Position numbers and translations under genes: made by a program
DNA from: Natronolimnobius baerhuensis
GTDB lineage: Archaea; Halobacteriota; Halobacteria; Halobacteriales; Natrialbaceae
Length of the DNA stretch: 64,000 bases
Reading direction: 5' to 3'
NCBI RefSeq assembly: GCF_002177135.1
Contig: NZ_MWPH01000001.1
Span: forward strand, 434,001-498,000
Shown: piece by piece, positions 1-64,000 of the stretch
Layout: every line of letters begins with the position of its first letter
How positions within the stretch are numbered: position 1 is the stretch's first letter
The notes under the pieces: model-generated
What the model saw: the letters and a program-made list of their open reading frames with translations, nothing else
What the model was told of the DNA's origin: nothing
Databases searched by the model: none

Positions 1-608
1 CGCGTGATCATCACGTTCTCGCGGTAGGGGATCTCGAGGGCCTGCGCGCGGTCGATCAGCGTCTCGAGAATTGCCTCACCCGTGCGGTCGCCGATAAAGC
101 AGGTCCGCCGGTACGACTGGGCCCCGAAGTACCGCTGGTTGATCGCGCCGTCGTCGGTGCGGTCAAAGGGCGTCCCCCACTCCTCGAGTTCGTGGATTCG
201 GTCGGGCATCTCCTGTGCAGTGAGTTCGACCGCTGCCGGATCGTTCAGGTGGTGGCCTTCGTTCAGCGTATCCGCCGCGTGAATCGTCCAGTCGTCGTCT
301 TCGTCGAGCGAGCCGAGCGCGGCGTTGATGCCGCCGGCCGCCCAGACCGTGTGTGCATCACCGTGGTTTCGCTTGCCGATTACCAGTGGCTCGAGGCCGG
401 ATTCCGCGAGTTCAATGGCGACTCGCGCCCCGGCCGCGCCAGCGCCGATGACGAGCGCCGGCGTCGTCACGATGTCGTACTCGAGGTCGTTCGCTGACGA
501 CGAACCGGTGGCGGGACGCCATCGGTTTTCGATGCCGGCCCCGCGCTCGCTCGCCGTGGTCGTCGACCGGTGCCTCTCGCCCGGGTCCGTGTGTTCGTCA
601 GCAGGCAT
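1..608 (-). CDS. FAD flavoprotein, fumarate reductase / L-aspartate oxidase family (partial)
   Basis: The first 202 residues are present and the gene runs off the left edge. The start is the ATG read from 608, followed by a hydrophilic leader of about 50 residues. A Rossmann FAD site (GAGAAGARVAIELAESG, from residue 55) is followed by AAGGINAALG and FGAQSYRRTCFIGDRTG, the pattern shared by succinate dehydrogenase or fumarate reductase flavoprotein subunits and L-aspartate oxidase. The family oxidises a dicarboxylate or aspartate with FAD. The catalytic and C-terminal parts that would separate SdhA-like from NadB-like proteins lie outside the window, so no gene symbol is given. Confidence 0.8.
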   Translation of the reverse strand, partial: MPADEHTDPGERHRSTTTASERGAGIENRWRPATGSSSANDLEYDIVTTPALVIGAGAAGARVAIELAESGLEPLVIGKRNHGDAHTVWAAGGINAALGSLDEDDDWTIHAADTLNEGHHLNDPAAVELTAQEMPDRIHELEEWGTPFDRTDDGAINQRYFGAQSYRRTCFIGDRTGEAILETLIDRAQALEIPYRENVMIT

Positions 609-756
609 GATACAGTTCGTACTCGGGTGCGAGCGTATTTAGGGCGCTCCCCGAACGATGCAATTCACTCGAGAGGGGCGCTGTAGACCTCATTTGACGG
701 ACTTGCCGGCAAACCGTTTACGGCGCTCGAGGTCGTACTCGAGACCGAATCGACGG

Positions 757-1290
757 ATGCAACCGGTCGTCCACCTCGTCGTCGGCTACATCTGCTACGC
801 AGCCTATGCGCGCTGGCGTTTCGACGGGCCACCGGCGGATGCGCCTGTACTCGCGGCACTCGTCGGCGCGGCGCTCCCAGACCTGCTCGACAAACCGCTC
901 GCGGCCGCCGGCGTCGTCGGTGTCGGGCGGACAGTCGGCCACTCGCTGCTGTTCGTCGTCCCGCTCGTCGTTGTGGTCTGGTTCTCCGCGCGCGCTCGAG
1001 ACCGCGAGGTGCTTGGCGTCGCCTTCGCGATTGGAATCGGCTCGCATATCGCGACGGATATTCCCTGGCACGTCCTCGCGGGAGACTACCACGAACTCGG
1101 CTTTCTCCTCTGGCCGATTACACCGATGCCGGAATACAGTGGCGTCAAGGGCCTCGGAACCCTGCCTGCCCTCGAGGTCACGATCACGACGCTGTGGCTC
1201 GAGGCCGTGATTTTCGTCGCCGGGGTGGCGCTCTGGTGGCACGACGGGCGGACGGGACTCGAGGCGATTCGGCGGCGACTCGGACGCTGA
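757..1290 (+). CDS. YdjM-like (DUF457) membrane-bound metal-dependent hydrolase family protein
   Basis: A 177-residue integral membrane protein. The start at 757 (MQPVVHLVVGYICYAAYARW) was chosen because upstream in-frame residues are arginine-rich and do not look coding. Histidine and aspartate residues sit next to membrane segments: H6 near the N-terminus, the ALPDLLDKP segment, VGHSLLF, and SHIATDIPWHVLAGDYHELG. This spacing is typical of the YdjM/DUF457 family, which is named as putative membrane metal-dependent hydrolases. About four or five hydrophobic spans are visible. The biological substrate of this family is not established. It stands alone, with a small zinc-finger gene downstream. 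Confidence 0.7.
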   Translation: MQPVVHLVVGYICYAAYARWRFDGPPADAPVLAALVGAALPDLLDKPLAAAGVVGVGRTVGHSLLFVVPLVVVVWFSARARDREVLGVAFAIGIGSHIATDIPWHVLAGDYHELGFLLWPITPMPEYSGVKGLGTLPALEVTITTLWLEAVIFVAGVALWWHDGRTGLEAIRRRLGR

Positions 1291-1366
1291 GACGACGGTT
1301 CGACACACGACGCGAACTGGCTCCAGCCGACGAGAGGCTTTTCGTTTCTGCCATCCTATCTAGCGT

Positions 1367-1522
1367 ATGTCTTTCTCTCCAATCCTGTGCCCGGTCTGTA
1401 ATGAGGAGATGGGCCTCGAGGAAGACCTCGAGCACCATCTGGTATACGAACATAAACCCCGTGAGCTGGCGAAACGACTCGTCGCAGAATGGGAAGCAGA
1501 GGAACTCGGCGACGCGGTCTGA
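1367..1522 (+). CDS. Small C2H2-like zinc-finger protein (51 aa)
   Basis: An ATG at 1367 opens a 51-codon frame ending in TGA at 1520-1522. The product starts MSFSPILCPVCNEEMGLEED and has CPVC (C8, C11) followed by HH at 23-24 and H29, a compact C2H2-type zinc-binding arrangement. The rest is a short acidic helix. Haloarchaea encode many such tiny zinc-finger proteins, most of them uncharacterised. Codon use with CTCGAG-type Leu-Glu pairs matches the native genes. The ion and partner are unknown. Confidence 0.7.
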   Translation: MSFSPILCPVCNEEMGLEEDLEHHLVYEHKPRELAKRLVAEWEAEELGDAV

Positions 1523-1574
1523 GTGTCACGTTCGATCCGCGGCAATCATTTTTCTCGAGACGACAACGAATCGA

Positions 1575-4151
1575 TTACTGGTCGGCGTCGCCACCCTCGA
1601 GTCCGTCGCGCTCGAGCGCAGCCGGCGTTTCGGGTTCGACGTTCGCGAGTCGCATCGCGTTGCCGGTCACGCCGAGGCTCATGCCCATGTCGCCGATGAC
1701 GACCGCGTGGATCACCGTGACGACGCCGAAGGGCGCACCCGCGGCGAGAACGGCCTTCACGGCGAGACTCGCCCAGATATTCTGCCGAATCACGCCGTTT
1801 GCGTTCCCCGAGAGTTCGTAGAGATAGGGCAGTCGAGTAAGGTCGTCGCCCATCAGCGCCACGTCGGCCGTCTCGAGGGCCGTATCGGTCCCTGCCGCGC
1901 CCATCGCGATGCCGACCGTCGCGGTCGCGAGTGCGGGCGCGTCGTTGATGCCGTCGCCGACCATGGCGACGTGGGCCGGATCGTCCCCGTTGCCGTACTC
2001 GTTTTCGAGTCGACGAATCCACTCGAGTTTTGCCTCGGGCAGCAGTTCGGCGTGGTAGTCGTCGATCCCGACCTCGCTCGCAATCGCGCGAGCAGTCCCC
2101 TCGTTGTCGCCGGTGAGCATCACGACGCGAACGCCCTGGTCCTGCAACCGGGAGACGGCCCACGCGGCTTCCGGCCGAACGCGATCCGCGACGGCGACGA
2201 CGCCGAGCGGCCGGTCTTCCGTGCCGACGATGACGACCGTCTTGCCCTCGCTCTCGAGGTCGGGGACGATGTCAGAAAGTACGTCCAGACACCCGTCTCG
2301 GTCGCACTGGGACTGTGTCGTCTCGTAGCCCATCTCCGCGAGCGTGACACCGCCGTCGGTCGTCGCGTGGACGTGCTCGAGATCCGCGAGGCCGTCGAAG
2401 AGGTCCGGCTTGCCGACGTAGTGTGTCTCACCGTCGATATCGGCACGGACGCCTTTGCCGGTCAGCGCCTCAAACTCGGAGATGTCGGGTTCGTCGTCCG
2501 CATCGAATCCGTGCTCGTCCGCGTAGCCGACGATTGCCTGCCCAATCGGGTGTTCGCTGCGCCGTTCGGCGGCCGCAGCGCGTCGGAGGACATCCGTCTC
2601 GTCGGCTCCCTCGAGCGGGATCACATCGGTCACGGAGAGGTCGCCGGTCGTCAGCGTGCCCGTCTTGTCGACCGCGAGGACGTCGCTGTCGCCGACGGCC
2701 TCGAGGTGTTTGCCGCCCTTGATCAGGACGCCGTTTCGCGCGGCGCTCGTGATACCGGAGACGACGCTGACGGGCGTCGAGATGACCAGCGCGCAGGGAC
2801 AGGCGATCACGAGCAGCGTCAGGCCGACGACGAACCAGTAACTCCAGGATGCGCCGAAGACGAGCGGTGGCACGAACGCGGCGGCGGCCGCGAGGACGAC
2901 CACAATCGGCGTGTAGACGCTTGCAAAGCGGTCGATAAACTGCTCGCGGTCGGTCTTTTCACGTTCTGCATCCTCGACCATGCGGACGATTCGAGCGATG
3001 GTCGAGTCTGCAGCCTCGCTCTCGACGTCGACCTCGAGGTAGCCCGATTCCGGAATCGTCCCGGCGTAGACCTCGTCGCCTGCGGCCTTGTCTTCGGGGA
3101 CGCTCTCGCCCGTAATCGGCGACTGGTCGACCGCGCTTTCTCCCTTGAGGACGGTCCCGTCGGCGGGAATCTTCTCCCCCGGCCGGACGACGACCGTGTC
3201 GCCGATCTCGAGGTCGTCCGCGGGAATCGTCTCCTCGCTCCCGTCCGCGCGTTTGACGGTCGCGGTATCGGGTGAGAGGTCCATGAGTTCGCGCAGGGAG
3301 TCCCGCGCACGATCCATCGAGAACTGCTCTAAGAGTTCGGCAACGCTGAAGAGGACGGCGAGGATCGCCCCCTCGAAGGGGTGGTGTGCGGCGACGCTCG
3401 CGACGATGCCGAGGCTCATCAGAAAGTCGATGTCGAGACTCCGGTTGCGCAGCGAGTAGTAGCCGTTTCGCAGGATCGGCGTCCCGGCGACGACGACGGC
3501 CGCGATGAACAGGAGATGCGAGAGGTCGTAGACCCGGTCGATGGGCCCCACGGCGAGCGTCCCAAACGCTGGATCGACGGCCGGGAACACGAACTCGAGG
3601 GCCATCCCGACGACGACGAGGAGGCCACCGAGTGCGGTGCCGAGAGCGCGGCGGCTCTTCCAGACGGCCGCGCGCTCGCCGAGTGCGCTCTCGTCGTCAC
3701 CGACCAGCGTTGCCTCGTAGCCGGCGGATTCGACTGCCGCTGTCACGGTGTCGCGGTCGGCATCCGTCGTCGATACTGTGACTCGGCCCGATGCCGGTTG
3801 GGTCTCGACCGCACCGACGCCCTCGGTGTCGGCGAGTGCGTTCTCGACCTTGCTCGCACAGGAGGCACAGTCCATGCCAGGGACCGACAGTGTCAGCTCC
3901 GTAGCGGCCGATTCAACCGCGTATCCGGCCGCCTCGACCCGTTCGCGAATTGCGCGCTCGCTCGTCACACTCGAGTTGTACGTCACGAGAAGTCGCCCGC
4001 TGGTCACTCGCGGGTCGATCTCGTCGATGCCCTCGAGGCGTTCGACGCTGTTCGTCACTTTTCCCGCACAGGTCGGACAATCCATCTCGGGCACCCGCAG
4101 GTCGAGCGTGCGACTCGAGTCCGGCGGCGTCTCAGGTGTGGACTCGCTCAT
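1575..4151 (-). CDS. zntA: Heavy-metal P1B-type ATPase (Zn2+/Cd2+/Pb2+ class likely)
   Basis: An 858-residue metal-exporting P-type ATPase of the cytoplasmic membrane. The ATG at 4151 is used; a GTG lies directly before it. Two N-terminal heavy-metal-associated domains carry MDCPTC (near residue 23) and MDCASC (near 93). Then come membrane helices, the actuator TGES (near 347), the ion-channel CPC (near 452), the phosphorylated aspartate in DKTGTLT (near 495), the nucleotide-domain SEHPIGQA, and GDGINDAP. The last helices contain GDMGMSLGVTGNAMRL, whose Asp-x-Gly fits the P1B-2 class (Zn, Cd, Pb) rather than copper pumps, which carry Met/Ser there. The upstream gene on the same strand is an HTH_10 regulator, probably its metal sensor. 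The zntA symbol is by class; the ion is inferred. Confidence 0.93.
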   Translation of the reverse strand: MSESTPETPPDSSRTLDLRVPEMDCPTCAGKVTNSVERLEGIDEIDPRVTSGRLLVTYNSSVTSERAIRERVEAAGYAVESAATELTLSVPGMDCASCASKVENALADTEGVGAVETQPASGRVTVSTTDADRDTVTAAVESAGYEATLVGDDESALGERAAVWKSRRALGTALGGLLVVVGMALEFVFPAVDPAFGTLAVGPIDRVYDLSHLLFIAAVVVAGTPILRNGYYSLRNRSLDIDFLMSLGIVASVAAHHPFEGAILAVLFSVAELLEQFSMDRARDSLRELMDLSPDTATVKRADGSEETIPADDLEIGDTVVVRPGEKIPADGTVLKGESAVDQSPITGESVPEDKAAGDEVYAGTIPESGYLEVDVESEAADSTIARIVRMVEDAEREKTDREQFIDRFASVYTPIVVVLAAAAAFVPPLVFGASWSYWFVVGLTLLVIACPCALVISTPVSVVSGITSAARNGVLIKGGKHLEAVGDSDVLAVDKTGTLTTGDLSVTDVIPLEGADETDVLRRAAAAERRSEHPIGQAIVGYADEHGFDADDEPDISEFEALTGKGVRADIDGETHYVGKPDLFDGLADLEHVHATTDGGVTLAEMGYETTQSQCDRDGCLDVLSDIVPDLESEGKTVVIVGTEDRPLGVVAVADRVRPEAAWAVSRLQDQGVRVVMLTGDNEGTARAIASEVGIDDYHAELLPEAKLEWIRRLENEYGNGDDPAHVAMVGDGINDAPALATATVGIAMGAAGTDTALETADVALMGDDLTRLPYLYELSGNANGVIRQNIWASLAVKAVLAAGAPFGVVTVIHAVVIGDMGMSLGVTGNAMRLANVEPETPAALERDGLEGGDADQ

Positions 4152-4236
4152 CACACTGCTGTAGGGAACGGCCCCGGATACAGATTATTTGGCGTGCGCC
4201 AACTCGAGCGTTGGCGCGGGCTGACCCATACGCGCG

Positions 4237-4986
4237 TTACAATCGCGCTGGGGACTGCTCGAGCGTGGCCATCTCGTCGGCGAACGACGTCGCGAGCGCC
4301 GCTTCAGCGCGTCGGAGTCGGTAGGACAGCGTCGACCGAGGAATCTCGAGTTCGGTCGCGAGGTCCGACAGTTCGATCTGGCGCGGTGTCTCGTAGTAGC
4401 CGGACTCGACGGCGGCTTGCAGGGCCGCGCGCTGTTCGCGCGGGAGATCGGCTGGTTCGCCCTCCCCGCCGCTGTGGTCGGGGTCAACATCGGTCAACCG
4501 GAGCATCTCCATGCCGGTACACTCGCCGACCTCGTCACCGAGCGCGTCGAAGAAGTCGTGAATGGGCGCGTCGCTTCCCAGCACGATCCGCCAGCGGTAG
4601 CGCCGCCCCTCGCGATACGTCTCGAACAGCAATCCCTCGCCTAAGTGCTCGAGGGCGACGTGGGGAACCGACGTACAGACCTCGGTGCGCTCCCAGTACG
4701 TGTAGACAACGAGCGTGTCGCTCGAGCGGTCTAACACCTGGACCTCACACTCTGCGCCGCAGTCGTCTTTGACCAGGCAGTCGGCGAAGTAGTCAGCTGT
4801 TTCGTAGGCCTGCTCGAGTGCCTCGAGTGCTTCTTCGGGGCCGCTCGCGTGGTCGACCCGCCAGAGGCTATCGGCGCTGACGTGACACGACAGCGACCGG
4901 ACCGACGCGTCGGGGTGGTCAGCGAGCACGTCGGCCACCGGGTTCGTCCCCGGTTCGTACTCGAGGGCGAAGACGAATTCTCTCAT
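4237..4986 (-). CDS. HTH_10 (Bat-type) transcriptional regulator, probable metal sensor
   Basis: A 249-residue regulator. The start MREFVFALEYEPGTNP (ATG at 4986) was preferred over an upstream in-frame GTG. The C-terminal 70 residues hold the HTH_10 pattern (LPREQRAALQAAVESGYY, then IPRSTLSYRLRRAEAALA), known from haloarchaeal bacterio-opsin-activator-like regulators. The N-terminal half is an alpha/beta sensor-like domain with a cysteine cluster, DCLVKDDCGAECEVQ, plausible as a soft-metal ligand set. It lies 85 bp upstream of the ATPase gene on the same strand. Control of the ATPase by metal binding is inference, but the pairing of such a regulator with a metal pump is common in this group. 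Confidence 0.85.
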   Translation of the reverse strand: MREFVFALEYEPGTNPVADVLADHPDASVRSLSCHVSADSLWRVDHASGPEEALEALEQAYETADYFADCLVKDDCGAECEVQVLDRSSDTLVVYTYWERTEVCTSVPHVALEHLGEGLLFETYREGRRYRWRIVLGSDAPIHDFFDALGDEVGECTGMEMLRLTDVDPDHSGGEGEPADLPREQRAALQAAVESGYYETPRQIELSDLATELEIPRSTLSYRLRRAEAALATSFADEMATLEQSPARL

Positions 4987-5044
4987 AGCTAGTGGGAGGG
5001 GCTGGGCGACCAAAGGGTTTCTCGCTGGCGACCGTAGCAGCCGT

Positions 5045-5710
5045 ATGATTGCGCTGTGGACAGTGCGCTCGGCCGCCGGTCGTCACCTGAGAGCGTTCTG
5101 GTCGTTCTATCGTGCCTATACGAAAACCGCAAGTCATACGGCCGCGACGGCTGCACTTGCCATCTTCGGCTTACTGATCTTCGTCGATCCGTGGTTTGCT
5201 GCGCTGGCGATTGCGAGTTACGTCCTCCCACCACTCGTTCTCTACACACGCCGGTCGACACAGACTGCTGTGACTGCGTCGAATCAGAATGAGACATCCT
5301 TGAGTCGGTCGCGTGAAACTGACGGATCGTCACCGAATGCACACCCACAGTCACAGTCGCAGGAGCAGTCACAGCCACTCGAGTCATCGGTTGCCGAATC
5401 GGGACTAGACAGAAGCCGACAGAACGGCACGGAGACGGAGTCAAAGACGGCTCGTATCGACAGTGATGGAGATGCAGCGTCGGATTCAGGCGGAGACACG
5501 GATTCGGATACAGACAACGGAGATACTGACACGGACTCCGATACCGACAGCAAGGGGACAGACACCGACTCAGATACTGACAACGGAGATACCGACAGCG
5601 ACTCAGATACTGACAGTAGGGGGACAGACAGCGACTCTGATACCGACAACGGAGATACCGACAGCGACTCTGATACCGACAACGGAGATACCGACAGCGA
5701 CTCTGACTAA
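5045..5710 (+). CDS. Membrane protein with long Ser/Asp repeat tail
   Basis: A 221-residue protein. The N-terminal third has two hydrophobic segments (AALAIFGLLIFVD and ALAIASYVLPPLVL, about residues 38-75). A Gln/Ser-rich linker (residues 95-130) is followed by a low-complexity tail, from about residue 145 to the end, built of DTDSDTDNGDTDSDSD-type units. The DNA of the tail (about 5500-5709) is a degenerate tandem repeat. The protein resembles a membrane-anchored protein with a highly acidic disordered extension, as in Ser-Asp repeat stalks of cell-surface proteins. Function is unknown. The repeat is prone to slippage, so its length may vary between strains. Confidence 0.7.
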   Translation: MIALWTVRSAAGRHLRAFWSFYRAYTKTASHTAATAALAIFGLLIFVDPWFAALAIASYVLPPLVLYTRRSTQTAVTASNQNETSLSRSRETDGSSPNAHPQSQSQEQSQPLESSVAESGLDRSRQNGTETESKTARIDSDGDAASDSGGDTDSDTDNGDTDTDSDTDSKGTDTDSDTDNGDTDSDSDTDSRGTDSDSDTDNGDTDSDSDTDNGDTDSDSD

Positions 5711-5765
5711 TACTGTGTGAGTCAGCACTATTATAGCGACACCGCTGCTATCTCGAGCCAGATTC

Positions 5766-6413
5766 GTGACTACCCGTTCGACGTCGCTTGCCGGACTCGT
5801 CATCGCCGGCGGCTACTCCACGCGCTTTGGCGAGGCGGATAAAGCAGTTGCCGACCTCGCCGGCACACCGATGAGCCGACGCGTTGTCGACCGCCTTGCA
5901 GCCGTTACTGATTCCGTCGTCATCAACTGCCGCGAAGATCAACGCAGTGCACTGCAAGATGCACTCAGAGAGTGTGACCTCGAAATTCGGTTCGCAACGG
6001 ATCCCATCGACGATCAGGGACCAGTCGCCGGGATCCAGACCGGTCTCGAGGCACTCGACCGAGAGTACGCGGCTGTCGTTGCCTGCGATATGCCGTTCGT
6101 CGACCCGGCGCTGTTCGAGGTGCTTCTCGAGCGCGCACGCGAACACGGCAGTGATGGGGCCGATGCCGCTGTCGTCCAACTCGAGGATGGCTGGTATCAG
6201 ACAACACAAGCACTGTACCGGACTGATTCGATGGCACAAGCCTGTGGCGAAACGCTGGCAGCCGACGACAGGCGGATTCTCGCCGCCCTCGAGCGCCTCG
6301 AGTACGTCACCATCGACGAACCGACGCTCGAGCGGGCGGGAATCGACGTGCAGACATTCGAGAGTATCGACACACAGGATGCACTCGAGGCAGCCGCTGT
6401 TCGACTCGAGTAA
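5766..6413 (+). CDS. mobA: Molybdenum cofactor guanylyltransferase MobA
   Basis: A 215-residue nucleotidyltransferase with a GTG start at 5766 (MTTRSTSLAGLVIAGGYSTR). The NTP-binding loop AGGYSTRFGEADKAVADLAG matches the MobA LAGGxSxRMGxDK pattern, with Lys retained. DDQGPVAGIQTGLEAL and VVACDMPFVDP are the usual second and third motifs (the latter binds Mg2+). The enzyme attaches GMP to molybdopterin to form the guanine dinucleotide cofactor. It is a single gene here, with ilvD next downstream after a 125 bp gap. Shorter homologues include FAD/CTP-type enzymes, but the ACDMPF motif supports MobA. Confidence 0.85.
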   Translation: MTTRSTSLAGLVIAGGYSTRFGEADKAVADLAGTPMSRRVVDRLAAVTDSVVINCREDQRSALQDALRECDLEIRFATDPIDDQGPVAGIQTGLEALDREYAAVVACDMPFVDPALFEVLLERAREHGSDGADAAVVQLEDGWYQTTQALYRTDSMAQACGETLAADDRRILAALERLEYVTIDEPTLERAGIDVQTFESIDTQDALEAAAVRLE

Positions 6414-6538
6414 GTGCTCGTTTGCGTCATTGAACGACAATCCCCGGTATCGAGGCGAACATGTTCGTCGACTTTGGCCTGTGGGGCACCATCGTCCGAG
6501 AAGGCGTGACTTATCATGCCTCGACGCAAGGTCCGACC

Positions 6539-8263
6539 ATGAGCAGCGATGAGTTCGACTACGGCAAAGACGAGCAGTTGCGCAGTCGCGAGGTGACCGA
6601 GGGCGCAGAAAAGGCCCCGCACCGTGCGATGTTCCGCGCGATGGGATTCGATGATGAGGACTTCGGCTCGCCGATGATCGGCGTACCGAACCCGGCCGCA
6701 GACATCACACCGTGTAACGTCCACCTCGATGATGTCGCCGAGTCGGCGCTTGCCGGCGTCGACGACTCCGGTGGGATGCCCATCGAGTTCGGGACGATCA
6801 CCATCTCGGATGCGATCTCGATGGGCACTGAGGGGATGAAAGCCTCGCTTATCTCCCGCGAACTGATCGCCGACTCCGTCGAACTGGTCAGTTTCGGCGA
6901 GCGCATGGACGGGCTGGTCACCATCGGTGGCTGTGACAAGAACATGCCCGGGATGATGATGGCCGCAATCCGAACGGACCTGCCCAGCGTCTTCCTCTAC
7001 GGCGGTTCGATCATGCCCGGCGAGCACGACGGGCGCGAAGTCACCGTCCAGAACCTCTTCGAGGGCGTTGGTGCCGTCTCTGACGGCGACATGTCCGCCG
7101 AGGAACTCGACGAAATGGAGCGCCACGCCTGTCCCGGCGCGGGATCCTGTGGCGGGATGTTCACCGCGAACACGATGGCGTCGATTTCGGAGGCACTCGG
7201 CTTCGCACCGCTTGGCAGTTCCAGCCCGCCCGCAGAAGACGAGGCTCGCTATGAGGTCGCCCGCGAAGCCGGCGAACTCGCCGTCGAGGCCGTCGAAGCG
7301 GGGCGCAAACCCTCTGACTTCCTGAGCAAGCAATCCTTCGAGAACGCCATCGCCCTACAGGTCGCCGTCGGCGGCTCGACCAACGCCGTCCTCCACCTGC
7401 TCGCAATGGCCGCCGAAGCCGGTGTCGACCTCGAGATCGAGGAGTTCGACGAGATCAGCCAGCGTACGCCGAAGATCGCCGACCTCCAACCCGGCGGCAC
7501 ACGCGTGATGAACGACCTTCACGAAATCGGTGGCGTGCCGGTCATCCTGAACGCCCTCTACGAGGCCGACCTGCTCCACGGTGACGCACTGACCGTGACC
7601 GGGAACACAATCGGCGAGGAACTCGAGGCCCTGGACGTGCCGACTATCGAGGACCTCGAGGCGGACTTCCTCTACACTGTCGACGAGCCGAAAAACGAAC
7701 AGGGCGCGATCCGTATCCTGACGGGCAACCTTGCACCCGGTGGCTCCGTCCTCAAGGTAACCGGCGACGACGAGTTGCGCCACGAGGGGCCGGCCCGCGT
7801 CTTCGAGGAGGAAGAAGCCGCAATGAAGTACGTCCAGGAAGGCAACGTCGAGTCCGGCGACGTGCTCATCATCCGCAACGAAGGGCCACAGGGCGGTCCC
7901 GGCATGCGGGAGATGCTCGGTGTCACGAGCGCCGTCGCTGGCCAGGGCCACGCCGAAGACGTTGCGCTCATCACTGACGGTCGATTCTCGGGTGCCACGC
8001 GTGGCTTCTCTATCGGCCACGTCGCGCCCGAAGCTTTCGCTGGCGGCCCAATCGGCCTCCTCGAGGACGGCGACGTTGTCGAGATTGACATCGCAGAGCG
8101 CACGCTTGCCGTCGACCTCTCGGACGACGAACTCGCCGAGCGCCACGACGAGTGGGAGCAGCCAGACCCCACCTACGACACGGGCGTGCTGGCGAAATTC
8201 GGCCGCGACTTCGACTCTGCAGAAAACGGTGCGGTGACGAATCCCGCCCTCAAACGCGACTGA
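6539..8263 (+). CDS. ilvD: Dihydroxy-acid dehydratase
   Basis: A 574-residue Fe-S dehydratase of branched-chain amino acid synthesis, converting 2,3-dihydroxy-isovalerate or its methyl homologue to the 2-keto acid. The start MSSDEFDYGKDEQLRSREVT at 6539 was chosen; upstream residues in frame do not fit. Cluster cysteines are visible in PCNVHL, GGCDKNMPG and CPGAGSCGGMFTANTM. The C-terminal ALITDGRFSGATRGFSIGHV and PEAFAGGPIGL are diagnostic of the IlvD/Edd family. Length is normal. A GC-rich hairpin follows the stop directly. Confidence 0.96.
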   Translation: MSSDEFDYGKDEQLRSREVTEGAEKAPHRAMFRAMGFDDEDFGSPMIGVPNPAADITPCNVHLDDVAESALAGVDDSGGMPIEFGTITISDAISMGTEGMKASLISRELIADSVELVSFGERMDGLVTIGGCDKNMPGMMMAAIRTDLPSVFLYGGSIMPGEHDGREVTVQNLFEGVGAVSDGDMSAEELDEMERHACPGAGSCGGMFTANTMASISEALGFAPLGSSSPPAEDEARYEVAREAGELAVEAVEAGRKPSDFLSKQSFENAIALQVAVGGSTNAVLHLLAMAAEAGVDLEIEEFDEISQRTPKIADLQPGGTRVMNDLHEIGGVPVILNALYEADLLHGDALTVTGNTIGEELEALDVPTIEDLEADFLYTVDEPKNEQGAIRILTGNLAPGGSVLKVTGDDELRHEGPARVFEEEEAAMKYVQEGNVESGDVLIIRNEGPQGGPGMREMLGVTSAVAGQGHAEDVALITDGRFSGATRGFSIGHVAPEAFAGGPIGLLEDGDVVEIDIAERTLAVDLSDDELAERHDEWEQPDPTYDTGVLAKFGRDFDSAENGAVTNPALKRD

Positions 8264-8279
8264 CGCCCGCAAACGGGCG
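8264..8279 (+). terminator. GC-rich hairpin right after ilvD stop
   Basis: CGCCCG (8264-8269) pairs perfectly with CGGGCG (8274-8279) around a CAAA loop, starting at the base after the ilvD TGA. No long T-run follows, so it may work as a 3'-end stabiliser rather than a classical terminator. Confidence 0.4.
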
Positions 8280-8446
8280 GGCGTTCGCATCGGTACTGCT
8301 GTACCACAATACGACGCACTCGAGACGCGTTTTTGCCGTGACTCGACTGTTTTCAACTCAGAGCTATCGGTCTCGATGGCACGCCAACGCGAGCCTTCGA
8401 TTTCCTGCATGAGTCTTTCGACGCGGTATCACAAAGAAAGAAATGA

Positions 8447-8602
8447 ATGTGCAAATTCTGTCTCGAGTGTGAGTGGCAGATCAGTACGGTGCAGGGGTAC
8501 ACCGAAAAAGAAACGTCAGAAAAGGCGATTGAACACTTCGTCGAGACAGGGCATACAGTCGATACGCTGCGACCGCCACCGAAAGCAGTGCTCCAAAACT
8601 GA
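8447..8602 (+). CDS. Small zinc-finger protein with CxxCxxC (51 aa)
   Basis: An ATG at 8447 opens 51 codons ending in TGA at 8600-8602. The product begins MCKFCLECEWQISTVQGYTE and has Cys at 2, 5 and 8, then H30 and H36 in the segment AIEHFVETGHTVDTL. That gives a three-cysteine, two-histidine cluster suited to zinc binding. The His-containing helix (HFVETGHTVD) is like the second half of a classical finger. It lies in an otherwise empty 420 bp stretch between ilvD and the Tat lipoprotein gene, and no other frame there looks coding. Function unknown. Confidence 0.65.
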   Translation: MCKFCLECEWQISTVQGYTEKETSEKAIEHFVETGHTVDTLRPPPKAVLQN

Positions 8603-8682
8603 CCGCTCCCTCGCTGTCTCGTCTGCAGTCAATGCGACAATTCTCTTTTAGACCGCGATCCGAACGTGGTCGCTCGAGCCGA

Positions 8683-10065
8683 TTAGAACGGTGGCGAGTT
8701 CGGGATGTCGCTGTCGAAGTCGCCGACGACTCGAACGCCGAGGCCGTGGAAGTCGGGGACGGCTTCGGCGTCGATGTCGTCCTGACCGAAGTCGTCGATT
8801 GGGTCCGGTTCGACGGTGTCGACGATTTCTCGGCTCTCGATGTCGAGGACGGAGAAGCCGGGCGTGACGCCGGTTGCGGCGTGGGGGTCACCGGACTGTG
8901 GGGCTGGGCCGCGCAGGGTGACGAACATGTACTGTCCGTCCGGCGAGGTCCACATGATGTCGGGTGCGTCGCGCTCAGCCGTGTCGTCGGACTGATTCTC
9001 ACCGTAGGCGTCGATCTCTTCGATGACCTCGTCGGTCTCGGGATCGACGATGACGCCGTCGTTGGTCTCACGGTTCAGGACCCACAATTCCTCGCCGTCG
9101 GGCGTGTACCAGAAGCCGTGTGCGTCGACGCCTTCGGTGCTTACGTCCTCCTCGATGATCTCGTCTTCGGCAGTGTCGTAGACGTAGTATGCGCCGACGC
9201 CGTCCTCGCCCTCGTCAGGGTTGGATGGGAGACCGGCGGTGAGGTAGAACTTGTCCTCGTCTGGGTGTGGCATGGTCCCACAGTTCGTTGGGACTTCATC
9301 CTGTGAGTAGGCGAGTTCGACTTCGAACTCGTCGTGGTCGACGATGACCAGTCCTGCGTCGTGGTAGCTTGGGCCGAGCGTGTGAATCGAACGTCCCTGA
9401 CTGTCGAACTGGTGGCAGATCGGGCTTGCCGAGTCGATGCCTGCCTCTTGGACGGTCTCGTCTTCTGGCAGTTCGATGTAGTCGTCGTACTCGAACTCCT
9501 CGTTCTCGAGGTCGGCTTCGACGCGAACGATTTTTTCCTCGGCGATGACGTCGACGTGGATGTACTCGTCGTTCGGGTCGAAAACGGCCATGTGCGAGGA
9601 CGCGCCGGTTTCGACGTTGCCAACGAGTTCGCGGTCTTCGGTTCGGAAGACGAGCGTACGCGCACCAGCCGTACAGGCAATGGCTGCGTACTCGTAGTCC
9701 GAGCTGAAGTCGATCATGTGTGGCGTGACGCCCTCGTCCGGAACGCCCTCGAGTCCGTTGAGGTCGATTTCTTCGACGTGGTCGAACTCGTCGTCGCCCT
9801 CACCGGGCTCGTAGAGGTGGACGTTGTCCAGTCCCTGATCGAGGGCCCAGACTTCGTAGTGACCGACGTCTTCGGTTTCGGTTTCCTCGTCTTCGCCTTC
9901 ATCGTCATCCATCGGTTCCTCGTCGTCTGACTCGTCCGGATCGTCGTCAGTGTCCGTCTCGGAGTCGTCTGGATCGTCGTCGCCGCTAGTACAGCCAGCG
10001 ACCGCAATAATACCAGCAGTCGCACTTCCCGCCAGTAGCTTTCGCCGCGTCGGATCTATCGTCAT
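8683..10065 (-). CDS. Tat-exported lipoprotein with beta-propeller-like repeats
   Basis: A 460-residue secreted protein. The ATG at 10065 gives MTIDPTRRKLLAGSATAGII followed by AVAGC, a twin-arginine signal with a lipobox. A very acidic linker (residues about 28-65, nearly all Asp/Glu/Ser/Thr) follows, typical of haloarchaeal lipoproteins. The body contains recurring blade-like segments (PHMIDFSSDYEYAAIA, SHMAVFDPNDEYIHVDV, AHGFWYTPDGEELWVLN, APDIMWTSPDGQYMFVTL), suggesting a seven-bladed YVTN/lactonase-like propeller. Several conserved His residues precede blades, so metal or redox cofactor binding is possible. The ligand is not identifiable. The long upstream region 10066-10365 probably carries its promoter. 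Confidence 0.8.
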   Translation of the reverse strand: MTIDPTRRKLLAGSATAGIIAVAGCTSGDDDPDDSETDTDDDPDESDDEEPMDDDEGEDEETETEDVGHYEVWALDQGLDNVHLYEPGEGDDEFDHVEEIDLNGLEGVPDEGVTPHMIDFSSDYEYAAIACTAGARTLVFRTEDRELVGNVETGASSHMAVFDPNDEYIHVDVIAEEKIVRVEADLENEEFEYDDYIELPEDETVQEAGIDSASPICHQFDSQGRSIHTLGPSYHDAGLVIVDHDEFEVELAYSQDEVPTNCGTMPHPDEDKFYLTAGLPSNPDEGEDGVGAYYVYDTAEDEIIEEDVSTEGVDAHGFWYTPDGEELWVLNRETNDGVIVDPETDEVIEEIDAYGENQSDDTAERDAPDIMWTSPDGQYMFVTLRGPAPQSGDPHAATGVTPGFSVLDIESREIVDTVEPDPIDDFGQDDIDAEAVPDFHGLGVRVVGDFDSDIPNSPPF

Positions 10066-10365
10066 ATCAACGTAGTCCGGACTGCGCCATGAAAAGGTTG
10101 CGGGTTTGAGGGCGTCTCCGTGGCAAATTTCGGGGTTTTGGGTAGATAGGGGAAAATATGGCCGCGAAATTATATCGGAGAGAAACAGGAGTCCTGATTT
10201 CGTCAGAACCCAGCATACGCCGGTTATTTTTGGGCGGAAATATGGCAATAATCTCCGCTTCCTATGTTTCGATTCACAGGAGTGTTCGGACAACACATGA
10301 TCTATCATGGGCGATTTGCGATCAGTGACTCTCGAGACGACCCACCACGTCCACGAGAACGAGCC
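10066..10365. other. Intergenic regulatory region, no gene seen
   Basis: A 300 bp gap upstream of the Tat lipoprotein gene and downstream of ribL. It is markedly AT-richer than the flanking genes. It holds a direct repeat, GGAAAATATGGC (10151-10162) and CGGAAATATGGC (10235-10246), and an AT-rich block AATTATAT near 10168. No frame looks coding. It is probably promoter and operator sequence for the lipoprotein gene. Confidence 0.4.
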
Positions 10366-10797
10366 TCAGGATCGGCGCTCGAGAATGCGGTCGATGATGT
10401 GGCGGGTCGATAAGAGTTCAGCGTCGGCTGCAGGCTCGCGGGCGCTTGCGCGCTCGACGACACAGTCGATTCCTCGGCGCTCGAGTTCGTCTTCGATGGC
10501 CGCCTCGTCGTGATGCTGGTCGTGGCCGAGTGCGATCACGTCGGGGTCGAGTTCTTCAATCGGAACGAAAATGTCCTCCTCGTGGCCGAGAATTGCTCGG
10601 TTGACTGCCTCGAGTGCGTCGACGACGGCGCGGCGCTGTTCGCCGGGGCAGATTGGCGTTTCCTTGTGATCGACGTTGGCCTTGCGCGCGACGATCACGA
10701 TCAGTTCGTCACCCATCGCAGCGGCCTCCTCGAGGTAGTGGACGTGTCCGGGGTGGAGAATGTCGAACGTCCCCTGGGCGATGATCGTTCTGGTCAT
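10366..10797 (-). CDS. ribL: Archaeal FAD synthetase (cytidylyltransferase-like)
   Basis: A 143-residue nucleotidyltransferase that adenylates FMN to FAD in archaea. [20 protein letters not shown] (start at 10797) contains the HxGH signature. STRHIIDRI near the end is the second nucleotide-binding motif. [20 protein letters not shown] lies in the middle. Length matches archaeal RibL. Glycerol-3-phosphate cytidylyltransferases share the motifs, but the archaeal RibL size and the neighbouring JAMM and RecJ genes fit the conserved haloarchaeal ribL locus. It lies 106 bp downstream of the JAMM gene on the same strand, so co-transcription is possible. Confidence 0.88.
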
Positions 10798-10903
10798 CGG
10801 GTCGCCCCCACACTGCCAGCGGTTCGGCTTGCTCGACGGTTGGTCGTCGGTTGTCCGTGCAGTTCGCCCATCGTCGCCTCCCTCGAGTAATCCCATCCCA
10901 TCG

Positions 10904-11401
10904 TTAGCCTCGCAAATCCTCGTCGATATCCGCCTGTGTAAAGTCGAAAAACTCCTCTGAATCGGGAAGATCGACGTCGACAACGTGCAAGTTCGTCGGT
11001 TTCCCGCCCGAATCGAACGCTTTCCAGTCGGAGCGGCGATACGGTGCGCCAATAATGATATGGACGCTTCCCCGACCAAATGTCTCTAAATCCGCGCTGC
11101 TCGGTCTGATAACGCCGTTTGGGTGCGAATGGACGCTCCCAAGTGCCTTGACGTCGTTTGGAATCTGACTCGTCCTGACGGTGGCGCTCACGCTGTTCGA
11201 CTCGGTCCCCGGCACCACGAGGATATCCGTGATTACCAGTCCATCCCGCTCGAGTCCGAGCCGATGCGCTTCGGTCCCGCGCAGAAAGCCCATGTACTCG
11301 TCGGGATGAGCCGCCTCCGAAGACTCGATGGCGAACTCGAGGGTTTCCTCGGCGATGCCGAGAATCTCGTTCGACCGAAACAGCGCGTCGAGCAGCCCCA
11401 T
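10904..11401 (-). CDS. JAMM/MPN+ metalloprotease, HvJAMM2-like
   Basis: A 165-residue JAB/MPN-domain protein. The start [20 protein letters not shown] at 11401 was chosen. The catalytic set is present: a glutamate in DEYMGFLRG, then [18 protein letters not shown], which provides the two zinc histidines, the serine and the aspartate (HxH-x7-S-x2-D). The family removes ubiquitin-like modifiers; in haloarchaea the related JAMM1 cleaves SAMP conjugates. The gene lies between ribL and a divergent recJ-like gene, the arrangement recalled for the second haloarchaeal JAMM protein. The actual substrate is not shown by sequence. Confidence 0.85.
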
Positions 11402-11534
11402 ATCTCCCCGTCCGGGCTTGCGGTTGCTAAACGTTCCGATGCGTGTGCTTCCCGACTCGACTCGTATTTCGGGGCTTCTCGCCACCGCTTCTTGACAAGG
11501 GTTATACGCGGCCACCCCCAAACAACGAGTCAAG

Positions 11535-13445
11535 ATGACACGAGCGTCCGCCGGGGAACCCGGCGCAGATGACGGGGATTCCGTCGTCTACGATCTCGAT
11601 GCTGATTGTACCGCAGATGATGTTGACCGTAACCGTACTTATCTCGCCGAAATCAACGGTATCGTCGATTACGGCGTCTTCGTTGATCTCTCCGAATCCA
11701 TCTCTGGACTCGTCCACGAATCCGTTCTCGAGGGCACCTTCGCCGTCGGTGACGAACTCGCCGTCGAACTCGAGAGTGTCCGTGACAACGGTGACATGGC
11801 GTTCGAACCCGCCGACGTCGACCTTGAGGATGCCACCGTCGAAGCCGTCTCCCACGAGTACTCCCTGACCGGCACCGGCCGCCTCGAGGCCAACGTCGGC
11901 GAACAGATCCACCTCGAAGGCGAAATCGTCCAGGTCAAACAGACCGGCGGTCCGACGATCTTCCACATCGCCGACGAAGACGGCGTCGTCCCCTGTGCCG
12001 CGTTCGAAGAAGCCGGCGTTCGCGCCTATCCGACCGTCGAAGTCGGCGACGTCGTCCGGATCACCGGGACCCCAGAACACCGCGACGAATCGGTCCAGAT
12101 TGAAGTCGACGGCCTCTCGAAACTCGAGGGCGAGGATGCTGCAGACGCCCGTGAGCGCATCGACGCCGCACTCGACGAGCGCGCAGAACCCCACGATGTC
12201 GAGCCGCTAATCGACTGGCCAGCGTTCGAGAAACTCCGACCAAACCTGCGCGAAGTCGCGAAACGACTCCGCCGAACAGTGCTTGAAGGTCGTCCGATTC
12301 GCGTTCGCCACCACGCAGACGGCGACGGTATGTGCGCTGCCGTGCCCGTCCAGATTGCGCTCGAGCGATTCATCGCCGACGTCCACGAGGACGACAACGC
12401 CCCGCGCCACCTCATCAAGCGCCTGCCCGCGAAAGCGCCGTTCTACGAGATGGAAGACGCCACGCGCGATCTGAACTTCGCGCTCGAGGACCGCGAGAAA
12501 CACGGTCAGCAACTCCCGCTCCTCCTTATGCTGGACAACGGCTCGACAGCCGAGGACGTGCCGGCCTACGAGACGCTGGCCCACTACGATATCCCAATCG
12601 TCGCCATCGACCACCACCACCCAGATCCCGACGCAGTTGGCGACCTGCTCGATGCCCACGTCAACCCGTACCTCCACGACGAGGACTACCGGATCACGAC
12701 CGGGATGCTCTGTGTGGAACTCGCGCGGATGATCTACCCGGATCTCACCGACGAACTGCGCCATGTCCCCGCCGTTGCCGGCCTTTCGGACCGTTCGAAA
12801 GCCGACGCAATGACGGACTACCTCGAGTTAGCTGCCGAGGAAGGCTACGACGAGGACCGCCTGCAGGACCTGAGCGAAGCGCTGGACTACGCCGCCTTCT
12901 GGCTGCGCTACAACTCCGGCGACCGCCTGATTCAGGACCTCCTGCAGGTCGGCAGCGACGACGAGGACCGCCACGACGAACTCGTCTCGTTCTTTGCCGA
13001 CCGCGCCCGCGCGGAAGTCGACGAGCAACTCGAGGATGCAATGCCCCACTTGGAGCACGAAGACCTCGAGAACGGCGCACATCTCTACCGCATCGACGTG
13101 GAGAACCACGCGCACCGATTCACCTACCCCGCACCCGGCAAAACGACCGGCGAGATTCACGACCGAAAAATCGAGGAGACCGGCGATCCCGTCATCACGG
13201 TCGGCTACGGTCCCGACTTCGCCGTGCTCCGATCCGACGGCGTCCGACTCGACATCCCCACGATGGTCACCGAACTCGAGGCCGAAATCTCCGGCGGCGG
13301 CGTCTCCGGCGGCGGCCACCTCGTCGTCGGGTCGATCAAGTTCGTGAAAGGGAAACGCGAGGAAGTGATCGACGCGCTGGTCGAGAAGATGGAAGACGCA
13401 GAACTCGACGAAGCGCTCTCGAGTGCGGCACCGATTGACGACTGA
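11535..13445 (+). CDS. RecJ-like DHH/DHHA1 phosphoesterase with S1 and OB domains
   Basis: A 636-residue single-strand-specific nuclease family protein. An N-terminal S1 domain (NGIVDYGVFVDLSESISGLV, about residues 35-90) is followed by an OB-fold (HLEGEIVQVKQTGGPTIFHI, about 115-185). The DHH domain begins with VRHHADGDGMCAA and has LMLDNGSTAEDV and VAIDHHHPDPDA; the C-terminal DHHA1 motif is GGGVSGGGHLVVGSI. In haloarchaea this architecture is called RecJ3/RecJ4-like. Roles in DNA repair or RNA processing are likely. The ATG at 11535 lies about 35 bp after a TTATAC box (11499-11504), so the mRNA is probably nearly leaderless. The divergent JAMM gene shares the promoter region. Confidence 0.92.
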   Translation: MTRASAGEPGADDGDSVVYDLDADCTADDVDRNRTYLAEINGIVDYGVFVDLSESISGLVHESVLEGTFAVGDELAVELESVRDNGDMAFEPADVDLEDATVEAVSHEYSLTGTGRLEANVGEQIHLEGEIVQVKQTGGPTIFHIADEDGVVPCAAFEEAGVRAYPTVEVGDVVRITGTPEHRDESVQIEVDGLSKLEGEDAADARERIDAALDERAEPHDVEPLIDWPAFEKLRPNLREVAKRLRRTVLEGRPIRVRHHADGDGMCAAVPVQIALERFIADVHEDDNAPRHLIKRLPAKAPFYEMEDATRDLNFALEDREKHGQQLPLLLMLDNGSTAEDVPAYETLAHYDIPIVAIDHHHPDPDAVGDLLDAHVNPYLHDEDYRITTGMLCVELARMIYPDLTDELRHVPAVAGLSDRSKADAMTDYLELAAEEGYDEDRLQDLSEALDYAAFWLRYNSGDRLIQDLLQVGSDDEDRHDELVSFFADRARAEVDEQLEDAMPHLEHEDLENGAHLYRIDVENHAHRFTYPAPGKTTGEIHDRKIEETGDPVITVGYGPDFAVLRSDGVRLDIPTMVTELEAEISGGGVSGGGHLVVGSIKFVKGKREEVIDALVEKMEDAELDEALSSAAPIDD

Positions 13446-13576
13446 TCGGGTCGTCGCTGTCCGTTAGTTTGGTTTTCGTCTCAATTACGCTGGTCGGAGG
13501 GTCACCCAGTGACGTCGCGCTTTCTACCCTCCGAACCAGCCGAAACAAGTGTCTAATCCGAGCCGTGACGTGGCGT

Positions 13577-13732
13577 ATGGCCGCATTCAGCACATTCGAG
13601 GACGCCGTGTCGGACTCTGAGCAGACCGGTGCATTCACCACAGCGAAGGTCGGTGTCGGTTGGGGACTGACTGATTGCCATAAGCAAATTCCGGAATTGG
13701 ACGATTGTAAACGTACCTATTATAGTGTTTAG
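13577..13732 (+). CDS. Possible small hypothetical ORF (51 aa)
   Basis: An ATG at 13577 gives MAAFSTFEDAVSDSEQTGAF followed by about 30 residues with two cysteines. The first part has native-like composition, but the end (KRTYYSV) runs into AT-rich DNA and lacks acidic character. It could be a genuine small gene, or the start of a truncated one. The remainder of 13446-13778 holds an AGTGT/ACACT inverted repeat near 13725-13740 and nothing else I can support. Confidence 0.25.
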   Translation: MAAFSTFEDAVSDSEQTGAFTTAKVGVGWGLTDCHKQIPELDDCKRTYYSV

Positions 13733-13778
13733 ACACTTATGTGGTACATAGACGCATTGGTATGTTCCGTGCTACCAA

Positions 13779-14102
13779 TTAAAACTGGTATCGGCGCTCG
13801 TCGTCCATCGTTGGATACTGATCTGCGCCGGTCATCTCCTCGAAGGTCATACCCGAGAGATACTCATCGTAGGTTACGTCGTAGCCAGACCGAAGTTGGA
13901 AATCGAGTTTGCCGGTCTCGACGGTCGACTGAAACAACATGTGGATCGCCCGGCGGACGAGTTCGTCCGTCTCGTCAGGTTCGAGCGCCGCCTCGAGCAA
14001 GGCGAGTTCGTTTCGAGTCTCCCGGTCGAGCGAGACCGTCAGTTCGTCGTCGAACTCAGTGTACGATTCCTGCATCTCCTCGGTTAGCTCCTCGAGGGAC
14101 AT
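13779..14102 (-). CDS. Conserved haloarchaeal hypothetical protein (107 aa)
   Basis: A 107-residue acidic protein starting MSLEELTEEMQESYTEFDDE at 14102. A predicted helix-turn pattern (DRETRNELALLEAALEPDET then DELVRRAIHMLFQST) resembles ribbon-helix-helix-like small DNA-binding or antitoxin proteins. The C-terminus (YDEYLSGMTFEEMTGADQYP) is of unknown type. No enzyme motif is visible. Codon use is native. It follows the F420/cupin cluster on the same strand with a 116 bp gap. Confidence 0.6.
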   Translation of the reverse strand: MSLEELTEEMQESYTEFDDELTVSLDRETRNELALLEAALEPDETDELVRRAIHMLFQSTVETGKLDFQLRSGYDVTYDEYLSGMTFEEMTGADQYPTMDDERRYQF

Positions 14103-14218
14103 GTCTGGATGCAGGCGGGGCGACTGGTTAGGCCTTTCTTCTTTTCTCCTTCGTGTCGGTTGATTCGGCGATTCGGTTTCGCCGGTTCGGATATCGGAAC
14201 CGTCGAACGATCCTCGAC

Positions 14219-14590
14219 TCAGGACTCGACGCTGTGGCCATCACTTTGCGGCGGGGCACCCATTCCGAGCACGCGCGCATCGCCGTCGGCATCGGGCGCG
14301 TTGTGCGCGCGGTGTGGGTGTTCCGGTTCGGCGACGAAGAACTGTCCTCGCTCGACATGGTACGTTTTCGTGGGCGTCTCGACGCTGAGCGTGCCCTCGA
14401 GAACGTAGAACACTTCCTCCTGTTCGTCGTGGTAATGTAGCCCGGAAAGCGGAATCTCCTCGCCGGGTTCGACCCGGTAGAGACGCAGTCCCATCCGTTC
14501 CATGCCCGCCGCCTCGCTGATATAGCGCATCTCTGACGGACGGTCCGGTTCCGGCTCGAGATCGGCAGGGTCGATGACGTGATAGCCCAT
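14219..14590 (-). CDS. Cupin-domain protein
   Basis: A 123-residue single-domain cupin. The start MGYHVIDPADLEPEPDRPSE at 14590 is favoured because a TATA-like element lies about 29 bp upstream; an alternative GTG at 14668 would overlap the previous gene by four bases and add 26 residues. The two cupin motifs are HYHDEQEEVFYVLEGTL (metal ligands His, His, Glu) and EPEHPHRAHN. The family includes isomerases, dioxygenases and sugar epimerases, and the substrate cannot be told. It lies directly downstream of the Dus-like and cofD genes. Confidence 0.78.
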   Translation of the reverse strand: MGYHVIDPADLEPEPDRPSEMRYISEAAGMERMGLRLYRVEPGEEIPLSGLHYHDEQEEVFYVLEGTLSVETPTKTYHVERGQFFVAEPEHPHRAHNAPDADGDARVLGMGAPPQSDGHSVES

Positions 14591-14610
14591 GCAGCAGTCC
14601 TCGTCCGACT

Positions 14611-14627
14611 GTGAAATAATAATTTTG
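14611..14627 (-). promoter_or_regulatory. TATA-like promoter of the cupin gene
   Basis: On the minus strand ATTATTATTTCAC stands out from GC-rich surroundings and is centred about 29 bp before the ATG at 14590, the spacing expected for a haloarchaeal leaderless transcript. It lies inside the alternative longer reading of the cupin gene, which is why the shorter start is preferred. Confidence 0.45.
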
Positions 14628-14664
14628 TGGGTCGTTCCCCCGTCTCGTCGATCTGTGGCGTCGC

Positions 14665-15411
14665 TCACGGACTCGCTTCTGCACCGAGGCGACGATCCAC
14701 TGCGTCGCTGACGCGCTCGAGCACGACCGGATTGTCACTCGGCCGGCCGACACTCACCGCGTCGGCTCCGTACTCGACGTACTCGCGGACCGTCTTGTCG
14801 TCGCGAACGCCGTTGTTGGCGATCACGAACAGGTCGGTCGCCTCGCTGATATCGTCGATCACCGATTCGGAGTCCATCGCATCGACGTGGACGAAGGTTG
14901 CGCCCGCATTCTCGAATCGCCGTGCGAGTTCCGGCAGGTCGACACCGGGTACTTCTGCGCGTACTTTCACGCCGGTCGTCACACCAGTTTTGGCAGCGGC
15001 TTCGACGTACTCACAGAGGCGATCTCCATCCCGCAAGAGCGTCTCGCCGCAGCCGACGGCACACAGTTCCTCCTGTCGGCAATGAGCGTTGATCTCGAGG
15101 AACGCGTTTCGATCACGACAGACTCGAGCGGCGTCGCCAATCGGCTCGGCGGTCGCACTCCGGACGTTGAACCCCGGTTGAATCGGGGCGTCTGCGAGCG
15201 CGGCGAGTTGCTCGTCGATAAACGCGAGCGGGTCGTCTGGAAGAAACTCAGTTCGGTCGCGGGCAACGAGTTCGCGGGCCGCGGCTCTCGACTCGGCCTC
15301 GAGTGCGATCCCCCCGAGGACGGCTGCACCGGCGTAGTCAGCGCCCGCTCGAGCCCAGTCGGCGTCTGCTTCCCCGCTGAGGCTGGCGAGTGCGAGCGGT
15401 GGCTGGAACAT
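14665..15411 (-). CDS. Dihydrouridine-synthase-like TIM-barrel protein
   Basis: A 248-residue FMN-type TIM-barrel protein starting [20 protein letters not shown] at 15411. FLEINAHCRQEELCAVGCGE carries the conserved Cys used as general acid in dihydrouridine synthases and their methanogen relatives. VTTGVKVRAEVPGVDLPELA, FVHVDAMDS and ADAVSVGRP give the late barrel strands that bind FMN phosphate. It is shorter than true tRNA-dihydrouridine synthases and lacks their C-terminal RNA-binding helical domain, so another reaction is possible. Its ATG overlaps the cofD stop codon by one base (TAATG), so the two are translationally coupled and may share an F420-related role. Confidence 0.65.
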   Translation of the reverse strand: MFQPPLALASLSGEADADWARAGADYAGAAVLGGIALEAESRAAARELVARDRTEFLPDDPLAFIDEQLAALADAPIQPGFNVRSATAEPIGDAARVCRDRNAFLEINAHCRQEELCAVGCGETLLRDGDRLCEYVEAAAKTGVTTGVKVRAEVPGVDLPELARRFENAGATFVHVDAMDSESVIDDISEATDLFVIANNGVRDDKTVREYVEYGADAVSVGRPSDNPVVLERVSDAVDRRLGAEASP

Positions 15412-16403
15412 TAGCTGGCGAGGTCGATTGCTTCTTGGACGGCCCGCGCGACGCGGGTAGCGTCTTCGGGCGAGTCAATCGTGATATCCGTCTGGATGGT
15501 CGGTCGGTCGAACTCAACGTCGTCGCCCTCGTCGACGATAAAGACGTCTGCGAAGGGGTAGGCGGTCGCCAGCCCGTGCGTATTCGGTTCGGCGTTGACC
15601 GCTTTCATCAGATCCTCGGCAGGCCCCGAAAATGCTTCCTCACCCAAAAACGGCGAGACCGCGACGACGGTCGTCTTCGCGAGCGCGTCCGCAAAGCCCG
15701 GCAACGCGAGCATCGGTCCGATACTCGTCACCGGATTCGACGGCCCGATCACGACTGGTCCCTCGAGCGCCTCGAGGACGCCGGGTGCGGGTGTAGCGTT
15801 CGAGGAGCCGCGGAATTCAACGGTTTCGACGGTTGGCTCGCCGCGGTGGCCGACCCAGTACTCCTGAAAGTGCATCATGCCCTGGTCGGTGTGGACGAGG
15901 CTGGCGACGGGGTCGTTGCTCATCGGCAGGAGCGAGACGGAGAGATCGAACGCGTCGGCGAGCGTCCGCGTCGCCTCGGCCAGCGTGTGGCCTTGATCGA
16001 GCAGGCTCGTGCGCGTGAGGTGGACAGCCCGGTCGCGGTCACCAATAGTCATGAACTCGGCGACGCCGGAGAATCGCCGCCAGCGTGCGAGTCGCCGGCC
16101 AGCGGTCTGTTTCTCGTCGGGCAGATACTGCGGTCCCTCGGGCAGGTCCGCGGCTGCGGCGAGATCCATCAGCGCCGAGTTCGTCCGGTGTGTATCGCCG
16201 GCGATCCCCCACCACGTCTCGCGGTCGAGGACGCCCCCACCCTGAAAGAGCAGCGTATCGACGTCCGGCGAGACGAACAGCCCACCAAGTTCGATGTCGT
16301 CGCCGGTGTTGGCGACGATTGTCGTCTCCTCCGGTGAGAATACCGCCCCCGCACCGTCTAATAGCTTCGGCGTTCCCGTACCCCCGGAGAGGAAGGTTAC
16401 CAT
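15411..16403 (-). CDS. cofD: 2-phospho-L-lactate transferase CofD (coenzyme F420 synthesis)
   Basis: A 330-residue enzyme that joins a phospholactate-type unit from its guanylyl-activated form to the deazaflavin F0, making F420-0. The N-terminus [20 protein letters not shown] is the CofD nucleotide loop. [19 protein letters not shown] and [19 protein letters not shown] are the characteristic substrate motifs. Full length compared with archaeal CofD. The start at 16403 is the first plausible ATG. It is the first gene of a short minus-strand operon with the Dus-like gene. Confidence 0.94.
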
Positions 16404-16521
16404 ACGCTAGACTCTCGGCTGTCGGTGATTAATGGTTTTTGGCTGGCTCGTCTCGATGCGACTGTAGAAACGATTGTGTCCGACTGAGAACAACGCTATT
16501 TGCCGCTGTTGAACGCTTTGA

Positions 16522-16779
16522 CTAATGGTGCGTTTCAGCAGTTGTGCTGAAATGGTGGACGAGACACGCACTGGCGAGTTCACGAAACTGTTTCCACCAG
16601 CGTCGTGACACGAACGCACCGTCTCCTCGCGTGAGTCGAGAGTTACCCGTTTCACTCTGACGCCGTTGGCCGTCGCGTTCAGTATCCAACAGAGCGTTCC
16701 ACGCGTTCTGCAGTGACGAGAACTCACGATGGTTGATCAGCGGGTGAATCAGTTCGGGACGGAGGCACCACAGGTCCCG
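16522..16779 (-). pseudogene. IS5-type transposase C-terminal remnant
   Basis: The minus strand from about 16779 encodes a fragment with HPLINHREFSSLQNAWNALL and AFVSRRWWKQFRELASACLV followed by a histidine. This matches the C-terminal region of haloarchaeal IS5-group (ISH-type) transposases, where the WWKQFREL segment and the preceding catalytic-Glu helix are typical. The rest of the transposase and the terminal repeats are absent. The preserved part has diverged (ETGNSRLTRGDG in place of the expected NETVNS-type helix). It marks the left side of an accessory region. Confidence 0.65.
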
Positions 16780-16799
16780 TCGAAAAAAGTGACCCCCTG

Positions 16800-16985
16800 T
16801 TACTCGAGGTCGGAGCGAGCGCCTGGTGGGTCGGACGCCGGACTCGAGTCGGGGATGATTCGACAGCCACAGGGGGTGGCGTAGGCGTCGCCGGGGCCGA
16901 GGACGACGGTCATCGCCATCGGGTTGCCACAGGCCGGGCAGGTTCCGAGAGCCGATGCGTCGTCGGGGTCGTCCCCGTCGGTCAT
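16800..16985 (-). CDS. Small zinc-ribbon protein (61 aa)
   Basis: A 61-residue protein starting MTDGDDPDDASALGTCPACG at 16985; a longer in-frame start exists at 17027. CPACG is followed 20 residues later by CGCR, giving a CxxC/CxC zinc-binding set. The N- and C-terminal arms are acidic and disordered. Such tiny zinc proteins are abundant in haloarchaea and mostly unstudied. It lies between the transposase remnant and the structured RNA. Confidence 0.6.
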   Translation of the reverse strand: MTDGDDPDDASALGTCPACGNPMAMTVVLGPGDAYATPCGCRIIPDSSPASDPPGARSDLE

Positions 16986-17118
16986 CGCCCGTGCCCGGTC
17001 GTGGGATGGCTGCGAGGCTCGAGGCACTGTGTTCGCCTCTGATCGGCAACTGCGGTAGGTGGTAGTGTTGGTGCGACTCGAGAGCGCGGCGCTCGAGGTG
17101 TGCGATTCGACTGTCGTG

Positions 17119-17242
17119 CGGGATGTTTATATCCCGGTAGAATGAACGGAATCATGCTTCGGAATCCCTGGGTTGGGATTTGGAAGCCGTCTCGGGTGCT
17201 ACTACACCCGGGGCATTTCATTCATGCCCGGTTTGGCTTCCG
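17119..17242 (+). ncRNA. Candidate structured RNA: hairpins plus three-way junction, possible pseudoknot
   Basis: No good frame, but nested perfect complementarity. Hairpin A: CGGGAT (17119-17124) with ATCCCG (17131-17136). Hairpin B: AATCCC (17163-17168) with GGGATT (17175-17180). Outer stem: GGAAGCC (17182-17188) with GGCTTCC (17235-17241). Inside it two abutting hairpins: CGGGTG (17193-17198) with CACCCG (17205-17210), and GGGCAT (17211-17216) with ATGCCC (17224-17229). The last loop TTCATTC (17217-17223) is the exact complement of GAATGAA at 17140-17146, allowing a pseudoknot. G-U extensions (17162/17181, 17189/17234) favour the plus strand. A TTTATA box (17126-17131) lies in the loop of hairpin A; if it is the promoter, the RNA would start near 17155 and exclude hairpin A and GAATGAA. 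It resembles no riboswitch I can name. Confidence 0.55.
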
Positions 17243-17305
17243 GTTGCATTATTGACGTGATGTAACTTATATCTACTGTTACGGGGGTGGAATAGATGTC
17301 CGGTC

Positions 17306-17416
17306 GTGACGGCTGTGGCACTCAGACTGGCAGTCTACACCGTTGCCGTCATTTTCGGTGGCCTGCTCGAGCATGTGGTTCGAACAACCAGTTTGACGAT
17401 TCCGATGAACGATTGA
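17306..17416 (+). CDS. Possible small membrane peptide (36 aa)
   Basis: A GTG at 17306 opens MTAVALRLAVYTVAVIFGGL followed by LEHVVRTTSLTIPMND, a single hydrophobic span with a short polar tail. A TTATAT box lies at about 17268-17273. This is the only coding-looking segment between the structured RNA and the three-gene operon, and it contains the last native-style CTCGAG before the foreign stretch. It may be a fragment of a larger gene. The stretch 17417-17549 shows nothing. Confidence 0.3.
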   Translation: MTAVALRLAVYTVAVIFGGLLEHVVRTTSLTIPMND

Positions 17417-17549
17417 GCTGGTCGACCTGATGGGAGATCAGCAGGCTTTGTGGAACACTTCAATCGGTAATAAATTCTACTGTCTTGTTGTATACAGAGC
17501 GCATGTATTACAGTCAAGAATAAGCCGACCGACATAGCAACTAAGTAGT

Positions 17550-18050
17550 GTGTCTCTGATCCGGATCATCACACAAGCAGGGCCCGGGGGAACCGTAGTG
17601 ACTATTCTTGCCTACTTTACTGGAGAATACTGGTTTCCGAGTACCGCCAGAAACGAGTTAGTACTTGCAGCAGCAGTTTTCGGCTTCATATTTGGTCTGC
17701 TCTTGAAATTGCTCAGCAAGCAGGCAATATCCTTCCTTTCGTTTCCGATCATTGTCCGAGCGAAGAGAGAGATTGACAGAAAGAACAATCAAGGGCATTT
17801 TTATTTTGACAATGAAGATAAGAAAGAGGACTTCGACAAGTTTGACGGCCAAGTCTTCCAATATACCTGTTTATTCTATTCTGGTTTACTTGTTGCCACG
17901 ATATCCGGAATCCATGCTTTCCTGCTAACAGACCCACTGGCAACTCTCGGACTCCTCTTAATTACTTCTCTATCGACCATCATACTATGTGGTTTATCGA
18001 TTGTAAAAATACAAAATATTATATTAATGTCTCCCATAATGTTCGACTAG
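17550..18050 (+). CDS. Four-helix membrane protein of the accessory operon
   Basis: A 166-residue membrane protein with a GTG start at 17550 (MSLIRIITQAGPGGTVVTIL). Four hydrophobic segments are visible (about residues 12-28, 36-58, 103-125 and 131-157). Between the second and third lies a charged cytoplasmic-like loop, AKREIDRKNNQGHFYFDNED, rich in Lys and Asp. Base composition is clearly AT-richer than the chromosome. Its TAG stop touches the ATG of the SMC-like gene with no gap. No family is recognised. In this context it could be a membrane effector or anchor for the ATPase. A GAATAAG element near 17518 could be the TATA box of a leaderless transcript. Confidence 0.72.
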   Translation: MSLIRIITQAGPGGTVVTILAYFTGEYWFPSTARNELVLAAAVFGFIFGLLLKLLSKQAISFLSFPIIVRAKREIDRKNNQGHFYFDNEDKKEDFDKFDGQVFQYTCLFYSGLLVATISGIHAFLLTDPLATLGLLLITSLSTIILCGLSIVKIQNIILMSPIMFD

Positions 18051-19784
18051 ATGAAATTAGGCGAAATTCATTCTCGGGAATTTGCGAAAGAGGAGTACGG
18101 AGGATTCGAACATACGAATATTGAGGGCGAGAATCTGCTCATTCAGGGTGGCAATCGCACTGGGAAGACTCTCACATTCAACGCGATTCTGTACAATCTT
18201 CTTGGCCCACAAGAAACGATCGACCTGTCCACTGGACGGAACAATAACGTAAGCCTCGGATTCACCGATGGGGTCGAGTTCCGAAGAGGTAAGCTAGGTG
18301 CACAATTCAGGAAAGATGATCTCGAAAAGAGTGAAGATGAGGCACAGGAAGAACTCACCAACTGGTTAGCGGAAGATCTGTCCACGGAGGTCTCAAGTAC
18401 GGATCTGATCAAAAACCATTTCGTCCATACCCACATCGAACGAATGCCTCTTTCGGGGCTTTCGGAAGACCATCGGCTGGATCACATTCGTTCGGCAGTT
18501 GATCAAGATACCCAAGAGAGTATCGAGGAGACTGAGGAAGAAATCTCTCAACTGGAAGAACGAACCGCAGAGATCAAGTCGAGTCTACGCCGGAAGAAGG
18601 AGGATAAGCACGAGCGCGAGAACAATCTTCGTAGCGACGAAAACCAATTAGAGAAGTACCAACAAATAAAGTCTCTTGCAGAGTCCGGGAAACTTGAAGA
18701 CATTATTGAGACAATACAGTCTGATGAAGACCTTCAAGAAACACTCTCCGAGTTGTCTAAGAAGCAGGACTTCCTCCAGCGCAAGCAGAGAAGTAAGCGG
18801 AAGGATAAGAGGCAGTGGGAACGATACCGAGAGTCGGAGAGGAACGCCATCATCGCTGAAGCGGTCAACGACTTCGTCTGTCCTGCCTGTAGCGGCCACG
18901 TTGATACAGACTTAGCGGAGAGTCGCTTGGGGCGGTCTCGCTGCCCATTTTGTGCCGTCGACAGTCGTGGCGACGACCTAGAGGCGGATATCGACGAGAA
19001 GATTAGTCGTTCAGAAGAAGAGCTAGGAGAAATTGAGGAAGAACTGGAAGAAATCACATCTGAGCTAGAAGAAGTCACCGAAGAGATCGCCAATATTCGG
19101 GAGGAGCAACCCGAATTGGGTGATATCGACGGCCGGATTGAGCGAGTCATCCGGAATAACGAGTACGACTTCTCCACTATCCTCGAAGAAACCAAAAAGC
19201 AACTGGAACGCTATCAGTCGAGCATCAATGAGACCGAGAAGGAGATCTCGGAGCGAAAAACCGAGATTGGAGAACTGGAAGATGAATTAGAGTCCTCACA
19301 GGAACGTCTGGAGGAGGCTAAGGACGAGGTGGTAGAAATGCGGGAAGAGAGCATCAATGCTGAGATCAATGAGTTCTCCGAAGAGTGGCAAGAGGTTTTC
19401 GAGGAGATGGCCGGCGAGATCGGATTGGAGATCCAGATGACGCAAGATGGGGACATTGAGATCCCTGGATCTGAGGGGCCTCGAAAGTACGACCGAGCAG
19501 GAGACCTGAGCGATGCGGAAATCACCTTCATGAACATCTCGTTTGCAGTTGTGTATAACCGCTTCGTCCGGGAAGCAGGAGCGACTGAGTGGTCGACAAT
19601 CGTCTGCGATGAACCCTTCTCGAACCTCGACTCGGAAGGTCAAGAAAGCCTTCTTGAGTTCATCCAGTCATGTGATGAGCAGTTCATCTGTACGTCCTCC
19701 ACCGAAGAGATGCTGGAGGAATTCCCGAAGACTGGTGAGTTGACTCGACAGCGGATCCAGGCATCTCTCGGGAGGTACGCATAA
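18051..19784 (+). CDS. SMC/Rad50-like ATPase with central C4 zinc finger (archaeal SMC-related)
   Basis: A 577-residue ABC-type ATPase. Walker A GGNRTGKT is at residues 33-40. A signature-like segment DLSDAEITFMN is at 485-495. Walker B TIVCDEP is at 516-522 (D520, E521), with D-loop SNLD at 524-527. Two Glu/Arg/Lys-rich coiled coils (about 150-265 and 305-440) flank a zinc finger, C277-x2-C280 and C298-x2-C301. Rad50 has only one CxxC per monomer at this place, so this is not a canonical hook; it fits the archaea-specific SMC-related group. The arms are short. Such ATPases hold or sense DNA. It is the middle gene of a tight three-gene operon and has no CTCGAG, unlike native genes. Partner and effector are unknown. 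Confidence 0.85.
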   Translation: MKLGEIHSREFAKEEYGGFEHTNIEGENLLIQGGNRTGKTLTFNAILYNLLGPQETIDLSTGRNNNVSLGFTDGVEFRRGKLGAQFRKDDLEKSEDEAQEELTNWLAEDLSTEVSSTDLIKNHFVHTHIERMPLSGLSEDHRLDHIRSAVDQDTQESIEETEEEISQLEERTAEIKSSLRRKKEDKHERENNLRSDENQLEKYQQIKSLAESGKLEDIIETIQSDEDLQETLSELSKKQDFLQRKQRSKRKDKRQWERYRESERNAIIAEAVNDFVCPACSGHVDTDLAESRLGRSRCPFCAVDSRGDDLEADIDEKISRSEEELGEIEEELEEITSELEEVTEEIANIREEQPELGDIDGRIERVIRNNEYDFSTILEETKKQLERYQSSINETEKEISERKTEIGELEDELESSQERLEEAKDEVVEMREESINAEINEFSEEWQEVFEEMAGEIGLEIQMTQDGDIEIPGSEGPRKYDRAGDLSDAEITFMNISFAVVYNRFVREAGATEWSTIVCDEPFSNLDSEGQESLLEFIQSCDEQFICTSSTEEMLEEFPKTGELTRQRIQASLGRYA

Positions 19785-20227
19785 TGAAGGATAAAGAGGG
19801 GAAGAACCATCCCCACCTCCTCATGCTCGATGAGTTCGATGGAGAGATCGATGGGGAACTGAAGTACCAGAAAGTCCTTTACAAGTATCGGGTGAACGCA
19901 CTCGAAGACGATGATTGGAGTTTCACGAGGGAACGTTGGGGGCCGACCGACCCGGGTTTCACTGAGATCATGCAGTCACTGGATGACCTCGACCTCGCGG
20001 AACTGGAAGAGGACGACCGAATGCACATCTTCCGACTCACAGACACTGGAGAAGAGGTGGCCGATGGGCTCAAACGGGGACTCAGTAAGCTAGATCCCGG
20101 GTTTAGTCCCCGGATTCAGACGATATTGGGTATCGCGGAATCCGACAAGGACCGCTCCGGGTCGGAGATTGTTGAAGACGAGATCGTGCAGAACGCGAAG
20201 GAGGAGACAGAGCAGTCACAGGTGTAG
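19784..20227 (+). CDS. Winged-helix-like accessory protein of the SMC-like operon
   Basis: A 147-residue acidic protein whose ATG shares one base with the stop of the ATPase gene (TAATG), so it is translationally coupled. HPHLLMLDEFDGEIDGELKY followed by QKVLYKYRV, then WGPTDPGFTEIMQSLDDLDL and FRLTDTGEEVADGLKRGLSK, gives a helix-helix-strand order like winged-helix proteins of the YwgA/PadR-like kind. The last 30 residues are charged and probably disordered. It may be a DNA-binding adaptor or a regulator of the operon. Composition is AT-rich like the two genes before it. Assignment to a family is tentative. Confidence 0.65.
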   Translation: MKDKEGKNHPHLLMLDEFDGEIDGELKYQKVLYKYRVNALEDDDWSFTRERWGPTDPGFTEIMQSLDDLDLAELEEDDRMHIFRLTDTGEEVADGLKRGLSKLDPGFSPRIQTILGIAESDKDRSGSEIVEDEIVQNAKEETEQSQV

Positions 20228-20344
20228 GCAGCCAGTCTCGTGTAGTGTGTGGATAGTTCACCGCTTTCAGTGTGAAACAAACAGAGTCGTCGTGCTGCAC
20301 TAATCCTCTGTATTCAACAGCCAGAATATATCATTTCATAACCA

Positions 20345-20728
20345 ATGCTCGAGGCGCTGCTTCCGGGCTGGCAGAACCCCGAACTGATCGCCGTGATCGT
20401 CGGCCTTCGAATCGGACTCAACTGCGTTCTCACAGGCGTTGTTGCCAGCCGAACGGGAATCGACTCGAGGCGAACGGCGCTTGCAGCGGGCCTCACAATC
20501 GGTGCTGGAACGATACTGATTCTGGCGCTTCGGCCGGGGATACTCGGCCAGACTGCCTCGTCTCTCGAGATGGCGCTCCAGCTACTCGTCGTTCTCATCG
20601 CAGGGGACACAGTTTACCGGACGGACACGTCCTCGTCCCCTACCGGACCGTTCCTTGCTATCCTGCTTGCTATCTCACTGCTTGCCGTCCAGATTCCGAT
20701 CTACGGCGAAGCATTCGTCGCGCCCTGA
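20345..20728 (+). CDS. Small hydrophobic membrane protein (127 aa)
   Basis: A 127-residue protein starting MLEALLPGWQNPELIAVIVG, with about four membrane spans (LIAVIVGLRIGLNCVLTGVV, LAAGLTIGAGTILILAL, MALQLLVVLIAGDTV, FLAILLAISLLAVQI). Composition and CTCGAG use return to the native type here, so this marks the right flank of the accessory island. No family is recognised. It is convergent with the ligase-like gene, with only 5 bp between their stop codons. Confidence 0.65.
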   Translation: MLEALLPGWQNPELIAVIVGLRIGLNCVLTGVVASRTGIDSRRTALAAGLTIGAGTILILALRPGILGQTASSLEMALQLLVVLIAGDTVYRTDTSSSPTGPFLAILLAISLLAVQIPIYGEAFVAP

Positions 20729-20733
20729 CGCCG

Positions 20734-22290
20734 TTATTTGTCGACGATCCAGTCCGCGAACCCACCCTCGAGCAGCGTCTCGCGCTGGCGATCCACGTAG
20801 GTCCGCTGCATCGTCGCGATTGCCTCCTCGAGCGAGGCACCGTCGTTCAGCGCCGTTTCAACGCACTCGCGTTTCCAACTCGCGGGCGTGACGCCCTGTC
20901 GAACGCGACGCCGGAGCGGATAGAGATACTTCGCGGCCTGTTCGTCGGTCAGTCCGCGGTTCGTCAGCCCGTCTTCGGCGTGTGCGAGTAGATCCTCGTA
21001 GATGTCGAGCGTATCCGTCGTCTCCTTGCCGTCGTTCGTAATCCACGTCAGATCGGCCTCGAGTCCATCGCGCATGGCCGCGTAGAAGTTCTCGCGGGCG
21101 AGTTCCCAATCGAGTTCGTGGACCGGATGCTCGAGGCGGGTCAGGCTCTCGAGGAGGCCGGCGAAGGCGGCGAGGAAGGCCGTCGAGTCCCGCACCGTCG
21201 GCTGGGCGGGGATCGGTCGGAACTCGATGCGGGCGTTCGCCGCCGAGCGAGTCGGGCCGCCGAAGACCGGGCGCACCCAGCGCCAGTAGGTGCCGTGTTT
21301 CTCGCGGAAGTGTGGGAACTGATCGTCGAAGCGCTCGCCCTGCTCGACGGGCATCGGGACGATGGTATCGTCGTCGGCGACGCGGTCGACCGCCTCGTGG
21401 ACGGACTCGAGGTCGTGGGGGAATCGGACCTTGCCCTCGCCCGTCGTGGGATCGTTCAGGACGGTTTCGAAGACGCTGATGCGGCTTTCCATCCAGCTAT
21501 CGGCGAGGATGTCCGCGGCCGTCGCATCGTCGTCGTAGAGATCCGCGGGGAAGAACGGGGAATTGACGCCGAGTGCAAGCAGTGGGCCAGCAACGCGGAT
21601 GGCGTAGTTGAAGTACGTCGGCAGATCGAGTGCGTGGGCCACCTGATAGTGGGGCTGAATCGAGGTGATGAGACTCTCCGGCATCACGGTCTCGGCCTCG
21701 AGCGAGACGTGCGGGGCCTCGATATGCATCCCAGCCGATTGGGCCTGATCCGTGTTGGCCATCGCGTGATACCGCGCCGAGTCGCTCATGTTTGTCGCGA
21801 TGCGGATCGACCGCTCGCTCCCGTTGGTGTCGTCCGCTGGCCGCTCGATGCTGTCGGTGAGATACGTCGTCGCGGACTCTCCTTCCGGTGGGATCGTCCA
21901 GAGGCCGTCGCTGACCAGTCGCATCCGCTCGGATTCGGTTACCTTGAGCGCGGTCTGGAGGCGGGCTTTGACCTCTGACTCCTGTGCGGCGATTCCGTAG
22001 GCGTTCAGCGGCTGCGGGCTCGTCGTCATCTCGGCGTTGTGGAGCCCCAGTTCCTTTTCGAACCCAATCAGTTCGAGCAAGCGACGCGGCACCCGCCGCA
22101 GCGTCGCGTCGTCGTCTTTGACCGCGTAGAACTCGTACTCGAGGCCGACGATGGCCTGCGGATTGTCGAACACCCCGTCCTCGATGGCGTCTTTGATCAC
22201 GTCCGCGTCGGCTGCGGCCCGCTCTCGGAACGTATCGGCATCGACCGAGAGGACGTCGGCGACTCGCGGCGCGAGTGCTCCCTCTGTCAT
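20734..22290 (-). CDS. Glutamate-cysteine ligase family (GCS2-like) protein
   Basis: A 518-residue protein related to carboxylate-amine ligases of the glutamate-cysteine ligase type. IVGLEYEFYAVKDDD near residue 50 gives the conserved Glu-x-Glu start of the fold. LGLHNAEMTTSPQPLNAYGI, AGMHIEAPHVSLEAE and ANARIEFRPIPAQPTVRDS give Glu/His/Arg residues typical of the ATP and Mg2+ site. Haloarchaea use gamma-glutamylcysteine as thiol, but the established GshA-type enzymes are shorter, so this longer homologue may use another amino acid. It has a single-gene context. The start at 22290 is the first ATG (MTEGALAPRV). Confidence 0.7.
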   Translation of the reverse strand: MTEGALAPRVADVLSVDADTFRERAAADADVIKDAIEDGVFDNPQAIVGLEYEFYAVKDDDATLRRVPRRLLELIGFEKELGLHNAEMTTSPQPLNAYGIAAQESEVKARLQTALKVTESERMRLVSDGLWTIPPEGESATTYLTDSIERPADDTNGSERSIRIATNMSDSARYHAMANTDQAQSAGMHIEAPHVSLEAETVMPESLITSIQPHYQVAHALDLPTYFNYAIRVAGPLLALGVNSPFFPADLYDDDATAADILADSWMESRISVFETVLNDPTTGEGKVRFPHDLESVHEAVDRVADDDTIVPMPVEQGERFDDQFPHFREKHGTYWRWVRPVFGGPTRSAANARIEFRPIPAQPTVRDSTAFLAAFAGLLESLTRLEHPVHELDWELARENFYAAMRDGLEADLTWITNDGKETTDTLDIYEDLLAHAEDGLTNRGLTDEQAAKYLYPLRRRVRQGVTPASWKRECVETALNDGASLEEAIATMQRTYVDRQRETLLEGGFADWIVDK

Positions 22291-22449
22291 ACTATCTCCG
22301 AGTGCGAGCGCGAACGCCTTGAAAGCACTCTCTCGGTGTGCCGGCCGTCAGATTTCGTCACTCGCCGTGAGCGTAACGCTCACCCGCGTTCTGTCGGTCT
22401 CGAGTCAACCATCCGAACGTATTTTATTCAGCGGATTGAACAGTTCCGT

Positions 22450-23013
22450 ATGAGTCGAGCAACCTCACTCTCGAGTCTCAGCCGCGCCTGCAAGCGCTAC
22501 GGACCGGGTCGATTGCCGAAGGCAGACCATCGGGCCATTGGAGCGGGCTACGCCGGTGCATCGGCGGCAGTCGCTATTGCGACAGTGTTCGCATTCGGGA
22601 TGTTCGGCCTCTCTCAGTACGGTCCATCGCTCGAGACGTGGGCAATCGCGCCGTTCTGGGGATTCAGCGCACTCGTCGCAATTCCACTCGTTCTCACGAC
22701 GGCGTTTCTTGCGGGCGCGCTCACTTGGCAGGTCGTTCCCGCGTCGATCCCGTACGCCGGCGCTGTCGCGGGCTTGCTCGCGACGATCCTGACCTACCTC
22801 GCTTCACTGGCCGTCGTCTTCGCGATACTGGTCGGCGTCGCCGCTGCCGATGGGACGGCATCGATTTCGGCCGCCCTCACTGAGGCGGGCGTCCTCACCG
22901 CCTTTATTGGCATCTTCGCGGTCGTCCTGACCGCGTGGTTCACCCTCCCGCTTGGCTGTGTCAGCGGCGCGATCTACGAACGCGCTCGAGACGCTGCTCC
23001 CGAATCACAGTAG
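22450..23013 (+). CDS. Haloarchaeal membrane protein, function unknown (187 aa)
   Basis: A 187-residue membrane protein starting MSRATSLSSLSRACKRYGPG at 22450. Four hydrophobic stretches follow (AAVAIATVFAFGMFGL, SALVAIPLVLTTAFLAGAL, AGLLATILTYLASLAVVFAI, GVLTAFIGIFAVVLTAWFTL), ending in a charged tail. The N-terminus is basic and cytoplasmic by the positive-inside rule. No conserved polar motif is visible in the membrane. It precedes the DNA ligase gene by 70 bp on the same strand. Confidence 0.65.
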   Translation: MSRATSLSSLSRACKRYGPGRLPKADHRAIGAGYAGASAAVAIATVFAFGMFGLSQYGPSLETWAIAPFWGFSALVAIPLVLTTAFLAGALTWQVVPASIPYAGAVAGLLATILTYLASLAVVFAILVGVAAADGTASISAALTEAGVLTAFIGIFAVVLTAWFTLPLGCVSGAIYERARDAAPESQ

Positions 23014-23083
23014 ACACGCAGACACGCCAGCCGACCACCCGCTCTCAGAACCGTTTTACCATCCCCGACGATAGCAGTCGGTG

Positions 23084-24790
23084 ATGGAGTTCGCCACGTT
23101 CGCCGACCGTGTCGCTGCGATTGACGCCGAGCCCGCAGACCTCGAGATCGTTGCTCACGTCACCGACCTCTTCGAAGATGCCGGGGCTGATCTCGCAGTC
23201 GTCGCCCGCTTCGTGCAGGGGCGGGTGTTTCCGGCCTGGGAGTCGCGAACGCTCGATATCGGACCGAGCGCGTGCTACGAGGCCATCGCGCGTGCGGCGG
23301 GGACGAACGTCGACAGCGACGACGTCGAAGACCGACTCGCGGAACTGGGCGAGATCGGCGACGTGGCGGCGAGCTACGACTTCGGCGGCCAGCAAGGCCT
23401 GAGCGCGTTCACCGGCGGCGCTGACACTGACGACCTCACCGTCAACGAGGTCAACACCACCCTCATCGACCTGGCCGCCGCAGACGGGTCGGGCAGTCAG
23501 GATCACAAGGTGGACCTCCTCTTTGGCCTGTTCAATCGCTGCTCGAGCGAGGAAGCCCGCTATCTCGCCCGCCTCGTCCTCTCGGAAATGCGAATTGGCG
23601 TTGGCGAGGGCACCGTCAGAGACGCCATCGCCGAGGCGTTCGACGTTCCCGGCGAACGGGTCGAACGCGCCCTGCAGGTGTCGAACGATTACGGCCACGT
23701 CGCCTGTGTCGCCCGCGACGAGGGACTCGAGGGGCTAGACGCCATCGACCTCGAGATCGGCCGTCCCGTTCAGGCCATGCTCGCACAGGCCGGGACGGTC
23801 ACGGATGCGCTCGAGGAGTGGGAGGAAGCCGCAGTCGAATGGAAATATGACGGCGCACGGATTCAGCTGCACTACGACCCGCTCGAGGAAACGACGAGCG
23901 TCTTCTCGAGAAACATGGAGGAAGTCACCGACGCCCTCCCCGAAGTCGTCGAGTACGCCGAGCGCACCCTCTCCGAGCCGGCGATTCTCGACGGCGAGGT
24001 CGTCGCTGTCGACGACGACGGCGAGCCATTGGCGTTTCAGGAAGTCCTCAAGCGGTTCCGGCGGAAACACGACGTAGCGAAAGCGCGCGAGGAGGTCGCC
24101 GTTCGCCCGGTCTTTTTCGACTGCCTGCACGCCGACGGCGAGGATTTGCTCGCGGAACCGCTGACAGCGCGACACGACCGCCTCGAGTCGCTGCTGGCTG
24201 GCAAGGAAGGCGACGAAGACGATGGGGCGGCTGTCGAGCCTGCAGACGTCGAAGGCTTGTCACTGCTGTGGACGACTGATGACCCCGACGAAATCGAAGC
24301 AATCGATGCCGACGCACTCGAGTCGGGCCACGAGGGAATCATGCTCAAGAACCCCGACTCGACGTACTCGCCAGGCCGGCGCGGGAAGAACTGGCGCAAG
24401 CGAAAGCCAGATGTCGAAACGCTCGACTGCGTCGTCACCGGCGCTGAGTGGGGCGAAGGCCGCCGCGCGACCTTCCTCGGGACGTTCGAACTCTCGGTCT
24501 GGAACGGCGACGCCCTCGAGACCGTCGGCAAGGTCGCGACGGGGATCACCGACGAGAAACTCGCCGAACTCACGGACCTGCTCGAGCCCCATATCGGCGC
24601 TGAAGACGGGCAAGTCGTCGACATAGAGCCGGCGGTGGTCTTCGAGGTGGGCTACGAGGAGATTCAGACGTCGCCGACGTACTCGTCGGGCTATGCGCTG
24701 CGATTCCCGCGGTTTCTCGCGGTTCGGTCGGATAAGGAACCCGGTGACGCCGAGACGCTCGAGCGGGTCGAATCCCTCCGTTCGGCGTGA
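23084..24790 (+). CDS. ligA: ATP-dependent DNA ligase
   Basis: A 568-residue archaeal replicative DNA ligase sealing nicks in duplex DNA. An N-terminal DNA-binding domain (residues 1-215) has RLVLSEMRIGVGEGTVRDAI. The adenylation domain has EWKYDGARIQ, with the nucleotidyl lysine at about residue 254. Motif III is VFSRNMEEVTDALPEV, and later motifs are EGIMLKNPDSTYSPGRRGKN and WRKRKPD. The OB-fold follows. The ATG at 23084 was used; a GTG directly precedes it. Length and motifs match haloarchaeal LigA. It faces the HD phosphohydrolase gene tail to tail. Confidence 0.95.
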   Translation: MEFATFADRVAAIDAEPADLEIVAHVTDLFEDAGADLAVVARFVQGRVFPAWESRTLDIGPSACYEAIARAAGTNVDSDDVEDRLAELGEIGDVAASYDFGGQQGLSAFTGGADTDDLTVNEVNTTLIDLAAADGSGSQDHKVDLLFGLFNRCSSEEARYLARLVLSEMRIGVGEGTVRDAIAEAFDVPGERVERALQVSNDYGHVACVARDEGLEGLDAIDLEIGRPVQAMLAQAGTVTDALEEWEEAAVEWKYDGARIQLHYDPLEETTSVFSRNMEEVTDALPEVVEYAERTLSEPAILDGEVVAVDDDGEPLAFQEVLKRFRRKHDVAKAREEVAVRPVFFDCLHADGEDLLAEPLTARHDRLESLLAGKEGDEDDGAAVEPADVEGLSLLWTTDDPDEIEAIDADALESGHEGIMLKNPDSTYSPGRRGKNWRKRKPDVETLDCVVTGAEWGEGRRATFLGTFELSVWNGDALETVGKVATGITDEKLAELTDLLEPHIGAEDGQVVDIEPAVVFEVGYEEIQTSPTYSSGYALRFPRFLAVRSDKEPGDAETLERVESLRSA

Positions 24791-24807
24791 CGGATCGGGT
24801 CGACCGG

Positions 24808-26034
24808 TTACTCCATGAACCGGTCGAGCGTCGTATCGACGCCGTCGCGTACCTCACTGACCAGCGCGCCGTCGATGTCGAGGCCGAGCACGTCGACCGC
24901 CGCGTGGCCGACCGGTTCACGCATCTCGTCCGGGCAGTAGACCCCGAGTCGCCACTGGGAGTACTGGGCGGCTCGCAGCGCCGCGACGAGCGGGGACTGC
25001 TGGCCGAGCGGGCGAACCTCGCCGTTGACCATCACGCGCGTCGTCGACTCGGTCATCGACGGTCGCCGTGGAACGTCGATAATGACGTGTTTCGGGTCGA
25101 TATCGGCGACGTCTGCAATCTCGCGTTCGAAGGCTCTGACTTCTTCGTGGTCGCTTTCGATCACGCCGCCCGGCACGTCGTCGATTTCGGCCCAGACGGC
25201 TCGTTTGAACAGGTCCCGCTCGTCTAATCGGCGGGAGAATTCGCTTGTTGGCTCGCTCGAGCGAAGCGCGACGAGCAGGTCGGCGTCGTCCATTCGCTGG
25301 AGCGTCCCGGCATCGGTTTCAGTCTGCTCGAGGAGTCGTTCGGCTGCGCGTCGGAGCATGGCCTTGCTGATCCGGGCGACGCTGTGGCTGTAGACGGTCG
25401 GATTCATCAGCGCGCGGGCGACGAGCAGACTCTCTGCGGCCTGAACGTTGCCCTCGGCCAGGACGAGCTCGCCGTCGACGAACGCGAGTTCGCGCAACAG
25501 TCGTTCGTGGTCGATGGTCCCGTAGGGAACGCCAGTGTGGTGGGCGTCCCGGACGAGGTAGTCCATCCGGTCGACATCGAGTTCGCCCGAGACGACCTGT
25601 CCAAAGCGTCCCTCGCCTGCGATCAGGCCGGCAACTCGCTCGGGCTCGAGGTCGTGTGCTCGCAACACGTCGCCGACGGCACCGTCTGCGAGCAGGTCGT
25701 GGACGTCGTCGTGATAGCGACCCGTCTCGCGGTAGGTCAGCGACTCGAGGTTGTGACTGAACGGGCCGTGGCCAACGTCATGAAGCAAGGCGGCAGCCTG
25801 GACGCGGTCGGCCTGCTGGCCGTCGATGTCGAGGTTCTCGAGGGCCTTGCAGGCGAGGTGATAGACGCCGAGGCTGTGTTCGAAGCGCGTGTGATTCGCA
25901 GAAGGGTAGACGAACGAGACCGTCCCGAGTTGGTTGATCCGGCGGAGCCGCTGTACTTCGGGCGTATCGAGAAGATCGCGGGCGACGCCGTCAACCCGGA
26001 TGTGGTCGTGGACACTGTCCTTGATGACCTTCAT
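24808..26034 (-). CDS. HD-domain phosphohydrolase (dGTPase-like, COG1078 type)
   Basis: A 408-residue HD-superfamily protein starting MKVIKDSVHDHIRVDGVARD at 26034. Metal ligands are seen in ANHTRFEHSLGVYHLA and ALLHDVGHGPFSHNLES (the HD pair), followed by LDVDRMDYLVRDAHHTGVPY, giving the last aspartate. This is the SAMHD1/dGTPase-like layout, hydrolysing nucleotides such as dNTPs. The C-terminal 150 residues are alpha/beta and may be regulatory. It is probably involved in nucleotide-pool control; the substrate is inferred from the family. Confidence 0.88.
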   Translation of the reverse strand: MKVIKDSVHDHIRVDGVARDLLDTPEVQRLRRINQLGTVSFVYPSANHTRFEHSLGVYHLACKALENLDIDGQQADRVQAAALLHDVGHGPFSHNLESLTYRETGRYHDDVHDLLADGAVGDVLRAHDLEPERVAGLIAGEGRFGQVVSGELDVDRMDYLVRDAHHTGVPYGTIDHERLLRELAFVDGELVLAEGNVQAAESLLVARALMNPTVYSHSVARISKAMLRRAAERLLEQTETDAGTLQRMDDADLLVALRSSEPTSEFSRRLDERDLFKRAVWAEIDDVPGGVIESDHEEVRAFEREIADVADIDPKHVIIDVPRRPSMTESTTRVMVNGEVRPLGQQSPLVAALRAAQYSQWRLGVYCPDEMREPVGHAAVDVLGLDIDGALVSEVRDGVDTTLDRFME

Positions 26035-26161
26035 TATCGGTACTTACTGCCGATCATACAAAAACCGTCGTTCACCGAACGGCCGACAGCGGACGACAGC
26101 GACGAACTCGGTCGCCTTGAGCGACCGGTAGCCCTTTGATCGACCGCTTCGAAGCCCCGCT

Positions 26162-26257
26162 ATGCCATCACAACAGCTGATGACGGCTGCGTTGTTCGTC
26201 ATCGTTATCCTCTGTCTCATTGCGCTGTTGTATATTTCGACGCAGTGGGAGGAGTAG
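26162..26257 (+). CDS. Very small single-span membrane protein (31 aa)
   Basis: An ATG at 26162 opens 31 codons: MPSQQLMTAALFVIVILCLI, then ALLYISTQWEE, ended by TAG at 26255-26257. A single hydrophobic helix sits between a polar N-terminus and an acidic C-terminus. The Ala-Leu-Phe-Val-Ile composition is what a real membrane peptide shows. It lies in the gap between the HD phosphohydrolase gene and the next small gene. Function unknown. Confidence 0.55.
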   Translation: MPSQQLMTAALFVIVILCLIALLYISTQWEE

Positions 26258-26326
26258 TCGATACAAAAGTGCCCGTCATCTGACGCCGCGGTACTTACCC
26301 CCATCGGCGTGGTCGGTGCTGATACG

Positions 26327-26575
26327 ATGACTGAGCTTGAAATCCCGCCGGATGCGACCGAGGATCGTGCCACGGCACTCGTCACTGAACACGTTGCAGT
26401 CGGCGACGTCGTCGAAGTCTGGGAAGCCGACCGAACCGACGCGTCCGACCCCGACCGAACCGGCGAGGTCACTGGCCTCGAGCCGGGGTATCTCGAACTC
26501 GATGGGAAGTCACTCGGCGAGGGCAGTGTCCGGTACACCGAGATTCACTCTCTCATCAAACTGAAAGACGAATAG
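26327..26575 (+). CDS. Small conserved haloarchaeal protein (82 aa)
   Basis: An 82-residue acidic protein starting MTELEIPPDATEDRATALVT at 26327, chosen over an in-frame codon 18 bases upstream. The pattern HVAVGDVVEVWEADR followed by GEVTGLEPGYLELDG suggests a small beta-barrel, SH3- or Hfq/PRC-like. No catalytic residues stand out. Codon bias is native. Function unknown. Confidence 0.65.
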   Translation: MTELEIPPDATEDRATALVTEHVAVGDVVEVWEADRTDASDPDRTGEVTGLEPGYLELDGKSLGEGSVRYTEIHSLIKLKDE

Positions 26576-26747
26576 GTGACTCGAGTGTGAGCGACGCAAA
26601 TCGACGCCCCGGCTGCGTTCGCCTGCATCAGGGGCATTGATCACGCACCCCCTCACGAACAAGTTCGGGCTCGGCCGTTCGACGCTCGAGACGGGATGGC
26701 CGTTCGAAATGTATGGTTCCAGACCTGAATTTGTCATTGGTATATTA

Positions 26748-26841
26748 TTTATCACTACGTATCTAACATCATAATTCATGGCTGTCGCCAGTTAGTTCAG
26801 TCCCTCTCCAAACATGTCTATTAGAATAGATTTATCACTGC
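26748..26841 (+). promoter_or_regulatory. Repeated TTTATCACT boxes upstream of the ABC transporter operon
   Basis: TTTATCACTACG (26748-26759) and TTTATCACTGC (26831-26841) are near-identical and 83 bp apart. The second lies 23-33 bp before the ATG at 26864, the right place for a TATA box of a leaderless mRNA. The first may be an upstream promoter or a regulator site. The rest of 26576-26863 shows no gene. Confidence 0.45.
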
Positions 26842-26863
26842 TAGTGGGTTATCGGGACGTGGG

Positions 26864-27994
26864 ATGTTGACTACTGACAGAGTAAAGCGGGATGGGTCGT
26901 CGACGCTCGATCGACGAACCGTACTCGCATCGGGTGCAGCCGTACTTGCTGGCACGACGATCGCCGGTTGCCTCGGCAACGACGATGACGAGGCGAACGG
27001 GGACGCAGACGATGCGGCCGATGAAGACGCGGACACGACGGTCGCGATCATCTCGAGTCCAGCCGGCTTCGACGACAACGCGTTCAACGACAACGCCGCG
27101 TCCGGCCTCGAGGAGGCGTCGAACGACTTCGACCTCGAGTATACGACAATCGAGGAGACCGAGGAGGCCCAGTATGAGTCGGTACAGGCCGACACCGCCG
27201 AGAGCGGTTACGATCTCATCGTCTGCGTCGGCGACAACCACACGGATCCGGTGGCGACCAACGCCGAGCAGTATCCGGACCAGAACTGGATGCTCATCAA
27301 CAACGTCGTCGAGGGCGCCGACAACGTGTCGGGCTGGATCGAGATGAACAACGAGATGTCGTTCCTCGCGGGCGTCGTCGCCGGCGTGATGACCGACGAA
27401 GAGTTCGAACACGAGGACAGCGAGACCGACCCGGATGAGTCGATCGTCGGCTTCGTCGGCGGCGAGGACATCCCGCTGATCAACGCGTTCGAGCAGTCCT
27501 ACATCGAGGGCGTCGAGTGGGTCAACGACGACGCGGAGGTGCTGACCGGATACGGCGGGAGCTTCTCTGACACCGGCTCGGCGAACAACGTTGCCGAATC
27601 CCAAATTGACGACGGTGCGGACATCGTTTGGCACGCTGCCTCGGCGGCAGGGTCAGGTGCGTTCGCAGCCGCACAGGATACTGATCGCTTCGCGATCGGC
27701 GTCGACGTTGACCAGTCCGTCGAGGAAGAGCAGTACCAGGACGTCATCCTTGGCTCCGCGGTGAAAGCGCTTAATGAGGCGACCTACCAGGTCTCCGAAG
27801 CCGTCGTCAACGACGACTTCGAGAGTCAGGTCGGCGAGCAAAATCTGAGCATCGAACAGGAGAGCATCGACTTCGTCGTCGGCCAGGCGTTCGAGGGCGA
27901 ACTCCCCGACGCCGTCGACGAGGAACTCGAGGCAGCCAAAGACGCCATCATTGCGGACGAGATTGAGCTGACCTGCGGCCCGACGAGTTGCTAA
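26864..27994 (+). CDS. BMP-family ABC transporter substrate-binding lipoprotein
   Basis: A 376-residue extracellular binding protein. LDRRTVLASGAAVLAGTTIA then GC is a Tat signal with a lipobox. An Asp-rich linker follows, then a BMP/PnrA-type periplasmic-binding fold: VAIISSPAGFDDNAFNDNAA, YDLIVCVGDNHTDPVATNAE, VGFVGGEDIPLINAFEQSYI and AGSGAFAAAQ. The family binds purine and other nucleosides, sometimes riboflavin or autoinducers. It is first in a four-gene operon with an ATPase and two permeases. The ligand is inferred from the family. Confidence 0.92.
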   Translation: MLTTDRVKRDGSSTLDRRTVLASGAAVLAGTTIAGCLGNDDDEANGDADDAADEDADTTVAIISSPAGFDDNAFNDNAASGLEEASNDFDLEYTTIEETEEAQYESVQADTAESGYDLIVCVGDNHTDPVATNAEQYPDQNWMLINNVVEGADNVSGWIEMNNEMSFLAGVVAGVMTDEEFEHEDSETDPDESIVGFVGGEDIPLINAFEQSYIEGVEWVNDDAEVLTGYGGSFSDTGSANNVAESQIDDGADIVWHAASAAGSGAFAAAQDTDRFAIGVDVDQSVEEEQYQDVILGSAVKALNEATYQVSEAVVNDDFESQVGEQNLSIEQESIDFVVGQAFEGELPDAVDEELEAAKDAIIADEIELTCGPTSC

Positions 27995-28051
27995 CGGCCA
28001 CCGCGTTTCCATTCGCATCCACATTATGAGCGCATTTTCAACGGAGGGGAG

Positions 28052-29680
28052 ATGATGACGCGCGACGCGCCGCCCGCGGTCCGCCTCGAGGGGATCACCA
28101 AACGGTTCGGGGACGTGGTCGCGAACGACACCGTCGACTTTACGCTCGAGAAGGGGTCGATCCACGCCTTGATCGGCGAGAACGGGTCGGGAAAGACGAC
28201 ACTGATGAGCGTCCTCTACGGGCTGTATGACCAGAACGAGGGCGAAATCTACGTCGACGGGCAAGAGAGGGAGTTCGACTCGCCACGAGACGCGATGGAC
28301 GCCGGGATCGGGATGATCCACCAGCACTTCCAGCTGGTGAAACCGATGACGGTCCTGCAGAACATCGTTCTGGGCCACGAGCTGACCGAAAACAGGTTCG
28401 GACAGATCGACGGCGCGGCGGCCAGAGACGAGATCGAAGCGATCTGCTCGCAGTACGACTTCGACGTGGATCAGTATCTCGAGACGCCAATCGAGGAACT
28501 CGACCTCGGTGCACAGCAACGCGTCGAGATCGTCAAGAGCCTCTATCGGGGCGCGGAAGTGCTCATTCTCGACGAACCGACGGCGGTGCTTACGCCCCAG
28601 GAGGTCGAGAGCCTGATGGACGTCATGGACGACCTCAGGGCCAACGGTCACTCGCTCATTTTCATCTCGCACAAACTCGACGAGGCGCTGTCGATCGCCG
28701 AGGACATCACCGTCCTCCGCGACGGCGAGGCCATCGGTACCGTCGACGCCGCCGAAACCACCGAACAGGATCTGGCGCGGATGATGGTCGGCCGAGAGAT
28801 ACTGTTCGATCGCCTCGAGCGCGAGACCGAACCCGGAGAACCCGTTCTCGAGGTCGAGCGGCTTCGAATGCGCGGCGATCGTGGCCGCGAACAGGTCGAC
28901 GGGGTCGATCTTACCGTTCGAGAGGGCGAGATACTCGGCATCGCGGGGGTGCAAGGGAACGGACAGCGCGAACTCATTGAGGGAATTACCGGCCTTCGCT
29001 CAGTCGCCGATGGCGCGGTTCGACTCCGCGGGCGAGAGATCACGGACGCGAGTCGCCGTCGGCGGATCGAGGCCGGGATCGCCTATATCCCCGAGAATCG
29101 CCAGACCGAAGGTCTCGTTCAGGGCGACTCGCTCGTGCGGAACGCACTGCTCGGAAACCAGACAATCGAGCCCTACGCGAACGGCAGCCTCCTCGATTGG
29201 GGGGCGGTTCGAGAGCACGCCAACGACGTTATTACGGAGTTCGACGTGCAGCCGCCCGACCCCGAAACAACGGCGTCGTCGCTCTCTGGCGGTAACCAGC
29301 AGAAGTTCATCGTCGGTCGCGAGATCGGCCACGATCCCGACGTGATCGTCGCCTCGCACCCGACGCGGGGCGTCGACATCGGCTCCATCGAGTTCATCCA
29401 CAACCGGCTGATCGAGCTGCGCGACGAGGGGCTGGCGATCGTCGTCGTCTCCTCGAAACTCGAGGAGATCCAGAAGCTCGCCGACCGTATCGCGGTCATG
29501 TACGAGGGCGCGTTCATCGACATCGTCGGTCCCGACACCGTCTCCGAGGAGGAACTTGGGCTATTGATGGCAGGTCATCGCCTCGAGTCAGCGGCCGGGG
29601 AAGCTGAGACCCCCATAGACGAACAAGGCGACGCCAACGGGGCGGAATCCAGCGAATCCGACCGAGGTGTCCAGACGTGA
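28052..29680 (+). CDS. BMP-type ABC transporter ATPase (two nucleotide-binding domains)
   Basis: A 542-residue double ATPase. Domain 1 has Walker A GENGSGKTT, signature-like DLGAQQRVEIVKSLYRG and Walker B VLILDEPTAVLTP. Domain 2 has the degenerate P-loop GVQGNGQRE usual for sugar/nucleoside ATPases, and LSGGNQQKFIVGREI. A strong GGAGG-type ribosome site precedes the ATG pair at 28052. It energises import by the two permeases. Its stop overlaps the first permease start by four bases. The last 40 residues are a charged extension (AGEAETPIDEQGDANG). Confidence 0.93.
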   Translation: MMTRDAPPAVRLEGITKRFGDVVANDTVDFTLEKGSIHALIGENGSGKTTLMSVLYGLYDQNEGEIYVDGQEREFDSPRDAMDAGIGMIHQHFQLVKPMTVLQNIVLGHELTENRFGQIDGAAARDEIEAICSQYDFDVDQYLETPIEELDLGAQQRVEIVKSLYRGAEVLILDEPTAVLTPQEVESLMDVMDDLRANGHSLIFISHKLDEALSIAEDITVLRDGEAIGTVDAAETTEQDLARMMVGREILFDRLERETEPGEPVLEVERLRMRGDRGREQVDGVDLTVREGEILGIAGVQGNGQRELIEGITGLRSVADGAVRLRGREITDASRRRRIEAGIAYIPENRQTEGLVQGDSLVRNALLGNQTIEPYANGSLLDWGAVREHANDVITEFDVQPPDPETTASSLSGGNQQKFIVGREIGHDPDVIVASHPTRGVDIGSIEFIHNRLIELRDEGLAIVVVSSKLEEIQKLADRIAVMYEGAFIDIVGPDTVSEEELGLLMAGHRLESAAGEAETPIDEQGDANGAESSESDRGVQT

Positions 29681-30810
29681 GCGGAGCATCCGACGGGCGA
29701 CTCCGCGGCACACTCGATCGAGCCGCCGCTCGCATGCTCGATGCGACGGTCCTCGAGCGGATCGGAATCGCGATCGGCTCGACGGTATCGGCGCTGCTCA
29801 TCGGGCTGGTAATCGTCGCGATTTCGGGATACAATCCGGTGACGTTCGCCAGTCAGTTGCTCGTCGGGTCGTTCGGCAGCGAACGGGCCGTGGCACGAAC
29901 GCTACGCTATTCGGTGCTGTTCGTGCTGGCCGGCGTCGCAGTCGCAATCGCGTTCCGCGCGGGCGTGTTCAACATCGGCGTCCAGGGCCAGTTCATCGTC
30001 GGCGGGTTCGCGACCGTCGTCTCGATCATCATGCTCGCGCCGTTCCTGCCGAACGGAACGGGCGGTGGGGTCGCCCTGATGCTTATTGGTACCGTCGCGG
30101 CGATTGTCGCAGGCGGGCTGTACGCGGCGCTTCCGGGCGTGTTGAAGGCCTACGGCGGCGCGAACGAGATCATCACGACGATCATGCTGAACTTCATCGC
30201 CATCGGCTTCGTCGGCTGGCTCGTCGCCGGCCGGTTCGGCGACCCACAGGCGACGGCGACGCGAACCGAACACCTACCGGACAACGTCGGCTTCCCATCG
30301 GTCGTCTTCGACGATCCGAACCTCTCGATTGTCGGCATTCTGCTGACGCTGGCCGTCGTCGCGCTCATTGCGACCGTCATGACTCGAACCAGTTTCGGCT
30401 ACGACATGGTGACGAGCGGAACACAGGAAGCCGCCGCAACCTACTCCGGGGTCGACGCCAAGCGGATGATCGTCTCGACGATGACCCTTTCCGGAATGGT
30501 CTCCGGACTGGCGGGCGCGATTTTCGCCATCATGATTCAGGGCTACTTTACCGATCCATCGGGCATCGGCAACTACGGGTTCGACGCCATCGCTGTGAGC
30601 CTGCTCGCGGCGAACAACCCAATCGGTGTCGTCCCCGCCGGATTGCTCTTTGGCGGCCTCGAGTCGGCGGGTTCGCACATCCAGATCAGCAGCGACGTGC
30701 CGGTGCAACTGATCGACGGCATCGTCGGCCTCGTCGTGCTGTTCGTCGCCGTCCCGGAACTGTTCAGGATGATCGCCAGGCGGACCGGACTGGGGGGTGA
30801 AAACGAATGA
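29677..30810 (+). CDS. ABC transporter permease 1 (BPD_transp_2 family)
   Basis: A 377-residue membrane permease with a GTG start at 29677 overlapping the ATPase stop (GTGA). About nine to ten hydrophobic helices are visible. FRAGVFNIGVQGQFIVGGFA and AYGGANEIITTIMLNFIAIG are the conserved permease motifs of nucleoside-type BMP systems (YufP/NupP-like), along with VTSGTQEAAATYSGVDAKRM as the coupling loop to the ATPase. It works as a heterodimer with the next gene, which it overlaps by four bases (ATGA). Confidence 0.92.
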   Translation: MSGASDGRLRGTLDRAAARMLDATVLERIGIAIGSTVSALLIGLVIVAISGYNPVTFASQLLVGSFGSERAVARTLRYSVLFVLAGVAVAIAFRAGVFNIGVQGQFIVGGFATVVSIIMLAPFLPNGTGGGVALMLIGTVAAIVAGGLYAALPGVLKAYGGANEIITTIMLNFIAIGFVGWLVAGRFGDPQATATRTEHLPDNVGFPSVVFDDPNLSIVGILLTLAVVALIATVMTRTSFGYDMVTSGTQEAAATYSGVDAKRMIVSTMTLSGMVSGLAGAIFAIMIQGYFTDPSGIGNYGFDAIAVSLLAANNPIGVVPAGLLFGGLESAGSHIQISSDVPVQLIDGIVGLVVLFVAVPELFRMIARRTGLGGENE

Positions 30811-31820
30811 GCGTCGTCGACTACGCCAACCACCGGCGGGTTCGACTCGGCGCAGTCGTCCTCGCCGCGACGCTCATCGCGCTCGCAGTCGTCGGCACCC
30901 AGACCGACGTCGCCCTCGAGCGGCTGTTCACGCTCGGGTTTTTGACCCGCTCGCTCGAGATGGCGACGCCGATCACGCTCGCGGCCGTCGGCGGCCTCTA
31001 CGCCGAGAAAAGCGGCGTCTTCAACATCGGCCTCGAGGGGTTCATGATCTTCGGGGCGTTCACCGCCGCGGCGAGCATGTATGCCATCGGCGGTACGGCC
31101 TCGACGCAGGTTCACGTCTGGTCCGCGATCGGCATTTCGGTGCTGATTACGGCGGTGATGACGACCGTCTTCGCCGTGCTCGTGATCCGGTACAAAGCGG
31201 ACCAGATCGTCGCGGGGCTGGCCGTCTGGTTCATCGGCCTCGGGTTCGCGCCCTTCACTGCGTCAATCATCTGGGGGAGCCAATCCAGTCCCGGCCTCTC
31301 GAGCGTCGGGACACTCCCGTTCGGCCAGTCGCCACTGGTCGTCCTGACCGTTGTCATCGTGGTTGCCGCCTGGTACGTCCTCTATCGCACCCGCTATGGC
31401 TACTGGGTGCAGGCGGCCGGGGAGAACCCCGAGGCGCTCGACACCGCGGGGGTCAACGTCAATCGCGTCCGCTACGCGACGGTGATTTTTTCCGGAATGA
31501 TGGCTGGACTGGGCGGGGCCGTGTTGCTCGCCCATGAGGGGAACTTCGTCGGCACCGGAGACACGATGGTCGAGGGTCGCGGCTGGATCGCCATCGTCGC
31601 CTACCTGTTCGGCAACTACAACCCGATTGGGGCGGCCGCGGCTGCGTTACTATTCGGCGGGCTGGACATGCTGAACGTCCAGTTCCAGACGGTCGGCATC
31701 GAGGTATCCGCACGGCTGGTCAACCTCCTGCCGTACGTCGCCGTCATCGTCGTGCTCTCGGCATGGGGCAAGACGCGGATGCCCTCGTCCGTCGGCGAGC
31801 CCTACGAGAGCGAGGACTAA
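30807..31820 (+). CDS. ABC transporter permease 2 (BPD_transp_2 family)
   Basis: A 337-residue membrane permease, partner of the preceding gene. YAEKSGVFNIGLEGFMIFGA is the paralogous motif to permease 1. IRYKADQIVAGLAVWFIGLG and AAGENPEALDTAGVNVNRVR form the ATPase-coupling region. About eight to ten membrane helices are seen. The last gene of the transporter set, it is followed 44 bp later by a MoaD/ThiS-like gene. Confidence 0.92.
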   Translation: MSVVDYANHRRVRLGAVVLAATLIALAVVGTQTDVALERLFTLGFLTRSLEMATPITLAAVGGLYAEKSGVFNIGLEGFMIFGAFTAAASMYAIGGTASTQVHVWSAIGISVLITAVMTTVFAVLVIRYKADQIVAGLAVWFIGLGFAPFTASIIWGSQSSPGLSSVGTLPFGQSPLVVLTVVIVVAAWYVLYRTRYGYWVQAAGENPEALDTAGVNVNRVRYATVIFSGMMAGLGGAVLLAHEGNFVGTGDTMVEGRGWIAIVAYLFGNYNPIGAAAAALLFGGLDMLNVQFQTVGIEVSARLVNLLPYVAVIVVLSAWGKTRMPSSVGEPYESED

Positions 31821-31864
31821 CGGCAATCAGTTCTCACACCTTTCTTTGGCCGACTGAGTCTGTT

Positions 31865-32164
31865 TTGGTACAGCCGAACCCGTTCGGCTACGGCCTTTCC
31901 TCGCTCGAGGCCTTCTTCGACGAGTACGATGTCGAAGAGATGCTCATCGCTGAAACCGAGGCCGAAGCGACGGCTCATGGCTGGGCGCCGCCGCCGGACG
32001 ATCTCCCCGGCACGTGGCGAAAGAATCCGGAAGGCGAGCAAACCCGACCCTACGCCCGCGTCTGTCTCAACGGCCGGTTCAACGAACACGCCGCCGGATT
32101 CGAGACGGTACTCGAGGACGGGGACCGGGTTGCACTCATCTATCCGTTCATGTTCTGCTGTTGA
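31865..32164 (+). CDS. MoaD/ThiS-like ubiquitin-fold protein ending in Cys-Cys
   Basis: A 99-residue protein. No ATG gives a sensible N-terminus, so the TTG at 31865 (MVQPNPFGYGLSSLEAFFDE) is proposed; an in-frame ATG at 31763 would overlap the permease by 58 bp. The C-terminal half, ARVCLNGRFNEHAAGFETVL then EDGDRVALIYPFMFCC, resembles the MoaD/ThiS/SAMP beta-grasp end (NGR..., DGDxVAL..P). These proteins normally end in Gly-Gly, the adenylated tail. Here the tail is Cys-Cys. It may be a diverged sulfur carrier with another chemistry, or a non-carrier member. Family assignment is moderate. Confidence 0.6.
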   Translation: MVQPNPFGYGLSSLEAFFDEYDVEEMLIAETEAEATAHGWAPPPDDLPGTWRKNPEGEQTRPYARVCLNGRFNEHAAGFETVLEDGDRVALIYPFMFCC

Positions 32165-32205
32165 GCCCCCGGACCGACGCTGCGTTGTCGGCTTACAATA
32201 ATTTC

Positions 32206-32670
32206 TTAGCCGTCCCACTCGGCGAGTACAGCCGTGTGATCGTCAGTCGGTGACTGCCAGATCACCCGGACTGGCTCATCATCGACCGCTCCCTCACTGA
32301 GACAGGTCGTCAGACTCGAGCCAGCGTCGACGACGCCATCCTCGAGGCCGGTCGTTTCGTGGCCCTTAGGATCTGCCCACGTCGTCGGCGTACTCTTTGC
32401 TGGTGAGTGCAGAGAGAGCTCGTCGGCTGGGATCGAATCGCCAGCGACGTGGGTCACGGTGACGCCGTCGCCATCGCACTCGGTCTCGTCGAACGCGAAG
32501 CCGGCAATCGACTGTGGCTCGGGCGGTTCATCGGCGAAGCCGATCAGTGCGGCGTGAACCGTTCCTGCCAGAATAATCGTAATCGCAACCATCAGGACGA
32601 CGCCGATGACGGGCGTCACCGCCGTCTCAGCGTCACGAAACCGTTGTGTTGACCCCCACGGAGAACGCAT
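32206..32670 (-). CDS. Archaeal type IV pilin-like protein
   Basis: A 154-residue protein starting MRSPWGSTQRFRDAETAVTP at 32670. A short basic leader is followed by a class III signal: cleavage by prepilin peptidase near RDAE, then the hydrophobic helix AVTPVIGVVLMVAITIILAG. This is the haloarchaeal pilin N-terminal domain (DUF1628 type). The C-terminal domain is acidic, secreted and carries two cysteines. It is a single gene, with no pilus assembly genes nearby, so it depends on a machine encoded elsewhere. Confidence 0.85.
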   Translation of the reverse strand: MRSPWGSTQRFRDAETAVTPVIGVVLMVAITIILAGTVHAALIGFADEPPEPQSIAGFAFDETECDGDGVTVTHVAGDSIPADELSLHSPAKSTPTTWADPKGHETTGLEDGVVDAGSSLTTCLSEGAVDDEPVRVIWQSPTDDHTAVLAEWDG

Positions 32671-32884
32671 ACGCTGGGACTCGCCAGCCGTGGTCGTTGT
32701 TATACCGTGATTATCACTGCACAAGAACGTCGTACCCTCGAGATAGTCGTCCTTGCAACCCAGTAGTCACCGGCAAACCCCAGCGCCAACCCGAACATCT
32801 CGGGCCGAGGCGAACATGTCTGTGTCTTCTATCGCCCTGGGAACGAGAGCAGACCTTTCGTGTGACTCGCACCAACTCCCGCCA

Positions 32885-33997
32885 ATGCGACCTGGTCAGT
32901 CACTCGACACGACCGCCCGCCCGCTGGTGCTCATCTGGGAAGTCACGCAAGCCTGCGGGCTGGCCTGTGACCACTGCCGGGCCGACGCACAGGAACTGCG
33001 CCATCCCGACGAACTCTCGACCGCCGAGGGAAAACGCCTGCTCGAGGACGTTGCCGCGTTCGGCGAGGGCCAGCTCGTCGTCCTCTCGGGTGGCGACCCG
33101 CTCATCCGCGACGACCTCGAGGAACTGGTCGCCTACGGCACCAAGTTGGGAGTCACGATGACGATCACACCGAGCGGGACACGCTCGCTGACCGCCGAGC
33201 GCATTCGGGCGCTCGCGGACGCCGGCCTCACCCGGATGGCTGTCAGCCTCGACGGCGCGACGCCGGACAGTCACGACGACTTTCGCGGCGAGGATGGAAG
33301 CTTCGACGAAACCCTCGCGGCCGTCGAACACGCCCGCGCAGTCGGTCTGCCAGTCCAGGTCAACACGACCGTCTGCGACGCAACCGTCGACGAACTGCCC
33401 GCGATCCGCGACCTGCTCCGTGAAATCGGTATCGTGCTTTGGAGTGTCTTCTTTCTCGTCCCCGTCGGCCGCGGGCGCATCCTCGAGCCAATCGATCCCG
33501 AAACGGCCGATGCGGTGATGGCCTGGCTCCATGCTGTCAGCACCGAGGAACCCTTCGGCGTCAAGACGACGGAAGCGCCACAGTATCGACGTGTCGCACT
33601 CCAGCGCCGGACGAACGGCGACGAGTCGTCAGCAGCCACAGAAAGCGCCACCCGCCGAGCCGGCATCATCGCCGGCGACGGCTTCGCGTTCGTCAGCCAC
33701 ACCGGCGAGGTCTTTCCCTCCGGTTTCCTGCCCGAATCGGCCGGCAACGTCCTCGAGCACCCAATTACCGACATCTACCGACACTCGGACCTATTCGAAT
33801 CGCTTCGGGACCGTGACCGACTCGAGGGCAAATGCGGTGCCTGTCCGTATCGGAACGTCTGCGGTGGCAGCCGCTCTCGAGCGTTCGCGACGACTGGAAA
33901 TCCGCTCGCAAGCGATCCGCTCTGCCCGTTCGTTCCCGACGGGTACGACGGCCCGCTGCCGTGGGATGGACACTCTGATCACGCTGTCGGCGACTGA
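32885..33997 (+). CDS. Radical SAM/SPASM domain protein
   Basis: A 370-residue Fe-S enzyme. The start MRPGQSLDTTARPLVLIWEV at 32885 is preferred; an ATG at 32816 would add 23 residues. CGLACDHC (C24, C28, C31) binds the S-adenosylmethionine cluster. LVVLSGGDPLIRDD is the GGxP-like motif. The C-terminal SPASM part has CGACPYRNVCGGSRSRAF and a last Cys in SDPLCPF for auxiliary clusters. Relatives include heme-pathway AhbC/AhbD/NirJ and peptide-modifying enzymes; archaeal homologues of this size often carry the family label TIGR04053. No peptide substrate gene is obvious beside it. Confidence 0.85.
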   Translation: MRPGQSLDTTARPLVLIWEVTQACGLACDHCRADAQELRHPDELSTAEGKRLLEDVAAFGEGQLVVLSGGDPLIRDDLEELVAYGTKLGVTMTITPSGTRSLTAERIRALADAGLTRMAVSLDGATPDSHDDFRGEDGSFDETLAAVEHARAVGLPVQVNTTVCDATVDELPAIRDLLREIGIVLWSVFFLVPVGRGRILEPIDPETADAVMAWLHAVSTEEPFGVKTTEAPQYRRVALQRRTNGDESSAATESATRRAGIIAGDGFAFVSHTGEVFPSGFLPESAGNVLEHPITDIYRHSDLFESLRDRDRLEGKCGACPYRNVCGGSRSRAFATTGNPLASDPLCPFVPDGYDGPLPWDGHSDHAVGD

Positions 33998-34266
33998 CAT
34001 TCTAGTAAAACAATTCGAGCGCGGTTCGACGACTGCCCGACAGATGGCTGACCAGGCTCCACCAGCACGGCGATGCCGAACTGCGTGTGTCGGGCGGCCG
34101 TCGACGCTCGAGACGGAATCGAACCAACGCAACTATTCGTGACGGTCGATCCGGTCACGCGAGACGCGAGCCCTCGAGGCCCGTCTGTGTCCGCGTGCAG
34201 TTGCCGTTTCGCGACACCGACCGTGAGTGTTTGCCTGCACATGTTCAGTGCTGGCAGTCGCTGTCC

Positions 34267-36099
34267 CTACTCGAGGACGACGAGCACGTCGCCCATATCG
34301 ACGCTCTGGTCCTCTTCAATTGCGATCTCGGTGACCGTTCCGCCGCGGGAGGCGACGATGTCGTTTTCCATCTTCATCGCCTCGAGGACGACGAGCACGT
34401 CGCCGGCGGCGACCTCGTCACCTTCCTCGACTTCGATGTCGAGAATCGTCCCCTGCATCTCGGCGTCGACCGTTTCACCGTCGCCGCTGAGGTCTGTGTC
34501 ATCGCTCGAGCCGCCTGCGGGCTGTGGTGGACCTGACGGATTTCCGGCGTCGACATCGCCCGTCGGAATCGCTGGCGCGCCGTGTTCTGCGAGTTCGACC
34601 TCGAAGCGCTTGCCGTTGACCTCGACGGTGAACTCGCGCTCGACGGTCTCCTCGTCGTCGCTCGAGCCATCGCCGATGTCGCCGCCCCACTGCGACTGGG
34701 CCTCTTCGATGCGGCTCTCGTCGAGTTCCTCGTCGAGATACTTCGTCGTGTGCGTGCTCTCGACGAACGCCTCGTCGGTCAGCATTAGGCGATGGAACGG
34801 GATGATCGTCGGGATTCCCTCGATATCGTACTCGCGCAGCGCGCGCAGCGAGCGCTCGATGCAGTCGTTTCGGTCCTCGCCCCAGACGATCAGTTTCGCG
34901 ATCATCGAGTCGTAGTCGGTCACGAGGTCGTCGCCCTGCCGCAGCGCATCGTCCATGCGGACGCCGATACCGCCCGGTGGATCGTACACCTCGAGCGTGC
35001 CGCCCGTTGCGGGGGCGAAGTCCTCGGCGGCGTTTTCGGCGTTGATCCGGAACTCCATGGCGTGGCCGTCGAACTCGACGTCGTCCTGAGCGAAATCGAC
35101 TTCCTCGCCCGCCGCAATCTGAATCTGGCGCTTGACGATGTCGAGGCCCGTGATCTCTTCGGTGACGGTGTGTTCGACCTGAATCCGCGTGTTGACCTCG
35201 AGGAAGTAGAAGTTCGTGTCGGGACCAAGCGGTTCGTCGGGGCTGCGGCCGGGTTCTTCCTCGACGAGAAACTCGACGGTCCCGGCGTTGGTGTACTCCG
35301 CGGCGGAAACACCGCGGCGGGCAGCCTCGCCGATTTTCTCGCGCAGTTCGTCCGTTAGCGCCGCCGAGGGGCCCTCCTCGATGACCTTCTGGTGACGCCG
35401 CTGCAGGGAGCAGTCCCGTTCGCCCAGATGGCGCACGTTGCCGTGTTCGTCGGCCAGAATCTGGACTTCGATGTGACGCGGGTGCTCGAGGTAGCGCTCG
35501 AGGTAGACCGAGTCGTTATCGAAGTAGGCCTCACCCTCGCGTTTGGCGCTCTCGAGTTGGTCTTCGACCTCGCTTTCATCGCGGACGACCTTCATCCCGC
35601 GGCCGCCGCCACCGCCTTCGGCCTTGATGGCGATGGGGTAGCCGTGTTCCTCGCCAAAGGCTTCGACTTCTGCGGGTTCGGTGACCGGATCGGTCGTCCC
35701 GGGAACGATTGGCACGTCGGCGTCGTCCATGATCGTCCGCGCTTTAGTCTTCTCGCCGAGGCTCTCCATCGCCGCTGCGGAGGGGCCGATCCAGGTGATT
35801 CCCTCGGCCGCTTCGACTTTCGCTGCGAACTCGGCGTTCTCTGCGAGGAAGCCGTAGCCGGGGTGGATCGCGTCGGCGTCGGCCTTGCGGGCGGCCTCGA
35901 TGACGGCCTCGTGATCCAGATAGGAGTCAGCCGCTCGGGCCGGCCCGACGTTGTACGCCTCGTCGGCGTAGCGAACGTGGCCACCGTCTGTGTCGGCCTC
36001 GGAATATATTGCGACGGTTCCGACGTTCAGTTCCTCGCATGCCCGCATCACTCTGACGGCGATCTCGCCGCGGTTCGCCACCAAGACCTTCCTGAACAT
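34267..36099 (-). CDS. pccA: Acyl-CoA (propionyl/acetyl-CoA) carboxylase biotin subunit
   Basis: A 610-residue biotin carboxylase plus carrier protein. [20 protein letters not shown] is the biotin-carboxylase N-terminus. The ATP-grasp loop [20 protein letters not shown]-like [17 protein letters not shown], and [20 protein letters not shown] are diagnostic. The C-terminal 75 residues are a biotinyl domain with [10 protein letters not shown], the Lys being biotinylated. A linker (residues about 505-540) is Pro/Gly/Asp-rich. Together with pccB and pccX it forms the haloarchaeal propionyl-CoA carboxylase. Its start lies 447 bp from pccX, a gap occupied on the other strand by a 5S rRNA gene. Confidence 0.95.
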
Positions 36100-36263
36100 T
36101 CTTGCGCAAACAGTTGCCCGGCGAGTACCTTACTTTTTCGCAACGGATAGCGTGCTCATCGTTGCGTGGCCCTCGAGAACGGCGATTGTAATCAATTTGT
36201 CTTGTTGGCCGCGTTTTGACAGTCCATCGCTACTGTGTCTGGCAATCACACAGGCGTCTCGAA

Positions 36264-36279
36264 ACGAAACCCTTAGAAT
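36264..36279 (+). promoter_or_regulatory. BRE/TATA-like promoter of the orphan 5S rRNA gene
   Basis: CGAAAC (36265-36270) followed by CTTAGAAT (36272-36279) looks like a haloarchaeal BRE plus TATA box. Transcription would start near 36302, about 40 bases before the 5S mature 5' end, as expected for a processed precursor. Confidence 0.45.
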
Positions 36280-36340
36280 AGTCCCTCGCCACAATTGAAA
36301 TGAACTCGCAGTCAGTCTTTGACTGGGTGCGACTCCACAC

Positions 36341-36460
36341 TGAGGCGGCCACAGCGGCGAGGTACCTCCCGTACCCATCCCGAACACGGCAGATAAGCTC
36401 GCCTGCGTGTCGGCAACTACTGGAGTGGGCGACCCTCTGGGAACGTCGACTCGCCGCCTT
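36341..36460 (+). rRNA. rrf: 5S ribosomal RNA, orphan and sequence-divergent
   Basis: About 120 nt recognised from conserved 5S blocks: GAGGCGGCCACAGCGG, CCTCCCGTACCCATCCCGAA, CACGGCAGATAAG, TACTGGAGTGGGCGACC and CTCTGGGAA. All 5S helices close: AGGCGG (36343-36348) with CCGCCT (36454-36459); GGCGAG (36356-36361) with CTCGCC (36398-36403); GTCGGC (36409-36414) with GTCGAC (36445-36450, one G-U). The stems differ from the usual haloarchaeal ones by paired changes, which suggests a functional RNA and not a decayed copy. No 16S, 23S or tRNA gene is near. It lies antisense within the pcc cluster. A TTTT stretch at 36477-36480 may end transcription. Confidence 0.93.
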
Positions 36461-36546
36461 GCTCTTCATATTCCAGTTTTACACCTCGAGCAGACGCGCT
36501 GTTGTGCTCGAGTCTCGTGTAATCGCCTCGAGTGCGTAGAACAGAG

Positions 36547-36888
36547 TCAGAACCGATCTGTCCGCCCTGCGGCCGACCACGCGTCCGTTGGCGCGTCACG
36601 AGGGACGCGAGCGAGTCGTTGTTGCTGAGCGCGCACGCGGCCGCTGAACGCCCAGCGTTTGCCATCCCAGCTCTCTTGGTCACTCGCGGCTGCAGCGGCG
36701 ACGGCCAGCGCCTGATCGTGCAGGTGCGCGCCGACGGCAGCGACAATTGCCGCCGCCTCTTCCTCGTCTGCGTCGTCAGGCAGCGTGATATCGACCTCGG
36801 ACAGGAGCGACGGCTCGAGTCCGTCACACACCTGTGTGTCCGTGGACGCGCTGGCGTCGGTCGTCTCCGTCTGATTTTGTGATGCCAT
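36547..36888 (-). CDS. pccX: Acyl-CoA carboxylase small subunit PccX
   Basis: A 113-residue protein from ATG 36888 ([20 protein letters not shown]). [20 protein letters not shown] matches the short motif of epsilon-type small subunits of actinobacterial and haloarchaeal acyl-CoA carboxylases. [20 protein letters not shown] is the typical C-terminal half. The N-terminus is disordered. It is encoded 9 bp downstream of pccB. In Haloferax the third subunit PccX is part of the propionyl-CoA carboxylase locus, which supports the call. Confidence 0.85.
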
Positions 36889-36897
36889 CGAACTCGC

Positions 36898-38442
36898 TTA
36901 CAGCGGGATGTTCCCGTGTTTCTTGTCCGGGTTCGATTCGCGTTTCGTCTCCAGCATCTCGAGGTCGGCGATCAGTCGCGGGCGGGTTTCGGTGGGGACG
37001 ATCACGTCGTCTAAGAAGCCCTTGTCCGTCGCCGTGTAGGGGTTGGCGAACTCCTCGCGGTACTCTTCGATGAGTTCGTCGCGCAGGGCGTCGGGGTCGT
37101 CGGCTTCGGCGAGTTCGTCGCGATAGAGAATGTTGACCGCACCCTGTGGACCCATCACCGCGATTTCGGCGGTCGGCCAGGCGTAGTTGACGTCCGCGCC
37201 GAGATTCTTCGAGGCCATGACACAGTAGGCCCCGCCGTAGGCTTTGCGCGTGATAACCGTCAGCAGCGGGACGGTCGCCTCGGCGTACGCATAGAGCAGT
37301 TTCGCGCCGTGGCGGATGATCCCGCGGTGTTCCTGATCCGTCCCGGGCATGTAGCCGGGGACGTCAACGAAGGTCACGATTGGGATATTAAAGGAGTCAC
37401 AGAAGCGTATGAATCTCGAGCCCTTCATCGAGGAGTCGACCGTGAGCGTGCCTGCATTGACTCGAGGCTGGTTCGCGACGATGCCGACCGAGCGACCGTC
37501 GAGGCGGCCGAAGCCGACGACGAGTTCTGCCGCGAAGTTGTCTGCGACTTCGAAAAAGGAGCCCTCGTCGACCACGCTGTCGACGACATCGACCATGTTG
37601 TAGGGCTTCTGCGGACTCGAGGGGACGATGGATTTGAGCTCATCGTCGCGTCGGTCGGGGTCGTCCCACGGCTCGACGCGTGGCGGGTCCTCGACGTTGT
37701 TCTGTGGGAGATACGAGAGCAGGCGCTTCATATCGTCGAGTGCCTGCTCTTCGCTGTCGCAGGCGAACTGGGCGACGCCTGTTTTGCCGGCGTGAGTCAT
37801 CGCGCCGCCGAGTTCCTCGTGAGTCACGTCCTCGCCGGTGACGGTCTTGGTAACGCCGGGGCCGGTGATGTACATGTGACTCGTGTCTTTGACCATGAAG
37901 ATGAAGTCGGTAATCGACGGCGAGTAGACGGCTCCACCCGCGCAGGGCCCCATGATCCCCGAAATCTGTGGGATAACGCCACTGGCTTCCTGATTTCGGT
38001 TGAAGATTTCGGTGAAGCCAGCGAGGGACTTGACGCCTTCCTGAATGCGTGCGCCTGCGGAGTCGTTGAGCCCGATCACGGGCGCACCGACTTCCATGGC
38101 CATATCCATGACTTTGCAGATCTTCTCGGCGAACACCTCGCCGAGCGAGCCGCCGAAGACGGTAAAGTCGTGTGCGAAGACGAACGTCGTCCGGCCGTTG
38201 ACCTTCCCGTAGCCCGTGACGACGCCGTCGCCCGGAATCTTCTGTTCTTCCATTCCGAACTGGCTCGTCTGGTGGGTCCGGAGTTGGTCGAACTCCGTAA
38301 ACGTGCCCTCATCAAGGAAGTAGTCGATCCGCTCGCGAGCGGTCATCTTCCCCTTGTCGTGTTGTTTGTCGATTCGTTCCTCGCCACCACCCAGGCGAGC
38401 CTCCTCGCGGCGCTCCTCGAGGTCGTCGATGCGGTCTTCCAT
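36898..38442 (-). CDS. pccB: Acyl-CoA (propionyl-CoA) carboxylase carboxyltransferase subunit
   Basis: A 514-residue carboxyltransferase. [20 protein letters not shown] at 38442 is taken as the start; a GTG two codons earlier (38448) is possible. [20 protein letters not shown] and [19 protein letters not shown] form the first acyl-CoA/biotin oxyanion region. [20 protein letters not shown] and [20 protein letters not shown] form the second. It transfers carboxyl from biotin on PccA to propionyl- or acetyl-CoA. The first gene of the pccB-pccX pair, with pccA further downstream on the same strand. Confidence 0.95.
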
Positions 38443-38569
38443 CGTCACGTCTGGAACACCCCAGTCGGTTGCATACCGCGTTGTGTGAGCACCAACTGGA
38501 AAAGGATTCCGTAACACTATCACGACCTTTCTCCAATCTAGTAACAAGTATAGGTCATATTTAGAAAAG

Positions 38570-38577
38570 TTATATAG
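38570..38577 (+). promoter_or_regulatory. TATA box of the NSS transporter gene
   Basis: TTATATAG lies in an AT-rich block, ending 25 bp before the ATG at 38603. The distance predicts transcription starting at or just before the start codon, the usual leaderless haloarchaeal arrangement. Confidence 0.5.
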
Positions 38578-38602
38578 TCCTGCTATTTTAAAGTGACACA
38601 GC

Positions 38603-39997
38603 ATGGCACGAGAAACATGGGCAACACGTACAGGCTTCATCCTCGCCGCGGTCGGGAGTGCGGTGGGGCTTGGCAACATCTGGCGATTCCCGTTCGTCAC
38701 TGGTGAGGGCGGTGGTGCAGCATTCCTCGTGGTGTACTTGCTGTTTGTCGCACTCGTTGGCTTCCCGGCGATTCTTGTCGAGTTCGTCGTCGGTCGTCAC
38801 ACCGACCGAAACCCGGTCGGCGCACTGATACAGTTGGGTGGGGACGCCTGGAAGTATATCGGCGGCGTCTTCATCGTCACTGGGTTCGTGATCCTCTCGT
38901 ACTACAGCGTCGTCGCTGGCTGGTTTATTCGATACTTCCTCGAGGGTTTCCGAGGAAGCTACGCAGGCCATCTCGAGGGGTACGAAGCGGCTGCAGCTGA
39001 GGCGGGAGCACCCGCAGCAGAGTTGATGTTCGGAGATCTGTCGACTGGACTGTTCGCGTTCGTGTTCCACACGATCTTCATGGCAGTGACAATCGGGATC
39101 GTCGCGCTCGGGATCCGTCGCGGTATTGAAGTCGCGACGAAAGCGATGGTTCCCGCGATAATCATCCTGCTCGCTGGAATGGCGGTCTGGGCGTTCACGC
39201 TTCCCGACTCCGGAGCCGGCTACGAGTACTACCTCTCGCCGGAGTTCAGCGTCATCGCCGATAACTGGACGACACTGCTGCCAGCAGCGGCTGGACAGGC
39301 GTTCTTTACGCTTTCGCTCGGCATGGGTGTGATGATCACCTACGCGTCCTACCTCGGTGAGGATCGAAATCTGACCAAAGACGCTGGGACGATCATCGGG
39401 TTCGACACCGGTATCGCATTCTTGACCGGGCTGGTCGTCTTCCCGGTCTTCTTTTCGGCTGGGATCACCGAGCCGGGTGAGGGTGGTGCCGGAGCGATCT
39501 TCATCTCGATGACCCAAGCGTTCGCTGACATCTCCGGTGGGCACATCCTTGGGCTTGTCTTCTTTGGAACCGTCGCAATCGCCGCACTCTCGAGTGCAAT
39601 TTCGCTCCTCGAGGTCGTCACCGCGTACGTAATCGATGAGAAAAACGTCGAGCGCTGGAAGGCAGCCCTCGGGATGGGTGGTGTCATCTACTTGCTTGGC
39701 GTGCCGGTAACCTACGATCTGATCTTCCTTGACCTGCTGGACCTGTTCGCCGACGGCATCTTGCTCGTGTTCGGCGCGCTGGTGTTGATGATTCTGGTTG
39801 GCTGGATCGCACCGAACTTCGCCGTCAAGGAACTCTCGAAAGGCATTGGCGATCTCGGCTCGCTCGGCCAGGCATGGATCTGGGTCGTTCGAATCCCGAT
39901 CATTATCGTCCTCATCGTCACGCTGGCACTCGGCATCGTCGACTACGTCGATTTCTTGACGGGGGACTTCGCTGGCTGGCTCGACGAGAACCTCTAA
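38603..39997 (+). CDS. Sodium-dependent transporter, NSS/SNF family
   Basis: A 464-residue Na+-coupled symporter of the neurotransmitter-sodium-symporter family in the cytoplasmic membrane. The TM1 motif [20 protein letters not shown] and [20 protein letters not shown] (TM2) are strongly conserved. TM6/TM8 regions ([40 protein letters not shown]) provide the second Na+ site. About eleven helices are seen. Substrates in the family are amino acids or related compounds; none can be fixed here. It stands divergent to the pcc cluster. Confidence 0.93.
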
Positions 39998-40166
39998 CCC
40001 AGTATAGACCACCAACGCAGCGACACATCAATCATTTTTCAGCGCCGATACAACGCTCGAGAGTCCCAACCGTCGCCAGTCAAACCGCTCCGCTCGAGTT
40101 TGTATTAGCTGCCGCTGTGTTTCTGGCTCCGCTAGCATCGTCACCGGCACATCGACCGAGCGTGAC

Positions 40167-40991
40167 TCACACTGACTCGTACGGCCCCAACCGTGTTCCA
40201 TCGAGGAGATACGCCTCACCGTCCGCGATTCCATCGGGTAAAAACGGCGAGAGAAACGACTGCGCTGCGAGATTGATCCACGTCCCACCCACGAGGTCGT
40301 TAAACGCCGGCAGGACCACCAGTCGCGGCGGTTCCGCACTCGAGTCCGCGAGCCACGAAACGTCCTCGTAGCCGCCGTGGTCGCGAAACGGCGTCGGATC
40401 GACACGCCCGCGGAGCCACGCGCGTTCGACGCGACTGCCGCCGACTTCGTCCTTGAGGCGTACGCAGGGATGTTCGTGGCCACAACAGAGTACGTCGCAC
40501 TCGAGAACGTCAGCTGCGGGCCAGGTGTGGCCGTGACAGACGCCGATGCCGTCAAGGGCGATGCCATCGCCGGGAACGACGCTGACGCTCGCGTTGGGAT
40601 CACCAACTTCCGCGTCGCCGTCGGCTCCGAACCACGTCTCGAGGTTCCCGTCGTGATTGCCCTTGACGACTGTGACGTCGATAGTCGTTGGAAGCGACTC
40701 GAGCAAGACCTCGAGTTCGCCGCGTTCGGCCCCGCCGGGGTCGCCAATCGAGTGCATCAGATCGCCGAGGACGACGAGTCGGTCGGCCGCCGTTCGCTCA
40801 CAGAGCGCGAGCAGTCGCTCTCGACGTTCGGGTGCCTTGCTCGGAACGTCGACGCCGCGCTCGTATCGCAGGCCGGCCTCGTAGCCGGCGTGGTAGTCCG
40901 CGACGAGCAGCGCGCGCTCACCGTCGACTGTGGCCGTCGCGGCTGGCTCGCCGGGGACGGGTTCGACGCGGACGCGACGCCCTCGAGTCAT
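40167..40991 (-). CDS. rpe: RPA-associated metallophosphoesterase
   Basis: A 274-residue calcineurin-like phosphoesterase from ATG 40991 (MTRGRRVRVEPVPGEPAATA). The metal motifs are in order: VADYHAG (DxH), VVLGDLMHSIGD (GD), VVKGNHDGN (GNHD) and CCGHEHPCV (GHxH). It lies 9 bp downstream of the rpap1 gene. In Haloferax volcanii an rpe phosphoesterase gene forms an operon with rpa1 and rpap1, so the name follows both domain and order. The substrate is unknown; a role beside single-strand DNA binding is inferred. Confidence 0.88.
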   Translation of the reverse strand: MTRGRRVRVEPVPGEPAATATVDGERALLVADYHAGYEAGLRYERGVDVPSKAPERRERLLALCERTAADRLVVLGDLMHSIGDPGGAERGELEVLLESLPTTIDVTVVKGNHDGNLETWFGADGDAEVGDPNASVSVVPGDGIALDGIGVCHGHTWPAADVLECDVLCCGHEHPCVRLKDEVGGSRVERAWLRGRVDPTPFRDHGGYEDVSWLADSSAEPPRLVVLPAFNDLVGGTWINLAAQSFLSPFLPDGIADGEAYLLDGTRLGPYESV

Positions 40992-41000
40992 CGGCGGCGA

Positions 41001-42812
41001 TTAGATCGGCTTCAGCGAGTCGCCGTTCGGTTCGTAACACTGCCCACCCATGAGCGCGTCCTGAATCGCGTCTTCGACCTCGTCCTCGGAGACGCTGATC
41101 TCGCTCGCAACGGTATCGACGAGCTCCGACCGGTCGGCTCCGTCGCCGTCGTCGAGGTCGCTCATGGTGTCGATGACGTAGTCCTGCAGATCGACATCCT
41201 CGGCGGGTTCGTCATCATCGGCGTCGTCGCCATCGTCCGCCGTTTCGTCTTCGGTTGTCGACGCCTCGGCAGACTCGCTGTCAGCGTCGGACTCGTCGGA
41301 CTCGCTGGCCTCGAGGCCTGACTCTGGCGGAACTCCAATGTCGTCGTCGGCATCGGCGATATCGTCAGCGCCGTCTGCAGCAGTGTCTACAGGTTCGCCT
41401 GCCGCAGCATCGTCGGCGGCTGGCTCATCGGGTTCAGCATCGACTTCAACGTCAATACCGGCCTCGCCGGGTTCTTCGACCTCCGAACCGGTCGTGAACT
41501 CCGCGCCGAATTGCTCCTCGAGTTGTTCGCGCTCGTCGTCGTCCATCTCATACATGCCGGTGTCACCGGCATCGAAGTCGCCGAGGTCGTCGTCGGCGTC
41601 TGCGGCGGCCTCCGCCTCGTCGAACGTCGCCGTTGTCTCGTCCGTCTCGGCTGTCGCTGCCGATGACGCAGACTCGCTCTCGAGATCTGATTCAGTCTCG
41701 GCGGCGTCAGGGTCCGACTCTGGCTCGGGTTCGGACGCTGGTTCCGCTTCGGGGCCGGAGTCGGATGCAGGTTCCACGTCGGGTTCGGATTCGCTGTCCG
41801 GCGCTGACTCGCTTGGAGTCTCCGCTTCGCTCTCGAGGTCGTCGCTGGCGTCAGCAGTCGCTGATTCCGACTCCTCGAGTTCCGACTCAGCGTCGATGTC
41901 AACGGGTTCAGCGGTCGACTCAGTCGATCCGGTTGCAGTTCCAGCGACAGACGAGTCGTCGATGGACTCAGTGCCAACAGATTCGGTTTCTGCGGACGTC
42001 TCGATAGACGCGGCGTCCGACGGCTCGTCCGGAACCGCCGCCTCGAGCGCCTTGAGGTCGAGACTCGAGAGCGCCGAAAGCGAGTCAAACGTCGCGGCGT
42101 CGTAGTCGGGCGCTGACTGCTCCGGCTGGGCGGTGAACGACCCGACCTGATCGCGCTCGCCGGCGACGACTTCGACGGCCTCCTCGGCGCAGTCGCGTAG
42201 GGCGGCGAGATACGACGGCGTCGTCCCGTAGGCGTCCTGTGCGAGCGGGATTCCCGCCGCGAGACCGGGTTCGACGTCGGCCTCGAGAAGCGCGTCGCTC
42301 AGCTCCTCGCCGCCCGCGTCTACGTTGGCTGCAGCGGCGTAGGTCCCGATTCGCTCGAGCGTCTGCTCGGCCGCGCTGACGACCCAGCGGTCGCGGGTGT
42401 CGGCATCGACCGTCGCGATGCTTTCGGGCCGGATCGAGGTGTACACCTGGTCCGAATCGTCGGGCTGGAACGTCCGGGCCTTGCCGGTGACCGCGACGAA
42501 CGCGGGCGGCTCGAGGGACTCGAGCGTGGCGAGTTCGTCGGGCTGGTACTGGCCGGCGTAGACGACGAACGCGCCCGTCGGGTCGACGACGCGTGCGCGA
42601 AGCATTTCGTCGTTAACCGCGGTGATCTCGGTCAGCGTGCCGACCGCGAACAGGCGGTTGACTCGCGCGCCGGTCGGGGCGATGACGTAGTTCGGCGCGC
42701 GCTCTTCGTCGCTTTCGGTGTGCGAAACGGAGGCGTCGTCGTACTCGGCCGCAAAGAGCCGGTAGGCGACTTCGCGTCCGGGAATTACCTCGTCCTCGTC
42801 GGTGGCGCTCAT
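41001..42812 (-). CDS. rpap1: RPA-associated protein Rpap1 (COG3390)
   Basis: A 603-residue OB-fold protein starting MSATDEDEVIPGREVAYRLF. The folded N-terminal 200 residues contain NRLFAVGTLTEITAVNDEML and VVDPTGAFVVYAGQYQPDEL, an RPA32-like OB-fold. From about residue 220 to 520 the chain is a long low-complexity Ser/Asp/Glu linker. The last 70 residues fold again as a winged-helix-like domain (VIDTMSDLDDGDGADRSELV, then EDEVEDAIQDALMGGQCYEP). Its start overlaps the rpa1 stop (ATGA). It partners with Rpa1 in single-stranded DNA binding. Confidence 0.88.
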   Translation of the reverse strand: MSATDEDEVIPGREVAYRLFAAEYDDASVSHTESDEERAPNYVIAPTGARVNRLFAVGTLTEITAVNDEMLRARVVDPTGAFVVYAGQYQPDELATLESLEPPAFVAVTGKARTFQPDDSDQVYTSIRPESIATVDADTRDRWVVSAAEQTLERIGTYAAAANVDAGGEELSDALLEADVEPGLAAGIPLAQDAYGTTPSYLAALRDCAEEAVEVVAGERDQVGSFTAQPEQSAPDYDAATFDSLSALSSLDLKALEAAVPDEPSDAASIETSAETESVGTESIDDSSVAGTATGSTESTAEPVDIDAESELEESESATADASDDLESEAETPSESAPDSESEPDVEPASDSGPEAEPASEPEPESDPDAAETESDLESESASSAATAETDETTATFDEAEAAADADDDLGDFDAGDTGMYEMDDDEREQLEEQFGAEFTTGSEVEEPGEAGIDVEVDAEPDEPAADDAAAGEPVDTAADGADDIADADDDIGVPPESGLEASESDESDADSESAEASTTEDETADDGDDADDDEPAEDVDLQDYVIDTMSDLDDGDGADRSELVDTVASEISVSEDEVEDAIQDALMGGQCYEPNGDSLKPI

Positions 42813-44113
42813 GCGTCCACCTCCTCGAGTTCGGCGGCAGTTCCATCGATTTCCTCGAGGAACGCGCTCGCGCGCGTTTCGGGGTCGTCGTCGCTCTCGG
42901 CGAAGGACTCGGCGTCGAGATTCGCGCCGTACTCGTCGACCGAGAGGTGCCCGCGGACGCGGTACTCGCGGCCGACGATTTCCTCACGAATTGTGTCGGC
43001 GACGACTTCCTGGTCCATCGCTTCGCGGGCGGCCTCGAGCGCATCGTCCAAGGTGCCGCCGTAGACGTCTTCGGTGATCTCGTCGTCCAACACGGCGGTG
43101 ACGGTACCGGTTCCGTCGTCGACGATGGCTTTGACGCGCAGGTCGTCGACACCGTCGACGCTGCCGTGGGTTCGACACTGGCCTTTCTGGATGACGCGGT
43201 AGCACTCGGGACAGCGCTGGATGAGCCCCGAGCCGTCGCGGATGGCGATGACGTTGCCGACGACTTCCACGTCGTAGACGCCGCCCGTGCGGACGGCCTC
43301 GCCGACGCCCATCGTTGTCGTGTCCGCGCCCACGTCGATCTCGCGCTCGAGTGCGGCAACCGTCGAAAACTCCGAGACGTTGACTTCGGGGACGCCGCGG
43401 AACTCCTGGACGTAGGCGTTTTCGATGCGGACCGTTCCGCCGTCTTCGATCTCCGGAGCAGGGTCCCAGTTCGTAAAGGGCAGTCGGCCGCTCTCGTCGC
43501 CGAAGACGCCGCTCAGGATATCTGTCTCGCCGTCGCGGCCATCGATTGTCCGGCGTTCGCACTCCACGACGGAGACCTCGACAGTTGCCGCGCGGTCGCC
43601 CGTCTCGAGGTCGGCGAGGTCGGATTCCCCGCCGATTTCGTGGGGTACCTCGAGTCCGTCCTCATCGAACGAAATGGACGTGCTCTCGCCGAGGTTGAGT
43701 TCGGGTTCGCCGTCCCACTCGCGGACGTTCGCGTTGCCCGCGGTGATGGTGTCGCCCGGCGAGAGACCGAAGTCCTCCCACGAGGTGTAATCGACCGTGC
43801 CGGTCTCGTCTGCGAGGCGGCCCTCGACGATGACGTGATCGTCGCCCTGGTAGCGGATCGACCGCTTGCCAGCAGAGAGGACGACACCCGTAACAGTCAC
43901 GCTGCTATCGTCGGGCGTGATGTCGGCGATGTCCTTGGCTGACGGCGTGCCGCCACCGGCACTACTTCCGTCGCCGTACTTCCGGCGAAGGCTCTGTTTG
44001 GCCTCGTCGATTGGCACGCTGTACTCCACTAAGTTCTGCAGGTCGGCTGTGACCTCCTCTTTGTCGACACCGAGGTCGGAGGCAAGATCCTCGGCATGAT
44101 TCTCGAGTTCCAT
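42809..44113 (-). CDS. rpa1: Replication protein A, large-subunit-like Rpa1
   Basis: A 434-residue single-stranded-DNA-binding protein. At least three OB-folds are readable: SVTVTGVVLSAGKRSIRYQG, AATVEVSVVECERRTIDGRD, and GVYDVEVVGNVIAIRDGSGL. The last is followed by the zinc finger CPECYRVIQKGQCRTHG (three Cys, one His). The N-terminal 50 residues are a helical domain (HAEDLASDLGVDKEEVTADL). It is the first gene of the rpa1-rpap1-rpe operon, matching the Haloferax order. It protects single-stranded DNA in replication and repair. It is divergent from the GNAT gene, with a 138 bp shared promoter region. Confidence 0.92.
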   Translation of the reverse strand: MELENHAEDLASDLGVDKEEVTADLQNLVEYSVPIDEAKQSLRRKYGDGSSAGGGTPSAKDIADITPDDSSVTVTGVVLSAGKRSIRYQGDDHVIVEGRLADETGTVDYTSWEDFGLSPGDTITAGNANVREWDGEPELNLGESTSISFDEDGLEVPHEIGGESDLADLETGDRAATVEVSVVECERRTIDGRDGETDILSGVFGDESGRLPFTNWDPAPEIEDGGTVRIENAYVQEFRGVPEVNVSEFSTVAALEREIDVGADTTTMGVGEAVRTGGVYDVEVVGNVIAIRDGSGLIQRCPECYRVIQKGQCRTHGSVDGVDDLRVKAIVDDGTGTVTAVLDDEITEDVYGGTLDDALEAAREAMDQEVVADTIREEIVGREYRVRGHLSVDEYGANLDAESFAESDDDPETRASAFLEEIDGTAAELEEVDA

Positions 44114-44251
44114 TCGTCCGTAATTGGTGTGGTGGATTTAAAAGCGTTCCCGCGAGACACGCCTCGTGATCTGCCGACAACCGGCGTTCGTCGCTCCCAG
44201 TCACCGGGAATGGTGTGGGCGTCTTAGGTCACTGGCAGCCGATTGTCCAGT

Positions 44252-44770
44252 ATGGCCCTCGCTACCGATCAGGACTGCGACCAACCGACGCAGTTCTCGC
44301 GCCCGCCGAGGCGGTTCACCGACCACGAGGACCGCTCGATTACGATTGACTCTCATGCCGACGATTCGGAGCCGCTGGTCGCGATGTATTCGCGCTTCGA
44401 CGAGGAGTCGCGCGCACAGGGACTTCCGCCGCGTCAGGAGCCGCGGATCCGTGAATGGGTCAGCCTGCTGCTCGAGGACGGGTTAAACGTCGTGGCCCGT
44501 CACGGCGACGACGTGGTCGGCCACGCGGCACTGGTTCCCCACGACGACACGTCGGAACTCGCGATTTTCGTCCATCCCGACTACCAGTCGGCGGGGATCG
44601 GCACCCACCTCATTCGCGGACTCCTCGGGCACGGCCAGTCCCACGGACTGACCCACGTCTGGCTCTCCGTGGCACGCACGAATCGGATCGCGATGAACCT
44701 CTACCGATCTGCCGGCTTCGAGACGACGCTGCGCGAGCGCGGCGAGTACGAGATGGCTCGCCCGCTCTAA
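44252..44770 (+). CDS. GNAT-family N-acetyltransferase
   Basis: A 172-residue acetyltransferase from ATG 44252 (MALATDQDCDQPTQFSRPPR). VVGHAALVPHDDTSELAIFV followed by HPDYQSAGIGTHLIRGLLGH contains the acetyl-CoA pyrophosphate loop (QSAGIGT). WLSVARTNRIAMNLYRSAGF is the C-terminal motif B. The acceptor (protein or small molecule) cannot be told. It lies upstream of the alcohol dehydrogenase gene by 70 bp on the same strand. Confidence 0.88.
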   Translation: MALATDQDCDQPTQFSRPPRRFTDHEDRSITIDSHADDSEPLVAMYSRFDEESRAQGLPPRQEPRIREWVSLLLEDGLNVVARHGDDVVGHAALVPHDDTSELAIFVHPDYQSAGIGTHLIRGLLGHGQSHGLTHVWLSVARTNRIAMNLYRSAGFETTLRERGEYEMARPL

Positions 44771-44840
44771 GTTCGCCCGCCCCTTTTTCGCGACCGGCAG
44801 AGTGTCTCGTTTTACCACCGTCCACCACGTACACCCGGGT

Positions 44841-46067
44841 ATGGAGACCGCACACTCGAGCGACCCTACTCTGGCAAGTCGCTTCGCGTACGACCCCGCG
44901 ACGATTCGATTCGGCCCGAACTGTGTCGCTGATCTCGCAGACGAACTCGAGCGCCACGGCCTCGAGCGCGCGCTGGTCGTCTGTGGCTCGACGGTCGGGA
45001 ACACGCCCGCCGTAATCGATCCCGTCTGTGAGGGCCTCGGCGACCGACTTGCGGGCGTGTTCGATGGGACGACGGCCGAGAAACGGCTCGGAACGGCGTT
45101 CGACGGCCGCGAACGCCTCGAGCGAGAGAATGCCGACGCGCTCGTGAGCCTCGGCGGGGGCAGCAGTCTGGACGTGGCAAAAGTGATCAGCGTGCTCGCG
45201 GCGAACGACCGTACCCACGAAGACGTCGCCGCGGAGTTCGCCGAAACGGGGACGATTACCGTACCAGACGAGGGTCTCGTTCCGATTGTCGCGATTCCGA
45301 CGACGCTCGCCGGAGCCGACCTCTCGCAGGGTGCCGGCGTCACGGCCGCGCCGGACTCGAGTCCGGTCGATGCAGAGCAGGGCGGCGGCATCAGTGATCC
45401 TGGGTTGATGCCGACCGCGGTCTTCGCCGATCCGACGCTCGTCGCGACGACGCCCGACGGCGTGCTCGCGGGCTCGGCGATGAACGGCTTCGATAAGGGC
45501 CTCGAGACGCTCTATGCCGCGAACCGGACGCCGATCACCGACGCGACGGCCAGACACGGCCTCGAGAAATTTGCAGACGGCCTGCGCGCCTTCGGCGACG
45601 GCACGCGCGACCTCGAGACGGTCGAGACGCTGCTCGAGGGGTCTCTGCTCGTCCAGTACGGTATCTCGCGACCGGGTGGAACGACGCTCTCGATTATCCA
45701 CGCGTTCGGCCACGCCCTCACGCGAACGGACGACGTACAACAGGGCGAAGCGCACGCAATCGTCGCGCCCCACGTCCTCGAGTATCTCTTCGAACAGGAC
45801 GGCGTCGACGCCCGTGCGGGGCTGCTCGCGAACGCGCTGGGAGTAGACAACGCGGCAGATCAGGGCGCTGCCGTCGTTGACGCGGTGACGACGATCCGCG
45901 ATGGCCTCGAGTTGCCGTCACAACTGCGGAATGTCGACGGTCCCCAGCCTGCAGAGTTCACCGCGGTTGCCGAGGACGTTCTCGCGGACCGATTCATGGA
46001 AAACGCGCCGCCAGGCCTCGAGCCGACGGTCGCAGAGATCGAAGCCGTACTCGAGGCAGCGTGGTGA
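44841..46067 (+). CDS. Iron-containing alcohol dehydrogenase family protein
   Basis: A 408-residue group III dehydrogenase from METAHSSDPTLASRFAYDPA at 44841. NAD(P) binding is shown by ENADALVSLGGGSSLDVAKV and VAIPTTLAGADLSQGAGVT. Metal ligands are placed in GSAMNGFDKGLETLYAANRT (Asp region) and SIIHAFGHALTRTDDVQQGE followed by AHAI (His residues). The family oxidises alcohols or reduces aldehydes, keto acids or maleylacetate. The order GGGSSLDVAK fits maleylacetate-reductase or butanol-dehydrogenase-like members. The substrate is unresolved. Confidence 0.9.
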   Translation: METAHSSDPTLASRFAYDPATIRFGPNCVADLADELERHGLERALVVCGSTVGNTPAVIDPVCEGLGDRLAGVFDGTTAEKRLGTAFDGRERLERENADALVSLGGGSSLDVAKVISVLAANDRTHEDVAAEFAETGTITVPDEGLVPIVAIPTTLAGADLSQGAGVTAAPDSSPVDAEQGGGISDPGLMPTAVFADPTLVATTPDGVLAGSAMNGFDKGLETLYAANRTPITDATARHGLEKFADGLRAFGDGTRDLETVETLLEGSLLVQYGISRPGGTTLSIIHAFGHALTRTDDVQQGEAHAIVAPHVLEYLFEQDGVDARAGLLANALGVDNAADQGAAVVDAVTTIRDGLELPSQLRNVDGPQPAEFTAVAEDVLADRFMENAPPGLEPTVAEIEAVLEAAW

Positions 46068-46073
46068 AACTCC

Positions 46074-46544
46074 TCAGGACTCGAGTCGCTCGGGTGGCTG
46101 TACCTCGACGCCGCGGCGCGCCGGCTCGAGGCCGCGGTGAAGCGGCGAGACGAGTCTGAGCAATGAGATCACGATAATCGTCACAGCAGCGACGAGCAGT
46201 GCAACGACGAGTGCCCCGGTCGCCGGAAGGAACTCGAGTGCGGAAATCCCGAGACCGCCACTGAACAATGTGAACAGCGTCAACCCACCGATGTCTTTCT
46301 CCAGAAGGTACTCGACAATCGGCTCTCGATAGTGAACGGCGTAGGCGTAGCCACACCAGAGACCGACGGTTGCGGCCAGCCAGGCCGTGTTGCCCTGTGG
46401 CCACGCAAACCCGTCGCGACCGGTGACGAACCAGAGCGCAACGGGGAGCGTGACGACGAGTGCAACGAGTTCGCCTCGGCGACCCGTCGGCGTCGTCCAG
46501 TCGCCGTCTTCGTCGCAAACCCACTCGAGGAGGCTGGCAGCCAT
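46074..46544 (-). CDS. Haloarchaeal membrane protein, function unknown (156 aa)
   Basis: A 156-residue membrane protein from MAASLLEWVCDEDGDWTTPT at 46544. A soluble acidic start is followed by four hydrophobic stretches (LVALVVTLPVALWFVTG, TAWLAATVGLWCGYAYAV, LTLFTLFSGGLGISAL, ALVVALLVAAVTIIVISLL) and a basic/acidic tail. No family motif is visible. It is convergent with the dehydrogenase gene, with 6 bp between stop codons. Confidence 0.68.
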   Translation of the reverse strand: MAASLLEWVCDEDGDWTTPTGRRGELVALVVTLPVALWFVTGRDGFAWPQGNTAWLAATVGLWCGYAYAVHYREPIVEYLLEKDIGGLTLFTLFSGGLGISALEFLPATGALVVALLVAAVTIIVISLLRLVSPLHRGLEPARRGVEVQPPERLES

Positions 46545-46699
46545 CGATACGTATACGATAACCGTCGATGATAGTCAACATTACTCTCAGAAGCTAACAG
46601 GTTTCGGCTGGCATGGCGGGCTGCCGGTTCTGCGGAGCACCAGCAGGTGCCGCCGCAAGCACGGGCTATACTGCGCCGGAACCCCCATCGTGAGACGAG

Positions 46700-47704
46700 A
46701 TGGCTTCCGAGATGCGTGCCTTCCAGATCGAGGAGTATGGCGACCCGGACGTCTTTGAGGCGAGTACTGTCGAGGTCCCCGACCCCGGCCCCGACGAGAT
46801 CCGCGTCGAGGTCGTGGCCTCGAGCGTCAACCCGGTCGATTACAAGATTCGTGGCGGCAACATTCCCGACTTCGCGCCCGAGTTCCCGGCCACGCTGCAC
46901 TGCGACGTTGCCGGCGTGGTCGATGCGGTCGGCGAGAACGTCGACGCGTTCGAATCGGGCGACGAGGTCTACGGCATGCCCGGCGGCGCGGGTCGACAGG
47001 GTGCACTCGCTGACTACGTCGTCGGCCACGCGGGCACGTTCGCACACGCCCCCGACTCGATTCCGCTCGCGGACAGCGCCGCGCTCCCGGTCGTCGCGCT
47101 CACCGCGTGGGAGATGCTCGCCGACAAGACGACGGTCGACATCGGCGACGAGGTGCTCATCTACGGCGCGACCGGCGGTGTCGGCCACATTGGTGTTCAA
47201 CTCGCCGACTGGTTTGGCGCAGACGTAACTGCGACGGCCTCGAGCGAGGCAAAGCGCGACCTCGCCACAGAACTCGGCGCAGACGTGACCGTCGACTACA
47301 CCGATACGGCGGTCGAGGAGTACGTCACCGAGCACGCCACCGGCGGCGGCTTCGATACTGTTTTCGATCCCGTCGGCGACGACCACCTCGAGACCGCATT
47401 CGAGGCGGTCCGGCCGTTCGGGACCGTTGTGACGACCGAGTCCAGCGCTGCCCAAGACCTAGATCTCGCACCGATGCACGCCAACTCGCTCGAGTTGGGC
47501 GTCGTGCTCGTGATCCTCCCGGTACTACTGGGCGACCGGCAAGAACGCATCGGCGACGAACTCGAGACCATCGCAACACTGGTCGACAACGGTGCGCTCG
47601 AGCCCCACATCGACGACCGGTACGCATTCGAGGAGGTCGCAGACGCCCACCGTCGCGCGGAGGAGGGCGATTTCGTCGGGAAGCTGTTGCTGGTCGCTGA
47701 GTAG
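46700..47704 (+). CDS. NADP-dependent quinone oxidoreductase-like MDR protein
   Basis: A 334-residue medium-chain dehydrogenase/reductase from MASEMRAFQIEEYGDPDVFE. The catalytic-domain entry VASSVNPVDYKIRGG and HCDVAGVVDAVGENVDAFES is quinone-reductase type and lacks the zinc cysteines. The coenzyme loop is VLIYGATGGVGHIGVQLADW. Late motif PHIDDRYAFEEVADAHRRAE is diagnostic for zinc-free members (QOR/zeta-crystallin). It reduces quinones or enones with NADPH. It is tail to tail with queC. Confidence 0.9.
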   Translation: MASEMRAFQIEEYGDPDVFEASTVEVPDPGPDEIRVEVVASSVNPVDYKIRGGNIPDFAPEFPATLHCDVAGVVDAVGENVDAFESGDEVYGMPGGAGRQGALADYVVGHAGTFAHAPDSIPLADSAALPVVALTAWEMLADKTTVDIGDEVLIYGATGGVGHIGVQLADWFGADVTATASSEAKRDLATELGADVTVDYTDTAVEEYVTEHATGGGFDTVFDPVGDDHLETAFEAVRPFGTVVTTESSAAQDLDLAPMHANSLELGVVLVILPVLLGDRQERIGDELETIATLVDNGALEPHIDDRYAFEEVADAHRRAEEGDFVGKLLLVAE

Positions 47705-47713
47705 CCCATGCAC

Positions 47714-48457
47714 CTACGCGGGGTCGTCGACGTACGACGGACGCTGTGCGTACTCGATTGGATCTCGCACGCCGATGTGCTGAAACGCCTGCAGGCGGAA
47801 CGCACAGGCATCACAGGTGCCACAGGCTGGCTCGTTCTCGCGGTAACAACTCCAGGTATGCTCGTAGGGCACCTCGAGGTCGACGCCGCGCTCCGCGATA
47901 TCGGTCTTCGACCACTCGACGAACGGGGCTTCGATTGCGATGTCGGTCTCGGGTTTCGTCCCCACGTCGACGACGGTCTCGAACGCCTCAAAGAAGGCGG
48001 GCCGGCAGTCCGGATACCCCGAAAAGTCCTCGCTGTGTGCGCCGATAAACACCGCCTCGCAGTCGTTGGCCTCGGCGTAGGAGACTGCCATCGCGAGCAG
48101 GTTCGCGTTTCTGAACGGGACGTACGAGGTGGGAATCTCGTCGCTCTCCATATCCGCGTCCGAAACGTCCAGTTCGTCGTCGGTCAGACTCGAGGCCCCG
48201 ATAGCTGCGAGGTGGCCGGTTTCGATTTGGAGGAAGTCCGCAGCATCGACGTCATCGGCGAGTTGGCGCGCACACTCGAGTTCGCGATCCTCGGTGCGTT
48301 GGCCGTAGGACGTATGCAGGGCGTACACCTCGTAGCCGCGCTCGTGGGCCTCGAAGGCGGCGGTGGCGCTGTCCATGCCGCCTGAGAGGAGGACGACGGC
48401 GCGGGGGTGGTCGGCGGACGATTCGGTGTCGTCGGTGGTGTCGGAGTCGGTGGTCAT
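47714..48457 (-). CDS. queC: 7-cyano-7-deazaguanine (preQ0) synthase QueC
   Basis: A 247-residue PP-loop ATPase converting 7-carboxy-7-deazaguanine to preQ0, the precursor of archaeosine in archaeal tRNA. VVLLSGGMDSATAAFEAHER is the PP-loop. VPFRNANLLAMAVSYAEAND is conserved. The zinc site is CYRENEPACGTCDACAFRLQ (four Cys). The start MTTDSDTTDDTESSADHPRA at 48457 was chosen over an in-frame codon 27 bases earlier. Last gene of the queD-queE-queC operon. Confidence 0.95.
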   Translation of the reverse strand: MTTDSDTTDDTESSADHPRAVVLLSGGMDSATAAFEAHERGYEVYALHTSYGQRTEDRELECARQLADDVDAADFLQIETGHLAAIGASSLTDDELDVSDADMESDEIPTSYVPFRNANLLAMAVSYAEANDCEAVFIGAHSEDFSGYPDCRPAFFEAFETVVDVGTKPETDIAIEAPFVEWSKTDIAERGVDLEVPYEHTWSCYRENEPACGTCDACAFRLQAFQHIGVRDPIEYAQRPSYVDDPA

Positions 48458-48488
48458 GGTCGGGTAGGTCAGTAGTCGTCTCAACAGT

Positions 48489-49307
48489 CTACGTCTCGGG
48501 CGCGTCGTTCCAGAGATCGACGTGCAGGCGCGGCGTATAGCGAAAGCCGTACTCGAGGGCGAGGTCGGCGGTTCGATTGCGTGTCTCTGCGAGGCGCTCG
48601 CGAGTTGCGCCCTCGGGCATCAGGAGAACGTTCTGGTCGGGAACGGGAACGTCGGCAGCGTCGCGGAGATCTGCAAGTAACTCGAGGATTTCGTCCATGT
48701 CGCTCTCGTCTGTGACGACGAACTTCAACTGAAAGTCGGTCGCCTCGACGAGCGCCGCGAGTGCCTCGAGGTCGATCCGGTTGGCTTCGTGTCGCTGTTC
48801 CCACTCGCCCTCGTTCTTGCTCCCGTTTGCGCTCGCACCCCCGCCGTCCGGAGCGCGCGCTGGCGTCGGCGTACTGCTCTCGAGTTTGGGGCTGATTGAG
48901 GCGAGATCGATGGGTGCGTCGCGATCAATCGTGCCGTTTGTCTCGACGGTCGTGTGATAGCCCCGGTCGTCGAGGGCCTCGAGCAGGGCGACACTTTCCT
49001 CGTGCAACAGCGGTTCGCCGCCGGTGAGGACGACGTGGTCGGCGTCGAAGGACTCGATTTCGGCGATGATCTCCTCGAGTCCTAGCCAGGCGTGAGTCGG
49101 TTCCCAGGAGGTGTGATAGGAGTCACAGAACCAACAACGGAGGTTACAGCCGCTCGTGCGGACGAAGACGGACGGGACGCCGGCGAGCGTCCCTTCGCCC
49201 TGCAGCGAGGTGAACAGTTCGTTGATGGGGAGGGCGGGGCCGTCGATGTCGGCTGCCGCCTGGTCGCCGTCATCCACGTGCCCGTCGGCCGAGTCGGAGA
49301 CCGGCAT
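48489..49307 (-). CDS. queE: 7-carboxy-7-deazaguanine synthase QueE
   Basis: A 272-residue radical SAM enzyme making 7-carboxy-7-deazaguanine from 6-carboxytetrahydropterin. INELFTSLQGEGTLAGVPSV and FVRTSGCNLRCWFCDSYHTS carry the CxxxCxxC cluster site. HVVLTGGEPLLHEE is the GGEP motif. Middle residues include a charged insertion (GGGASANGSKNEGEWEQRHE), common in haloarchaeal versions. Its ATG touches the queD stop with no gap, so the two are coupled. Second gene of the operon. Confidence 0.95.
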   Translation of the reverse strand: MPVSDSADGHVDDGDQAAADIDGPALPINELFTSLQGEGTLAGVPSVFVRTSGCNLRCWFCDSYHTSWEPTHAWLGLEEIIAEIESFDADHVVLTGGEPLLHEESVALLEALDDRGYHTTVETNGTIDRDAPIDLASISPKLESSTPTPARAPDGGGASANGSKNEGEWEQRHEANRIDLEALAALVEATDFQLKFVVTDESDMDEILELLADLRDAADVPVPDQNVLLMPEGATRERLAETRNRTADLALEYGFRYTPRLHVDLWNDAPET

Positions 49308-49790
49308 TCAGAATCCGCTCCCTCCGCAGAGTTCGCTCGTTTCAGTAACCTGCACAGCAACGTCGGTGACCGTCTCGGGAAGTGCAGCCTCGAGTTTCCG
49401 CTCCAAGACGACGCTCATCACTTCGGCCGTCGGCGGCTGCTCAAGGACGATGAGACTGTCCGCGTCGCCGGCCGCTTCGAACGCCTCGATCAGCGGATCA
49501 CCGGCCTCGAGTAAGAACATGTGATCCCACTCGTCGATTACTGTGGTAATATCTCCTTTGTCGGCGATCCATCCCTCTGCGGTAAGTTCGCCGGCAAGCG
49601 CGACGGTGACCTCGTAGTTGTGACCGTGTGGTCGAGAACACTTGCCGTCGTGATGGAGCAGCCGATGGCCCGTGCTGATACGGATTGGACGATCTCGTCC
49701 AACGTGAAGGACACGTTCGGTGCCGACGATCTGCGTGTCGGTTGCCTCAGCGCCGTCAGCACGTTTGGCGGAGTCCAGCGAGTGAGTCAT
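49308..49790 (-). CDS. queD: 6-carboxytetrahydropterin synthase-like QueD
   Basis: A 160-residue 6-pyruvoyl-tetrahydropterin synthase family enzyme from ATG 49790 (MTHSLDSAKRADGAEATDTQ). Zinc histidines and the catalytic Cys are seen in HRLLHHDGKCSRPHGHNYEV. VIDEWDHMFLLEAGDPLIEA carries the conserved Asp-His. The C-terminus ETSELCGGSGF is usual. It starts the preQ0 pathway by using a pterin triphosphate. First gene of the operon, with a palindrome between TATA and start. Confidence 0.94.
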   Translation of the reverse strand: MTHSLDSAKRADGAEATDTQIVGTERVLHVGRDRPIRISTGHRLLHHDGKCSRPHGHNYEVTVALAGELTAEGWIADKGDITTVIDEWDHMFLLEAGDPLIEAFEAAGDADSLIVLEQPPTAEVMSVVLERKLEAALPETVTDVAVQVTETSELCGGSGF

Positions 49791-49796
49791 ACTCGG

Positions 49797-49814
49797 GTAT
49801 TCTCTTGAGAATAC
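49797..49814 (-). promoter_or_regulatory. Perfect 18 bp palindrome at the queDEC promoter
   Basis: GTATTCTC (49797-49804), TT, GAGAATAC (49807-49814) form an inverted repeat. On the minus strand it starts 7 bp upstream of the queD ATG at 49790 and overlaps a TATA-like CTTAAGTAT (49810-49818). Binding of a dimeric repressor here would block the leaderless promoter. The regulator is unknown. Confidence 0.6.
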
Positions 49815-50088
49815 TTAAGGATGACCGTTACCGCGAGTCGGTCGACTGCGACTTGCATTCGAACGCACGGCGTGCTCGCTGTGTCGTTTAGTACTCGCGT
49901 GTTGAAAATCAGGCTCTCGAGCGGTCAACTCGCTCGTAACCGGCCCGTCACCGGGCCAATCTCCTACAGTTGCCAGTCCGTTTCCGATTGTCACCGCAAC
50001 GCGCCGTTGTGGTCCCACCCACACCGATCTCCAACAGCAACTGCCCCCCATCCCACACCAGAACGTTTCTGAGCTGTTCTCGACGCGG

Positions 50089-50445
50089 TCACTCCCCGAG
50101 TTTGTCCTGGATCTGGTTTTTCGCCTCGGTCCGGCGTTTCTGCGAGAACGCCGGCCGATCCGAGGAGAAGTCAACCTCGAGTTCGTCGACGGTTCGCCGA
50201 TAGATGTTCGTTCGGCGGCCTTTTTCCGAGAGTTGTCGGCCTTCACAGGTCAACAGCCCTGCATCCACAAGTTCCTCGATGCGGCGATAGCAGGTCGCGA
50301 TTGGGATTTCGATATCCTCACTCAGTGTCTGTGCTGATTTCGGTGTCCCGGCCGCACAGAGAATTTCGGCGCTGTATTTGTTCCCGAGTGCCGAAAGGAC
50401 CGTCGGTGAATTTGGTTCAGTTTGTTCCGTCCGGTGCGAAGACAT
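50089..50445 (-). CDS. ArsR-like winged-helix transcriptional regulator
   Basis: A 118-residue regulator starting MSSHRTEQTEPNSPTVLSAL at 50445. The winged helix is LGNKYSAEILCAAGTPKSAQ, then IPIATCYRRIEELVDAGLLT and EGRQLSEKGRRTNIYRRTVD, which is the recognition helix and wing. The C-terminal tail is basic (KRRTEAKNQIQDKLGE). It resembles haloarchaeal HTH_20/ArsR-type repressors. It faces away from the HdeD-like gene and may control it through the palindrome at 50624-50640. The gap 49815-50088 shows no gene. Confidence 0.82.
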   Translation of the reverse strand: MSSHRTEQTEPNSPTVLSALGNKYSAEILCAAGTPKSAQTLSEDIEIPIATCYRRIEELVDAGLLTCEGRQLSEKGRRTNIYRRTVDELEVDFSSDRPAFSQKRRTEAKNQIQDKLGE

Positions 50446-50623
50446 AAGTGAATAATATCTAATTCCATGAATTGAATCTTATGGTTATATCGAGTGTTTC
50501 TTTATACCGACCTTCGCTGTCGCTGCATAGTCCACCGGCGTCCCGAATCTGTTCTTCCGTTGTCGTATCCGCCAATCCACCCCCTGTTTTCGCCCGCGTT
50601 TCCGAAACCGCTAGCCAGCGTTT

Positions 50624-50640
50624 GAGTCCAGTACGGACTC
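50624..50640. promoter_or_regulatory. Palindrome in the divergent regulator/HdeD intergenic region
   Basis: GAGTCC (50624-50629), AGTAC, GGACTC (50635-50640) form a 6 bp perfect inverted repeat in the 304 bp divergent gap 50446-50749. It is a candidate operator for the adjacent winged-helix regulator. A TTGTATATG TATA-like element (about 50707-50715) precedes the HdeD ATG at 50750. No gene is seen in the rest of the gap. Confidence 0.35.
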
Positions 50641-50749
50641 GAGTATATGTTGTTTCAGGTTCGGCTGACTGGTTGGTTCAGTAGACAGACTGTCAAATCG
50701 CGAGAATTGTATATGTACTCACACGTCCAATAGTATACTTGGTGGTATC

Positions 50750-51346
50750 ATGGACACAGTACCCACGACAACCGAAACCGGAGAGATCCAAAACGGCTGG
50801 CGAACGCTCGCACTCGCGGGCGGACTCATCGCACTTGCTGGCGTGCTCGCGCTCGTCGTTCCGTTTGCGACTGGCATCGCACTCACGTATATCCTCGGGG
50901 CAGCGCTCGTCGTCGGCGGCCTCATCCACGCTGGTCACGTCTTTACGGTTGGTGACTGGACTGGACGGCTCTGGCAACTTGCACTCGCGGCCATCTCAGT
51001 CGCTGCGGGAGTGATTCTGCTTGCAAACCCCGTGATCGGACTCGTGAGTCTGACCATCCTCGTCATCGCGTACCTGATCGTCGATGGCGCAACGGAACTC
51101 TGGATGAGCCTCCGGATGGCTGGCGAATCTGGTCGCGGCTGGATTGCCGCAAGCGGAGCCGTCTCGCTCGTGCTGGCGGCGTTCCTCTGGTCGGGCTTCC
51201 CCGTCGATGCAACCTGGCTCATCGGCGCTGTCGTCGGTGTTGCACTGGTCATGACCGGCATCTCCATGGTCGCCGTCGCCTACAGCGGCCGCGACATGGA
51301 CGAAGACGACGTGACGCCACCAGCAGCCGAACCACGACGTGCCTAA
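50750..51346 (+). CDS. HdeD/DUF308-family membrane protein
   Basis: A 198-residue protein with six hydrophobic segments from MDTVPTTTETGEIQNGWRTL. The repeating pattern GGLIALAGVLALVVPFATGI, YILGAALVVGGLIHAGHVF, AISVAAGVILLANPVIGLVS and LTILVIAYLIVDGATELWMS is the HdeD (DUF308) signature of paired helices with small residues. The family is linked to acid or stress tolerance in bacteria; its archaeal role is unknown. Its last codons overlap the end of the potassium-channel gene by four bases, tail to tail. Confidence 0.82.
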   Translation: MDTVPTTTETGEIQNGWRTLALAGGLIALAGVLALVVPFATGIALTYILGAALVVGGLIHAGHVFTVGDWTGRLWQLALAAISVAAGVILLANPVIGLVSLTILVIAYLIVDGATELWMSLRMAGESGRGWIAASGAVSLVLAAFLWSGFPVDATWLIGAVVGVALVMTGISMVAVAYSGRDMDEDDVTPPAAEPRRA

Positions 51347-52479
51347 TCACCTCTTTTATCGACCGACTCGAACGCCGTCCCGAGCGCTGCAGCGGTCGTC
51401 GTCCACTCGAGAACGTGTGCCGGATCGATAGTCACGTCCGCGCCTAACTCCGCAACGTCTTGCTCTCGCTTGCCGTCGACGAGCGCAACGAGACGCACAC
51501 TCGAGTCGAGTCGCCGAGCAGCGAGAACAGTGTACGGCGTCTCCTCGGCGTCAGTCGCAACCACAATTGCGGTTAAGTCGGTCGGTCTCGCTTGCTCGAG
51601 GACCCCCTCGTCCGTTGGGTCGCCGACGGTCACGTCGATGCCATCGGCCTCGAGTTGGGTTGCCCAGTCCTCGTCCGCGGTGACAACAGTGAGAGACGCC
51701 TGCCTCGAGAGCGAGGAGACGAGTTGGTCTCCGGGTGTGGACGTGCCGATCAGGAGGAACTGCTCGCCATTTGACGGACGTTCAACGTTTGCGGCTCGAG
51801 CACCGGCGCGCGTAAAGTACGACTGGATTGAGGGGCCGATAAGCGAGCCGGCAATCGCGGCGACGCTTGCGGGGCCGAGCAATACGAGCGAAATGGCAAA
51901 CAGCCGTCCGACCTCGGTACTCGCGTGGATGTCGCCGTAGCCAACGGTGCTCGCCGTGACGAGCGTAAAGTACAGGCCGTCGATGAGCGAGTCGACACCC
52001 TCGAAATCAGCTCTGAGGACGTATGAGCCAATGGTTCCGTAACAGACCACGCTGCCGACCGCAAGCACCGCACCGATCTGTGACTCCGTCAGTGTAACCG
52101 AGCGCGTAAACGGCGTTTCAGTGCGCCAGCGGACGAGCAACCCGGTGACGACGAGAGAGAACACAACGAGTGGAATCGACAGGAGCCGCGTCTGGACGAT
52201 GCCGTGTGTCGCCGCGAGAACGACAAGGACGATTGCAGCGAGGTAGGCAACCCGAAAGCCACGGCGCATTCCCCAGCTCGCACCGAGGAGCGCAAAGCCG
52301 ACGAGGACGCCGCTAAAACCGGTCGCAGTCGCGAGTGTCGGCGTGTGGAAGCCAGTCTCGAGCGTCGGATCGGTGACCATCGCTGCGAGTCCTGTCGCGA
52401 TGGAGACGAACGCAACAGCGGTGACGAGGACCACAGCGAGGTGGACGGTTCGGCCGCGAGGGCCGCTGACGTGAGCCAT
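51343..52479 (-). CDS. Potassium channel with C-terminal TrkA-N (RCK) domain
   Basis: A 378-residue membrane protein from ATG 52479 (MAHVSGPRGRTVHLAVVLVT). Hydrophobic helices fill the first 220 residues. The pore is LYFTLVTASTVGYGDIHAST, carrying the K+ selectivity sequence TVGYGD. A cytoplasmic NAD-binding domain (FLLIGTSTPGDQLVSSLSRQ, LTVVTADEDWATQLEADGID, VTVGDPTDEGVLEQARPTDL) follows. Four helices precede the two-helix pore unit, so it is a larger version of the two-helix channel. The gating ligand is unknown. Confidence 0.88.
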   Translation of the reverse strand: MAHVSGPRGRTVHLAVVLVTAVAFVSIATGLAAMVTDPTLETGFHTPTLATATGFSGVLVGFALLGASWGMRRGFRVAYLAAIVLVVLAATHGIVQTRLLSIPLVVFSLVVTGLLVRWRTETPFTRSVTLTESQIGAVLAVGSVVCYGTIGSYVLRADFEGVDSLIDGLYFTLVTASTVGYGDIHASTEVGRLFAISLVLLGPASVAAIAGSLIGPSIQSYFTRAGARAANVERPSNGEQFLLIGTSTPGDQLVSSLSRQASLTVVTADEDWATQLEADGIDVTVGDPTDEGVLEQARPTDLTAIVVATDAEETPYTVLAARRLDSSVRLVALVDGKREQDVAELGADVTIDPAHVLEWTTTAAALGTAFESVDKRGD

Positions 52480-52582
52480 ACTCGAGCGACCACGTCTGGA
52501 CTAAAGAAAGACGAGTGACGAACGCTCGAGTCTGGTTACTGCTGTAGATATCGTTTTGAGGCTCACGCCCTAACGCCAGTCT

Positions 52583-53266
52583 ATGAACGTCGCGGTCGTC
52601 ACCGTCGGAGACGAACTGCTTGCCGGGCGCACCACGGACACGAACGCCACCTGGCTCTGTGAACGCCTCGCCGACCGTGGAGCCACTGTCGAGCGGGTCA
52701 CGACCGTGCCTGATCGTATCGCAGCTATCGCCCGCGTCGTCAACGAGTATCGCGCCGAGTACGACGCTGTCATCGTCACGGGCGGACTCGGGCCAACTCA
52801 CGACGACGTGACCATGGCGGGCATCGCCGCCGCACTTGGGCGCTCACTCGAGGAGCACGAGGAAGCGCTCGCCTGGCTCGAGGAAGATGGCTACTCGCGT
52901 GCGGAATTGACGGAGGGCACAGCGGCACTCCCGGAGGGCGCGCGAGCCCTGCACAATGACGTTGGCGTCGCACCGGGCGCAACGCTCGAGGGCGTGTACG
53001 TCCTTCCTGGTGTTCCGACGGAGATGCGGGCGATGTTCGAGTCGATCAAATCGGAGTTTTCGGGGACGACGACTCATTTGGTGGAAGTCGTCGCTGACGA
53101 ACCCGAAAGTGCACTACTCGACCGTCTTGCAGAGGTTCAGGACCGGTTCGATGTCTCTGTCGGGAGCTATCCCGGCGAGTCTGTTCGACTCACGGTCGAA
53201 AGCACCGACGAGGAGATAGCCGAGGCTGCAGCCGCATGGCTTCGCGAGCACGTCGAGACGGCGTGA
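52583..53266 (+). CDS. CinA-like competence/damage-inducible (MoCF-biosynthesis) domain protein
   Basis: A 227-residue protein starting MNVAVVTVGDELLAGRTTDT. IVTGGLGPTHDDVTMAGIAA is the molybdopterin-binding (MoaB/CinA) motif, and GVAPGATLEGVYVLPGVPTE matches CinA. It contains only the N-terminal domain and lacks the C-terminal NMN-amidohydrolase domain of full CinA. A role in NAD-related pyrophosphate hydrolysis is known for some family members. It lies just left of the TnpB element. Confidence 0.86.
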   Translation: MNVAVVTVGDELLAGRTTDTNATWLCERLADRGATVERVTTVPDRIAAIARVVNEYRAEYDAVIVTGGLGPTHDDVTMAGIAAALGRSLEEHEEALAWLEEDGYSRAELTEGTAALPEGARALHNDVGVAPGATLEGVYVLPGVPTEMRAMFESIKSEFSGTTTHLVEVVADEPESALLDRLAEVQDRFDVSVGSYPGESVRLTVESTDEEIAEAAAAWLREHVETA

Positions 53267-53317
53267 GAGGCGGCTCGAGTCGGGTGAGAGCAGGTCTTAC
53301 GGAGAGTCAAGGAGAAA

Positions 53318-53339
53318 GCCCCGTCCCTTCAGGGCGGGG
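53318..53339 (+). repeat. Left-end hairpin of the TnpB element
   Basis: CCCCG (53319-53323) and CCC (53325-53327) pair with GGGCGGGG (53332-53339) around a TTCA loop (53328-53331); T53324 is bulged. It is a subterminal hairpin of the type recognised by Y1 transposases in IS200/IS605 elements. Confidence 0.65.
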
Positions 53340-53443
53340 ATGAATCCGACACTCCCCTTCACAAACCACCGTTCATGCCACGGCAGGATATTCCACGCTG
53401 GATAATCCATGCCTTCAAGTAGGTTTGCCAACATAGATTACGT

Positions 53444-54724
53444 ATGGCGAAACAGGTCGTTACGCGCACCTACACTGCTTCCATCAGGAACCAGCCACAG
53501 GTGTCTGACGACCTCGATTCGCTCGGGTTCGCTGCCAGTAAACTCTGGAACGTCGGACGGTGGACGTGCAGTCGAGTCTGGGATGAAATCGACTATATCC
53601 CAGAACACGACGAACTCACCGCCTACCTCAAGAGTCACGAACGCTACGATGACCTGCATTCTCAGTCAAGTCAGCGAGTCCTTCAAGAACTCGCTGAGGC
53701 GTTCAACGGCTGGTACGGCAAACGACGCAACGGAGACACACGAGCAAACTCGCCCGGCTACCGCAAACACGGTGACGACCACCCACGAAGCACGGTCACG
53801 TTCAAAGCCGCTGGCTTCAAACTCGACACCCAGTACAACCGTGTTCGACTCTCCCAAGGCTCAAACCTCAAGGACTACTGGTCGGACTTCATCCTCTGTG
53901 AGTACCAGACGCAGCCCGATGTTGACCTCTCTGCCGTGGAGAACGTCCAGCAAGTGCGGGCCGTCTGGACTGGCGAGGAGTGGGAGTTGCACTTCGTGTG
54001 CAACGTCGAGATTGAGGTGGCCGACTCTCGCGGCGAGAAGACCGTCGGTGTTGATCTCGGTATCAACAACTTCGCCGCGCTCGCCTACGAGGACGGCCAC
54101 AGTGAACTGTACCCACTCAACTCCCTGAAGCAAGACGACTACTACTTCAGCAAGCGACTCGCTCAGTGTGACGACTCCGACTCCAAGCAAGCCACGCGAT
54201 TGAGCCACAAGAAATCGGAGCGTCGCACACACTACTTCCACACACTCTCAAAACACATCGTTGAACGATGTGTGGACGAGGGAGTGGGAACCATCGTGGT
54301 GGGCGATCTCTCCGGTGTCCGCGAGGACGAGGAAAACGGCAAGTCGAAGAACTGGGGCACACACGGCAACCTTGACTTGCACTCGTGGGCATTCGACCGG
54401 TTCACCAATCTGCTCGAATATAAGGCCAAGATGGAAGGCATCACGGTTGAGGAGGTATCTGAGCGTGATACGTCAAAGTCGTGTTCGTGCTGTGGACGAA
54501 AGCGTGACGCGAACCGTGTTGAACGCGGGTTGTACGTGTGCGATGACTGCGGGACGGTGGCGAACGCTGATGTGAACGGTGCTGAGAACATTCGACAAAA
54601 AGTATCTCCGAATCTTGCCTTCGATGGGGGAGATAGGAGTAACGGCTGGTTGGCACAGCCATCGACGTACCTGTTTGACAAGGAAACTGGCGCATTCGCG
54701 CCTCAAGAACGGGTCACGTCGTAA
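53444..54724 (+). CDS. tnpB: TnpB / IS1341-type OrfB RNA-guided nuclease-like protein
   Basis: A 426-residue TnpB-family protein from ATG 53444. The RuvC parts are GVDLGINN (first Asp, D204), TIVVGDLSG (the RuvC-II position where Glu is expected is Gly 287) and ANADVNGAENI (last Asp, D376). A zinc ribbon CSCC (C347, C350) and CDDC (C366, C369) sits between. The sequence SERDTSK just before the ribbon holds E340, a possible replacement acid. TnpB proteins cleave DNA guided by an RNA made from the element's right end. Whether this copy cleaves is uncertain given G287. A homing role for the element is inferred from the family. Confidence 0.92.
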   Translation: MAKQVVTRTYTASIRNQPQVSDDLDSLGFAASKLWNVGRWTCSRVWDEIDYIPEHDELTAYLKSHERYDDLHSQSSQRVLQELAEAFNGWYGKRRNGDTRANSPGYRKHGDDHPRSTVTFKAAGFKLDTQYNRVRLSQGSNLKDYWSDFILCEYQTQPDVDLSAVENVQQVRAVWTGEEWELHFVCNVEIEVADSRGEKTVGVDLGINNFAALAYEDGHSELYPLNSLKQDDYYFSKRLAQCDDSDSKQATRLSHKKSERRTHYFHTLSKHIVERCVDEGVGTIVVGDLSGVREDEENGKSKNWGTHGNLDLHSWAFDRFTNLLEYKAKMEGITVEEVSERDTSKSCSCCGRKRDANRVERGLYVCDDCGTVANADVNGAENIRQKVSPNLAFDGGDRSNGWLAQPSTYLFDKETGAFAPQERVTS

Positions 54725-54750
54725 ACCACAATATCCCAATGCGGTCGGGA

Positions 54751-54777
54751 ATCCTCGCGCTTCAGCGCGGGGAGGAT
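54751..54777 (+). ncRNA. Right-end hairpin, presumed 3' part of the TnpB guide (omega) RNA
   Basis: ATCCT (54751-54755) pairs with AGGAT (54773-54777) and CGCGC (54756-54760) with GCGCG (54765-54769), loop TTCA, with GGG (54770-54772) bulged. By analogy with other TnpB elements the guide RNA would end beyond this hairpin and its guide would be the flank starting at 54783 (CGGTAGAGGTAGACGAGCCA). The 5' end of such an RNA cannot be placed. Confidence 0.55.
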
Positions 54778-54778
54778 G

Positions 54779-54898
54779 TCAACGGTAGAGGTAGACGAGC
54801 CAGACGACTGCGACGAGCAGGCTCAGTGCCAGGGTTCCCCAGCCGGCGATGTCCATTGGCAGTGTCGTCTCGAGTACGGCGTGTGGTAGTTCGGTCAT
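54779..54898 (-). CDS. Small single-span membrane protein (39 aa), IS insertion at its stop codon
   Basis: An ATG at 54898 opens 39 codons beginning MTELPHAVLETTLPMDIAGW; the stop is TGA (54779-54781). GTLALSLLVAVVWLVYLYR is one membrane helix. The stop codon is built from the right end of the TnpB element. Joining 53300 to 54783 (the presumed empty site) gives CGG TAA where the present sequence has CGT TGA, so the protein is the same in both states. Function unknown. Composition is native. Confidence 0.65.
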   Translation of the reverse strand: MTELPHAVLETTLPMDIAGWGTLALSLLVAVVWLVYLYR

Positions 54899-54999
54899 AC
54901 CCGGCGGTCCGTCCCGGGACCTCTTAATTGTTCAGAAACATGGCTGTAACTGCTGGCGGACACCGGGGCACCTTTTGGGCATGCTCCCCGAGACAGTGT

Positions 55000-56145
55000 A
55001 TGGACGTGGGCGTCGTCGTCAATCCAATCGCGGGCATGGGCGGTCGCGTCGGCCTGAAAGGAACCGACGGCAAACTCGAGGAAGCACGCGAACGCGGTGC
55101 ACAGCCACGCGCACCGGCTCGAGCCCGTGACGCACTCGAGTCACTCCGTCGTCACGCACCCGACTGTACGCTCTACACTGCGGCTGACACCATGGGCGAG
55201 GAGGCGGCTCGAGACGCGGGTTTCGAGCCGAAAGTCGTCACAGCTGCTGGCGACGCTGCTACTCGCGAGGAGTCAGCGTCGACGAGCGACGGCGCGGAAA
55301 CCACCGCCGAAGACACACGAGCAGCCGTTCGCGCCTTCCTCGAGGCTGGCGTCGATCTCGTCCTGTTCGTCGGCGGCGACGGGACGGCAGTCGACGTTGC
55401 AGGCGTGCTCGAGGCGGTCGAAGGCGAGCACACAGGCGACGAGAACGAACACGAGCGAACGCCGATGCTGGGCGTGCCAGCGGGCGTCAAAATCTACTCG
55501 TCTGTGTTCGCCGTCACGCCGGCCGATGCCGGGCGGGTCGCCGCCGAGTTCGAGCGTATCGAGTTCCGCGAAGTCAATGACATCGACGAGGATGCCTATC
55601 GCGAGGGTGAGGTCCGAAGTGAACTCCGGGCGATTGTCCCCGTTCCCGTCGCCCCTGCACTCCAGTCGAGCAAGCAACTCGCAAGCGGGAGCGTCGACTC
55701 GCTCGCCTCGGGGTTCGCCCGTGAAATCGACTCCGATCGGATCTACATCTTCGGCCCCGGAAGCACCGTCGGCGCAATCGAATCCGAACTCGAGATCGAG
55801 CCCTCTCCGCTCGGGATCGACATCTGGCACGACGGCGACGTGCTCGCTCGTGACGCCGCCGAAGCAGACATTCTCGAGGTGCTCGCCGACCGAGACGCAG
55901 ACGTAACGGTCGTCGTCTCGCCAATCGGCGGGCAGGGGTTCATCTTCGGGCGTGGCAACCACCAACTTTCGCCAGCCGTCCTCGAGCAGGCTGACGACAT
56001 CCAGGTCGTCGCCTCGGAGACGAAACTCGACGGCATCGATGCCTTGCACGTCGATACGGACGATGCGACGATTGATGATGAGCTTCGGGGTTGGATTCGC
56101 GTCCGGACGGGCCGGTTCACGACACGGCTTATTCAGGTCGTCTGA
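55000..56145 (+). CDS. ATP-NAD kinase family protein (COG3199-like)
   Basis: A 381-residue protein starting MDVGVVVNPIAGMGGRVGLK at 55000, chosen by the conserved N-terminus of the family. DLVLFVGGDGTAVDVAGVLE is the GGDG phosphate-donor loop of the NAD/diacylglycerol kinase superfamily. LGVPAGVKIYSSVFAVTPAD and RIYIFGPGSTVGAIESELEI are COG3199 features. It probably phosphorylates NAD or a similar substrate; the exact acceptor is not established for this clade. It begins a plus-strand run of small and regulatory genes. Confidence 0.85.
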   Translation: MDVGVVVNPIAGMGGRVGLKGTDGKLEEARERGAQPRAPARARDALESLRRHAPDCTLYTAADTMGEEAARDAGFEPKVVTAAGDAATREESASTSDGAETTAEDTRAAVRAFLEAGVDLVLFVGGDGTAVDVAGVLEAVEGEHTGDENEHERTPMLGVPAGVKIYSSVFAVTPADAGRVAAEFERIEFREVNDIDEDAYREGEVRSELRAIVPVPVAPALQSSKQLASGSVDSLASGFAREIDSDRIYIFGPGSTVGAIESELEIEPSPLGIDIWHDGDVLARDAAEADILEVLADRDADVTVVVSPIGGQGFIFGRGNHQLSPAVLEQADDIQVVASETKLDGIDALHVDTDDATIDDELRGWIRVRTGRFTTRLIQVV

Positions 56146-56291
56146 ATCGAATCGACTGGTTCGACACCTGTTCACAGAGATTATATAAGGTATTCCGGTA
56201 TGAGCGGATTGGATTCAAGCATATTACGACGGCCCCGAGAAATAATGGCCATATAGTCAAGATTAAGGTCGGGTGTCGCATACGGAAGCGT

Positions 56292-57323
56292 ATGGAAACC
56301 CGGAAAGTGCAGCGCCTCGGTCCGTCCACGCTTGCGATGACGCTCCCCGCCGAGTGGGCATCCGAGCACGATGTCGAGAAAGGCGATGAAGTCTCGCTGC
56401 GAACCAGTGGCAAGGGAACGCTGACGGTCATGCCCGAATCCGCCAGCTCTGAGGAAACGGAAGCGATCATCCACGCCGACGATCTCAGTGCCGATGCGGT
56501 CGAGCGGGCAATCGTCGCCCAGTACGTCCTCGGCCGACGCGTCATCCGGATCGAACGCAAAGAGGGTGCCCTCTCATCCGAACACATCAACGCCGTCTAC
56601 CGGGCCGAGACCCAACTAATGGGCCTCGGTGTGATTGAGGAAACACCCGAAAGCATCGCTATCCGCTGTTCGGTCGACCCCGAGGACTTCACCCTCGATA
56701 ACCTTCTCGAGCGCCTCGAGCGAACCGGCCAGACGATGCGTGGCGAGGGAATCAAGGCCCTTGCTCACGGCAATCCTGACCTCGCACAGCGAGCGCTCAA
56801 CCGCGAGCGACAGGCGAACAAGATCTTCGTCCTCCTGTTGCGCCTGATCTTTACGGCCTACCAGAACCCGAATCTCGCGCGGGCTGTCGGTCTCGATAGC
56901 GGCTTCCCACTGATTGGCTACCGTTCAATCGCGAAGAACCTCGAGTTGACTGCGGACAACGGCGAGGACATCGCCGAAATCGTCATCGAAGCCGAGGATC
57001 ACGATATCGACGTCGACAGTTCCGTGATGCGCGATATTCGCGAGATGAACGAACTGGTCGACGAAATTACGACCGTTTCGGTCGAAGCGGCCGTCGAACG
57101 TGATTACGATAAATCGAATCACGTCCGCGGACTGTTCCACGAAATTACCGAGCGCGAAGACGAAATCCTCAATGGCCTCCCCGAGATGCCAAACGAAGAC
57201 CTGCTTCGCGTTCGAGAAGTCCTCGTCAGCCTCGAGCAGACAGCCCAGTACGCGATGCGAAACGCTGAAATCGCGGCGAATCTGGCGCTGAACGAAGAGT
57301 CCGAGCACACGACGATCAACTGA
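56292..57323 (+). CDS. PhoU-domain phosphate/transport regulator with AbrB-like N-terminus
   Basis: A 343-residue protein starting METRKVQRLGPSTLAMTLPA. The first 55 residues are an AbrB/SpoVT swapped-hairpin DNA-binding domain (LPAEWASEHDVEKGDEVSLR). Residues 100-340 carry two PhoU-like helical repeats, with metal-binding Glu/Asp in NRERQANKIFVLLLRLIFTA and DEITTVSVEAAVERDYDKSN. Archaeal members with this layout are PhoU-type regulators of phosphate or other transporters. No transporter gene is adjacent. An AT-rich leader with a TTATATAAGG element (about 56178-56187) lies upstream. Confidence 0.88.
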   Translation: METRKVQRLGPSTLAMTLPAEWASEHDVEKGDEVSLRTSGKGTLTVMPESASSEETEAIIHADDLSADAVERAIVAQYVLGRRVIRIERKEGALSSEHINAVYRAETQLMGLGVIEETPESIAIRCSVDPEDFTLDNLLERLERTGQTMRGEGIKALAHGNPDLAQRALNRERQANKIFVLLLRLIFTAYQNPNLARAVGLDSGFPLIGYRSIAKNLELTADNGEDIAEIVIEAEDHDIDVDSSVMRDIREMNELVDEITTVSVEAAVERDYDKSNHVRGLFHEITEREDEILNGLPEMPNEDLLRVREVLVSLEQTAQYAMRNAEIAANLALNEESEHTTIN

Positions 57324-57398
57324 GTTGCCTCGAGCAGGTGGTCCAGTCGCTTCGCCTGAATAAGTGCGTTTAAGAGACACCACTCACAACCCTCGAGT

Positions 57399-57584
57399 AT
57401 GGCTACCGAAACGAACGCAGGGACGGACAAAGGGGTCGGCGTCGCCCTTGCTTGTGCGGCCGTCGTCGCAGTTGGGGCAGTGTTGATGATCACTGGAGCT
57501 TCGGATCTCGAGGGTGCAGCAGGCTTTGGCGCGGCAATGGTCTTTAGCGCAATCGCAATCGTTGCGATTCACCTCTGGGGCTAA
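57399..57584 (+). CDS. Small two-span membrane protein (61 aa)
   Basis: A 61-residue protein starting MATETNAGTDKGVGVALACA. Two hydrophobic segments, VGVALACAAVVAVGAVLMIT and AAMVFSAIAIVAIHLWG, are separated by the polar loop GASDLEGAAGFG. It is typical of conserved haloarchaeal mini-membrane proteins of unknown function. It lies between the PhoU-type regulator and a small winged-helix gene. Confidence 0.65.
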   Translation: MATETNAGTDKGVGVALACAAVVAVGAVLMITGASDLEGAAGFGAAMVFSAIAIVAIHLWG

Positions 57585-57692
57585 CCGGAGTTGTTCTCGA
57601 GGCACCGCTGAGATGCGATGGGACGTCAGACCGTCTCATGCAGTCACGCAATACTGTTAAGACCGACGAGTGCGTATCATTCGGTACGGACG

Positions 57693-57917
57693 ATGACTGA
57701 CTATTCCGACGAAGAAAAGCGGATCCTTTCGCACCTCCGTGAGAGTGCCGCCCGAGGCGAACAGTACTTCCGGGCGAAGAATATCGCGGCGGCGATTGGA
57801 CTTTCGTCGAAACAGGTTGGAGCACGACTGCCCCATCTTGCGGAGAAATCCGAGGACGTCGATATTGAAAAATGGGGACGCGCCCGGTCGACGACGTGGA
57901 AAGTCACCGTTAGTTGA
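57693..57917 (+). CDS. Small winged-helix-like protein (74 aa)
   Basis: A 74-residue protein from ATG 57693 (MTDYSDEEKRILSHLRESAA). YFRAKNIAAAIGLSSKQVGA is a clear helix-turn-helix, and VDIEKWGRARSTTWKVTVS is the wing. It belongs to a haloarchaeal small-HTH group (DUF7123-like by recollection). It probably binds DNA; target unknown. It lies upstream of the SRPBCC gene by 60 bp. Confidence 0.75.
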   Translation: MTDYSDEEKRILSHLRESAARGEQYFRAKNIAAAIGLSSKQVGARLPHLAEKSEDVDIEKWGRARSTTWKVTVS

Positions 57918-57977
57918 TCGGTCCTCGAGCGGCAACGGTCCACGGCCTTTTTACCCGAGAATCTCCGAGTTAGCCCC

Positions 57978-58409
57978 ATGACTGTACGGGTCGAGCGTTC
58001 GTTCGAGTTGTCGGCGTCGCCCGAGCGCGTCTGGGAGTTTATCGCGGACCCCGAAAATCGCGCTCGAGCGATTAGCGTCGTCCAAGACTATCGCGTCACG
58101 GACTCGGCTGGACGGAAGGTTACCTGGGACGTTGAACTGCCGATCCCATTGGTCCGACGGACGGTCACCGTCGAAACTGAAGACGTCACGCGAACCGAGC
58201 CTGAATACGTCAAATTCGTCGGCAAGGCAACGGCCATGCAGGTGACCGGCGAGCACACAATCGTGCCGACAGAAACGGGCACGCGCCTCGAGAATCGCTT
58301 CATCGTCGACGGAAAACTCCCCGGGGTCGAGAAGTACTTCAAGCGCAATCTCGACGACGAACTCGAGAACCTGCGCCGAGCGCTCGAGCGGGAGGTCCAG
58401 ACGACGTAG
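57978..58409 (+). CDS. SRPBCC/CoxG-like lipid-binding-fold protein
   Basis: A 143-residue protein starting MTVRVERSFELSASPERVWE. FELSASPERVWEFIADPENR is the START/SRPBCC N-terminal strand and helix. KYFKRNLDDELENLRRALER is the closing C-terminal helix. The fold holds hydrophobic ligands or acts as a chaperone for cofactors and membranes; CoxG members work in molybdo-hydroxylase maturation. No such enzyme is near. It is close to the nitrilase-like gene (9 bp gap), probably an operon. Confidence 0.82.
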   Translation: MTVRVERSFELSASPERVWEFIADPENRARAISVVQDYRVTDSAGRKVTWDVELPIPLVRRTVTVETEDVTRTEPEYVKFVGKATAMQVTGEHTIVPTETGTRLENRFIVDGKLPGVEKYFKRNLDDELENLRRALEREVQTT

Positions 58410-58418
58410 GTGCTGACG

Positions 58419-59273
58419 ATGCCCCCAACCACAGATCCGACCCAAACGGACGCCACACTGACGATTGGACTCGCCCAGCTACAGGTCGAGGCTGGGGCTG
58501 AGGAGCGAACCCTCGAGCGGGCGCTCGAGGCGATTGCCGAGGCGGCAACCCGCGGCGTCGATCTCGTTGCGCTGCCGGAGTTGTTCACGGTCGGCTACTT
58601 CGCGTTCGACCAGTACGACGCGAGTGCTGAACCGCTCGAGGGCGAGACGCTGACGCGTCTGCAAGAGGCTGCCGACGCGCACGACGTGGCGCTTCTTGCG
58701 GGTACCGTCGTCGAAGACCTCGCGGCGACCGAGAGCGTTCCAACGCCAGCCTCCGAAGGCCTCGCGAACACTGCTGTGCTCTTTGATGCCGATGGCACGC
58801 GACAACTCGTCTACCGCAAACACCATCTCTTTGGCTACGACTCCGCCGAATCGGACCTGCTCGTTCCCGGTGAGCGCCTTGAGACGGCAACAATTGGTGG
58901 CGTCACGGTCGGTGTAACGACTTGCTACGACCTTCGCTTTCCGGAACTCTATCGTCGACTGGTCGACGCCGGTGCCGAACTCATACTCGTCCCGAGCGCG
59001 TGGCCCTATCCGCGCATCGAACACTGGGAGACGCTCTCGAGAGCGCGGGCAATCGAAAACCAATGCTACGTCGCGACGATCAACGGGTCGGGAACGTTTT
59101 CGACAGACGACGGCGACACGACGCTGCTCGGTCGGTCAACCGTCTCCGATCCCTGGGGCGTGACACTCGCCTCGAGCGGTGACGACCCCGCGCTCGTCAC
59201 TGCCGATATCGAGCCCGAAACAGTCACAGACGTTCGCGAGGAGTTTCCAGCCCTTCGGGACCGACGCTTGTGA
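58419..59273 (+). CDS. Carbon-nitrogen hydrolase (nitrilase superfamily)
   Basis: A 284-residue hydrolase from MPPTTDPTQTDATLTIGLAQ at 58419; a GTG three codons earlier is possible. The catalytic triad is complete: Glu in LVALPELFTVGYF, Lys in YRKHHLFGYD, Cys in GVTTCYDLRFPELYRRLVDA. Members hydrolyse nitriles, amides, omega-amides or deaminated glutathione-like compounds. Length is typical of the short single-domain branch. Coupled to the SRPBCC gene. Confidence 0.92.
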   Translation: MPPTTDPTQTDATLTIGLAQLQVEAGAEERTLERALEAIAEAATRGVDLVALPELFTVGYFAFDQYDASAEPLEGETLTRLQEAADAHDVALLAGTVVEDLAATESVPTPASEGLANTAVLFDADGTRQLVYRKHHLFGYDSAESDLLVPGERLETATIGGVTVGVTTCYDLRFPELYRRLVDAGAELILVPSAWPYPRIEHWETLSRARAIENQCYVATINGSGTFSTDDGDTTLLGRSTVSDPWGVTLASSGDDPALVTADIEPETVTDVREEFPALRDRRL

Positions 59274-59513
59274 GGAAACTGCGAGCGCCTCATGTGAACG
59301 GACCTGACTGTACTGCCAGCAATCGCATCAGGCGACCGCTGACTTTTTAGTTGGGTAGCGTGTGTGTACAGACGCCGGTACAAGGCGCTTTTCACGTCTC
59401 GCCGGCAACAAAGCGCGTCTCCGGCCACCGCGAACGCTCGTCCCGGGAACGAGTGTTCAGCCGTGTCCGCACCCACTCCGCCACTCACCTCGGCCTCGTC
59501 CACCCCTTTCGTG

Positions 59514-59981
59514 TTACTCTGTCCGACCCAGTGCCACCAGCGTCGACACCCGCGCGTTCTCTTTGATCTCGAGGCCACCGTCTGGAACGGTCAGTGGCAC
59601 CAGCGGCAGGTGCGAGCCGACCTGTACCGACGGATGGGAGCCACCGCGCGCGAGGAGTTCGTTTCGCGGCTGGAGCAATAGCGCCATGTCGGGGTCCGTC
59701 AGAAACTCGTTGTGCTGGATCACGTACTGGCCACCCTCGAGTGACCACCAGCCGAACTCGTCGTCAGGGTTGTGGAGTTCGGTCTCGACCGGCTCTAAGT
59801 CGGCGTCTACGAGTTCGTCGCCGCCGAAGTCGAGTCGCCCCGGTGCGGCGACTTCGTAGATCGCACTCGCCGTTAGATCGATCCCGTGCTCGTGGACCTG
59901 CGTCGGTTCATAGATCAGGTTATCGACGACCTCTGCGATTGGATTTCGATCTGCGTTCGCGGATGGATCATCAGCAGACAT
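59514..59981 (-). CDS. dCTP deaminase/dUTPase-fold protein
   Basis: A 155-residue protein from MSADDPSANADRNPIAEVVD at 59981. GIDLTASAIYEVAAPGRLDF and QYVIQHNEFLTDPDMALLLQ, then PRNELLARGGSHPSVQVGSH, match the beta-barrel and active-site region of dCTP deaminase/dUTPase proteins. The usual catalytic Asp/Glu arrangement is incomplete on inspection, so it may be a non-canonical member. Related proteins remove dUTP or deaminate dCTP. The gap 59274-59513 shows no gene, only a TTTTT run near 59343-59349. Confidence 0.75.
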   Translation of the reverse strand: MSADDPSANADRNPIAEVVDNLIYEPTQVHEHGIDLTASAIYEVAAPGRLDFGGDELVDADLEPVETELHNPDDEFGWWSLEGGQYVIQHNEFLTDPDMALLLQPRNELLARGGSHPSVQVGSHLPLVPLTVPDGGLEIKENARVSTLVALGRTE

Positions 59982-60071
59982 TTGGGAGAACTGATGGGTT
60001 CGAGCGGCAAAAAAGTGGCCTCGACGTTCCTCGTCCCGCAGTTCTATGTGATCGGCGTCGAAGGGAGCCGT

Positions 60072-60746
60072 ATGGTCGAGGTACTCAGCGACGAGATCAC
60101 TCGCTTCGTTCGTACAGTTGGTCCGGACACCGACGAGACGCTCGCGGAGATGGACGCCTACGCCGAACAGGAGGGCTTTCCCCACGTCGGCCCTGAGGTC
60201 GGTGGCGTCCTTCGATTACTCGCCCGACTCAGCAACGCCGAGCGCGTGTTCGAGTTCGGTTCCGGCTATGGCTACTCGGCGTACTGGTTCGCAGGCGCGC
60301 TTCCTGACGACGGCGAGATCGTCCTCACCGAAGTCGACGAAGACGAACTCGAGATGGCCCGCGAGTACATGGCCGAGGGTGGCTACGACGACATCGCGCA
60401 GTACGAACTGGGTGACGCACTCGAGGCAATCGAGCGCTACGACGGCCCCTTCGAGACGGTGTTGATCGACCACCAGAAACACCGCTACGTCGAGGCGTTC
60501 GACGCCGTCCGCGAGAAGGTCCCTGTTGGCGGCGTCGTCGTCGCGGATAACGCAATCGCTGCCGGGCCGCTCGAGTTCGACAAACTGCTCGCACTCGCGG
60601 AGGGCGATGAGACGGTCGCTGACGATGCGAACAAATACACGCGCGGGATCGCCGACTATCTCGAGCGCGTCACCGAAGATCCGGCCTTCGAGACGGTCGT
60701 GCTCCCAGTGGGAGAAGGAATCGCCGTGAGTTATCGCGTCGAGTAA
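60072..60746 (+). CDS. SAM-dependent O-methyltransferase
   Basis: A 224-residue methyltransferase from MVEVLSDEITRFVRTVGPDT. RVFEFGSGYGYSAYWFAGAL is the S-adenosylmethionine glycine loop. EIVLTEVDEDELEMAREYMA, VLIDHQKHRYVEAFDAVREK and GGVVVADNAIAAGPL follow the catechol-O-methyltransferase-like (COMT/caffeoyl-CoA) order. The conserved Asp before Asn in VADNA is retained. The substrate is unknown. Its end overlaps the next convergent gene by 16 bp. Confidence 0.88.
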   Translation: MVEVLSDEITRFVRTVGPDTDETLAEMDAYAEQEGFPHVGPEVGGVLRLLARLSNAERVFEFGSGYGYSAYWFAGALPDDGEIVLTEVDEDELEMAREYMAEGGYDDIAQYELGDALEAIERYDGPFETVLIDHQKHRYVEAFDAVREKVPVGGVVVADNAIAAGPLEFDKLLALAEGDETVADDANKYTRGIADYLERVTEDPAFETVVLPVGEGIAVSYRVE

Positions 60747-61192
60747 TCCGAGGTGTCGCCCTCGAGTACCTGTTCTTCGGCTGCATGCCCACTCGAGGCA
60801 CCGTATTCACGGAACCCGAGGAACGTCGTTGCCCCGCAGGCGGTCAGGAAGGTTGCCCAGGTGATCGCCGTCAACGAGGCGACAAGCACGGCGCTCGAAC
60901 CGGGCATGGCGCTCCCGACTGCCTCGAGGCCGATGAGGTGGAGTCCGGAGATGCCGAGAAAGCCGACCCAGAACGCAACCGAGAGGTGTGCGAGTGTCCG
61001 GCGAGAGACTCGGTTCGCGTATTGAGCGAGACAGTAGACGGCGATGACGGCAAGCGCCGTCGCTGTTACTGTCTGTCCTGGGGAGAGCGCCTCGGCGGTA
61101 CCGGTTGCGACGCCGGCAACGGCGAAACAGGCGAACGAGACGGCGAGTAGAAGTCGATCCGAACGGACGATTGACTGGATCACGGCGGTCAC
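60731..61192 (-). CDS. Membrane protein, function unknown (153 aa)
   Basis: A 153-residue membrane protein from MTAVIQSIVRSDRLLLAVSF at 61192. Four hydrophobic segments are visible (LLLAVSFACFAVAGVATG, VTATALAVIAVYCLAQYAN, LAHLSVAFWVGFLGISGLHL, VLVASLTAITWATFLTACGA), and the C-terminal tail is acidic. No family motif is seen. It lies 61 bp downstream of the histidine kinase gene on the same strand and might be co-transcribed with it. Confidence 0.68.
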   Translation of the reverse strand: MTAVIQSIVRSDRLLLAVSFACFAVAGVATGTAEALSPGQTVTATALAVIAVYCLAQYANRVSRRTLAHLSVAFWVGFLGISGLHLIGLEAVGSAMPGSSAVLVASLTAITWATFLTACGATTFLGFREYGASSGHAAEEQVLEGDTSDYSTR

Positions 61193-61253
61193 TGCCTTGG
61201 CGAGAGGTGTCCCTGGGGGAGTATATAGCTGTTGGTGGCATCCAATCCCGCCG

Positions 61254-64000
61254 CTACTCCTGGCCTGCGTCGCTCTCGACTGCAGGCAGCGTCAACGAAA
61301 TCGTCGTCCCCACGCCGGGTTCGGTATCGATCCCGATCTCACCCCCATGACGTTCGACAATCCGCTTGCAGACCGCGAGTCCGATCCCTGTCCCATCGTG
61401 TGTGTCTCGACTATGCAGTCGCTGGAACACCTCGAATACGCGCTCTGTATCGTCGCTCTCGATACCGATTCCGTGGTCAGTAACAGCGAGGTGCCACTCC
61501 GAGCCAACGCGCTCACTCGAGATGTCGATTTTTGGCGGCTCGTCGCCGCTGTATTCGATTGCGTTCGACAGCAAGTTCTGAAACACCTGCCGAAGCTGAT
61601 CCGAGTCGCCACGGACTGTCGGCAACGAACTCGTTCTCACCTCGGCATTGGTTTCAGCAATTCGGAACTGCATGTCTTCTCTGACGTCTGCAAGTACCTG
61701 CTCGAGGTCGACCGGCTCGAGTGAATTACCCTGCGTTTCGACGCGCGAGTAGGTAAGTAGTCCGTCGATCATCGCACGCATTCGATCTGCGCCGTCGGTT
61801 GCATACTCGAGGAACTCCACGCCGTCCGCATCGAGATCATCGCCGTAGCGCTGCTCGATCAAGCGCAGGTAGCTCGAGACCATCCGTAACGGCTCTTGTA
61901 AGTCGTGACTGGCGGCGTAGGCAAACTGCTCTAAGCGCTCGTTCGAGGCCTCGAGTTGGCGTTCGTATGTTTTCCGCTCAGTGACGTCCCGAAAGTAGAC
62001 CGAGAGGCCGGTTTCAGAGGGATACGCGTTGAACTCGAGCCAGGCGTCTGCCGTCGCATCGTACGATTCGAAGCTTACCCGTTCCTGGGACGTCAACGCA
62101 TCGTGGAACTGTTGTTGAATGCGGTCGGCGTCGCTCTCGGTATCCGACGATTCGTCGTAGACCTCACTGAGATGGCGACCACGCAGTTCGTCCGGCGAGC
62201 GCTGTAACAGCGCCCCAGCTCGGTCGTTGACGTGGGTGAACCGACAGTCCTCATCAAGTGCGTAAAACGCATCCGAGATACGACCCAGAATCTCGCTCAG
62301 TTCAGTCTCGAGTTCGCTCTTTCGGCGCTCGAGTTGCCGCTGGTGTGTTTTGAGTTTCGTGATGTCTTCGCCGACGGTAATCACGCGTTCGACGGCCCCC
62401 TCGGCGTCGAAGATGGGCGCGGCGTTGACGATGAACCACGTCCGCTCGCCAGTTGCGTCCTCGGCTGCGATTTCGACGTCGATGACTGGCTCGCCGCGTG
62501 CCAGTGCGCGAGCCGCCGGCGTGCGCTCAGGCGGGAGCGGGTCGCCGTCTGCATCGTACAGCGTCGGCGTCTCCTCACTGTTGACGGCCTGTTGTGTCGG
62601 AAAGCCAGGCAGATCCGTGGCGTGTCGATTCGCCCGTACAATCTCGCCATCGGCGTCCGTCACGGCGATTGCGACTGGCGCAGTTCGGAGGAGTTTCTCC
62701 ATCTGGCCGCGTTCGCGCTCGAGTTGGCGTTCGTTTTCGATGCGGTTAAACGTCGACTCGAGGCTCGAGGCGGCGATTTTGAGCAACGAGAGATCGCCGC
62801 GGTCGAACGCACCCGGCTGTTCCGAGCCGGCGATGATGATGCCGTACTCACCGATTGGGAGGATAATCTCGCTTCGGATCCGTGTCTCGAGATTGTAGAC
62901 GTCCGGATCAGATCTGACGTCATCGTAGATTTCCGGTGTTCCGCTTTCGTAGACGCGCCAGGCGATTCCCTCGCCGCGTTCGAACGTCGGCGGCTCGTCG
63001 AACAGTGCTTTCCCCGGCTCCGAGATTGCAATCGGAGACAGCGCCTGAGCGTCTGGGTCGTAGCGAAAGACACCGTTGACCTCGAGATCAAGGACGTCTC
63101 GCAGGCTGTGACAGGCGCGTTCGGCTGCATCCACCTCAGAAGTCGCCTCGAGCCAGTCGGTGACGGCCTCGTTGAGCCGGCGCAACTGGTAGGTCCGGCG
63201 ACGGCGGTCGGTCACGTCGTAGTAGAGTTCGATTCGCCCGCCCGCGTACGGGCCGGACTCAATCGGGTGGCTCCGGTGCTCGAGCCAGCGTGGCTCTCGG
63301 TCGTCACCGGGGAGGACCCGGCACTCGAACTGTTCGACGTAGGTGTTATCGTCGTAGGTCGCGGTGACAGTGTCTCGAAACGTCGAAAAGTCGGCGATCC
63401 GGTCCTCGAGTTGCGCTGCGATAACAGCGCGTTTGTCCCGGCCGATAACGGCTGACCGCTCGAGGCCGAAGTAGCGTTCTGCCGTCTCGTTGATCCAGGC
63501 GATGTCGACGTTCGAATCGAGCACGAAGACGCCGACATCGGCTTCCTCGAGAACGGACGAGAGGGGTGACTGGGCAATAGCCAGCGACTGGTCCGGCTGT
63601 TCGTCGGTGTGCGCTGATTCGACTGGATCGACGATGCCGACGAAATAGTTCGGGTCATCGTCGTCCGCAGCAGAAAAGCGTTTCAGCCGGATGGTACACG
63701 GAATCCGGTCTCCGTCAGCCGTCCGAACATCGATCGGAATCGGTTCCGTGTCGGTTGTGTCGTCGGCGAGAAAGTCAGACGGGAACTCGCTCGAGTGGGA
63801 AACTGTGGAGTCGCTGCCGGCTTCACCATCGCGTCGAGAGTCGAAGACGGCACTGACCGGTTCTCCCAGCAGGCGCTCACGAGCGTCGGTCGTCAACTCG
63901 AGAAAGGTCTCGTCGAGCGCGACCAGGCGGCCATCAGCACTGCATTGAACGACGCCGCCATCAACCAACTCGACGAGCGCTCGGTAGCCAGCGAGTCCAC
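61254..64000 (-). CDS. Multi-PAS/GAF sensor histidine kinase (5'-partial)
   Basis: At least 914 codons; the reading frame stays open to the right edge (GLAGYRALVELVDGGVVQCS), so the N-terminus is outside. Successive PAS-like segments (VGVFVLDSNVDIAWINETAE; AVTDADGEIVRANRHATDLP; YALDEDCRFTHVNDRAGALL), a GAF-like domain (EGIAWRVYESGTPEIYDDVR) and then the kinase core are seen. The H-box is ASHDLQEPLRMVSSYLRLIE (phospho-His), the N-box NLLSNAIEYSGD, the G1 DHGIGIE and the G2 GTGIGLAVCKRI. No transmembrane span is visible, so it is a cytosolic sensor. No response regulator gene is in the window. The signal is unknown. Confidence 0.94.
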   Translation of the reverse strand, partial: GLAGYRALVELVDGGVVQCSADGRLVALDETFLELTTDARERLLGEPVSAVFDSRRDGEAGSDSTVSHSSEFPSDFLADDTTDTEPIPIDVRTADGDRIPCTIRLKRFSAADDDDPNYFVGIVDPVESAHTDEQPDQSLAIAQSPLSSVLEEADVGVFVLDSNVDIAWINETAERYFGLERSAVIGRDKRAVIAAQLEDRIADFSTFRDTVTATYDDNTYVEQFECRVLPGDDREPRWLEHRSHPIESGPYAGGRIELYYDVTDRRRRTYQLRRLNEAVTDWLEATSEVDAAERACHSLRDVLDLEVNGVFRYDPDAQALSPIAISEPGKALFDEPPTFERGEGIAWRVYESGTPEIYDDVRSDPDVYNLETRIRSEIILPIGEYGIIIAGSEQPGAFDRGDLSLLKIAASSLESTFNRIENERQLERERGQMEKLLRTAPVAIAVTDADGEIVRANRHATDLPGFPTQQAVNSEETPTLYDADGDPLPPERTPAARALARGEPVIDVEIAAEDATGERTWFIVNAAPIFDAEGAVERVITVGEDITKLKTHQRQLERRKSELETELSEILGRISDAFYALDEDCRFTHVNDRAGALLQRSPDELRGRHLSEVYDESSDTESDADRIQQQFHDALTSQERVSFESYDATADAWLEFNAYPSETGLSVYFRDVTERKTYERQLEASNERLEQFAYAASHDLQEPLRMVSSYLRLIEQRYGDDLDADGVEFLEYATDGADRMRAMIDGLLTYSRVETQGNSLEPVDLEQVLADVREDMQFRIAETNAEVRTSSLPTVRGDSDQLRQVFQNLLSNAIEYSGDEPPKIDISSERVGSEWHLAVTDHGIGIESDDTERVFEVFQRLHSRDTHDGTGIGLAVCKRIVERHGGEIGIDTEPGVGTTISLTLPAVESDAGQE

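Follow-up and report, generated by a model that had tools for sequence, protein, structure and literature searches.

In archaea, the fluoride riboswitch of Thermococcus kodakarensis is the only natural riboswitch to have been shown experimentally (PMC8241225). Cases of archaeal cis-regulatory RNA number a handful, and predicted leaders include one that precedes the halobacterial gene for ribosomal protein S15 (PMC7247131). Here we describe an RNA element in the window, by which we mean the whole 64,000-nucleotide stretch of Natronolimnobius baerhuensis DNA that was analyzed. From comparison of its homologs, it is probably a minus-strand mRNA leader carrying a translational switch, free of any Shine–Dalgarno sequence, at the AUG. 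Like the fluoride riboswitch, it lies in an archaeal 5′ leader and presumably acts on translation, but it has another architecture, precedes other genes, and gives no Rfam match to that riboswitch. With the S15 leader it shares detection by covariation as a cis-regulatory leader in Halobacteria. It differs in being multicopy, in having an alternative helix at the AUG, and in the genes that it precedes: no ribosomal protein was recognized among the ORFs read behind its copies (nine of them with Pfam).

Bacterial translational riboswitches offer a further comparison. In them, too, the gene under control has a leader that opens with a structured sensor domain, and one strand is common to P1 and to a helix beside the translation start. 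Whereas that helix masks a Shine–Dalgarno sequence in bacteria, the haloarchaeal leader has none and the helix abuts the AUG itself. The haloarchaeal leader also differs in being archaeal, in having many small unrelated targets, and in reaching its target in Natrialbaceae through a coupled leader ORF. Stop/start overlaps are known to couple translation by termination–reinitiation in archaea and bacteria (PMC6728339). Our locus has in common with such coupled leader-peptide control that the leader ORF and the main gene overlap at ATGA, with the difference that initiation of the leader ORF would here itself be gated by an RNA switch. By analogy, then, the leader resembles a translational riboswitch, a name that would require a ligand.

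A conserved fold on the minus strand

The first-pass annotation had placed five helices at 17119–17242, and all of them are present there (Table 1). On both strands, none of 200 dinucleotide shuffles folds as well as the region 17100–17260 itself, which has z-scores of −4.14 (plus) and −4.59 (minus). The proposed outer stem enclosing two abutting hairpins also holds; in plus-strand letters, GGAAGCC at 17182–17188 pairs with GGCTTCC at 17235–17241 around hairpins at 17193–17210 and 17211–17229. Read along the minus strand, the order is the P1 5′ strand, H3, H2, the central strand, upper H1, the pre-AUG strand, and the AUG.

Table 1. Positions of the leader elements and of the two ORFs behind them
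Feature	Position	Strand	Remarks
TATA box of leader promoter (GATATAAG on minus strand)	17266..17273	−	Kept as ACTTATATCTACTG on the plus strand in 67 units
P1, 5′ strand (GGAAGCC in RNA)	17235..17241	−	Pairs with central strand; double changes in 8/9 P1 pairs
Hairpin H3 (GGGCAU ... AUGCCC; loop 17217–17223)	17211..17229	−	Double changes in 5/5 modeled pairs
Hairpin H2 (CGGGUG ... CACCCG)	17193..17210	−	98.6% paired cells; double changes in 4/6 pairs
Central switch strand (GGCUUCC in RNA)	17182..17188	−	Common to P1 and lower H1; three-strand covariation
Upper H1 (AAUCCC ... GGGAUU)	17163..17180	−	Fits both states; stem of at least 4 bp in 141/161 units
Pre-AUG strand (GAAGC)	17156..17160	−	Alternative partner of central strand; three-strand covariation
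Leader ORF, 57 codons, MIPFILPGYKHPARQSNRT...	16982..17155	−	Begins at AUG after H1; stop overlaps zinc-ribbon start (ATGA 16982–16985)
Hairpin A (CGGGAU AUAAAC AUCCCG)	17119..17136	−	Inside leader ORF; palindrome kept through sequence change
Small acidic zinc-ribbon protein, 61 aa (CPACG...PCGC)	16800..16985	−	Relative on same strand behind 138/167 leader copies

Across homologs, 94% of the cells in P1, H2, and H3 are paired, and both sides have changed in 17 of 20 pairs. Their covariation score is 0.307; sliding the partners gives no more than 0.091, and shuffling gives 0.106. Homolog covariation thus argues strongly for the outer stem, the two hairpins, and the junction. Upper H1 averages 5.25 bp of stem compared with 3.41 bp in shuffled sequence (161 units), and hairpin A reappears as GAGAC..GTCTC in several lineages and as GGGTAA..TTACCC in L062, the fifth copy in the window's own genome. 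Compensatory changes, which the annotation had named as supporting evidence, are found in the stems; the pseudoknot that it drew between the loop at 17217–17223 and 17140–17146 is not conserved. That complementarity exists in the window, yet it averages 2.3 bases across 164 units, below the 2.63 of shuffled partners, and reaches 6 bases or more in only 9 of them. By this comparison, the pseudoknot would at best be a property of a small subgroup.

In keeping with the suggestion of a structured RNA outside known families, Rfam 15 (4227 families) gave no match in 16900–17600 at the gathering score, and none to the structured part at E ≤10. A literature search, whose scope left most subscription journals and preprints aside, found no description of the leader family. 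The leader is apparently a member of an undescribed RNA family of salt-loving archaea. Elsewhere in the window, 54600–54773 (+) is a full-length match to Rfam RF02656 sot0042 (191.8 bits).

G-U-compatible extensions had been taken to favor the plus strand, and our first covariance model (R1) was built on that strand. It found the family, but G-U and A-C cells were about even, at 62:58, in the alignment of closer relatives. The matter was settled once distant members were added and the alignment was redone on the minus strand: 92 diverse relatives show 76 G-U against 23 A-C cells, a ratio with some lean toward minus because the alignment was built with a minus-strand model, and one with which promoter and genes agree. 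A small zinc-ribbon ORF follows the structure on the minus strand in 138 of 167 units and on the plus strand in none of the 167. The TATA box lies ∼32 nt before the first helix in the window and in distant relatives alike; of 31 distant units, 24 have a TATA-like hexamer 28–33 nt ahead of P1, most of them at 31–32. The G-U/A-C balance, the same-strand downstream ORFs, and the constant TATA distance together place the RNA on the minus strand, as the 5′ leader of a small gene there, with a predicted transcription start at about 17243, at the foot of P1. In the distant copies L341, L343, and L348, palindromes such as CCAATTGCTACGTAGCAATTGG upstream of P1 overlap the position at which the leader promoter is predicted to start transcription, which suggests a repressor site.

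Competing helices at the start codon

Two complementary partners are available to the central strand: the 5′ strand, with which it makes P1, and the strand directly before the AUG, with which it makes lower H1. Since both helices use the central strand, they are mutually exclusive. The 5′, central, and pre-AUG strands change in concert: they read GGAAGCC/GGCUUCC/GAAGCC in most Natrialbaceae, GGAAAC/GGUUUC/GAAACC in one genus, and GGAAGA/GGUCUUCC/GAAGACC in another family, and in the fifth own-genome copy the alternative helix has become GGAUUC/GAAUCC. A central/pre-AUG helix of at least 5 bp is kept in 20 of the 22 members whose central strand lacks GCTTC, compared with 3.3 on average and 10 at most when partners are drawn at random (1000 shuffles). 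A Shine–Dalgarno-like 5-mer before the AUG is absent from 161 of 166 units and present in the other five.

For the window leader, the P1 fold is calculated at −53.4 kcal/mol and the lower-H1 fold at −50.9 kcal/mol. P1 is the favored fold, and the lower-H1 state has a predicted probability of 0.06 in a model that does not represent the salt-rich cytoplasm. According to this folding model, the alternative helix could be rarely populated, since P1 and lower H1 differ by only 5–7 bp and P1 forms first. The locus has what is expected of a riboswitch in two respects: a structured, conserved domain in the 5′ leader of its gene, as seen in the covariation and the same-strand ORFs directly behind, and a mutually exclusive expression-platform helix, as seen in the three-strand covariation and the close energies.

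The mechanism that we propose draws on what comparison establishes about the strand, the helices, their mutual exclusion, the AUG position, the stop/start overlap, and the promoter spacing. Transcription would begin at the foot of P1, and the 5′ domain, in which P1 closes H3 and H2, would act as the sensor. In the ON state, which we infer to be the P1 state, the 5′ strand would hold the central strand in P1 and leave the bases before the AUG single-stranded. In the OFF state, the central strand would be released from P1 and would instead form lower H1 with the bases that immediately precede the AUG, so that the start is blocked. The position of the two competing helices, immediately ahead of the start codon, makes an on/off switch for small zinc-binding proteins probable. 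Switching would then control translation, and a metabolite, an ion, the protein product, or temperature may set the balance between P1 and lower H1.

The leader ORF and the genes behind it

In Natrialbaceae, the gate would control initiation of the leader ORF, and the zinc-ribbon gene would follow by translational coupling because the leader ORF stop overlaps its start. The overlap, counted in 135 units with GTG included among the start codons, is ATGA in 73, and the offset is −5 or −8 in 53. Of 74 non-redundant units, 70 allow the AUG frame to be tested, and in 68 of them it runs to a zinc-ribbon start; the corresponding counts for the other two frames are 9/46 and 11/32. A constant frame relationship does not explain this overlap, since the zinc-ribbon ORF stands in different frames with respect to the AUG. 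The leader ORF is open over 28 codons in 163 of 164 units. We regard the contrast in openness between frames over all 28 codons as overstated, because the other frames hold stops inside the conserved hairpin. Over codons 15–28 alone, the AUG frame is open in 163 of the 164 units and the other frames in 94 and 149; as the contrast shrinks there, the stop/start overlap is the better evidence for the ORF. In Natrialbaceae, the encoded peptide has the pattern MI-x-Y/F-ILPGYK..., with hairpin A near the ORF start. Its conservation at the protein level was unconvincing: within the hairpin part, third codon positions show as much conservation as the first and second, so the peptide sequence itself may be unimportant.

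In many distant relatives, by comparison, the gate would act on the main ORF directly, and the AUG after the structure is often the start of that ORF. The ORFs found there encode SWIM-like zinc fingers, CQVCG proteins, and others, with no Pfam family at cut-off among the nine that were searched. The zinc-ribbon protein of the window likewise belongs to no Pfam or NCBIfam family at cut-off. At the fifth own-genome copy, the AUG opens a real-looking acidic ORF. Where the zinc-ribbon ORF is missing, a different small ORF rich in cysteine is often present on the leader strand, and ∼10 copies have no recognized gene behind the leader. Overall, the downstream genes encode many unrelated small proteins and give no clear pointer to a ligand or trigger. 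In-frame stops in the zinc-ribbon matches of genome G035 were considered as marks of pseudogenes, an idea that we dropped since they look like natural C-terminal ends. Genome G012 has a cluster of zinc-ribbon domain ORFs at C1:1446493–1458537, several in tandem, none of them leader-paired among the matches listed.

Distribution and other readings of the locus

The window's own genome (G000; 3.9 Mb in eight contigs) contains three further copies by DNA search, at 74%–88% identity to the window copy, and the same search found copies in many genomes of its family, Natrialbaceae. The R1 model detected five copies in G000 and matches in 80 Natrialbaceae genomes; the highest number, 32, was reached in one 3.9-Mb chromosome. 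Plasmids carry some of the copies. An exact-match scan for a 19-base pattern in 257 billion bases located the core motif in Natrialba, Natrinema, Halovivax, Halopiger, Halostagnicola, Natronobiforma, Natronorubrum, and relatives, all Natrialbaceae; scattered bacterial contigs in that scan are taken as chance matches. A second model (R2), built on the minus strand, extended the element to further halobacterial families, with matches in 153 of 391 genomes at E ≤0.001, those near the limit in other families having been checked singly only in part. Outside Natrialbaceae, copies are mostly single, except in one genus, where three genomes have 12–13 each. Among 295 genomes drawn from across the phylum, all 17 with matches belong to the window's own order. 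No gene family recurs beside most copies, and no match to the element was found in phages.

It is an even call whether these copies make up a large riboswitch-like class of Halobacteria, with tens of copies per genome and a three-strand gate on a Shine–Dalgarno-free AUG, serving dispersed small zinc-binding proteins and, in one family, acting through a coupled leader ORF. If so, hundreds of examples, many in cultured haloarchaea, would be added to the few known archaeal cis-regulatory RNAs, and one shared control signal would link a multicopy set of unnamed small zinc-ribbon proteins. Because the design is clear and mutable, consisting of three short strands and an AUG, the translation and regulation of Shine–Dalgarno-free haloarchaeal leaders are directly testable.

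A leader that is structured without switching would account for part of these observations. In such a leader, the 5′ helix would merely protect the mRNA or position the ribosome on an AUG that lacks a Shine–Dalgarno-like motif, and P1 indeed starts at the predicted 5′ end and is the favored fold in the window. We consider this unlikely, since a passive stem leaves the tracking of the central strand by the pre-AUG strand in those 20 of 22 members unexplained. Less probable still is a sense/antisense pair, as in type I toxin–antitoxin or plasmid copy control, in which TTTATAT at 17126–17132 would give a plus-strand RNA from ∼17154, antisense to the leader. Most Natrialbaceae copies have this TTTATAT almost unchanged, ∼26 bp before a conserved AATCATG. 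It is absent, however, from L036, L037, and L062, of which L036 and L062 keep hairpin A, and such loss is not what a conserved antisense promoter over a toxin leader would show. Moreover, the distant units examined have their TATA before P1 on the leader strand, and the encoded proteins, being soluble acidic zinc ribbons, do not resemble type I toxins. As the TATA is lost in some lineages, we also rejected the palindromic element as a promoter for plus-strand RNA in the general case; the TATA-like element that the annotation offered as a competing reading of this hairpin is instead a loop inside the minus-strand leader ORF.

That annotation had further proposed a stand-alone plus-strand RNA, a regulator of the SMC-like (Lamassu-like) operon 308 bp away, or the folded end of a lost mobile element. 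Both plus-strand proposals now seem very improbable, despite the good fold on that strand too and the nearness of the operon: the G-U/A-C balance favors minus, the RNA belongs to the small gene on its opposite flank, conservation between copies does not extend to the SMC-like genes or other operon-side neighbors, and homology ends at 17300, short of the operon. A mobile-element end or remnant, such as a MITE-like repeat, has similarly little to recommend it, even though the copies are dispersed and sometimes plasmid-borne. Also in its favor, the window and its closest relative, copy L038 (5627–6151) in sister genome G001, share a 523-bp gene unit (16778–17300; 91%) and nothing else, both flanks being unrelated. 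At the edges of this block, however, neither terminal inverted repeats nor a target duplication was seen by eye, and no IS match was seen. The identity of the strong own-genome copies to the window copy is too low for recent duplicates; promoter, switch, AUG, and gene are kept in nearly all units; and the element is single-copy in most other families. The minus-strand switch leader is thus the reading that we prefer.

Several observations concern the surroundings and the copies themselves. The operon next to the leader, three genes at 17550–20227 (+), includes an LmuB-like (Lamassu SMC-like) ATPase at 18051–19784 (PADLOC PDLC03859, E 1.3e-19) and is probably a defense operon. A 7.6-kb IMG/VR contig has the 19-base core motif at L365 4460–4478, its viral origin and leader identity both being putative. 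Genome G021 carries four leader copies on one strand within 4.3 kb (C1:1569980–1574258, including L084, L167, and L168). In genome G406, several contigs (among C56, C25, C8, C9, C49, C60, and C2) start ∼3–215 bases from a leader copy, so near-identical leader repeats probably broke the assembly, and recent spread of the leader in that genus is possible.
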